A DNA stretch of 35,405 bases from Neptuniibacter marinus (GTDB lineage: Bacteria; Pseudomonadota; Gammaproteobacteria; Pseudomonadales; Balneatricaceae). A model generated the notes under the pieces. The model saw only the letters and a program-made list of their open reading frames with translations, made no database searches and was not told where the DNA came from. Location: positions 1-35,405 of the forward strand of contig NZ_LUTR01000030.1 in assembly GCF_001597725.1 (NCBI RefSeq). The letters are read 5' to 3'. The position numbers were made by a program, and so were the translations under genes. The first letter of the stretch is position 1. Every line of letters starts with the position of its first letter. Positions 1 to 35,405 of the stretch are shown one piece after another.

Positions 1-76
1 AGGAGCGGGCGGCTTCCCCAGAAACGATTACCAATGATAAATAATCGTTGAGGTTAAACATACAAGGAGCTCACCC
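1..76. repeat. Left copy of a perfect 76-bp terminal inverted repeat
   Basis: Bases 1-76 are the exact reverse complement of 35329-35404. Identity stops where the left side continues with CTTTATG and the right side with CGTGAGC. The repeat contains an 8-bp hairpin (AACGATTA at 23-30 with TAATCGTT at 42-49, 11-nt loop) and the head of a REP unit (AAGGAGCTCACCC at 64-76). It may be a genuine repeat shared by two REP clusters. Because it touches both window edges and its length is close to a common assembler k-mer, it may equally be the shared repeat end of an assembly contig. Confidence 0.9.
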
Positions 77-258
77 TTTATGCCCGGAACGGGTGCCAGA
101 GCGAAGAGTTACGCTAGAAACTACAACCCTTCGGCCAGGGGCTGGCCTCCTACAGATGCACTTGTAGGCGCTCACCTTTATGCCCGGAACGGGTGCTAGC
201 GCGAAGCATCGTGCCACAACCACATCTTGTAGGCGCTCACCAGAACGAAGAATTACGC
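62..258 (+). repeat. REP/BIME cluster upstream of the RAYT gene
   Basis: Three forward units start at about 62, 163 and 228. Each has a head (TGTAGGCG, or AAGGAG in the first), a palindromic body and a tail (GCGAAG...ACGC or variant). The first two bodies contain the insert CTTTATGCCCGGAACGGGTG, which holds its own CCCG/CGGG stem. A unit of opposite orientation lies at 128-154; read on the minus strand it is TGTAGGAGGCCAGCC...TGGCCGAAGGG. The head-palindrome-CGAAG plan matches the GTAG-type REPs known from Pseudomonas. The 92 bases between the last unit and the RAYT start are A+T-rich and hold no other gene that I can support. Confidence 0.85.
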
Positions 259-349
259 TTCACCCTTAAAATATTCTATGCTCCAAAAAATAAGGGTTTA
301 CCTTGTCTTCACAATTACAAACAACGCATAACGTCACAAGGATGTGGAC

Positions 350-781
350 ATGCAAAAAGCCAATGCTCAATCATTGCGGGTCGGGCGCTATTCGCAACCA
401 AATCAGATTTACCACCTCACATTAACTTGCGCTAATCGGCGTCCAGTTTTCTCTGACCCCTATCTTGCAAAACACGCGGTACACTCCATTAAACGTTTAA
501 CACCAGAGGCAACCACCATCGCCTTTGTTATCATGCCAGACCATATCCATTGGCTAATGCAATTAAACGACCGGAAAAATTTATCTGACACCGTGCGCCT
601 TTTAAAAGTTTTTATAACCCATAAAGCGGGTACAATTTGGCAAAAAGGCTTTTATGATCATGCGCTGCGAAAGGAAGAAGATATAAAAAATATCGCTAGA
701 TATATCATTCTCAATCCCGCGAGGGCCGGTATCGTAAAGACCATAAGAGAATATCCATGGTGGGATTGCATCTACTTGTAG
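350..781 (+). CDS. REP-associated tyrosine transposase (RAYT, Y1/HUH family)
   Basis: The 143-residue product belongs to the IS200-like Y1 transposases that mobilise or process REP palindromes as single-stranded DNA. Visible motifs are the HUH metal-binding motif MPDHIHWLM (His65 and His67), then WQKGFYDHALRKEEDI (about 98-112), and ARYIILNPARAGIV (116-129), where Tyr118 is the expected nucleophile. The protein ends just after the usual YPW motif, so it looks short but complete. I chose ATG 350 because AAGGA at 338-342 sits 7 nt upstream; the in-frame GTG at 344 is only 1 nt from it. The TAG stop (779-781) lies inside the GTAG head of the following REP. REP units of the same orientation flank the gene, as expected for a RAYT with its cognate repeats. 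No IS-type terminal copies were seen, so it is probably a single-copy domesticated element. Confidence 0.9.
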   Translation: MQKANAQSLRVGRYSQPNQIYHLTLTCANRRPVFSDPYLAKHAVHSIKRLTPEATTIAFVIMPDHIHWLMQLNDRKNLSDTVRLLKVFITHKAGTIWQKGFYDHALRKEEDIKNIARYIILNPARAGIVKTIREYPWWDCIYL

Positions 782-1117
782 GCGCGCCGGGAATGGGTGC
801 CAAAGCGAAGAATTACTCGCCATACCCAACCAAAACCACAAATCCCGTGTAGGAGCTCACCCTGTGAGCGAAGAATTACGCGGGGAACCAAATCAAATCC
901 CAAACCCCTTCGGCCAGAGGCTGGCCTCCTACATGGCCTTTGGGCCAATGAATTACTCGCCATACCCAGCCAAAACCACAAATCCCGTGTAGGAGCTCAC
1001 CCTGTGAGCGAAGAACTACGCGCGAAACTCAATTCAAACCACAACTTGTTCGGCCAGACACCCGTTCCGGGCATAAAGGTTGGCCTCCTACCTGGGCCCC
1101 GAGCGAATGCATTACGC
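777..1117 (+). repeat. REP/BIME cluster downstream of the RAYT gene
   Basis: Forward units occur at 777-820, 848-881 and 988-1021. The last two have the compact body GCTCACCCTGTGAGC. Inverted units occur at 905-933 (CGGCCAGAGGCTGGCC body) and 1049-1091, where the stem is split by the CCCGTTCCGGGCATAAAGG insert. A headless remnant runs from about 1092 to 1117. Forward and inverted units pair across an A/C-rich spacer of 25-30 nt, giving the BIME arrangement. Several reading frames cross the cluster but consist only of repeat sequence. Confidence 0.85.
811..1021 (+). repeat. Direct duplication, 140-bp period, inside the REP cluster
   Basis: Bases 811-881 recur at 951-1021 with only two substitutions that I can see (AACC/AGCC and AATTACG/AACTACG). 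The repeated block contains a spacer plus a complete forward REP unit. It looks like recent tandem amplification of one REP-spacer-REP module. Confidence 0.85.
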
Positions 1118-1270
1118 TTCCTGCCCCATAAAACACCAGACGCTTCAATCAGAGGTTTATCTCCATAGGAGCGCTTATCGCTGTCATATAAGCGCAATGA
1201 TTTTGAAATAATTATTTCACTCATTCTAGGTATACATATGGGGTAATTGATGAAGATGGAAGAGTGATAG
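1118..1270 (+). promoter_or_regulatory. Upstream region of ugd with hairpin and 16-bp palindrome
   Basis: This non-coding stretch holds two symmetric elements. One is a hairpin with stem GCGCTTAT (1171-1178) and ATAAGCGC (1188-1195) and a 9-nt loop. The other is a perfect 16-bp palindrome TGAAATAATTATTTCA (1204-1219). A possible -35 TTGAAA (1203-1208) overlaps the palindrome, and TAGGTA (1227-1232) is a weak -10 at 18-bp spacing. The palindrome could be an operator for a dimeric regulator. This is inference from symmetry and position; in A+T-rich DNA such palindromes also arise by chance. Confidence 0.4.
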
Positions 1271-2611
1271 ATGAAGGTTACGGTTTTTGGGGTAGGTTAT
1301 GTTGGTTTGGTTCAGGCTGCGGTTTTGGCTGATTTTGGTCATGATGTGGTATGTGTCGATGTTGATCAACATAAAATAGATAATCTAAAAAATGGAATCA
1401 TTCCAATTTACGAGCCGGGTTTAACAGCCATTGTCGAAAGGAATTATGCTGAAGGTCGTTTGTGCTTTACAACAGATGCGGTGGAAGGGATTAATCATGC
1501 TGAGATTCAATTTATTGCTGTAGGAACTCCGCCAGATGAAGATGGAGCCGCGGATCTCCAATATGTTTTATCGGTTGCCGAAACTATAGCAGCACATATG
1601 ACTTCGAAAAAAATTATTGTTGATAAGTCCACTGTGCCTGTTGGAACGGCAGATAAGGTATCTGCTCAAGTAGCCGAGGTCTTGGCTGCACGTGGAGAGG
1701 TGATAGAGCATCATGTTGTATCAAATCCAGAATTTCTGAAAGAAGGAGCTGCGGTTAATGATTGCATGCGTCCTGATCGTATAATTATTGGTACTGCAAG
1801 TGAGCATGTAAAAACTGAGATGAGAGAGCTATACGCTCCCTGTAACCGTAACCATGACCGCATACTTTTTATGGATGTTCGCAGCGCAGAGTTAACCAAA
1901 TATGCGGCTAATTGTATGCTAGCAACCAAAATTAGTTTCATGAACGAGATATCCCGCCTTGCTGAATACCTTGGTGCTGATATAGAAAATGTGCGTCGAG
2001 GAATTGGATCGGATGAGCGAATTGGCTATCATTTTATCTATGCTGGGTGTGGATATGGAGGTTCATGTTTCCCGAAAGATGTACAGGCGTTAGTGCATAC
2101 TGCTGATAGTATTAATTACGATGCTCAGCTTCTAAAATCAGTCGAAGCGGTAAACTATCGTCAGAAAGAGGTCTTGTTTGATCGAATTGATCGTTATTTT
2201 GCGGGCGATTTGTCAGGTAAAACAATAGCGCTTTGGGGGTTGTCTTTTAAGCCTAAGACCGATGATATGCGGGAAGCTACAAGCCGCGTTCTTATGAAAT
2301 CGCTGTGGGATAAAGGGGCAAAAGTTCGTGCGTATGATCCTGAAGCGATGGAGGAAGCTCAGCGAATTTATGGATGCAGAGAAGATCTAGAATTAGTGGG
2401 AACTAAAGAAAGTGCACTACAAGGCGCAGATGTTCTTGTTATTTGTACTGAATGGAAAGCTTTTTGGGCTCCAGATTTTGAGTTAATTAAAGAAACTTTG
2501 CGTCAGCCAGTTATTTTTGATGGACGAAACCTTTACGACCCGCAGCAAGTGGAACGTTATGGACTAGCCTATTACGGTATTGGTCGAGGGCGGAGTGTTC
2601 TTGCGAAGTAA
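1271..2611 (+). CDS. ugd: UDP-glucose 6-dehydrogenase
   Basis: This cytoplasmic enzyme oxidises UDP-glucose to UDP-glucuronate with two NAD+, giving an acidic sugar donor for exopolysaccharide. The 446-residue length is normal for the UDPG/GDP-mannose dehydrogenase family. The N-terminal Rossmann motif GVGYVGL is at 7-13, [17 protein letters not shown] at 154-170, and the catalytic cysteine is Cys266 in GGSCFPKD (263-270). The C-terminal UDP-binding domain begins near [14 protein letters not shown] (323-336). ATG 1271 is preceded by GGAAGAG. The gene stands alone between a REP cluster and a convergent small gene. GDP-mannose dehydrogenase is a less likely alternative, given the UDP-glucose-type substrate-loop sequences and the presence of galE and a WcaJ-like primer in the locus. 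Confidence 0.93.
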
Positions 2612-2719
2612 GATTTTTTCGATTTTTGTGGAGATTAAACTTTTGTGCCTTATAGAACATCAGAGCGAAAAATAACGCCCTGGCCAGTACTTTCCTAACA
2701 GGTGCTGGTCTTCTGTATT

Positions 2720-3124
2720 TTACAAAAAGGTGTCTTTAAACCAACTCCATACGCCGAATGAAAAACCTGGAATAAGATCTATTCCTGCCGCGGACTTTAC
2801 TAAATAAAGCACCAGTAAGCCTAATATGGTTGAAAAAATTAAGAATAAAAATATAAAAAAGGTTTTTATAATTAAAGAAACTCGCCTTTCACTACGGCTG
2901 AGCGAACGTTGGTTACGGCCCATTAAAAACACAAAATAATAGCGCCATGACCAAAGATTGACGGTGCCGCGTAGATCTATTGGATGTTTTCCCCATTTGC
3001 GCGCACCAAAAGCAACTTTCAGAGCAGCAATCTGTTCATCGGTGAAGCTATTTTGCATTTCGCTAGGGAGGCGTTGCATTAAGCCATTTTCAAACCAATC
3101 TTTCTTTTTTGGTTCTGTATCCAT
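2720..3124 (-). CDS. Small conserved membrane protein of unknown function
   Basis: The 134-residue product has a charged N-terminal part (MDTEPKKKDWFENGLMQRLP), a segment FTDEQIAALKVAFGARKWG (27-45), then DLRGTVNLWSWRYYFVFLMG with many aromatic residues, a basic stretch (RSLSRSERR, 73-81) and one clear hydrophobic helix (about 84-109). The basic stretch before the helix suggests a cytoplasmic N-terminus. ATG 3124 is chosen because AGGACG lies about 7 nt upstream; a longer reading frame from 3157 would start inside REP-adjacent sequence. It converges on ugd, and an imperfect stem with T-run at about 2665-2712 may end its transcript. I do not recognise a function. Confidence 0.7.
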   Translation of the reverse strand: MDTEPKKKDWFENGLMQRLPSEMQNSFTDEQIAALKVAFGARKWGKHPIDLRGTVNLWSWRYYFVFLMGRNQRSLSRSERRVSLIIKTFFIFLFLIFSTILGLLVLYLVKSAAGIDLIPGFSFGVWSWFKDTFL

Positions 3125-3159
3125 AATACATCGTCCTGAAAAGTCCAAATAAACCACAA

Positions 3160-3322
3160 CCCCTTTCGGCCAAAGGTTGGCCTCCTACATGCACGTCCTG
3201 TGTAGGAGCTCACCTGTAGGAGCCCGGCCTTTATGCCCGGAACGGGTGCCCCGGGCGAATGAAATACGCACCAAACCCAATTCAAACCACAAACCCTTTC
3301 GGCCAAAGGCTGGCCTCCTACA
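3160..3322. repeat. REP/BIME cluster between the small membrane protein and wzy genes
   Basis: An inverted unit at 3160-3189 (GGCCAAAGGTTGGCC body) is followed by a truncated forward head (TGTAGGAGCTCACC, 3201-3214). Directly joined to it is a full forward unit (3215-3269) whose long body GAGCCCGG...CCCCGGGCGAA encloses the CCCGGAACGGG insert. A second inverted unit is at 3294-3322. The head-on-head junction at 3214/3215 looks like a REP inserted just after the palindrome start of another. The last unit overlaps the 3' end of the wzy gene and supplies its stop codon. Confidence 0.85.
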
Positions 3323-4637
3323 TTTTTCGTTTGTTCTTTTTAAATACGGATATCCATGTAAAAGCTAATATCACCATAAAGGTTAAAGCGTTGGCAGGCA
3401 TCTGGAGATTGAAATCAACGGTAGCGTGAATCAGCATAGCAATAATCGACATAGATGAGCCAAAAGCAATACCTCTGAGCAGCTTGTCCCGTCGTTTATA
3501 TTGCGCATAGAGCCCAGCACCTAAGCTAATTAATAGTACCAAACCTAAGGGAAGCGTACCTAATAAACCAAACTCGGAGCTAAACTCAAGGTAATCATTA
3601 TGTGTATTTACATAAAATCCCCGTCCAACGTCTTCGGTTCTATGTTCGGGAAAAGCTGTATAGAATGTTCCAGCTCCTGTGCCTGTTAATAGTTGGGGTT
3701 GCATGAGATCAATCGTGGCTTTAGCGACTTCATCGCGTGACTCTTTTTCTATACTTGTATTTTGAAGTCTATCGGCAACTTCTTGTACACCAAAGAAAGT
3801 GCCTACAACAAAAATGTCTAAAATAAGTAAGCTGCTTAGTAAAATCACCATGCTTCGAGTAGCTTTGCGGCGCAGAATTAAACCTAGTACTCCCATAATC
3901 ATTAAACTAGCAAAAAATGATGTGTTCCCCATTCGGGAGTGAGTCATTACTAACCCAGAAACAATTATTAATAAAGCGACCCTTAAAATTATTTTTTTAC
4001 TTAATAATGCGGTGAGCCAGCGACGGCTACGTTCTCGCCAGTTATATGATCCTTCATCTTTTAATGTAGATATCATCAAGCCGATGCCCAGAGATACGCA
4101 CATGACTAAGTAACCGGCTTGGCTATTACGGTTAATAAAAGTACCCGTGGAAACCCCTTGATAACTCTCTTTAGGAATAAGAAACGAAAATTCAAAGCCA
4201 GTAAAGGTCATTAAACTGCCATAAACGGCTTGAAAGAGTGCTGATCCCACTAATATATAGCCGGTGAGCAAAATCCTAGAACGGCTTCGAACAAACTGTA
4301 AGGTCAAACAAAACATCGCCACTAGGCACCAACCCCAAACAGCATCATGCAAGCTGTCTGTGGGTGATATAGAGAGATTAAGTGCAGGAACTGCTTGCAA
4401 ACTTATCCACATAACTCCCATAGAAAGGAGGCCAATAATAGGGAGTGATTTTTTTAACGGTGTCGATGGGATTGAGTAGCCCTTTAACTGCTGATAAAGG
4501 GTGGAAATAGACAATAACAGCACTAAGCCGCACAACAGGGATAGGGACCACAGTCGGTTACTGGCTAAAGGTAAAGGTGCCCAGATTAAAATACCTAAAA
4601 AGAAATAAAACAACGTGCGATCAGATGATCTATCCAT
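3318..4637 (-). CDS. Wzy/O-antigen-ligase family membrane protein (polymerase or ligase)
   Basis: This 439-residue polytopic inner-membrane protein has about 10-12 hydrophobic segments and the Wzy_C-type arrangement. A periplasmic region contains TGTGAGTFYTAFPEHR, followed by NTHNDYLEFSSEFGLLG (His346), a hallmark of the WaaL/Wzy superfamily, and HATVDFNLQMPANA (404-417) near the C-terminus. It probably joins undecaprenyl-linked repeat units in the periplasm, or ligates them to an acceptor. ATG 4637 has no clear Shine-Dalgarno. The last codons read AAA ATG TAG, and this TAG belongs to the TGTAGG head of a REP unit. It lies 136 bp behind the Ala-rich secreted protein gene, with a terminator between them. 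A second family member is encoded at 9883, so division of labour (polymerase and ligase) is possible. Confidence 0.87.
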   Translation of the reverse strand: MDRSSDRTLFYFFLGILIWAPLPLASNRLWSLSLLCGLVLLLSISTLYQQLKGYSIPSTPLKKSLPIIGLLSMGVMWISLQAVPALNLSISPTDSLHDAVWGWCLVAMFCLTLQFVRSRSRILLTGYILVGSALFQAVYGSLMTFTGFEFSFLIPKESYQGVSTGTFINRNSQAGYLVMCVSLGIGLMISTLKDEGSYNWRERSRRWLTALLSKKIILRVALLIIVSGLVMTHSRMGNTSFFASLMIMGVLGLILRRKATRSMVILLSSLLILDIFVVGTFFGVQEVADRLQNTSIEKESRDEVAKATIDLMQPQLLTGTGAGTFYTAFPEHRTEDVGRGFYVNTHNDYLEFSSEFGLLGTLPLGLVLLISLGAGLYAQYKRRDKLLRGIAFGSSMSIIAMLIHATVDFNLQMPANALTFMVILAFTWISVFKKNKRKM

Positions 4638-4732
4638 AAATCAAAAGCCAACATATAAATTTCTGAGAATAAGAGGCGCGTTTACCCAATAGGTATTGCA
4701 GTAAAAAATGCTAAGTTTTTTGTAATTCTCAA

Positions 4733-4757
4733 TAAAAAAGCGCCCAGAAGGCGCTTC
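4733..4757 (-). terminator. Rho-independent terminator after the Ala-rich secreted protein gene
   Basis: Read on the minus strand, a perfect 7-bp stem AAGCGCC/GGCGCTT (4738-4744 with 4750-4756, 5-nt loop) is followed by six T residues (4734-4739 on the plus strand are A). It lies 17 nt beyond the stop codon of the minus-strand gene ending at 4774. It would separate that transcript from wzy downstream. Confidence 0.8.
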
Positions 4758-4773
4758 TTTGTCGAATGAATAC

Positions 4774-5262
4774 TTAGGTTGGGCTTGGGTTTCCGCCGCC
4801 GCCACTACCCGCATTATTTCCAAATGGGGGAGGTGATACAGTTGTACCTGTTTGGCCTGGAATAGCGTTCGGGCCTGTAGCTGTTGGTCCGCCAGCAGCT
4901 GTTGCAGCTGCAACATCTGTAGGATCTGCGCCCGCTAAAATGGCAGCCTGAGTAACAGCTTCAGGATTGGCACCGGCTTTAATAGCAGCTTCGACAACTG
5001 TTATAGCATCTAAGCCGCTTTCTATCCCAGCCGTGACAAAGCTATCTAATAGCTCTACATCGATCGCAGCGACATCAAACATCAGTGCTTCTATATCTAT
5101 TACTGTGCAGTTGCCAGCGTCTGGAGTAATGCAGTGGCTCAGAGCGTTCGATAAGACATCTACTGTAGATAAATTTGAAGATAAATCCTCAGATATATTT
5201 GCATGCGCGTTGGTAAAAGCGAACATCCCAGCGCATGTTAATGCTAATAGTGTGCGGCGCAT
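4774..5262 (-). CDS. Secreted Ala/Gly-rich small protein, unknown function
   Basis: The 162-residue product begins with a typical Sec signal peptide (MRRTLLALTCAGMFAFTNAHA, cleavage expected after the AHA). The mature part has a short Cys pair (HCITPDAGNC), then a run of Ala-rich near-repeats with AGANPEAVTQAAI and AGADPTDVAAATAAG at about 112-146, and ends in a low-complexity Gly/Pro tail (GSGGGGNPSPT). It is likely periplasmic or surface-located. I chose the second of two adjacent ATGs (5262), 7 nt from GGAG; the first (5265) is only 4 nt away. It is divergent from the main polysaccharide operon and shares its promoter region, so co-expression is plausible. It does not match an enzyme family that I know. 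Confidence 0.75.
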   Translation of the reverse strand: MRRTLLALTCAGMFAFTNAHANISEDLSSNLSTVDVLSNALSHCITPDAGNCTVIDIEALMFDVAAIDVELLDSFVTAGIESGLDAITVVEAAIKAGANPEAVTQAAILAGADPTDVAAATAAGGPTATGPNAIPGQTGTTVSPPPFGNNAGSGGGGNPSPT

Positions 5263-5385
5263 CATAACACTCCGTGTTTGTTTGACGAATATAGTCTGAT
5301 TATATCACTGGGCTTTCATATAGACAAACTATGAATGCGATCTATTACACGCACTAAATATGCGTCTTTTTCCAGGGGGCCGAGC

Positions 5386-5425
5386 TTCAAATATATTTGA
5401 AAAACAGTTAATTAAAACGAATAAT
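5386..5425 (+). promoter_or_regulatory. Candidate sigma70 promoter with overlapping palindrome for the polysaccharide operon
   Basis: A -35 TTGAAA (5397-5402) and a -10 AATAAT (5420-5425) are separated by exactly 17 bp. A perfect 16-bp palindrome TTCAAATATATTTGAA (5386-5401) overlaps the -35, the position of a repressor operator. The predicted leader would be about 135 nt before the start at 5566. The 300-bp intergenic region 5263-5565 is A+T-rich and otherwise shows no gene. I found no JUMPstart/ops element. Confidence 0.45.
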
Positions 5426-5565
5426 TCAAAAAAATATCATAATCTAAGACTAAAATATCATTTTATTTTGCATTGCAGCAAAATTGCGTTGCTGAATGGA
5501 TAGGGAATACATAGAATAGTAAATTGCTGTGGGTGTGGGGAATGGTAGATGATAAGGAATTTTAG

Positions 5566-7008
5566 ATGACCGTTAGTAATTTAGATACGGGTACACAGAC
5601 CGCTATTCGTCGGCAAAAGCGGTTGTTAAAAAATCACGAGTCACTTACTTCGTTATTTCAGTTGGCTGCAGATGTATTTGTTGCAGCTACGCTTTTATTT
5701 CTGCTTACCTGGATTAAATTAGAAAGTTTCCCACCTGCATATCGAGTCTTAACGGTAATAGCCGCATTTAGTTTATGGTTTATTTATAGCTCTAGAGGCG
5801 TATACCGTCAGTCATCAAGTTGTCTGCGAGGCTGTATTCGGTTATCTGGAGCATGGGGCATATTAATGCTTCTATTATTATTAATTGGTTTTGTTACAAA
5901 AACCTCTGAGATTTTTTCTCGTGAGATTCTTTTAATATGGGCTGTGTCCGTTTTAATATTTCAAAATATCTCCTTCTGCATCGTTAGCTATTTATCAAAA
6001 AAGTATAAAGAAAGCTTTGGGCATCACCTCCCTGTAATTATTGTTGGTACAGGTTCGGTTGCCCAGCATCTAGTAAGTAGCCTTAATAAAAATCGCTGGT
6101 TGCCTGATAAAGTTATAGGGTGCGTTAGAAGCTTAGACAATGATGACACCGTGTCAGTTGCTAATGTGGATGTACTCGGTGGCTTGGAAAGTATAAGAGA
6201 GCTGATCAAAAAACATGATATTCGTCGGATTTATATAGCCCTGCCGATGAGAGCTTCGGAGCAAATCGAAGGCGTAAATATCGATCTACTCGATGAGAAT
6301 GTCGATGTTATTTGGGCTCCCGATATTTTTGCACTTAATCTTTTAAATCATTCTGTTAGAGAAGTAGCCGGTGTGCCGTTGATCTCTCTGAATGAAAGTC
6401 CTCTAACATCGTCAAAAGCATCAATGGTTCTGAAAGATGTCATGGACCGTACAATTGCAGCTGTTGCGCTGTGCATGCTGGCTCCACTAATGCTATGGGT
6501 TGCTTACAAAGTTAAGCGTTCTTCCCCAGGGCCTGTGTTTTTCAAACAGGATCGTCATGGTTGGGATGGGAAAGTCATAAAGGTTTGGAAGTTTCGTAGT
6601 ATGAAACTGCATGATGAGGCTCATGGCGAAGTTCAGCAAGCCACCAAAGAAGACCCCCGTATCACCGATATTGGCCGTCTAATTCGTCGTACTTCTATAG
6701 ATGAGCTTCCACAGCTTATAAATGTATTACAGGGCAGTATGTCGCTTGTCGGGCCAAGGCCACATGCCGTAGCTCATAATAATTACTACTCAGACAAAAT
6801 TAACGCTTACCTTGCACGGCATCGAATTAAGCCTGGTATGACTGGGCTCGCTCAGATTAATGGGTACCGAGGTGAGACAGAAACTATCGATAAAATGGAA
6901 AAACGTGTTGAGTATGATTTGTCGTACATTAATAACTGGTCACTATTTTTAGATGTAAAAATATTGATTAAAACTCCTATCTCTCTATTTTCTAAAGAAA
7001 TTTATTAA
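5566..7008 (+). CDS. Undecaprenyl-phosphate glucose-1-phosphate transferase (WcaJ-like)
   Basis: This inner-membrane priming enzyme transfers a hexose-1-phosphate, probably glucose, from its UDP form to undecaprenyl phosphate and so starts the repeat unit. The 480-residue length fits long polyprenyl glycosylphosphotransferases. Four N-terminal membrane helices lie at about 30-140, a CoA-binding-like Rossmann region begins at VIIVGTGSVAQHLV (157-170), one membrane-associated helix lies at about 295-315, and the catalytic domain carries KVWKFRSM (339-346), SIDELPQLINVL (377-388), SLVGPRPH (393-400) and PGMTGLAQINGYRG (423-436). AAGGA precedes the ATG. It is the first gene of the long plus-strand run and lies 1 nt from the next gene. 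Galactose as the first sugar cannot be excluded. Confidence 0.93.
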   Translation: MTVSNLDTGTQTAIRRQKRLLKNHESLTSLFQLAADVFVAATLLFLLTWIKLESFPPAYRVLTVIAAFSLWFIYSSRGVYRQSSSCLRGCIRLSGAWGILMLLLLLIGFVTKTSEIFSREILLIWAVSVLIFQNISFCIVSYLSKKYKESFGHHLPVIIVGTGSVAQHLVSSLNKNRWLPDKVIGCVRSLDNDDTVSVANVDVLGGLESIRELIKKHDIRRIYIALPMRASEQIEGVNIDLLDENVDVIWAPDIFALNLLNHSVREVAGVPLISLNESPLTSSKASMVLKDVMDRTIAAVALCMLAPLMLWVAYKVKRSSPGPVFFKQDRHGWDGKVIKVWKFRSMKLHDEAHGEVQQATKEDPRITDIGRLIRRTSIDELPQLINVLQGSMSLVGPRPHAVAHNNYYSDKINAYLARHRIKPGMTGLAQINGYRGETETIDKMEKRVEYDLSYINNWSLFLDVKILIKTPISLFSKEIY

Positions 7009-7009
7009 A

Positions 7010-7969
7010 ATGAAAAATATTAATAGCGTTATTGTCTTTGGTGGATCTGGTTTTATAGGTACCCATCTAATTAGGGAATTGGTCCGACATAACATTAATG
7101 TTTTGTCTATAGATCTTAAGGAACCTAGAGAAAGGTTGGAAAATGTTGAGTATCGAATAGGTGATGTTCGGAACCTTAAAGAGCTTAATGTGACTGCCAG
7201 TTATGATGTTATATATAACTTTGCGGCTATTCATACAACTCCGGGCCATGAAGATATTGAATATTTTGATACTAATGTATTTGGTGCACTTGAAGTCACG
7301 AATTTAGCTAGACGCCTTAATTGTCAGGAGATCGTTTTCACAAGTTCGATCTCGCCTTATGGCCCTGGCGAAGATGAAAAGTCAGAAGGGACAGTTCCTG
7401 CGCCAACTTCCGCTTATGGTTATTCTAAGCTGCAAGCTGAAGAGGTTCATCGTCAATGGTATCAAGAAAACCCCCAACGTAAGCTAACAATTGTCAGGCC
7501 TGCTGTTGTATTTGGTCCAGGGGAAGGGGGTAACTTTACTCGGTTAGCAACGATGTTGCGGAAAGGCTTTTTTGTATATCCAGGCCGTAAGGACACTATT
7601 AAAGGAGCTATTTACGTAAAAGAGCTGCTTAATGCGATAGAGTTTGCCCGTAATCATGATAGCCATTATGTATTATTTAATGGTTGTTTTTCAGAAAAAT
7701 ACACAATTGAAAATATAGTGAATGTTTTTATTGAGGATCACTTTCCACAAGCTAAAGTGTTTATGGTGCCAAGATGGTGCTTAATGTCTATAGCAAAACT
7801 ATGTCGCATTTTTAACTTCTTAAATATAGGTATTGATCCTCAGCGTGTGTTGAAATTAGTACAATCTACGAATATCAAGCCCGCATGGCTTGAAGAGAAT
7901 AGATACCAATATAAATATGACTTAAAAAAAGCACTTGCTGATTGGGCTTCTGAGTCAGATTTTAGATAA
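7010..7969 (+). CDS. NAD-dependent nucleotide-sugar epimerase/dehydratase (extended SDR)
   Basis: The 319-residue product has the extended short-chain dehydrogenase layout: NAD-binding GGSGFIG (11-17), a TSS segment (111-113) and catalytic Tyr-Lys in YGYSK (136-140), then VRPAVVFGPGEGGNF in the substrate domain. It would alter a sugar nucleotide (epimerisation, dehydration or reduction) in the cytoplasm; the exact substrate cannot be read from the sequence. The start codon follows the wcaJ-like stop by 1 nt, so the two are probably translationally coupled. An AAAGAAA stretch is the only possible ribosome site. Its position directly after the priming transferase suggests that it makes a sugar of the repeat unit. 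Confidence 0.85.
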   Translation: MKNINSVIVFGGSGFIGTHLIRELVRHNINVLSIDLKEPRERLENVEYRIGDVRNLKELNVTASYDVIYNFAAIHTTPGHEDIEYFDTNVFGALEVTNLARRLNCQEIVFTSSISPYGPGEDEKSEGTVPAPTSAYGYSKLQAEEVHRQWYQENPQRKLTIVRPAVVFGPGEGGNFTRLATMLRKGFFVYPGRKDTIKGAIYVKELLNAIEFARNHDSHYVLFNGCFSEKYTIENIVNVFIEDHFPQAKVFMVPRWCLMSIAKLCRIFNFLNIGIDPQRVLKLVQSTNIKPAWLEENRYQYKYDLKKALADWASESDFR

Positions 7970-7983
7970 AGATTAGGGTTTAT

Positions 7984-9873
7984 ATGAGTAACGGAATATC
8001 ATATCGCCCTGATATAGACGGGCTAAGGGCAGTCTCTGTACTTGCAGTTATCTTTTATCACTTAGGTTTCGGCTTTGTCGCCGGAGGCTATCTTGGTGTA
8101 GATGTCTTTTTTGTTATATCTGGCTACGTTATAACTCTAAGCGTCATGAGTATGCTGGAAAAGGGTCAGTTTTCGATTTTAGAGTTTTATAACAGAAGGA
8201 TTAAAAGGATTTTTCCTGCGTTAGCCTTTATGTTGTTACTAACGTGGGTCGGTGCTTATTTTATATTGCTGCCAGACTCTTTTGTTGATTACTCAAAAAG
8301 TTTAGCTTCAGCCTCAGCTTTTGCCTCTAATATCTACTTCTGGCAATCAATAAATTACTTTAATGCCGCTTCGGATATGAAGCCTCTTCTGCATACATGG
8401 TCATTATCAGTAGAAGAACAGTATTATATTTTTATGCCTGTATTTCTGTTGATTATGTATCGTTTTTTTAGCAGTAAATTCTTGCCTGTTCTAGCTGTTC
8501 TTATCACGCTGAGTTTTGTGCTGAGTTGTATATCCTTAACAAAAGCGCCTACAGCAAATTTTTATCTACTGCCAACAAGAGCTTGGGAGCTTTTGCTAGG
8601 TGCATTTGTGGCTTTTATACCTCAAAAACAGTTTTTAAAATCCTTTGTGCTTAAGTTGCTTGGCATAATAGGTGCGATGCTAATTGTTGTGCCTATCCTA
8701 TTTTATAACCATAATTTAGCATTTCCGGCTTATGGTGCATTAGCGCCTTGTGTAGGAGCTGCGCTAATTATCTGGGTAGGCAGTCAGCATAATTTAGGGA
8801 TTACAAGAGGGGTTAATCATCTTCTCGGTGCCAAACCGTTGGTGTTTATTGGTTTAATATCCTTTTCGCTGTACTTGATGCATTGGCCATTGATTGTGTT
8901 TTTTAAATACTATCGGCTTGATGTTCTGACGACGACTGATATAGCAATTATTTTAGTATCTACATTCATATTATCGCTTTTCTCTTGGCAGTTTATCGAA
9001 AAACCATTTCGTTATAGTAAAAAGATCACACGTACAGGGGTGATTAGTGGAGGTGTTCTTTGCTTTGTCTTTGTTGGGGCTATTGGTCTCTTTGGGGTTT
9101 ATAGCAAAGGGTTTGAACAAAGGTTTCTAGATTATACTGTCGAAACAAAATTTACTGAGAAGTCATCCCGTGTAGGTAACTGCTTTTTCCTTAATGCTAA
9201 AAACTATACAAAATGGAATGCTGATAACTGTAAAGTGGCAGAGGAAAGTGGAGATAATAAGAACAAAGTTTTACTTTGGGGAGACTCATTTGCCAATCAT
9301 TACGTTCCAGGCTTTATTGAGCATAAAGATGCATTGATGTTCGATCTGTATCAGTACACATCTGCGGGTTGTCCGCCCATACTCTCTTTCACTTCTATGG
9401 CTTTACCCCAATGTGATGAATTCAATAAGAATGCTATTGAGGTTATTAAAAAGCTCGATATCAATTTTGTGATTATTTCTGCGAAATGGACTGACTATAA
9501 AAGCAGAGGATTATCTGGAATATTAAGTACGATCAAAGTATTGGATGAGCTTAATGTTTCTTACCTAGTTATTGGGCAATCCCCCCAATATGTTATTGAT
9601 GTTAATGCATTGAGCTATTTTAAACATCGTGGTGAGGCCGAAGGGCGTTGGCCTATAGCTTTTGATCGAATAATCAATGATGAGCTAAGTTCCTATATTC
9701 CTGAAAAACGTTTTATTGATCCACTGAATCAGCTTTGTATTGAAGGTAAATGCTTATATAAAAATAATGGCCGGCTTATGCATTCGGATTATGGGCATTT
9801 TTCTCAGTATGGTTCAGCCTTTATTATTCAGTCACTGATTGAACGATTGAATTCAATTGTTCCTAATAATTAA
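7984..9873 (+). CDS. OafA-type acyltransferase 3 with C-terminal SGNH domain
   Basis: The N-terminal 370 residues form an acyltransferase-3 membrane domain with RPDIDGLRAVSVLAVIFYH (His26), the SGY segment near 46-48 and SLSVEEQYY (140-148). After the last helix (about 352-373) comes a periplasmic SGNH-hydrolase-like domain with GDSFANH (433-439, Ser435) and a C-terminal DYGH (Asp602, His605). This architecture is known from OafA/OatA-like O-acetyltransferases, which pass an acetyl group across the membrane to surface glycans. The 629-residue length is typical. AGGG lies before the ATG and the gene follows the epimerase by 14 nt. It probably O-acetylates the polysaccharide. Confidence 0.9.
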   Translation: MSNGISYRPDIDGLRAVSVLAVIFYHLGFGFVAGGYLGVDVFFVISGYVITLSVMSMLEKGQFSILEFYNRRIKRIFPALAFMLLLTWVGAYFILLPDSFVDYSKSLASASAFASNIYFWQSINYFNAASDMKPLLHTWSLSVEEQYYIFMPVFLLIMYRFFSSKFLPVLAVLITLSFVLSCISLTKAPTANFYLLPTRAWELLLGAFVAFIPQKQFLKSFVLKLLGIIGAMLIVVPILFYNHNLAFPAYGALAPCVGAALIIWVGSQHNLGITRGVNHLLGAKPLVFIGLISFSLYLMHWPLIVFFKYYRLDVLTTTDIAIILVSTFILSLFSWQFIEKPFRYSKKITRTGVISGGVLCFVFVGAIGLFGVYSKGFEQRFLDYTVETKFTEKSSRVGNCFFLNAKNYTKWNADNCKVAEESGDNKNKVLLWGDSFANHYVPGFIEHKDALMFDLYQYTSAGCPPILSFTSMALPQCDEFNKNAIEVIKKLDINFVIISAKWTDYKSRGLSGILSTIKVLDELNVSYLVIGQSPQYVIDVNALSYFKHRGEAEGRWPIAFDRIINDELSSYIPEKRFIDPLNQLCIEGKCLYKNNGRLMHSDYGHFSQYGSAFIIQSLIERLNSIVPNN

Positions 9874-9882
9874 GGTGCTGAT

Positions 9883-11136
9883 ATGATAGATAAAGCAACG
9901 TTAAGGCAAAAAAAACAGACTGATAAAGTTGACTATATTTTTGTCTTTACCCTCTTTGTTTTTTTGACTGGGGCTGGTCTATTCGGTTTTTTTTCTACCT
10001 TGATGTTTCTTATTGTAGGTGGGTTTTATGTGGTTTTAAATTTCAAATATGCATTGGCTGCTTATAAAAATAACTGGTTTATTTTTATGTTTGGTTTAGT
10101 AGGTGTATTATCGGTTTTTTGGGCAGAGTATCCTCTAGCCGCTTTGCGAACAGCTATCCAGTACTTACTTACCGTGGGTATATTTCTTGTCATTATTTAC
10201 TGTGTAAATATTGATGTGCTCTTTAAGGCCATTAGTACTGCAATGCTATTAGTAATGGTTTTTAATGTTTTTTCATCTCAAACTGTAGAGATCGCGTTTA
10301 CAGGTGAGGTTGTAAAAGTAGGCTATTTTGGTAGTAAAAATAACATGGCCTTGGTAGCGGGTTTTGCCGCTTTATCTGGGCTTGGTGTATTCATGTTTAG
10401 AGCATCAATGATCGCCCGCATACTCGCAGGGACTTGTGTTTTTTTATCGTTGATTACCTTTTTTCAAGCACGCTCTTTAGGGAGTAGTCTTTCTTTAGCT
10501 TTAGTTATTATTTTATCGATTACGCTCTTTATGTATTCTCGTGCAGGATTATTGAATGCAGTTAAATCCAATATTAATTTTTTTTGTTTTTTAGCGTTTA
10601 TTTTTCTTGTTTTTTTTATAGTGCTCTTATTTGATTATTCTGTATATGAGTCTTTTATGTATGGTCTAGGTAAAGATCCAACAATTACAGGGCGTACTAA
10701 TATTTGGGCAATCGGTTTTGAGTCAATAGGAGCTCATCCAATTTTAGGTGTGGGGCAATCTTCATATTGGAATTTAAAAAATATCGGAGCACTAGAAATA
10801 TGGGAAATGACGCATCGAGAAGAAGGCTCGCCTTTTGGCTTCCATAATCAGTATATACATACTTATGTAGAGCTTGGTTTGTTTGGGTTTTTAGCGGTCT
10901 CTTTAGTCTTTATAAAATTATTTATTGCTATAAATACACTTATTTTAAAAGAAATGAGAGCTATTGATATCGTTGTTATGAGCTTTTTTTTAGTTATTTT
11001 CTTAAAGTCATTTTTCGAAACAGTGGGTTTTTCTCCCTTTTCGTTGTCTACTTTTTTCTTGTGTTTATCTTGGGTGCATATGAGGCGATCGTCTTTCTAT
11101 GATAAGCCCGCTTGCATCAAATTAAGGTTAAACTAG
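9883..11136 (+). CDS. Second Wzy/O-antigen-ligase family membrane protein
   Basis: The 417-residue polytopic protein has about ten hydrophobic helices. It contains a conserved periplasmic segment with TGRTNIWAIGFESIGAHPI (about 266-284) and LGVGQSSYW, then HNQYIHTYVELGLFGFL, the counterpart of the HND-type motif in WaaL/Wzy proteins. It probably polymerises flipped repeat units in the periplasm. AAGGTG precedes ATG 9883, 9 nt after the upstream stop. Because it lies between the acyltransferase and the flippase region of the main operon, it is the better candidate for the repeat-unit polymerase. The copy at 3318 may then act as ligase or on another glycan. Confidence 0.87.
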   Translation: MIDKATLRQKKQTDKVDYIFVFTLFVFLTGAGLFGFFSTLMFLIVGGFYVVLNFKYALAAYKNNWFIFMFGLVGVLSVFWAEYPLAALRTAIQYLLTVGIFLVIIYCVNIDVLFKAISTAMLLVMVFNVFSSQTVEIAFTGEVVKVGYFGSKNNMALVAGFAALSGLGVFMFRASMIARILAGTCVFLSLITFFQARSLGSSLSLALVIILSITLFMYSRAGLLNAVKSNINFFCFLAFIFLVFFIVLLFDYSVYESFMYGLGKDPTITGRTNIWAIGFESIGAHPILGVGQSSYWNLKNIGALEIWEMTHREEGSPFGFHNQYIHTYVELGLFGFLAVSLVFIKLFIAINTLILKEMRAIDIVVMSFFLVIFLKSFFETVGFSPFSLSTFFLCLSWVHMRRSSFYDKPACIKLRLN

Positions 11137-11142
11137 ATTAAT

Positions 11143-12318
11143 ATGAAAATTTTGTATTTTGTACATGATCTATATGATGCAGCAGTCAAGAAGCGAGTGT
11201 TGATGCTTCAATCGGGTGGTGCCGATGTTGTACTGGTCGGGTTTTATCGTGGCTCTGTCGCGCCTACCCATATAGGTTCCGCTCAAGTTATACCTCTTGC
11301 AAGAACGTACGATGCTTCATTTTTACACCGCTTAAAAAGTGTCTTTTATGCTCTTTTTTTCTCATCTCACTATATGCCTTACACCTATGATGCTGATGTT
11401 ATTATTTGTCGTAATTTAGAAATGTTGATGTTAGGTAGAAAGGTTAAAAGAAAGCTAAAGGCTATCCCTTTAGTTTATGAATCATTAGATATTCATCGCC
11501 TGTTATTAGGTACAGGAAGGCTCAACAATATTTTACGTTTAGTTGAGCGCTGGGCAGTGAAAAAAAGTAGTTTACTGATCACAAGCTCGCCTGGATTTAT
11601 TAAGAATTATTTCAAAAAAATTAATAAGGTTAATAAGCCTATTTTGTTATTGGAGAATAAATTCTTTGATACAGAAATGAGTGTAGCTACAACAAAGCCC
11701 ACGAAAAAACATCAACCAGATAAAGATTCATATGTGATTGGTTGGTTTGGTGCGATTCGATGCTGCAAGTCACTGGCTCTGTTAAGTGCAATTACCCATA
11801 AGCTCGAAGGTAAAGTACGGGTTGTGATAAGGGGCAGGCCTGCTTATACGGAGTTCGAGGATTTTTTAGGCTCAATCGAGCGTGAACCTTATATAGAATT
11901 CCAAGGTGAATACGAATTCCCCACTGATTTAGCGAAAATCTATAGTGAAGTGGACTTTTGCTGGGCTATAGACTTTTTTGAGGAGGGCGGAAATTCTGAG
12001 TGGTTACTACCCAATCGAATCTATGAGGGAGGCACGTTCAATTCGGTCCCTATTTTTATTAAAGATACTGAAATTGCCAATAAGTTAGAGAGGCTCAATG
12101 TAGGTGTTGGCTGTCACAGAAATAACCTTAACTTAGGGTTAGATCTCTTTTTTAATACGCTCGATCATAGTCAATATGAGAATCTAGCCAAAAAATCCCA
12201 GCAAGTTCCCACCGGATGCTGGAAGGTAGATAAGTCTCAATGCGAAAAGCTCGTTCGTTTTCTGGATCAGTTAAATATAGATGATAGTGATCTATTGGAC
12301 GGGGTTTATGAATTATAG
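11143..12318 (+). CDS. Glycosyltransferase, GT-B fold (GT4-like)
   Basis: The 391-residue product starts with MKILYFVHDLYDAAVKKRV, a typical GT-B first strand and loop, followed by a domain with YESLDIHR. The C-terminal Rossmann half begins at about YVIGWFGAIRCCKSLALL, and the nucleotide-sugar site is suggested by LPNRIYEGGTFNSVPIFI, with its Glu in the position of the second Glu of the EX7E motif. It should add one sugar to the lipid-linked intermediate at the cytoplasmic membrane face. The donor is not predictable. It begins 6 nt after the wzy stop and has a weak ribosome site. Confidence 0.85.
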   Translation: MKILYFVHDLYDAAVKKRVLMLQSGGADVVLVGFYRGSVAPTHIGSAQVIPLARTYDASFLHRLKSVFYALFFSSHYMPYTYDADVIICRNLEMLMLGRKVKRKLKAIPLVYESLDIHRLLLGTGRLNNILRLVERWAVKKSSLLITSSPGFIKNYFKKINKVNKPILLLENKFFDTEMSVATTKPTKKHQPDKDSYVIGWFGAIRCCKSLALLSAITHKLEGKVRVVIRGRPAYTEFEDFLGSIEREPYIEFQGEYEFPTDLAKIYSEVDFCWAIDFFEEGGNSEWLLPNRIYEGGTFNSVPIFIKDTEIANKLERLNVGVGCHRNNLNLGLDLFFNTLDHSQYENLAKKSQQVPTGCWKVDKSQCEKLVRFLDQLNIDDSDLLDGVYEL

Positions 12319-12329
12319 GTTTTCCAACT

Positions 12330-13817
12330 GTGGATAAAAAAAAGGTAGCAAAAGGTGTGGCATGGGGTGGGGTAGGTTCTATTGCTTCACTTGGATTGAA
12401 GTTTATGACAATCCCTGTCCTAGCACGTCTTTTATCACCTGAAGATTTTGGTGTTGTTGCTATTGCATTAGCGATTATGGGATTTATTGTTATGGCGATA
12501 GGAAAAGGGGGGATGGGAGCAGCGATTATCTATTATGAAAATCGAGATCCTGGGAAATATATCCATACCGCTTTCTGGTCCAATCTTTTTGTAGGTATAA
12601 CTTTAGGTATCGCTTGTTATTACAGTGCTGAGATATTATCTGTTTTTTTTGGCGTGCCGGCGGCGAAGCCTTTTATTGAAGCCGTTAGTTTTTTGATTCC
12701 TCTCTTGTTAGTAGAGCAGGTGGGGCGCTCTTTATTATTATTAAAAATGCAGTATAAAAAGCTTGCAGGCATTATGTTTTTTGCGTCAATGCTAGGTGGT
12801 GTTGTGTCTTTAATCATGGCCTTTTTAGGTAAGGGGGCTTGGAGTTTAATTTGGCAGCAGGTGCTCTATAGCGCTTTTTTGATGGGCGGATGTCTTTATT
12901 TAGCAAACTATACTCCAAAGCTTGAGTTTAGAAAGGAGCGGTTTATTGAAATAATGCCTTATGCGCTCAGAAATACCGCATCTGATATTTTAATGTGGCT
13001 TTCCACTCAGGGTGTCACTCTATTTATAGGCCGCTTTTTTGGCGCTTCGACGGTGGGTGGTTATCAAGTAAATAACCGCCTATCTAAGTTACCCCGTGAG
13101 ATTGTCGGTAATGCTTTAGATCAAGCTGTTTTTTCTGGAATAGCGAGTACGCAGAGTAGTTTAGATAAAAATAGACCGTTAAAGGTTAAATTAGAACGTG
13201 TCTGGGATGATCTAATTTTGGTTACTAAACTCAATATTTTTTTTCTTGGGGGCTGTTATTTATTTTTAGCTATTTATGCAGAATCTGTTGTTCTTTTGGT
13301 TTTAGGTGAATCTTTTATAGAGTTTTGGCCTATTTTTAGAGCGTTGTCTTTAGTGTGTTTATTTGGCGCTACGCTGAGTGTTTTATATCCTTTTTTAAAA
13401 GGTGTAGGCGAAGATAAGTTAGTTCTTCATCTGTCTTGTCTTCGCACTGTGCTAACGGTGACTTGTTTATCCATGTCAATTATGTTGAGTCAAGATGTTA
13501 TTTATATTGCTTACTCTTTAGTGCTAGTTCAGATTATTATGCTAGTAGTTGTTTTAGTGGGTGTTTTTAATAAAACTGACTATTCTTTCAGGTTGATTGT
13601 TAATCAGTTTAAAGGGATTGTTTTTGTCTTTTTAGGTGTTTTATTACTTAGTTGGCCGGTTAGTCTTGTTGTCGAAATGCAGTTCGATTCTATTGTTTTA
13701 AAGGGGGTGGTTTCAGGTTGTGTTTTATTAATAGTTACAGCGCTGCTGACTCCCTTGTTAGCGCGTAAGGACTGGTTGCAGGCTAGACATTGGTTAGAAA
13801 TTAAATTGAGGAAATAG
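12330..13817 (+). CDS. Wzx/WzxC-type lipid-linked oligosaccharide flippase
   Basis: The 495-residue membrane protein of the MOP (polysaccharide transporter) superfamily has about 12-14 helices. Its N-terminal pattern GVAWGGVGSIASLGLKFMTI followed by LARLLSPEDFGVVAIA is characteristic of WzxC/TuaB-like flippases. It should move undecaprenyl-linked repeat units from the cytoplasmic to the periplasmic leaflet for Wzy. The start is GTG at 12330, with AGG at 12317-12319 inside the previous stop region. Adjacent polymerase and glycosyltransferase genes support the role. Confidence 0.9.
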   Translation: MDKKKVAKGVAWGGVGSIASLGLKFMTIPVLARLLSPEDFGVVAIALAIMGFIVMAIGKGGMGAAIIYYENRDPGKYIHTAFWSNLFVGITLGIACYYSAEILSVFFGVPAAKPFIEAVSFLIPLLLVEQVGRSLLLLKMQYKKLAGIMFFASMLGGVVSLIMAFLGKGAWSLIWQQVLYSAFLMGGCLYLANYTPKLEFRKERFIEIMPYALRNTASDILMWLSTQGVTLFIGRFFGASTVGGYQVNNRLSKLPREIVGNALDQAVFSGIASTQSSLDKNRPLKVKLERVWDDLILVTKLNIFFLGGCYLFLAIYAESVVLLVLGESFIEFWPIFRALSLVCLFGATLSVLYPFLKGVGEDKLVLHLSCLRTVLTVTCLSMSIMLSQDVIYIAYSLVLVQIIMLVVVLVGVFNKTDYSFRLIVNQFKGIVFVFLGVLLLSWPVSLVVEMQFDSIVLKGVVSGCVLLIVTALLTPLLARKDWLQARHWLEIKLRK

Positions 13818-13849
13818 ATGTTATCAGTTGTTTCTTTATGGAGGGCTAA

Positions 13850-14785
13850 ATGGACTTAAGTAATAAAAACCTACAATGTAAATTATGGTTTATTCTTGAC
13901 CTTATGTTGCAGTCTCGAGTTTCTAAATCGCCCATTATTCTGTCAGGGTTCTGGAGGAGTGGAACAACTTGGATACAACAGGTTATTGCTGAATCGGTTT
14001 GTGCAAAAACTCAATTTGAACCACTTGAACCGAATGCATTATTACCTTTGCATGGCGGGGCGAATTTTGACCTAATACAAGGTGCGTATATTCCTTTAAC
14101 TTGGGATGTTTTTTCTGAAAAAGACTGCCGTTTCCTTGATTTAGCCTTTAAAGGGGTCAGCCCTAAGCGTTCCGGCTTTAATTACCTTGCAAGAACTTCA
14201 TTTAAAGAGTGTTTTGCTGATCGGGTGGTGGTTAAGTTTGTGAGGGCACAATTTATATTGCCAGTGTTAATGCAACGTTATGGTGCTCAAGGCGTTATTC
14301 ATATTAGCCGTCACCCTATGGCTGTTATACAGAGTTTAATGAATGCTAAATGGGAGTGGGATTTTGCTGATATAGATTTATCAGACTTGTATTGGCGAGA
14401 AAATGAATTGTCGATATGTCCATTGTGGGAAGAATTGAAAGTTTATAAAAATGCATCAAAAGAAGAAAAAATTGCGGCCCTTTGGGCGCTTTCTGAAAGA
14501 GAAGTGCGGAAATCTGAAAATATTTTTTTTGTAAAATATGAAGAGTTATTAAAAGAACCTGATATAGGGTTTGCTAATCTATTAAAAACGCTAGGGCTAC
14601 AGGTTCATAAAGAAGTAGATTATTCAAAAGATAGTCCAGTGACTGCATTGAATAGAGTTGGGGCTAGTTTAGAAGAACGTTTGAACTCTTGGCGTACAAA
14701 TATGCCACATGATACTCAAATAAAGGTTCGAGCTGTGTTACGCAACCTTTGGCCTGAAGTGGATAATGAATGGGAACTAGGTTGA
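13850..14785 (+). CDS. PAPS-dependent sulfotransferase (1 of 3)
   Basis: The 311-residue cytosolic-type sulfotransferase has a clear 5'-phosphosulfate loop LSGFWRSGTTWIQ (31-43) and a 3'-phosphate-binding segment HISRHPMAVIQS (151-162). These are the two hallmarks of enzymes that move sulfate from PAPS to a hydroxyl group. GGAGGG precedes ATG 13850, 32 nt after the flippase stop. Its position among flippase and glycosyltransferase genes argues that it sulfates the polysaccharide unit while still lipid-linked in the cytoplasm. The acceptor is inference. Confidence 0.88.
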   Translation: MDLSNKNLQCKLWFILDLMLQSRVSKSPIILSGFWRSGTTWIQQVIAESVCAKTQFEPLEPNALLPLHGGANFDLIQGAYIPLTWDVFSEKDCRFLDLAFKGVSPKRSGFNYLARTSFKECFADRVVVKFVRAQFILPVLMQRYGAQGVIHISRHPMAVIQSLMNAKWEWDFADIDLSDLYWRENELSICPLWEELKVYKNASKEEKIAALWALSEREVRKSENIFFVKYEELLKEPDIGFANLLKTLGLQVHKEVDYSKDSPVTALNRVGASLEERLNSWRTNMPHDTQIKVRAVLRNLWPEVDNEWELG

Positions 14786-14815
14786 AGCAGTGCTTACTGT
14801 GCATGGAGTGTGATT

Positions 14816-15823
14816 TTGTCTGATTATATTATTGTTGTACCTTGTTTGAACGAGCAGCCTTATATCGCTAATTTATTAGATTATCTAATAGATGATTTAA
14901 AGCTTACGCCCACGTCTCATCAACCTCTAATCATTGTGGCAGATGGGGGAAGTACGGACGGAACTAAAGAGATAATTCAGACCTATGCTAATCAGTACAG
15001 TTGTATAAAGTACTTATATAATGAGCGACGTTTACAAAGTAGTGCGGTCAATCGGGCAGTTGAAGAATATGGAGATGATGTTAAATACCTTATTCGGTTA
15101 GATGTTCATGCAGACTATCCATCCAACTATGTCGCGTTTTTGCTTAAGGAAGCTGAAGAGTTGGGGGCTGACTCGGTTGTCGTCTCTATGGATACTCAAG
15201 CTCAAGGGGGAATGCAGTCGGCTATTGCTGCGGCGCAAAGTTCTGTATTGGGGAATGGAGGTTCAGGTCACCGTAATAGCCTTACAGAAGGGCAATGGAT
15301 CGATCATGGACATCATGCACTCATTAGTATCCATGGGTTTAGGCAGATTAATGGCTACGATGAAAGTTTTAGTCATAATGAGGATGCGGAGTTTGATTAT
15401 CGATTTGGACAAGCTGGATTTAAGATCTGGCTAACCGCCAAAACTAATCTAGTTTATTACCCACGAGAAACATTAGGCGCACTCTTTCGCCAGTATAAAG
15501 GTTATGGTCGAGGTCGGGCGAAAAATATTATTAAACATGGTGTTATCCCAAAAATTCGCCAATTAATACCTATGTCTATTTTCCCTCTGTTTTTGTTCTC
15601 TTTATTTGCGCTTATTTGGTGGCCTTTAATGCTGCCATTCCTTACATGGTTTATGGCTTGTTTTTTTGTCGGTGTGATTATTGGTAATAAAACTATGAAG
15701 GGGCAGGGTTTTTATCGTTATCTAGTTGGAATAGCGGCTATTGTTATGCACTTTGCTTGGTCGTTAGGTTTTTGCTCTTTTGTTGTTAGGACGTGTGTAA
15801 AGGGAGATGTGGGTAATGGATAG
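14816..15823 (+). CDS. Family 2 glycosyltransferase (ExoA-like)
   Basis: The protein of about 335 residues has a GT-A domain opening with IIVVPCLNEQPYIANLL, followed by VADGGSTDGTKEI, then LIRLDVHADYP (a DXD-like site) and NEDAEFDYRF, and three to four C-terminal hydrophobic segments with WW motifs. This layout resembles ExoA, the membrane-bound succinoglycan glucosyltransferase. I favour TTG 14816 as start because GGAG at 14805-14808 is 7 nt upstream; the in-frame GTG at 14810 is only 1 nt from it. The end overlaps the next gene by 8 nt. Confidence 0.88.
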   Translation: MSDYIIVVPCLNEQPYIANLLDYLIDDLKLTPTSHQPLIIVADGGSTDGTKEIIQTYANQYSCIKYLYNERRLQSSAVNRAVEEYGDDVKYLIRLDVHADYPSNYVAFLLKEAEELGADSVVVSMDTQAQGGMQSAIAAAQSSVLGNGGSGHRNSLTEGQWIDHGHHALISIHGFRQINGYDESFSHNEDAEFDYRFGQAGFKIWLTAKTNLVYYPRETLGALFRQYKGYGRGRAKNIIKHGVIPKIRQLIPMSIFPLFLFSLFALIWWPLMLPFLTWFMACFFVGVIIGNKTMKGQGFYRYLVGIAAIVMHFAWSLGFCSFVVRTCVKGDVGNG

Positions 15824-16868
15824 CAATCAACCTAAAATTAGTATCGTTATCACATGCTATAACTATGAGAAGTATATTAAGACCTCTATAGAGAGCGTGT
15901 TAAATCAAGATTATGTTAATAAAGAGCTTATTGTTGTTGATGATGTTTCTTCTGATTCATCAAGAGATATTATTAGTAGATATGATGACCATCTTGTTAC
16001 TGTTTTTCATGAGGAAAATAAAGGTCATGGTGGCGCCTTTAATAGTGGCTTTGCTGCAAGTTCGGGTGAGCTCGTTATTTTTTTAGACGCGGATGACTAC
16101 CTGCAGCCTGGAGCCCTAGATATAGCGGCAGCTAATTTGAGTACTAACTGCGCTATCTATATGTACCATATGGATTTAGTCGATGCTGAAGGGAAGGCTT
16201 ATGATGTCTTTCCTAAATATGAAGCACCGTTTGATACAGCAAAAGCAAAAGATAAGTTGTTACACTGCGGAAGGTATCAATCAACTGTCACATCAGGTTT
16301 GGTTTTTTCTCGCTCGTTCTTGAATCAAGTGATGCCGATGGATGAACATGCTTTCAGGCAGGGAGGGGATGGCTATCTTGTAACGCTCGCTCCTTTGTAT
16401 GGTTCTGTCCATGGTTTTGATGACAAACTATCGGCGTATCGACAGCATGGAGATAATCATTCTGGCTTCAACCAGTTGTTATTAAAACGGGCTGAATGGT
16501 GTATTGAGCATGATAAGCAGCGATATCTGGCTTTAGTTTTCCATGCGGAGAAAATGGGACATCTTTTATCTATTGATAAGATAGCTCAAAATGATCTATT
16601 GCATTTAGAGCAGAGGATGTGCCAATTATTATTCTCAGATAATACTGATAATAGACCAACGCTACGCACGTTTATTGCTAATAATGCAATTAAGGCTATG
16701 AACCACACTAATTTATCACCGGCTAATATAGTGCTTATAAAAGCATGGTGGTTTTTGTTAAAGATGCTTCCTAAGCTGTATGCAAAAAAGATATTCGCAT
16801 GGAGAATGCTTCCTTCATCACGCCCTTTGCTTCTTAAGAAATTAGCTAAATTACTTAGACGGATATAA
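15816..16868 (+). CDS. Family 2 glycosyltransferase
   Basis: This GT-A glycosyltransferase of 350 residues starts with ISIVITCYNYEKYIKTSIES, followed by VVDDVSSDSSRDI and the metal-binding FLDADDY. A conserved GGDGYLVTLAPLYG segment provides the general-base region. It should add a sugar to the growing repeat unit at the membrane. ATG 15816 is 9 nt from AGGGAG and overlaps the stop of the ExoA-like gene (ATGGATAG), so coupling is likely; the ATG at 15807 directly abuts the ribosome site. The stop shares one base with the next start (TAATG). Confidence 0.88.
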   Translation: MDSNQPKISIVITCYNYEKYIKTSIESVLNQDYVNKELIVVDDVSSDSSRDIISRYDDHLVTVFHEENKGHGGAFNSGFAASSGELVIFLDADDYLQPGALDIAAANLSTNCAIYMYHMDLVDAEGKAYDVFPKYEAPFDTAKAKDKLLHCGRYQSTVTSGLVFSRSFLNQVMPMDEHAFRQGGDGYLVTLAPLYGSVHGFDDKLSAYRQHGDNHSGFNQLLLKRAEWCIEHDKQRYLALVFHAEKMGHLLSIDKIAQNDLLHLEQRMCQLLFSDNTDNRPTLRTFIANNAIKAMNHTNLSPANIVLIKAWWFLLKMLPKLYAKKIFAWRMLPSSRPLLLKKLAKLLRRI

Positions 16869-17608
16869 TGATGGTGAATTTTAAAAAACTTTTTCAGCTG
16901 GTAACTCATCCAATCGTGACTACCAAAAAGTATGAAAAAATAATTTTATTAAGTCATATGAGAAGCCGTTCCTCCGTCCTTTCCCATGTTTTAGGAAGTA
17001 ATAGTGAAATTTCAGGTTATTATGAACAGCATCAAAGACATGCGGACCCACTTTTTGACATAAAAGTAAAAGCCAATTTACTTCTAGATAATAACTTGTC
17101 ATCTCAGCATCGTTATCTTTATGACAAAGTTTTACATGGACGTTTTGATCCAAAAAATCTACAAGGTTATAAAGTTATTGTTTTAATACGAAAGCCGAAC
17201 TCTGCTTTAAAAAGTATTATGTCTATGGGAAATCTTACTAAGAGCCTGTGGGGAAAGGATCCTTATCGTGCTTTTGCTTATTATTGTCAACGCCTGCAAA
17301 GCATTATAGATATTATTGAAAAAAATAATATTGATGTTTGTTTTGTTGAAGCTGATGACTTAGTTGAAAAAACAGATCATGTTCTTAATGAAATAAGTAC
17401 TTTTTTAGAATTAGATTCTCCATTATCTAGCCATTACAGGTCGTTTGATAAAACTGGTGAAGCTATTTATGGTGATCCATCGGATAATATTAAATCAGGC
17501 TCTATAGTTAAAACTGAAAATAATACGGCGGCAGTCGTTTCAGATGAACTTTTAGCTGTAGCTCAGCATTACTATGATAGGTGTCAACAGCTATGTATAA
17601 AAAATTAA
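16868..17608 (+). CDS. Sulfotransferase-like protein (2 of 3)
   Basis: The 246-residue protein has a P-loop-like N-terminal motif LLSHMRSRSSVLSHVLGSN (27-45), a form of the PAPS 5'-loop seen in divergent sulfotransferases, and a second segment VIVLIRKPNSALKSIMSM (103-120) resembling the 3'-phosphate-binding motif. It lacks the canonical GTTWI sequence, so the call is less firm than for the other two. It starts in a 1-nt overlap with the previous stop and its end overlaps the GH16 gene by 16 nt. Such tight coupling indicates a function on the same polysaccharide. Confidence 0.7.
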   Translation: MMVNFKKLFQLVTHPIVTTKKYEKIILLSHMRSRSSVLSHVLGSNSEISGYYEQHQRHADPLFDIKVKANLLLDNNLSSQHRYLYDKVLHGRFDPKNLQGYKVIVLIRKPNSALKSIMSMGNLTKSLWGKDPYRAFAYYCQRLQSIIDIIEKNNIDVCFVEADDLVEKTDHVLNEISTFLELDSPLSSHYRSFDKTGEAIYGDPSDNIKSGSIVKTENNTAAVVSDELLAVAQHYYDRCQQLCIKN

Positions 17609-18384
17609 CCTCGTTATTTTTATTGTTAGTGCCTTCTTTATATATTAGCTACTCGCATGGGGAGACGCTGGTTTGGTATGATGAGTTTAATTACCAAGGT
17701 TTACCTGACCCTGCTAAGTGGGGATTTGAAGAGGCCTATGTACGCAACAAAGAGGTACAGTATTATCGTGCAAAGAATATAGAGAATACATTTGTAGATG
17801 GTGAACATCTTATTTTAAGGGCTTTAAAGCATGATGGAGGAATAGAAGGGGATAAAGATAACCCTAAATATACTTCTGGCAGTCTCAGTACAAAGAATAT
17901 GCACCAGTGGAAATTTGGTCGAATTGAAGTTAGAGCGAAATTTCCTTTAGGTGATGGGGTGTGGCCAGCTATATGGACCTTAGGTGCTAATATAACAGAG
18001 GTGGGTTGGCCAAAATCGGGTGAAATTGACATTGTCGAGTATGTGGGGCGCTTTCCTGAGAAAGCCCATGTTGGTATCCATTTTTTTGATTATGAAAAGA
18101 CTCAGCGTAAAAGAAGAATGGCAACACAGACATACCTAAATGATCCAGGTGAATTTCATGTTTATAGTATTGAGTGGACAGAAACTGCGTTAGATTTTTT
18201 TATTGATGAACGACGCATAAGGCGCATCCGAATGGATAAAGTTGGAGAGCAATCTAAGTATGCTTTTCTTCAGCCTCACTATTTGATTATAAATTTAGCG
18301 TTAGGTGGTGACTGGGCTGGGGAGCCTGAGGACTCGATTTTTCCAGCTGAATTTATTATAGATTATGTGCGTATTTATCAGTAA
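17593..18384 (+). CDS. Secreted GH16 family glycanase
   Basis: The 263-residue protein has a signal peptide (MYKKLTSLFLLLVPSLYISY, cleavage near residue 23) and a single GH16 domain. The catalytic motif GEIDIVEYVG carries Glu144 (nucleophile), Asp146 and Glu149 (acid/base). Other GH16 features are WYDEFNY (28-34), the aromatic cleft VWPAIWTLG (123-131) and the C-terminal strand DYVRIYQ. GH16 enzymes cleave or transglycosylate beta-1,3/1,4-glucans and galactans, including sulfated ones. Here it probably trims or releases the polymer made by the cluster, like ExoK or ExsH in rhizobia. ATG 17593 is 9 nt from AGGTG; the GTG at 17581 would lengthen the signal peptide by four residues. Confidence 0.92.
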   Translation: MYKKLTSLFLLLVPSLYISYSHGETLVWYDEFNYQGLPDPAKWGFEEAYVRNKEVQYYRAKNIENTFVDGEHLILRALKHDGGIEGDKDNPKYTSGSLSTKNMHQWKFGRIEVRAKFPLGDGVWPAIWTLGANITEVGWPKSGEIDIVEYVGRFPEKAHVGIHFFDYEKTQRKRRMATQTYLNDPGEFHVYSIEWTETALDFFIDERRIRRIRMDKVGEQSKYAFLQPHYLIINLALGGDWAGEPEDSIFPAEFIIDYVRIYQ

Positions 18385-18394
18385 CAGTAGTTAC

Positions 18395-19348
18395 TCAATT
18401 CTTTCTTGAATAAAGATGTTTTTTTACTTTATACCAGATATAAAAAGATGGATTCCAAAACAAATCAAGCATTGTGTTTACTAGGGCTAATCTTTTAGTA
18501 TTTAGAATTTCGTAGCCTAATGCTTTATGGCTTTCTCCAGCTATCCAGTTATATCTTGAGTGCTTGAAATTAGACCATTTTTCCCAGCGGCTGTTAGGTT
18601 GAAATGAATCTGTCTTTTTTGTAGGGTTCCAGTGAAGCTCTCCTTTTTTTGCTAGATCGGATGAGCCAATGATCGGTGCATTATCTATTGCGGAATAATT
18701 ATAGCTTTTCTCATCTAAGTCCAAAAAATTAATTATTCTTCTTAATTCTTTTTCTGTTTCTTTGTGTAAGTTTTCATATTTTACAATAAGTAATTTTTTT
18801 GTTTTTAGGTCTGAATTTATTATATTGATTGTTTTCTCTGCGTATAAATTCCATTCTTTCATCGCTATTGTTTGAGGTTTATTGAAGGATTTAGATGCAG
18901 ATTCTGTTACTGACCTTCCGTCTCTAGTAATAACAATTAAATATTCGTTAGGGAAGTATTCGAAAAAAGAGTCAATACTTTCTGTACTGGGGGTTTTTGT
19001 AATAAGAACGTGGTCCGAATTGATCCCTTTTTTCTGTGCTTCGGGTGTTTTTAATTGAGAGCGAAGGAAACGAATTAGGCCTGTCCCTAGTGCTTTTTTC
19101 ATTGATTTTTGAGTATGTAGTTGCTCTTCTACTTTCCAGTTTGGGTTCCAGCGATTACTGGTATAATGTACATAATTATCGAGTTGATCTATGTGCTCTA
19201 GGAGAAAGTCTTCCCATATAGGGCCAGGGCTGAAACAGTCTTCATGAATGCAAAGCATATTCTTTAAAAAGTTTGTGCCGCTCCGCTTTGCAGTACCTAA
19301 AATAAAAACATTCTTTCTTTCTGGTATGTGTGTTTGAGATGTATTCAT
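18395..19348 (-). CDS. PAPS-dependent sulfotransferase (3 of 3)
   Basis: The 317-residue sulfotransferase has the 5'-PAPS loop FILGTAKRSGTNFLKN (15-30) and the 3'-phosphate segment VITRDGRSVTESASKS (139-154). It lies on the minus strand, ending 10 nt from the GH16 stop, and starts a divergent pair with the acyltransferase at 19456. By eye it is more A+T-rich than the cys genes, with Lys/Asn/Ile-rich codons. Its separate orientation suggests a later addition or independent control. It should add sulfate to the polysaccharide or another glycan. Confidence 0.87.
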   Translation of the reverse strand: MNTSQTHIPERKNVFILGTAKRSGTNFLKNMLCIHEDCFSPGPIWEDFLLEHIDQLDNYVHYTSNRWNPNWKVEEQLHTQKSMKKALGTGLIRFLRSQLKTPEAQKKGINSDHVLITKTPSTESIDSFFEYFPNEYLIVITRDGRSVTESASKSFNKPQTIAMKEWNLYAEKTINIINSDLKTKKLLIVKYENLHKETEKELRRIINFLDLDEKSYNYSAIDNAPIIGSSDLAKKGELHWNPTKKTDSFQPNSRWEKWSNFKHSRYNWIAGESHKALGYEILNTKRLALVNTMLDLFWNPSFYIWYKVKKHLYSRKN

Positions 19349-19455
19349 TTTATTGTACTCTAAGCTGGACTAGATTTATGATTCTAGCAATTTATGATTT
19401 TTTTTTAAATATAATAAGTTATTTTCTGAAATTAATTGTTATGTAAGGTTTTTGT

Positions 19456-20484
19456 ATGCGTGTTGATAGCTTGCAACTAATTAGAGCCGTTGCCGCACTG
19501 GGCGTGGTTATTTTTCATGCTCATGCTTATTTTATTACTATTAAATTATTTCCTGATGAGCCTATTTCTAATTTTTTTAATATGGGGTTTGCCGGGGTAG
19601 AGCTTTTCTTCGTTTTAAGTGGTTTTATTATGGTTTTTATCCATTGGAAAGATATGGGTAGGCGAGATAAATTTTTGATATTTTTCTTAAAAAGAATCAC
19701 TAGAATTATTCCATTGTATTGGTTTTTCCTTGTCTTCTTAATGGCTATCTATTTTTCTATTCCGCAACTATCCCCTGAAAATCTCCAAAATATCGTCTAT
19801 GTGCTGAAATCATTCTTTTTGATTCCAAGTGATGAAGGGTTTATTTTAGAGGTTGCTTGGACACTCACTTATGAATTTGTTTTTTATGCTTTTTTTTCCT
19901 TTTTAATTATTCATAAGCTGTGGGGAGTTGCGTTTTTTTTGGGATGGCAACTTGCTGTGTTTATAAATATTTTTTTGGGGTTTAGCGAGCTGTTAGTTTT
20001 TTCAGCATATAACCTGCTATTTTTCTTTGGAGGGCTTTCTGCTCTTTCCTACAGGTATGTCTCCTGCTTTGTGTCGGTAGTTTTTTTGTTGGCAGGAGGA
20101 ATCGGTTTTAGCGTTGTCGGATACCTTGGTGTAGAGGGATATTGGGAAGGAATTACTGATTACCGAACGCTAGCATATGGTATTTTTGCTGCTTTACTAA
20201 TGTTGGGTATTGTTAGATTGGAAGATCTTGGTAAGCTACATATACATACTATATTCAAAGTGTTGGGCGATGCTTCATTCTCAATTTATTTGTCCCACGG
20301 CCTCTCGTTGTCTGTCGCCTCTTTTATTTTTTCTTATTTAGGATTGCTGGCTGTTTTACCTAAAGGCGTTATCTTCTTGTTATTAGTATCGAGCGGCGTG
20401 ATCGGCGGGCTCTTTCTTTACTATATTGTAGAAAGGCGATTGATGCATTGGTCGAAGCATTTTATTGCTAGTCGCTATCCCTAA
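19456..20484 (+). CDS. Acyltransferase 3 family membrane protein (ExoZ-like)
   Basis: The 342-residue polytopic protein of the acyltransferase-3 family opens with LQLIRAVAALGVVIFHAHA (His21 and His23), then GFAGVELFFVLSGFIM (43-58), an FLKRITRIIPLYW segment (77-89) and about ten helices. There is no SGNH domain, unlike the enzyme at 7984, so it resembles ExoZ-type acetyltransferases that modify exopolysaccharide sugars. AAGG lies 8 nt before the ATG. Its 3' end overlaps the convergent HlyD gene by 17 nt. The 107-bp divergent gap 19349-19455 is A+T-rich and presumably holds both promoters. Confidence 0.88.
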   Translation: MRVDSLQLIRAVAALGVVIFHAHAYFITIKLFPDEPISNFFNMGFAGVELFFVLSGFIMVFIHWKDMGRRDKFLIFFLKRITRIIPLYWFFLVFLMAIYFSIPQLSPENLQNIVYVLKSFFLIPSDEGFILEVAWTLTYEFVFYAFFSFLIIHKLWGVAFFLGWQLAVFINIFLGFSELLVFSAYNLLFFFGGLSALSYRYVSCFVSVVFLLAGGIGFSVVGYLGVEGYWEGITDYRTLAYGIFAALLMLGIVRLEDLGKLHIHTIFKVLGDASFSIYLSHGLSLSVASFIFSYLGLLAVLPKGVIFLLLVSSGVIGGLFLYYIVERRLMHWSKHFIASRYP

Positions 20485-21751
20485 AGGCTTTGTTCATAGA
20501 GCTATAAATTGGGCTTAAAAGGTAATCTAATACGGTTCGTTCACCTAGTAGTATAATGACCTCTGCTGGCATACCTGGGTAGAGTTCTATTTCGGTATTC
20601 TGGCTGATTGAGCTTTCATCTAGATCTACTTTAATAGAATAAGCAGGTGTCTGATTATCAGTGTCATTTACTCTATCGGCTGATATATTAGTAATAATTC
20701 CATGGACTGGTAAGGTTCTTCTGCGGTTATAGGCGGTGAGAGTGACCTCTACACCAAGCCCTTCCCGTACGACGTCAATATCTTCTGTTTTTAGAAGCGC
20801 TTCAACTATTAATTTATCATTAATAGGTACGATCTCCATCAGTACTTCGCCAGGAGATATAACGCCGGAGATAGTATGGACACCAAGGCCAACAACTTTA
20901 CCATTTATTGGGCTATATATAGAGGTGCGCTTTAATGTGTCGTTAGCCTCTTTTAGTTGTTCATTTAGCTCAATCGAGAGTGCTTTAACTTTATCTAGTT
21001 CTCTGTTTTTTTCGTGTATATAGGAGAGCTGTATGTTGTGGTATTCTTGTTTCGCTTCGGTTATTTCTAAGTCAAATTTACTGATTTTAGCGTTGTAATC
21101 ACTGAGTCTTCTTTCAATCTCAAGCTTATCTTTCTGTAATTCCAAGTGTTGATTTTTAGAAGCAAAGCCTTTAGCTAAGAGCTTTGTGGACATAGCTAGT
21201 TGTTTATCTATTACGGCGATGGATTTTCGGTCGAGTGCGCTGGTTGATATATAGGCATTTTTTGCTTCTTTGATTTGTTGTTGCTTAGTCAAGGATCTTT
21301 CTAGTTCGCCTTTAATTACTTTTTTCTGGTTATCGAACAGTAATATTTGGTTATTTTTTGCTTGTAGATAGATCTCGTCATCATTATTGTTAATTGCTTC
21401 GGAAAAATGGATAGCAGCTTGGTTATTTATTTCTGCGTTAAGTCGGTCTAGGGTGGCTATAGTGTTTACATATTGTGACTTGAGCTGAAGGTAGCGTGTA
21501 TAAGGCTTAGTTTTCTTTAGCTCTATTAGCAGCTGATTCTCTTTTACTTCCTGGCCTTCCGTTACATGTATCTTTTCGATCAATCCGCCTTCGAGGTGTT
21601 GAACTTTTTTTCTATAGCCTTCTACCGTGATGATACCTGGAGCAATTGCCGCACTTTGAAGAGGGGCTGTGCAGAGCCATAGGATGGTGCCGCCAAAGCC
21701 AATGACCAGAATCGTTAAGCCAATTTTTATCCAGTGGTTATTCTGAGTCAT
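20468..21751 (-). CDS. HlyD/PrtE-type type I secretion membrane fusion protein
   Basis: The 427-residue periplasmic adaptor has one N-terminal membrane helix (about 10-28), a lipoyl-like half IAPGIITVEGYRKKVQHLEGG, a long coiled-coil region (about 80-270) and the returning barrel with SPINGKVVGLGVHTISG. It would link the ABC exporter to an outer-membrane TolC-type channel, which is not encoded here. Its ATG overlaps the ABC gene stop (ATGA), so the two are one operon. The RTX gene upstream is the obvious substrate. Confidence 0.92.
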   Translation of the reverse strand: MTQNNHWIKIGLTILVIGFGGTILWLCTAPLQSAAIAPGIITVEGYRKKVQHLEGGLIEKIHVTEGQEVKENQLLIELKKTKPYTRYLQLKSQYVNTIATLDRLNAEINNQAAIHFSEAINNNDDEIYLQAKNNQILLFDNQKKVIKGELERSLTKQQQIKEAKNAYISTSALDRKSIAVIDKQLAMSTKLLAKGFASKNQHLELQKDKLEIERRLSDYNAKISKFDLEITEAKQEYHNIQLSYIHEKNRELDKVKALSIELNEQLKEANDTLKRTSIYSPINGKVVGLGVHTISGVISPGEVLMEIVPINDKLIVEALLKTEDIDVVREGLGVEVTLTAYNRRRTLPVHGIITNISADRVNDTDNQTPAYSIKVDLDESSISQNTEIELYPGMPAEVIILLGERTVLDYLLSPIYSSMNKAFRDSD

Positions 21752-23475
21752 GCTGTTCCTTGTGGAGCTTTTTCGATTTTATTTTTCTTAGCTTTGTCTT
21801 GTAGTTGTTTAGGATCGTGTTGTTGGATAATACGGCCTTTTTCCATCACGATTAGCTTGTTGGGGATATTGAGTAATTCAGAGCGATTGGTTGTGAAAAC
21901 GGTAGTTAGCCCTGAATCTTTCCGTTCTTGTAATAGCAAGGCTAGTTTTTTGAGGCCATTTGGGTCGAGAAAACTGTCCACCTCATCTAAGAATAAAAGA
22001 GCTGGTTTATTGTATATAGCTCTGGCTAAAAGCAGGCGTTGGATTTCGCTTTGACTCGGTTGTAGGCCTTTGTGTATATCGGTGTCGTAACCCATTGGCC
22101 AACCTAATATAGTAGAGTGCATATCTACACATTCGCAGGCCTCGATGATGCTGCTATCTTTACTGTCTTTTTGAAACCGGGAGACATTCTCTTTTACAGT
22201 GCCTGGATAAAAATGGGCATTCGAGTCGTAGTATCCAGTACTTAATCCTAATGCTTCTGTGTCCCATTGCGAATGGGTGGCGCCGTCTATTCTAACGGTA
22301 CCTAAATTAGGTGTTTTTAATCCGCATAACAGCTGTAATAGTGTTGTTTTTCCGCTACCGGAGCTTCCTATGATAGCTATGCTGGAACCTTCGGTAATAT
22401 TTAAATTGATTCCCGAAAGAAATGGCTTTTGGCTATTTGGGTATAAATACATGAGACCGGTAGCGGAGATATTTCCTTTAGGTGTAGGCAGTTTGGTAGA
22501 TGGCGCAAGGTGCGCTATAAGCTGTTTGCTCTCAGTATTTAGCTGTTTCCATGCTTTAATCGCTTTGAGCCATCCACTAAAATTGAGGACTAGGCTTTCA
22601 TAAGGAGCAAGGGCTCGTCCTGATATCATGCTGGCTGCGATCATAGCACCGGCTGTTAATTCGCTTTTAAGTACAAGTGATGCCCCTATTCCAATGATAG
22701 CAATTTGGGCGACCAGCTTAGTGCCTTTTGTGAACGCTGAAATATTGGTGTATTTTTCATTTTTTTCATACTGCTTCTCAGTATGTACAGCGTTTACTGT
22801 ATGAAGTTTATCTGTGATTGTTTTTTCCATCCCCAATGTTGTTATAGCGGGAGCTTGATTTAAAATATTTAAATCGGGGGCTGGTGGTTGCGTTGTGTCT
22901 TTGCTTTTGTGGTAGTGGATAGCGCCAATTATAATTAGGCTGGATATAGCACAGAGGCTAATGATGCCATAAATGGGGTGTAATAATGTCAGTATGATTA
23001 CAAATAAGGGTGTCCAAGGTATATCTAATGCGGTAATTAAATTGGAACTTAGTGCGCTTTTAATATTTGTGACCAATTGAATCAGGTGGCTATCTCTAGT
23101 AGAGACCTCTTTGCTGAGGGAGATGCTGTTATAAATTATAGATTTTGATATTTTGTCTTGCCATAAATTGGCGCTATTTGAGATAAGCCTTGCTCTAGCC
23201 CAGTCAAGGGTTAGATATAGAAAGATCATCCAAAAAATAAGTACTGTTAATAGTACAAGTGTGTCTAAACTTTGAGATGAAAGGACTCTATCAAAAACTT
23301 GCAATGAGTATATGGGAACCGCTAAGAGGAATAGATTAATAAATAGTGAAAAGATAAACGCCCAGATCACTGATTTTTTTAATTGTGCGTTGGCAGAGGA
23401 GATTAGATCAGAAAGGTTTAAGTTGCTTTTTTCTTGTGCATCTTTTTTCATTATAAGATTCTTAACCTTCTTCAT
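21748..23475 (-). CDS. Type I secretion ABC exporter (PrtD-like) with degenerate ATPase motifs
   Basis: The 575-residue half-transporter has a membrane domain (about 35-300) and a nucleotide-binding domain. Walker A (IGSSGSGKTTLL, 369-380) and Walker B with catalytic Glu (ALLFLDE, 492-498) are intact. Three other elements are not: the signature, LSGGQ in relatives, reads LQPSQ (471-475); the Q-loop region reads YYDSNAHFYPG (415-425) without the usual Gln; and the His-switch reads TTNR, with Asn530 in place of His. The frame is open, so this is divergence rather than decay by stop codons. It would energise RTX export if still active, or need a partner. No ribosome site is evident at 23475; a second in-frame ATG lies at 23451. 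Confidence 0.88.
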   Translation of the reverse strand: MKKVKNLIMKKDAQEKSNLNLSDLISSANAQLKKSVIWAFIFSLFINLFLLAVPIYSLQVFDRVLSSQSLDTLVLLTVLIFWMIFLYLTLDWARARLISNSANLWQDKISKSIIYNSISLSKEVSTRDSHLIQLVTNIKSALSSNLITALDIPWTPLFVIILTLLHPIYGIISLCAISSLIIIGAIHYHKSKDTTQPPAPDLNILNQAPAITTLGMEKTITDKLHTVNAVHTEKQYEKNEKYTNISAFTKGTKLVAQIAIIGIGASLVLKSELTAGAMIAASMISGRALAPYESLVLNFSGWLKAIKAWKQLNTESKQLIAHLAPSTKLPTPKGNISATGLMYLYPNSQKPFLSGINLNITEGSSIAIIGSSGSGKTTLLQLLCGLKTPNLGTVRIDGATHSQWDTEALGLSTGYYDSNAHFYPGTVKENVSRFQKDSKDSSIIEACECVDMHSTILGWPMGYDTDIHKGLQPSQSEIQRLLLARAIYNKPALLFLDEVDSFLDPNGLKKLALLLQERKDSGLTTVFTTNRSELLNIPNKLIVMEKGRIIQQHDPKQLQDKAKKNKIEKAPQGTA

Positions 23476-23516
23476 TATAGGGAATATTATAATTTATAGG
23501 TGCATAAAAGAATATA

Positions 23517-23546
23517 AAACCCTTAGGGTTTGAGCCCTAAGGGTTT
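23517..23546 (-). terminator. Strong hairpin between the RTX gene and its exporter genes
   Basis: A perfect 12-bp stem AAACCCTTAGGG (23517-23528) pairs with CCCTAAGGGTTT (23535-23546) over a 6-nt loop. On the minus strand it is followed by T-rich sequence (TTTTATATTCTTTTA). It lies 22 nt beyond the RTX stop and 41 nt before the exporter start. It probably ends most RTX transcripts and lets a fraction continue into the exporter genes. The flanks also allow termination on the plus strand. Confidence 0.85.
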
Positions 23547-23568
23547 ATTTATTGATAGGTTTATAAAA

Positions 23569-24402
23569 TTAAACTACATCAATAGCAGTGTCTAAATCTT
23601 CGCCACTATTGCTATCAAATATTTCATCTAGGCCAAGATCTGTGATGATCTCTACAGAATCACCATTAGCTTTAGTAAATGTGTAAGCATAAAGGTCAAC
23701 CGCTTGAGTAATACCTAGCATTTCTAGGTATTCAGCTTCTTCTGTAGCATCTAGATCTACAGTTGTTGTAGTGATTTCGCCGCTATCACGCCATTGAGCA
23801 TTAGCTTCAAGAATAAGGGAGTCTATGCCTACAGCAATAAATGTATTGTCAGTATCCGGTGTTTCGGAATCGTCATCATCTTGTGATTGCGCAAGGATAT
23901 TGCCTAGGTTAAGTGTTGCATTAACCTCATCTCCACGGCCTTGGCCATCACCTACAATTGCTTCTATACCGCGAATGCTACCGTCGGTGAAGTCTACATC
24001 TACAATATCATCACCATCAGTATCTTTAACGGTTAGAGTGTCGAAGCCTCTGCCGCCACCGATGAAAACATCATCTTCATCCGCAAGGAATGTATCATTA
24101 CCTTTGCCGCCAACTAAAGTATCAGCGCCTTGACCGCCGGTAATGCTATCATCACCAGCGCCACCTAGGACTGTATCATCATTATACCGGCCGTTAAGGT
24201 CATCATCACCTGCGCCACCTAAAACCGTATCTGCGCCACCGCCGCCTTCAATAGTGTCGTTACCAGCGCCGCCAGCAATCATATCGTCGCCATTGCCACC
24301 ATGAATATAGTCATCGCCAGCCAAACCGGCAACTGCTTCATCAATGGTTGTGCTTGTGTAAGTGTCGTTACCTGACGTAAGTACTGTTTGCGTTGTAGTC
24401 AT
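23569..24402 (-). CDS. RTX calcium-binding protein, probable type I secretion substrate
   Basis: The 277-residue acidic protein has no signal peptide. Residues about 26-105 are RTX nonapeptide repeats (GGNGDDMIAGGAGNDTIEGG and following) that fold into a Ca2+-binding beta-roll after export. The remaining 170 residues are Asp/Thr-rich and resemble no enzyme that I recognise. The C-terminus DTAIDVV, acidic then hydrophobic, fits an uncleaved type I secretion signal. AGGA lies about 8 nt before the ATG. Adjacent exporter genes support secretion. A parallel is ExpE1/WgeA of Sinorhizobium, an RTX protein secreted by a type I system inside the galactoglucan cluster. Here it may bind or organise the anionic polymer through calcium, which is inference. 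Confidence 0.9.
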   Translation of the reverse strand: MTTTQTVLTSGNDTYTSTTIDEAVAGLAGDDYIHGGNGDDMIAGGAGNDTIEGGGGADTVLGGAGDDDLNGRYNDDTVLGGAGDDSITGGQGADTLVGGKGNDTFLADEDDVFIGGGRGFDTLTVKDTDGDDIVDVDFTDGSIRGIEAIVGDGQGRGDEVNATLNLGNILAQSQDDDDSETPDTDNTFIAVGIDSLILEANAQWRDSGEITTTTVDLDATEEAEYLEMLGITQAVDLYAYTFTKANGDSVEIITDLGLDEIFDSNSGEDLDTAIDVV

Positions 24403-24872
24403 GATTTCATCCTAAAATAATTTAATAAGTTATAGCTAAGCTTTAACTGATTACTACAAGTTTGCTGTTTAATACTTTGAAAATTAAGTATTAAGTTTGA
24501 CATCCTTTTATTCGGTCTCATCGCTTAACTTCAGTAAGCCCTATTATATAGATAAAATTTTATCTATCTATCTTTTTGTGTGATTTTTATTCAATTAAAT
24601 TGAGTTATTTTTTATTTTTATTTAAACGGTCGTTTGTTTTTATTTTTTATTTTTTTGAATAAATATTTGTTTAGCTAAGGTTAAGGTTTGTTTTTAAATG
24701 GTTTTTTTCTTGGGATGTTTTTTCTTATTTCGCAAAATATTCCTTTTGTTTTATGAGGTTTTTATTTAGATGAACCTTCATTTAAAGTTCATGTTTTTAG
24801 TTGTGTACGTGATTTGTTTATATGAAATGTATAAGGGGTTGGTTTGGAGAATATGCTTATAGGTGAGTTGTA
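24403..24872 (-). promoter_or_regulatory. A+T-rich upstream region of the RTX gene with a 20-bp palindrome
   Basis: No gene is supported in this 470-bp stretch. It contains a perfect 20-bp palindrome ATAGATAAAATTTTATCTAT (24548-24567), about 146 bp upstream of the RTX start, and long T-rich tracts (24600-24740). The region presumably carries the RTX promoter. The palindrome could be a regulator site, but A+T-rich DNA makes chance palindromes more likely. Confidence 0.4.
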
Positions 24873-25018
24873 TGTGGGGGCTAGCCTTTATGCCCAGAAC
24901 GGGTACTTGGTCGAAAGCGTTGAGGTTTGAATTAGGTTTGGTGCGTAATCCTTCGCTCTGGCACCCGTCCCGAGCATAAAGGTGAGCTCCTACAGGTGTG
25001 TGTAGGAGGTCAGCCTTT
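24873..25018. repeat. REP/BIME cluster between the RTX and sulfur modules
   Basis: A diverged forward unit (24873-24920, head TGTGGGGG, with the CTTTATGCCCAGAACGGGT insert and GGTCGAAAG tail) is followed by a G/T-rich spacer. An inverted unit follows (24950-24994, ending GAGCTCCTACA, again with the CCCGTCCCGAGCATAAAGG insert). A truncated head TGTAGGAGGTCAGCC (25001-25015) comes last. Sequence drift is greater than in the left clusters, so this BIME is probably older. Confidence 0.8.
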
Positions 25019-25031
25019 GTTTAGTGGTCGC

Positions 25032-25829
25032 TTAGGCCCAGAATTTACTGACTGCTGGGCAGGCAATGAAGTGCGGGTTTAGCAGTGTGTCTTTGCGACT
25101 GTTGTAGATGAGTGGTTTCATATCTTCTGCGCTAAGGACTTGCCCGCCAGCGGCTAGAACAACTGCATGGGCGGCAGCTGTATCCCACTCGCTGGTTAAA
25201 CCAAGACGCGGATATAGATCAGCTTTGCCTTCTGCGACTAAGCATAGTTTAAGGGAGCTGCCCATTGCGATGATATCTGCTTCGGGTAGTTTTTCCATAA
25301 ACTGTTTAAACTCTTCGGATTGGTGTGAACGACTACCAACAACTTTCCAGCCGGTGTTAACGGTTGGAACTTCAGCAACGCTGATTGGTGTTGGGGTTTG
25401 GTTGCCTTCTTGTTTGAATGCGCCTTCGCCTTTTGCGCCCCAGTAAAGTACATCTATGGCAGGGGCGTAAACAACACCGAAAACGGGTTCGCCATTTTCG
25501 ATTAGGGCCACGTTGATGGTGAATTCACCGTTTTTCTTAATGAACTCTTTAGTGCCATCTAAAGGATCGATAAGCCAGTAAGTTGTCCAACTGAAGCGAT
25601 TCTGCTTTTCTTCCTCGTTTGATTCTTCAGATAAGACGGGAATATTCGGTGTTAAGGCGTTTAGGCCTTTAACAAGGAGGGTGTGGGCCGCTAAGTCTGC
25701 TTCAGTTAATGGGCTGCTATCGGATTTATCGTATATAGCAAAATCTTTATCGTAAATTTCCATTACCGCTTGGCCCGCTTTACGGGATAATTCGTTGATC
25801 GGTTGGGAATAAGTCTCTAGGTTGTTCAT
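25032..25829 (-). CDS. cysQ: 3'(2'),5'-bisphosphate nucleotidase
   Basis: The 265-residue member of the inositol-monophosphatase-like superfamily hydrolyses 3'-phosphoadenosine 5'-phosphate (PAP), the inhibitory by-product of sulfotransferases and PAPS reductase, to AMP. Motifs are the metal site LIDPLDGTKEF (about 86-96), preceded by Glu residues in VLSEESNEEE, and SEWDTAAAHAVV near residue 215. AAGGAAGAG precedes the ATG. It lies 12 nt behind the SLC13 permease gene on the same strand, so the two form an operon. With three sulfotransferases nearby, clearing of PAP is the expected role. Confidence 0.93.
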   Translation of the reverse strand: MNNLETYSQPINELSRKAGQAVMEIYDKDFAIYDKSDSSPLTEADLAAHTLLVKGLNALTPNIPVLSEESNEEEKQNRFSWTTYWLIDPLDGTKEFIKKNGEFTINVALIENGEPVFGVVYAPAIDVLYWGAKGEGAFKQEGNQTPTPISVAEVPTVNTGWKVVGSRSHQSEEFKQFMEKLPEADIIAMGSSLKLCLVAEGKADLYPRLGLTSEWDTAAAHAVVLAAGGQVLSAEDMKPLIYNSRKDTLLNPHFIACPAVSKFWA

Positions 25830-25841
25830 AGCTCTTCCTTG

Positions 25842-27608
25842 TTAAAAATGCCAAATAAGAGGGATTAAGCTGATCGAGCAGGCGGCAGTAATTAGGCTCA
25901 TAGGCAGCCCAATCTTCATATAGTCTCGACTGTGGTACCCGCCGGGGCCCATCACCATTAAATTAGTTTGGTAGCCTAAGGGGGTAATAAAACTGGCGGA
26001 TGCTGCAAACATTACGGCAATGACAAAAGGTAGGTAGTTGACGTCCATTTTATCGGCAACCGCGATAGCAATAGGGAACATTAAAATTGCTGCTGCATTA
26101 TTAGTGATCATTTCTGTGAATGCGACAGTCAGTAGGTAAACAATAGCGAGCATGATCCAAGGGGATTGGTTTGCGCTTAAAAATAACTGGTTGGCAATAG
26201 CCTCGGCCGCTCCGGTTTTGGTCATGGCTGTACCTAATGAGAAAGAAGCGGCGATGACTGTTATAACTGTGAGGTCTACATTACGGCGCGCTTTGGCAAC
26301 AGAAATGCAACGTGTCGCTAACATTGCGCCTGCAGCTAGCAGTGCTGATTCCAGTATGGTTAATAAGCTGGTAGCGCTGAGCATTATCATCGCAAATAGA
26401 ATCATTAATGCGGTAGGTGCTTTGTCGAATGCGGGTGGTGTTGAATCATTAATTGCGCTGACCAGTAAAAAGTCGCGTCTAGATCTATATTGGCCTACAA
26501 AGTCTTGGCTTGTTTCGAGCAGGAGAGTGTCACCCACTTGTAAACGGATATCACCAATTTTACCCACAATACGTTGCCCGTTTCGAGAGACTGAGATGAT
26601 CGCTGCTTGGAAGCGGGTTCTGAAGCGGGAGTTCTTTATTGATTGATCAAGTCCTGTAAATTCTGGGCCAATTACGGCTTCGACTAAGCAGCGTTCGTGG
26701 TGAGTTATTTGTAGTTTTTCTATATCTTTGCTGGCGGGCGTTAGGCCGCGGATCAGTCTAATTTCTCGTGCGCATTCTGGCGAGCCAACAAAGATAAGTC
26801 TGTCGTTAGCAACCAGTTCCCTGTCGGGTGATGCTGCGGTGATCATGCGTGATTGGCGATGAATCTCAATTAAATAGCCGTGGCTCAGATTACGTAGGCC
26901 TGCTTCTTCTATTGTTTTTCCGACTAAAGGGCCATTTTCATCAACAATGACATCAACGCTGTACTCGCGTGCTAAATCAAGCTGCTCTACCGCCCCTTGG
27001 CGGTTAGGGAGGAGCTTGTCGCCAAAGAAGTAGAGAAACATACCGCCAATAATAACTAAAGGTAGACCTAGCCAAATCAAAGAGAACATGCTCAGCGACA
27101 GGCCTTGTGTTGATTGTAGTAGACCGTCGACTACAAGGTTGGTGCTGGTGCCTATTAAGGTGCAGGTGCCGCCGAGAATTGCTGCATAGCTTAGGGGTAG
27201 TAGTAGTTTAGAGGCCGGAATTTTTGTCCGTTTAGACCACTCTTGAATGGAGGGGATAAACATCGCAACAACAGCTGTGTTGTTCATAAAAGCACTAAGG
27301 AAGGATGAAGGCAAAAATACTTTAAAGGTGGCTTGCTGTGTTGTTTTGGGGTTGCCTAATAGTTGCCCTGCTATCCACTGAATCGCTCCAGTTTCTTTTA
27401 GTCCTGCGGAAACTACGTAAAGGGTGGCGATTGTCATTACGCCGGGGTTGGCAAATCCGTATAGCCCTTCTGATGGTGTCAGAATTCCTGAGATTACTAA
27501 AAACCCCAATGCCCCCATCAATATGACATCGGAAGCAATTTTTGTCGTTAGTAGTGTTAGGAGTACGGAAACGACGGTGGCAATGGTGAGATAGGCTTCA
27601 TAATCCAT
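25842..27608 (-). CDS. SLC13/DASS family permease with RCK_C domains, likely sulfate uptake
   Basis: The 588-residue inner-membrane protein has two transport halves. The first contains FMNNTAVVAMFIP and GTSTNLVVDGLL; the second contains ITNNAAAILMFPIA and GYQTNLMVMGPGGYHSRDY. These are the paired SNT-type substrate/sodium motifs of the family. A cytoplasmic insert (about 205-380) holds two TrkA-C/RCK_C-like regulatory domains (around EEAGLRNLSHGYLIEIHRQS and LLETSQDFV). Similar permeases are often encoded with sulfate-activation genes, so sulfate is the likely substrate; other divalent anions are possible. It is the first gene of the minus operon with cysQ, divergent from cysD. Confidence 0.87.
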   Translation of the reverse strand: MDYEAYLTIATVVSVLLTLLTTKIASDVILMGALGFLVISGILTPSEGLYGFANPGVMTIATLYVVSAGLKETGAIQWIAGQLLGNPKTTQQATFKVFLPSSFLSAFMNNTAVVAMFIPSIQEWSKRTKIPASKLLLPLSYAAILGGTCTLIGTSTNLVVDGLLQSTQGLSLSMFSLIWLGLPLVIIGGMFLYFFGDKLLPNRQGAVEQLDLAREYSVDVIVDENGPLVGKTIEEAGLRNLSHGYLIEIHRQSRMITAASPDRELVANDRLIFVGSPECAREIRLIRGLTPASKDIEKLQITHHERCLVEAVIGPEFTGLDQSIKNSRFRTRFQAAIISVSRNGQRIVGKIGDIRLQVGDTLLLETSQDFVGQYRSRRDFLLVSAINDSTPPAFDKAPTALMILFAMIMLSATSLLTILESALLAAGAMLATRCISVAKARRNVDLTVITVIAASFSLGTAMTKTGAAEAIANQLFLSANQSPWIMLAIVYLLTVAFTEMITNNAAAILMFPIAIAVADKMDVNYLPFVIAVMFAASASFITPLGYQTNLMVMGPGGYHSRDYMKIGLPMSLITAACSISLIPLIWHF

Positions 27609-27651
27609 TATGTACAGCTCAAATTATCCTACTGCGGATGTTAAAAAATAA

Positions 27652-27708
27652 ATCAAGACAAATATTATTTAATAGTGTCTTGATAGCGTAACCTTTAAAC
27701 CGTAGTAT
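27652..27708 (+). promoter_or_regulatory. Promoter and operator-like inverted repeat between permease and cysD
   Basis: A perfect 9-bp inverted repeat ATCAAGACA (27652-27660) and TGTCTTGAT (27676-27684) with a 15-nt spacer lies in the 129-bp divergent gap. Its right arm overlaps a -35 TTGATA (27680-27685), followed after exactly 17 bp by TAGTAT (27703-27708), a fair sigma70 -10. The leader to ATG 27738 would be about 23 nt. The arrangement suits a repressor controlling the sulfur module. The DNA-binding domain at the N-terminus of the adjacent CysD is a candidate ligand (inference). Confidence 0.5.
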
Positions 27709-27737
27709 TACAACTGATTAAATGTTGAACTGATGTT

Positions 27738-29459
27738 ATGACCAATCAAAAATCTAAACAGGGCACTGCTGATCAGCTTCGAACGAAGGCGGTTGTTATG
27801 CGACTGCATAAAAAAACGTTGGAGCAGATTCGTGAAGTCACTGGGTTGAGTCATCCTACTATTATTTCGGCTTATAAAAAGTTCATGAAAGGTGGTTGGA
27901 AGGCGTTAGTTTCTAAAAGCAGTGGCCGCCCTGCAGGGGCTAAAGGGTTAAAGCTACACAGTGCGGAAGAGGCGTTTACTCGGTTACTAAGTATAGAGTC
28001 GCCCTGTGAATTGTTTGAAGATGGTGTGTTTTGGACTCCTGAGCATGTGCAGCGCTGGTTGGAGGTTGAGTTAGGTGAAGTGCTCTCGATTAAATCTGTG
28101 CAGCGCTATTTACAAGAATTAGGCTTGATTGATTCAGAAAAGTTTGAGGTGGCACGAGAAGAGGTGCTTAGTCAGTCGAAGCTGTCTAAATTACCTACAA
28201 TTTATGTTTCAGGCTTAAGAGATATATCCTTTGCAGGGCAACGGTTTTATCAGTTCTATTTGACGGATTTGAGGAATAGCTCTCGTTGGATTCATTATAA
28301 AGAAAAGCCAACAATTTTAGAGCTGCTTAAATTTCTGGATTTGGTAATTGAAACAAGTTCGAACCCCGTGGTTTTGATATCACGTTATCCGCTGGTGGAA
28401 CGATATTCAGAGTTTCAAAATTGGTGTGCTTTGCATGCTAAAAAGATTGAATTTATCGCTTATGAACAGGTGGTTCATCAGGCGAAAGGTAAAGATTTAC
28501 AAATTACTACTGAGCAGAAGACTTCGTCTTCAAATAGGAAGGTATCTTCGGGAGATAATATGCCATTAACACATTTACAACGTCTGGAAGCGGAAAGTAT
28601 CCAGATAATGAGGGAGGTTGTCGCAGAGACTGAAAATCCTGTGATGTTGTATTCCATCGGGAAGGATAGTGCGGTAATGCTGCATATTGCAATGAAGGCA
28701 TTTTACCCTTCGTTACCCCCTTTTCCTCTACTGCATGTTGATACGCGGTGGAAGTTTCAAGAGATGTACGCTTTTAGGGATAAAATGGTTGAAGATCTAG
28801 GTCTTAAACTTATTACCCATATTAACCCTGAAGGAATTGAAAAGGGTATTAACCCTTTTACTCATGGTTCTGCTATTCATACAGATATCATGAAAACGGA
28901 AGGCTTAAAGCAGGCATTGAATGAATATGGTTTTGATGCTGCTTTTGGTGGTGCCCGCCGAGATGAAGAAAAATCGCGCGCTAAAGAGCGTATTTTCTCT
29001 TTCCGTAGTGCTGATCATCGCTGGGACCCTAAAAATCAGCGCCCAGAGCTTTGGAAGCAGTATAACGCTAGGAAGCATAAGGGTGAGTCGATCCGTGTCT
29101 TTCCGATCTCTAACTGGACCGAGCTAGATATTTGGCAGTATATCCATTTGGAGGGCATTCCTATTGTGCCGCTTTATTACTCCGCAGAGCGTCCTGTCGT
29201 TGAGCGTGATGGTTCTTTGATTATGGTTGATGATGATCGTATGCCTTTGAAAGAGGGTGAGATTCCAATGATGAAGCATGTTCGTTTTAGAACCTTAGGT
29301 TGTTATCCATTGACAGGTGCTGTGGAATCTAAGGCGACAACCTTGCCTGATATTATTCAGGAAATGCTTCTGACTAAAACGTCGGAGCGACAAGGCCGTG
29401 TAATCGATCACGATTCAGCCGCATCTATGGAGAAGAAGAAGCAGGAGGGGTACTTCTAA
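27738..29459 (+). CDS. cysD: Sulfate adenylyltransferase subunit 2 fused to a transposase-like N-terminal region
   Basis: Residues 275-573 are a complete CysD: the PP-loop [10 protein letters not shown] (306-315), then [20 protein letters not shown] and the C-terminal RQGRVIDHD. With CysN it makes APS from sulfate and ATP. Residues 1-274 are extra. A helix-turn-helix (about 14-60, [20 protein letters not shown]) runs into [15 protein letters not shown] second winged helix (about 99-130, [20 protein letters not shown]) follows. Residues 153-245 resemble an IS630-type RNase H core whose expected DN pair reads SR (215-216). A Ser/Thr/Lys-rich linker (257-274) joins it to CysD. No stop interrupts the frame. 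ATG 28560 (Met275) has its own GGGAG at 28550-28554, 5 nt upstream, so free CysD could also be made. ATG 27738 lacks a clear ribosome site. The stop overlaps cysNC. Confidence 0.88.
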
Positions 29460-31363
29460 TGGCTCATGTATCTGATTTAATTGAAAGTGATATCGCTCAG
29501 TATCTTAAAGACCATGAGCATAAAAGTTTATTACGTTTCATTACTTGCGGTAGCGTTGATGATGGCAAAAGTACGCTGATTGGACGTTTGTTGTTCGAAT
29601 CAAAAATGCTCTTTGAAGATCAGTTAGCTGCTGTAGAGTCTGATTCTAAGAAGTTTGGTACTCAAGGTGAATCGATAGATTTTGCGTTGCTGGTGGATGG
29701 TTTAGCTGCTGAACGTGAGCAAGGTATTACCATTGATGTTGCTTATCGTTTCTTCTCGACTGACCGCCGTAAATTTATCGTCGCGGATACACCGGGTCAT
29801 GAGCAGTACACTCGTAATATGGTGACGGGAGCGTCAACAGCAGATGTTGCTATTTTGATGGTTGATGCGCGTAAAGGTATTTTGACGCAAACCCGTCGCC
29901 ATAGCTTTTTGGTCTCTTTGATTGGTATTCGCCATATTGTTGTAGCCATCAATAAGATGGATTTGGTTGATTACTCTGAAGGTGTTTTTAATAACATCGT
30001 TGAAGAGTATCAGGCATTTGCCGCTGAAGTGGGGATCGAAAAAATAACCTTTATCCCTATGTCTGCTTTTAAAGGCGACAACGTCACTGAGTGCAGTGAA
30101 AGAATGCCATGGTATCGCGGCACTACGCTGATGGGCTATCTTGAAACCGTTGAGGTAGATGATGAGCGAGTGCAACGTTTGCCGTTCCGTATGGCTGTGC
30201 AGTGGGTCAATCGTCCAAACTTAGATTTTCGTGGATTCTCTGGTCTATTGGCTGGAGGTAAGATCCATCCTGGTGATAAAGTGCGAGTTTTACCTTCAGG
30301 TAAAGAAAGCACCGTTGCGCGTATAGTTACTATGGACGGTGATTTAGATGAGGCAGTGGCTGGTCAGTCGGTTACGTTGACGCTGGCTGATGAGATTGAT
30401 GTGTCCCGTGGCGATCTGTTAGTTGAATCTGCTCAGCCTGCATCGGTTGCGAAACAGTTTGAAACGACTGTTGTGTGGATGCATGAAGAGTCGCTTTTAC
30501 CGGGCCGTACTTATCTTATGAAAGTGGGTACACAGACGGTTTCTGCAACAATTACTGATATTAAATATCAAGTAAATGTGAATACGCTTGAGCATACAGC
30601 GGCTAAAAGTTTAGAGCTTAATGGTATTGGTATCTGCTCGTTGAGTCTTGACCGCGATATTGCTTTTGATCCTTATAAAGAGAATCAGGACACAGGTAAT
30701 TTCATTTTAATCGACAGGCTAACAAATAGTACTGTGGGTGCCGGCATGATCAACTTTGCGCTACGTCGTAGCCACAATATTACTATCCAGCATGTGGATG
30801 TTAATAAAGAGGGTCGTGGTAGTGCTAAGCATCAGAAGCCGTGTATTATTTGGTTAACTGGATTGTCAGGTGCCGGTAAGTCAACTATTGCAAACCTAGT
30901 TGAACAGAAACTGTTTGCGATGGGGCGTCATACTTACCTACTAGATGGTGATAATGTTCGTCATGGTTTAAACAAGGACTTGGGCTTTACTGATGGTGAT
31001 CGTGTAGAAAATATTCGCCGCATTGCTGAGGTTGGAAAACTGATGCTGGATGCGGGTCTGATTGTTATCTCTGCGTTTATCTCGCCATTCCGTTCAGAGC
31101 GCCGTATGGCACGCGAGCTAGTGGAAGAGGGTGAATTTGTCGAAGTTTTTGTCAATACGCCCTTGGATGTTGCGGAAGATAGAGACGTGAAAGGTCTTTA
31201 TAAGAAAGCTAGACGGGGTGAATTGAAGAACTTTACAGGTGTTGATTCACCTTATGAAGCACCAGAAAATCCAGAGTGTGACCTGCGCACAGCCGGTTAT
31301 AGTGCTGATGAGTGTGCAGAGCAAGTTGTAGAGTACCTTCAGAAAAATGGCTACTTAGGTTAA
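29459..31363 (+). CDS. cysNC: Bifunctional sulfate adenylyltransferase subunit 1 / APS kinase
   Basis: The 634-residue fusion has a GTPase half and a kinase half. CysN carries G1 GSVDDGKST (31-39), G3 DTPGHEQYT (110-118) and NKMD, followed by beta-barrel domains; it drives APS synthesis by GTP hydrolysis with CysD. From residue 460 the CysC domain has P-loop GLSGAGKST (468-476), [10 protein letters not shown] and FISPFRSER with the phospho-acceptor serine, and phosphorylates APS to PAPS. The same fusion occurs in NodQ, which feeds a sulfotransferase in rhizobia. AGGAGG (29443-29448) lies 10 nt before the ATG, which overlaps the cysD stop (TAATG), so the subunits are co-translated. The product PAPS is the donor for the three sulfotransferases. 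Confidence 0.95.
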
Positions 31364-31383
31364 GCCGCTTCGGATGTGTTTTG

Positions 31384-31423
31384 CCTCTCTCTTTAATGCG
31401 CGATGCTTATTGAGAGAGGTTTT
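31384..31423 (+). terminator. Probable terminator after cysNC
   Basis: An 8-bp stem CCTCTCTC (31384-31391) and GAGAGAGG (31412-31419) with a 20-nt loop is followed by four T residues, 20 nt beyond the cysNC stop. The loop is long and the T-run short, so termination may be incomplete. The 148-bp gap 31364-31511 holds no gene and may contain a galE promoter. Confidence 0.5.
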
Positions 31424-31511
31424 AATGCTTGGTTTAAGGAAGGGGATTTTGATAATGCATTACAGTAAGGCGATGTTTTAGCCTTATTGGGTCGATTAAA
31501 GGGACGTTTAA

Positions 31512-32531
31512 GTGCTTTCTAAAACGATATTAGTGACAGGTGGAGCTGGTTATATAGGTTCTCATGCCACTGTCCAGCTTTTGTCAGTAGGTTCAAACGT
31601 TGTGGTTTTGGACAACCTTTGTAACAGTAGTGATGAAGTGTTTAATCGTATCGAAACTATCACAGGTGTGCGCCCTGAGTTTATTGAGGGTGATATTAGA
31701 GATAGATCTTGTCTAGATAGGATTTTCTCAGAGTATGCAATTAGTGCCGTTATTCACTTTGCTGGCTTGAAAGCTGTAGGTGAAAGCACTCAAATCCCAT
31801 TGGATTATTACCAGAATAATGTTTGTGGCACCTTAGTTCTTTGTGAGGCAATGGCCGCCGCGGGTGTGAAACAGCTTGTTTTTAGCTCATCGGCTACGGT
31901 TTATGGTGAAGATGCGCCTATCCCTTATGTTGAAACTATGCCGAGAGGTAAGACATCCAATCCTTATGGTACGTCTAAGGCGATGGTTGAGCAGATGTTA
32001 ACTGATCTGTGCAAGTCAGATGAGGAATGGTCTGTTGCTTTGCTACGTTACTTTAACCCTATAGGTGCTCATCCTTCTGGATTGATTGGTGAAGATCCTA
32101 AAGGTATTCCTAATAATCTAATGCCATTTATTAGTCAGGTTGCTGTTGGTAAGCGGAAAGAGCTTTCCATCTTTGGCAGTGACTATCCTACGAATGATGG
32201 AACCTGTGAAAGGGATTATCTGCATGTGATGGATCTTGCTGATGGGCATTTAGCTGCCTTGAGTTGCTTAGATTCAACGGGCGTGCATATTTTTAATCTA
32301 GGTACAGGTAAAGGTTTGTCTGTATTAGATATGGTTAATTCATTTGTGGATGTGACCGGTGTTGATATTCCTTATGTTTTTGCTGATAGGCGTGAAGGTG
32401 ATTTACCTGCCTTTTGGGCGGATGCCAGTAAAGTAGAAAGCGAACTGGGTTGGAAGGCTGACCGTACATTAGATCAGATGATGGAAGATACCTGGCGTTG
32501 GCAGTCCAATAATCCGGATGGGTATTTGTAG
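31512..32531 (+). CDS. galE: UDP-glucose 4-epimerase
   Basis: This cytoplasmic NAD-dependent enzyme interconverts UDP-glucose and UDP-galactose. The 339-residue length is typical. The Rossmann motif is GGAGYIGSH (10-18), followed by VIHFAGLKAVGES, SSSATVYGE and the catalytic Tyr-Lys in NPYGTSKAMVEQ, then LRYFNPIGAHPSG and DYLHVMDLADGH, both characteristic of GalE. The start is GTG at 31512 with AAGGGA about 7 nt upstream. It supplies galactose donor to the locus and, with ugd, draws on the same UDP-glucose pool. Confidence 0.94.
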   Translation: MLSKTILVTGGAGYIGSHATVQLLSVGSNVVVLDNLCNSSDEVFNRIETITGVRPEFIEGDIRDRSCLDRIFSEYAISAVIHFAGLKAVGESTQIPLDYYQNNVCGTLVLCEAMAAAGVKQLVFSSSATVYGEDAPIPYVETMPRGKTSNPYGTSKAMVEQMLTDLCKSDEEWSVALLRYFNPIGAHPSGLIGEDPKGIPNNLMPFISQVAVGKRKELSIFGSDYPTNDGTCERDYLHVMDLADGHLAALSCLDSTGVHIFNLGTGKGLSVLDMVNSFVDVTGVDIPYVFADRREGDLPAFWADASKVESELGWKADRTLDQMMEDTWRWQSNNPDGYL

Positions 32532-32589
32532 CCTCATGATCGTATGAAATTTAGGTTTTGCGAAACATATTTTTCTTCATTAGTAAGCA

Positions 32590-33741
32590 ATGAGATTTTA
32601 TTGTATGTCTAAGAATATTATTTTTGTATCAGGGATTCAGGTTTACCCTCCGCAATCAGGAGGCCAGTTACGCAGTTATAATTTGTGTAAAGCTTTAGCT
32701 AAAAAAGGACATAATGTTTCTATATATTCTTTTACGGGAAGGAAAAAGGGTTACCTTCAAGGAGAAAAAAGTTTTGTAAATGATGTAGATGATGTACCTG
32801 AATATGTAAATATGAGCAGGATTTATGGTTTCTTACAGTTTTTTAGCTATAGATTAGGCCTTCCCCCTTTATGGTTGGCTTTTATTACTAGGTTTTATAT
32901 TCCTAAGAAATTGAAAAATTTAATTAAGCAATCAGATATGCTGATTGTGGATTTTCCATATCTATCAAATGTTTTTAAAATAAGTAATGGAACCAATGTG
33001 TTAAATACACATAATGCAGAGTTTGAGCTTTTTTCATCTTCCTTTATTTCTAGTGTAGTTCGAAAATTAGAAATTAAAGCAATGAAGGCGGCCGATTTAA
33101 CCGTGTTTTGTTGTCAGAACGATATGGATAAATTTTGTGGCTTTCCTGCTAAGGCTTGTATAGTCCCTAATGGTTTAGATTTGGGTTGTTTTGATCGTTC
33201 GGATATTGATTCTTTTGCTATTAGGGCTGAGTTAAATATTCCTAAACATAAAAAGATTGTTCTATTCACTGGAAGTAGTTATGCCCCAAATAAAATAGGG
33301 TTCGAGGATCTTTTAGGGTGGTGCAAGCTTAATACAAAGTTTATCCAAGATAATAACCTCGTTTTTTTGGTCGTGGGTTCTGTTAGCGAGCCCTATGAGT
33401 ACTCAGATGTTTTTAAGGCATTGGGACGAGTGGATAGTGTTTATAAATATTTGCTTTCGGCAGATCTTGCGATTAACCCAGTTGCGTCTGGTAGTGGAGC
33501 AAACGTCAAGGTTGCTGAGTATATTGCTGCAAAGTTACCTGTAATATCTACAGAATTCGGGGTTAGAGGGTTTGAGCTAGATTCTGACAATTGTTTTATT
33601 TTTGATTTTTCTAATCTTAAAGAATGCTTGCAGTTGGTGTTGAATGAAAATGATCTGAAAGGACGCTCTTCTAGGGCTTATCAAGATAATCTGCAGAGTA
33701 TCTGTATGTATTCGGGCGTTTGTAAAATCGATGATTTGTGA
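32590..33741 (+). CDS. Glycosyltransferase, GT4-like
   Basis: The GT-B glycosyltransferase of 383 residues has an N-terminal acceptor domain beginning IIFVSGIQVYPPQSGGQLRS, a linker VPNGLDLGCFD (about 193-203), and a donor domain with VLFTGSSYAPNKIG and NPVASGSGANVKVAEYIAAK, where the second Glu corresponds to the EX7E motif. Relatives are sugar transferases that use nucleotide-activated sugars. The C-terminus stops soon after the last helix. Neither possible start has a strong ribosome site: ATG 32590 or ATG 32605 (MSKNIIF), the latter closer to the usual family start. It lies between galE and manC, consistent with extending the same repeat unit. Confidence 0.83.
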   Translation: MRFYCMSKNIIFVSGIQVYPPQSGGQLRSYNLCKALAKKGHNVSIYSFTGRKKGYLQGEKSFVNDVDDVPEYVNMSRIYGFLQFFSYRLGLPPLWLAFITRFYIPKKLKNLIKQSDMLIVDFPYLSNVFKISNGTNVLNTHNAEFELFSSSFISSVVRKLEIKAMKAADLTVFCCQNDMDKFCGFPAKACIVPNGLDLGCFDRSDIDSFAIRAELNIPKHKKIVLFTGSSYAPNKIGFEDLLGWCKLNTKFIQDNNLVFLVVGSVSEPYEYSDVFKALGRVDSVYKYLLSADLAINPVASGSGANVKVAEYIAAKLPVISTEFGVRGFELDSDNCFIFDFSNLKECLQLVLNENDLKGRSSRAYQDNLQSICMYSGVCKIDDL

Positions 33742-33800
33742 TGCTTCTGACTTTTTGGAAGTTAGTCGTTTAATTTTTAATTTCATTATTTAGGTTGCAT

Positions 33801-35204
33801 ATGATTTTTCCTGTGATTCTTTCTGGTGGTTCTGGTACACGTTTGTGGCCTTTGTCTAGGACTCAATATCCTAAACAGTTTTTGCCGCTTAATAATGATA
33901 TTTCAATGCTGCAAGAAACTGTTGCTCGGTTAGGTTCGGTTGAGCATGTAAACTTGATATGCAATGAAGAGCATCGATTTTTAGCGGCTGAGCAGATGCG
34001 AGTGATCAATCAATCGTGTTCGATATTTTTAGAGCCTGTAGGTCGAAATACAGCCCCAGCTATTGCGCTGGCTGCATTGGATGCGGTGAATAAAGGAAAA
34101 GGGTCAGAATGCTTGTTAATTCTGGCGGCGGATCATGTTATTGAGAATGAGGCTGCATTTCAAACAGCTATTCGAAAAGCTGAGCCACTAGCTAGCGCAG
34201 GGATGCTGGTGACTTTTGGCATAGTGCCTCAGCATCCAGAAACCGGTTATGGTTATATTCAGGCGAGTAGTGAGTATGAAACATCATCCGCTTTTAATAT
34301 TAAGCAATTTGTAGAAAAGCCTGATCTAGGTACGGCTAAAAGCTATTTGGAGTCAGGTGATTTTTACTGGAATAGCGGCATGTTTATGTTTAGGGCGGAT
34401 CGTTATATCGAAGAGTTAGGGAAATATCGCCCTGATATTTTACAAGCATGTGAAAAGGCGATCTCTACTACAGCGCAAGATATGGATTTTATTAGGGTGA
34501 ATGCTGAGGCGTTTAGTTTATGTCCTGATGAATCAGTCGATTATGCTGTTATGGAGAAGACTGAATCGGCTGTTGTAATCCCCCTTGATGCAGGCTGGAG
34601 TGATGTCGGTAGTTGGTCAGCGTTGTGGGATCTTAAAGATAAAGATTCTGAAGGTAATATTAGTGAAGGTGATGTTATCGCTTTGGAGACTAAAGATTCT
34701 CTAATTATGTCTAAAGATCGTCTGGTAACTACATTGGGTGTAAGCGATCTTATTGTTATCGACACTCCTGATGCGTTGTTAGTTGCGGATAAAAAACGTA
34801 TTCAAAATGTAAAGAAAATTGTTACTCAACTCAAAGATGCTGGTCGAAAGGAAGCGTTCCAGCATCGTGAAGTCTATCGCCCTTGGGGTAAGTATGATTC
34901 CATCGATATGGGCGCTCGATATCAGGTTAAGCGTATTACGGTTAAACCGGGGGCTAAGCTTTCATTGCAGAAGCATCATCATCGTGCAGAGCATTGGATT
35001 GTTGTTGAAGGGACCGCACGTGTCACTAAGGGAGATGAAGTCTTTTTGGTTACTGAAAACCAATCAACCTATATTCCTTTAGGTGAAGTACATTGTTTGG
35101 AAAATCCAGGGAAAGTTGATTTAGAATTAATAGAGATCCAATCGGGGTCTTATCTTGGGGAGGATGATATTGTCCGCCTTGAAGATCGCTACGGAAGGGT
35201 TTAG
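33801..35204 (+). CDS. manC: Mannose-1-phosphate guanylyltransferase / mannose-6-phosphate isomerase
   Basis: The 467-residue bifunctional enzyme has an N-terminal nucleotidyltransferase with [14 protein letters not shown] (7-20) and [25 protein letters not shown]-like substrate motifs, and a C-terminal type II PMI cupin domain with [19 protein letters not shown] and [10 protein letters not shown]. It makes GDP-mannose from mannose-1-phosphate, and the PMI half can supply mannose-6-phosphate from fructose-6-phosphate. ATG 33801 is preceded by TAGG at 6 nt; the in-frame TTG at 33795 would be too close. It implies mannose or a GDP-mannose-derived sugar in the polymer. A phosphomannomutase is not present in the window. 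Confidence 0.94.
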
Positions 35205-35256
35205 GCGGGGTTTATCGTGTCTTCATTCGTTCCGAGCATAAAGGTGGTACGTAGGT

Positions 35257-35344
35257 TGTAGGAGGCCAGTCTCTGGCCGAAGGGGTTGGGGTTTTGATCG
35301 GGTTGGGAGCGTAATTCATTCGCTCACGGGGTGAGCTCCTTGTA
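35257..35344. repeat. REP/BIME pair at the right end
   Basis: A unit at 35257-35287 (TGTAGGAGGCCAG, body closing CTGGCCGAAGGGG) is followed by a G/T-rich spacer and an inverted unit (35309-35344, GCGTAATTCATTCGCTCAC ending GAGCTCCTTGTA). This is the mirror image of the forward-spacer-inverted pairs at the left end. A fragment of the CCGAGCATAAAGG insert lies just upstream at 35232-35244. The inverted unit runs into the terminal inverted repeat. Confidence 0.85.
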
Positions 35345-35404
35345 TGTTTAACCTCAACGATTATTTATCATTGGTAATCGTTTCTGGGGAAGCCGCCCGC
35401 TCCT
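35329..35404. repeat. Right copy of the perfect 76-bp terminal inverted repeat
   Basis: Exact reverse complement of bases 1-76, one base from the window end. It includes the mirror of the AACGATTA/TAATCGTT hairpin (35356-35382) and the GGGTGAGCTCCTT head of a REP unit. See the left copy for the two explanations. Confidence 0.9.
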
Positions 35405-35405
35405 T

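Follow-up and report, generated by a model that had tools for sequence, protein, structure and literature searches.

PutA of E. coli is an enzyme with its own DNA-binding domain, described as binding only the spacer between its own gene, putA, and the divergent gene of its substrate transporter, putP, and as repressing there (PMC8249747). BzdR is built from an N-terminal DNA-binding domain, a linker and an enzyme-like domain (PMC3602430). In animals, the DNA-binding parts of transposases have been re-used in host proteins that act as transcription factors; the account is eukaryotic, and its abstract mentions no metabolic enzyme (PMC10027918). The PAPS genes described for sulfated capsule loci are second copies of cysC, cysN and cysD in Vibrio, and in Cobetia they comprise cysN/cysC, cysD, cysQ and a sulfate permease (PMC11766843, PMC11641403). 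The main text of neither paper mentions a helix-turn-helix, a transposase or a regulator.

Here we describe HTH-CysD, encoded in a polysaccharide locus of Neptuniibacter marinus. The window, meaning the whole stretch of DNA that was analysed, is 35,405 nucleotides long (contig NZ_LUTR01000030.1; Table 1). Like PutA, HTH-CysD combines an enzyme with a DNA-binding domain and has one predicted target, between its own gene and a divergent gene for a transporter of its substrate. Unlike PutA, its DNA-binding part comes from an IS630-type transposase, its enzyme is the small subunit of ATP sulfurylase, and it probably yields two products from one frame. HTH-CysD has the layout of BzdR, in which a linker connects a DNA-binding N-terminus to an enzyme-like domain. 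With the animal transcription factors it shares the re-use of a transposase DNA-binding part, and with the capsule loci of Cobetia and Vibrio the placement of cysD beside cysN/cysC in a polysaccharide cluster, in Cobetia also with cysQ and a sulfate permease. A literature search, largely outside subscription journals, found no HTH-CysD fusion in titles or the openings of abstracts. We put the probability that HTH-CysD is a PutA-like trigger enzyme controlling its own sulfation (PAPS) operon at roughly 0.64.

Table 1. Features of the N. marinus window (positions count from its first nucleotide)
Feature	Position	Strand	Basis
cysQ-like phosphatase (inositol-phosphatase family)	25032..25829	-	name CysQ from gene context
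Divergent anion permease	25842..27608	-	CitMHS, TrkA_C and Na_sulph_symp matches
Inverted repeat ATCAAGACA-N15-TGTCTTGAT	27652..27684	.	operator of the earlier note; left arm not conserved
Second half-site-like element ATTATTTAATAG	27664..27675	+	position corresponds by eye to Amphritea sites
Sigma70-like promoter TTGATA-17-TAGTAT	27680..27708	+	promoter-like site search
Candidate operator GATTAAATGTTGAACT	27716..27731	+	best match in the window to the family palindrome; rank p 0.009
HTH-CysD fusion, 573 aa	27738..29459	+	single open frame, ATG start; same architecture in 48/50 named loci
First helix-turn-helix (residues 3-57)	27744..27908	+	AlphaFold2 model; conservation among 48 extensions
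Winged-helix region (residues 76-146)	27963..28175	+	model, profile comparison, Pfam HTH matches below cut-off
RNase H-like core without catalytic acids (residues 154-245)	28197..28472	+	AlphaFold2; Mos1 top PDB match
Linker, mostly low model confidence	28473..28559	+	AlphaFold2; synonymous sites conserved in last 25 codons
GGGAG, Shine-Dalgarno-like	28550..28554	+	sequence, before internal ATG at 28560
CysD domain (residues 275-573)	28560..29459	+	profile matches; probable separate 299-aa product from internal ATG
cysNC (ATP sulfurylase large subunit and APS kinase)	29459..31363	+	profile matches
Sulfotransferase, probable PAPS user	13850..14785	+	profile match
Sulfotransferase, probable PAPS user	18395..19348	-	profile match

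A transposase-derived extension fused to CysD

The earlier note had read the frame as fully open and its last 299 residues as a CysD, and both readings hold. The CysD part scores far above the curated cut-offs of NF009214 (552.6 bits, cut-off 413) and TIGR02039 (511.5 bits, cut-off 396.6), and the gene for its partner, cysNC, adjoins. Residues 306-311 read SIGKDS, which we take to be the nucleotide-binding motif of CysD; the activity is predicted. A second, plain CysD (78% identical) is encoded elsewhere in the same genome, which has one copy of the extension.

The proposed IS630-type origin of residues 1-274 is borne out by profile comparison and structure prediction. A profile of 48 extensions matches a profile of 10 IS630-type transposases with a probability of 100 (E 1.8e-45), and the match spans the helix-turn-helix (HTH), the winged helix and the RNase H region. 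AlphaFold2 models residues 1-274 (pLDDT 83.6) as an HTH, a winged helix and a beta-beta-beta-alpha-beta-alpha-beta core, and the best PDB match of this model in Foldseek is the Mos1 mariner transposase (E 2.1e-5, global TM-score 0.26). Given such low full-length TM-scores, the fold claim rests on the E-value, the profile match and the domain order. The NCBIfam IS630 transposase model aligns with residues 17-130 (E 3.6e-10) at 39.8 bits, well under its 100-bit cut-off, and Pfam HTH models match the extension below their cut-offs only. DDE_3, the Pfam transposase catalytic domain, is still matched by one of the 48 extensions (E 7.2e-5), and a profile search of PDB sequences gave a single weak match (E 0.08).

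The extension shares the IS630 fold and lacks its acidic catalytic triad. The first Asp is replaced by Gly159, SR stands at residues 215-216 where DN is expected (as had been noticed from the sequence), and the transposase segment that would carry the third acid is absent. Among the 48 extensions the first position is Gly in 37 and Asp in 2, and the second is Asp in none. Twelve of the 13 invariant positions fall within or just past the first HTH (residues 15-64), where R15, V19, S38, P40, T41, K47, G53 and W54 of the HTH are identical in 48/48; in the core, R179 is conserved in 46/48 and W184 in 47/48. The extension ends in the flexible linker that had been predicted, most of it modelled with low confidence. 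The extension is an IS630/Tc1-mariner-type HTH, winged helix and RNase H-like core with its catalytic residues lost, and by sequence and model an intact enzyme domain and a DNA-binding domain occupy one chain, as expected of a trigger enzyme.

Distribution, variant forms and ancestry

The earlier note, aware of no described CysD of this type, read the gene as CysD fused to a decayed transposase. The loss of catalysis stands, but the fusion is neither a one-off nor decaying, and its spread over Gamma- and Betaproteobacteria had been missed. When the extension alone was the query in named genomes, 50 loci were returned, and the search for the same architecture that the earlier note suggested succeeded in 48 of them, in frame with CysD; the other two (L033, L045) are cut by record ends. 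Fusions occur in Neptuniibacter, Amphritea, Marinobacterium, Pokkaliibacter, Zobellella, Azohydromonas, Comamonas, Pusillimonas, Achromobacter, Methyloversatilis, Rubrivivax and Granulosicoccaceae, and the extension of Neptuniibacter sp. 1_MG-2023 is 96% identical. Within the window's family, the full fusion occurs in 23 of the 116 genomes and a split pair in 2. The class and phylum searches scored 5-6 candidates per genome and give lower bounds: at least 5 of 369 genomes of the class carry a fusion (the window's own genome counted, and a short form, L108, among them) and at least one a split pair, and at least 15 of 398 genomes of the phylum have an extension match. Ten of these 15 were examined and hold one fusion (the window's own), three split pairs and six free-standing frames; the free-standing matches are mostly transposase-like.

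Several variants exist. A second fusion type (L147-L156, e.g. L154:2414-3898), present in at least 10 of the 116 family genomes, one of them of the window's own genus, has an extension of ~195 aa that keeps the winged helix and the core; the first HTH is missing and the palindrome described below mostly so. It is homologous to the first type (E 1.2e-9), and no genome was seen with both types. In the short fusion (L108:511-1761, minus strand, 416 aa) the first HTH alone is joined to CysD. Extension and CysD are separate frames in the split forms L084, L089, L099, L215 and L217, of which L099, L215 and L217 come from another family of the order. At L025:5916-9793 the permease and the extension stand in a tandem copy upstream of a full fusion, the second extension copy being a separate 266-aa frame. 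A 451-aa frame around cysD in G042 (L157) was rejected as a fusion; it is an accident whose leader is the antisense of a permease gene.

In a tree of 48 fused and 5 split extensions with 11 transposases, the extensions form one clade (support 100) with the split forms nested inside; the method was quick, branches are long, and the second type, L098, L100, L101 and L108 were left out. In the CysD tree, plain CysD beside cysN form one group (support 99), and five plain CysD from cysNC operons, with no extension, sit among fused ones and are best read as having lost it. The fused CysD do not cluster together in this tree: the label changes 10 times, starred branches force at least 3 of these changes, and loss, swapping or repeated joining would all fit. 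The earlier note would have counted it against its reading if the closest relatives all began at Met275 with unrelated sequence upstream. This applies in part: some close relatives do have a plain 299-residue CysD, which fits repeated loss of the extension. Together with the fusions that lack the first HTH, these revertants indicate that the DNA-binding part is dispensable.

Selection bears out the suggested domestication. Simple counting, in which dS reaches saturation for some pairs, puts dN/dS of the extension at 0.105 and 0.135 within Neptuniibacter and at 0.12-0.46 for nine further pairs (0.10-0.46 over all 11). The CysD part gives 0-0.12 over the pairs and 0.01-0.03 within Neptuniibacter, and this high conservation sets it apart from the shikimate-kinase-like domain of BzdR, which is inactive and binds the effector. 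The extension is a conserved protein that evolves faster than the enzyme part, and the fusion is an old, conserved family rather than a recent or decaying accident. That the catalytic residues are gone and that extension identity between genera is low could suggest a recent chance fusion to a functionless, decaying transposase remnant. Open frames, the dN/dS values and a single clade spanning Gamma- and Betaproteobacteria speak against this; conservation already refutes it, and we give it next to no credence.

A probable internal start for CysD

The window junction reads TCGGGAGATAAT-ATG. A junction start codon, ATG in 32 and GTG in 3, is present in 35 of the 48 fused loci, and an SD-like 4-mer accompanies 27 of the 32 ATGs. 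The other 13 loci have neither codon: L066 has no start codon whatever from 15 codons before the junction to 3 after it, and nine more have only an ATG 4-14 codons upstream that lacks an SD-like 4-mer. The fusions of Methyloversatilis and Achromobacter were considered as obligate, a reading that was rejected: most of their loci offer an alternative start, either an ATG 10 codons before the junction or a GTG or TTG close to it.

Between the window and N. pectenicola, pS over the last 25 codons before the ATG is 0.12, against 0.69 in the rest of the extension, and pN is 0.10 against 0.18. As pS falls far more than pN, it is the DNA, more than the protein, that is held constant. Over the last 15 codons, six of seven gammaproteobacterial pairs that keep the ATG have pS of 0.00-0.34, and the seventh, a Marinobacterium pair, 0.54. 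Five pairs lacking a junction ATG gave 0.00 (L061-L067), 0.26, 0.38, 0.55 and 0.85, and are imperfect controls: in most Methyloversatilis-type loci an ATG stands 10 codons before the junction, and L055 has a GTG. Start codon, ribosome site and synonymous-site conservation together suggest that a free 299-residue CysD is probably also made from the window gene. The earlier note was right about the open fusion frame and missed the retained CysD start.

A palindrome in the fusion promoter

The earlier note proposed the inverted repeat at 27652-27684 as the operator. It is present exactly, but its role as an operator is not well supported and we rejected it: the two other Neptuniibacter records differ in the left arm, where they read ATTAAGACA and ATTGAGACA, and the right arm runs into a -35 box, that of the best-placed promoter-like site. 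Four promoter-like sites were found against 2.1 expected, which is weak on its own. The hexamers of the best-placed site are unchanged in the three aligned Neptuniibacter records, with two changes in the spacer.

The relatives share another palindrome upstream of fusions, with consensus CATTAAA-nn-TTTAATG (ATTAAAT-ATTTAAT), first noticed by eye and then tested against 215 other intergenic regions of the same loci. ATTAAAT lies upstream in 18 of 35 fusion loci and in 4 of the 215 control regions, and ATGTTTAA in 10 of 35 and none of 215, respectively, the control regions being richer in GC (53% versus 43%). A palindromic model seeded with the by-eye consensus, applied leaving out one clade at a time, finds a site at p<0.05 in 28 of the 35 loci. 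The seven with no significant site are L028 and L035 (Marinobacterium), L059 (Pokkaliibacter), L038 (Comamonas), L046, L055 and L056. An unseeded palindromic search returned nATTAAATATTTAATn as its best motif, with LL 215.3. The 12 control sets, six of them taken from the controls highest in AT (mean GC about 0.43), scored 31.3-48.0; the search used 60 starts on the fusion set and 30 on each control set.

In the window, the best match to the family palindrome begins 7 bp past the -10 box and is an imperfect site; its rank p was computed against the 215 control regions with the window's own clade left out of the model, and the stretch has few changes in the three aligned Neptuniibacter records. 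A site at the expected transcript start would suit a repressor. A universal -10 box directly 5' of the palindrome was considered and rejected, being clear only in Azohydromonas (L027, L030, L034) and weaker in a few others.

The palindrome is associated with the presence of the first HTH. The control 95% line is passed by 2 of 23 plain cysD genes beside cysN (24 fetched, one unscored), by none of 6 plain cysD-cysNC genes and by 2 of 10 fusions that lack the first HTH. Among further first-type, split and short loci, 8 of 16 scored (17 given) pass it, or 5 of 12 when four records already in the model are removed; L108, with the first HTH only, has no significant palindrome upstream. In 14 genomes, chosen partly for the motif at their loci, the exact pattern ATTAAATNNTTAAT has 21 distinct occurrences, of which 9 fall in a fusion promoter (within 85 bp before the fusion). 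In 6 of the 14 genomes it occurs nowhere else, and 3 have no exact match.

A probable sulfation locus

The window encodes Wzx-like and Wzy-like proteins, two sulfotransferases, a GH16 enzyme, the cysQ-like phosphatase, the permease and cysNC. A cysNC-matching frame lies directly 3' of the fusion in 46 of the 48 loci, and the other two records end there. In 32 of the 48, the upstream gene is divergent and encodes an SLC13 permease (17) or cysQ (15). Considering this polysaccharide locus and the capsule loci of Vibrio and Cobetia, the fused CysD most likely makes PAPS for sulfation and not for cysteine. By eye, positions 16868-17608 of the window also look sulfotransferase-like (RSRSSVLSHVLG; no Pfam match at 1e-5), and 344-781 resemble a REP-associated (Y1-type) transposase frame, followed by a repetitive frame.

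Proposed mechanism and alternatives

From what was computed (the fusion, its origin, lost catalysis and selection, the motif and how it goes with the first HTH, and synonymous conservation at the junction), we infer DNA binding, autoregulation, repression, a signal and a second protein. An ancestral IS630-family transposase would have lost catalysis, and its HTH/winged-helix/RNase H part would have been fused to cysD in a PAPS-making cysD-cysNC operon of the sulfation type. As a dimer, the N-terminal part most likely binds the CATTAAA-nn-TTTAATG palindrome in its own operon promoter, in line with the DNA-binding role that the earlier note thought plausible. The bound fusion would control, and probably repress, cysD-cysNC and often also the divergent permease or cysQ. 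By analogy, the state of the CysD domain, its substrates or the CysD-CysN(C) complex may release the fusion, setting PAPS for polysaccharide sulfation. In the window, the internal start probably supplies extra CysD that lacks the DNA-binding part. A bolder version, which we regard as speculative and doubtful in full, has one gene acting as sensor, regulator and enzyme, with the transposase module reading its own promoter alone and reporting sulfate activation via CysD, and the internal start giving a regulator-free enzyme.

In the second fusion type the first HTH is gone but the RNase H-like core remains. The main rival is accordingly a reading in which the extension serves CysD as an oligomerisation or protein-protein module, with CysNC or sulfotransferases as possible partners, and another regulator binds the palindrome. 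The conserved R179 and W184 of the core fit this reading, and there is a precedent in Caenorhabditis, where an account of F-box proteins describes a captured Tc1/mariner HTH in a role that is not transcriptional (PMC12062965). We nevertheless consider it unlikely: neither plain cysD genes nor fusions missing the first HTH are usually preceded by the palindrome, nearly all invariant positions cluster in or just after that HTH, and L108 keeps only the first HTH, though its upstream region lacks a significant palindrome.

The internal ATG with its SD sequence, the strong synonymous conservation in the window's group, the frequency of junction start codons and the split forms would suit a reading in which CysD is made solely as the 299-aa protein, initiated at its own ATG, with the upstream frame a separate regulator or an in-frame passenger. 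Separate translation would not preserve one open frame, and both parts share one in all 48 readable loci, across many genera; the 13 loci that lack a junction ATG or GTG, among them L066 and the nine with only a distant ATG, also argue against it. We find this reading improbable, more so than an interaction module.

If HTH-CysD is the trigger enzyme that we favour, a bacterial metabolic enzyme gained control over transcription when it captured a transposase's DNA-binding part, the same route as that described for animal transcription factors (PMC10027918). Its stages would be preserved in living genomes as fusions with an internal start, fusions that lack a junction start, trimmed forms, split forms and losses. 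HTH-CysD would be an unusual regulator-enzyme that switches its own operon, and PAPS supply for sulfated polysaccharides would be tied, at a predicted site, to a regulator carried by the supplying enzyme.

The origin of the site itself can be considered. A scan of 7 transposase-like frames showed flanking inverted repeats for 5, and in four IS630 relatives (L092, L096, L106, L107) the repeat tips read TATTAAC, resembling the half-site CATTAAA. The resemblance extends over no more than about five bases; as a lead, it suggests that the operator may have arisen from an end of the transposon itself.
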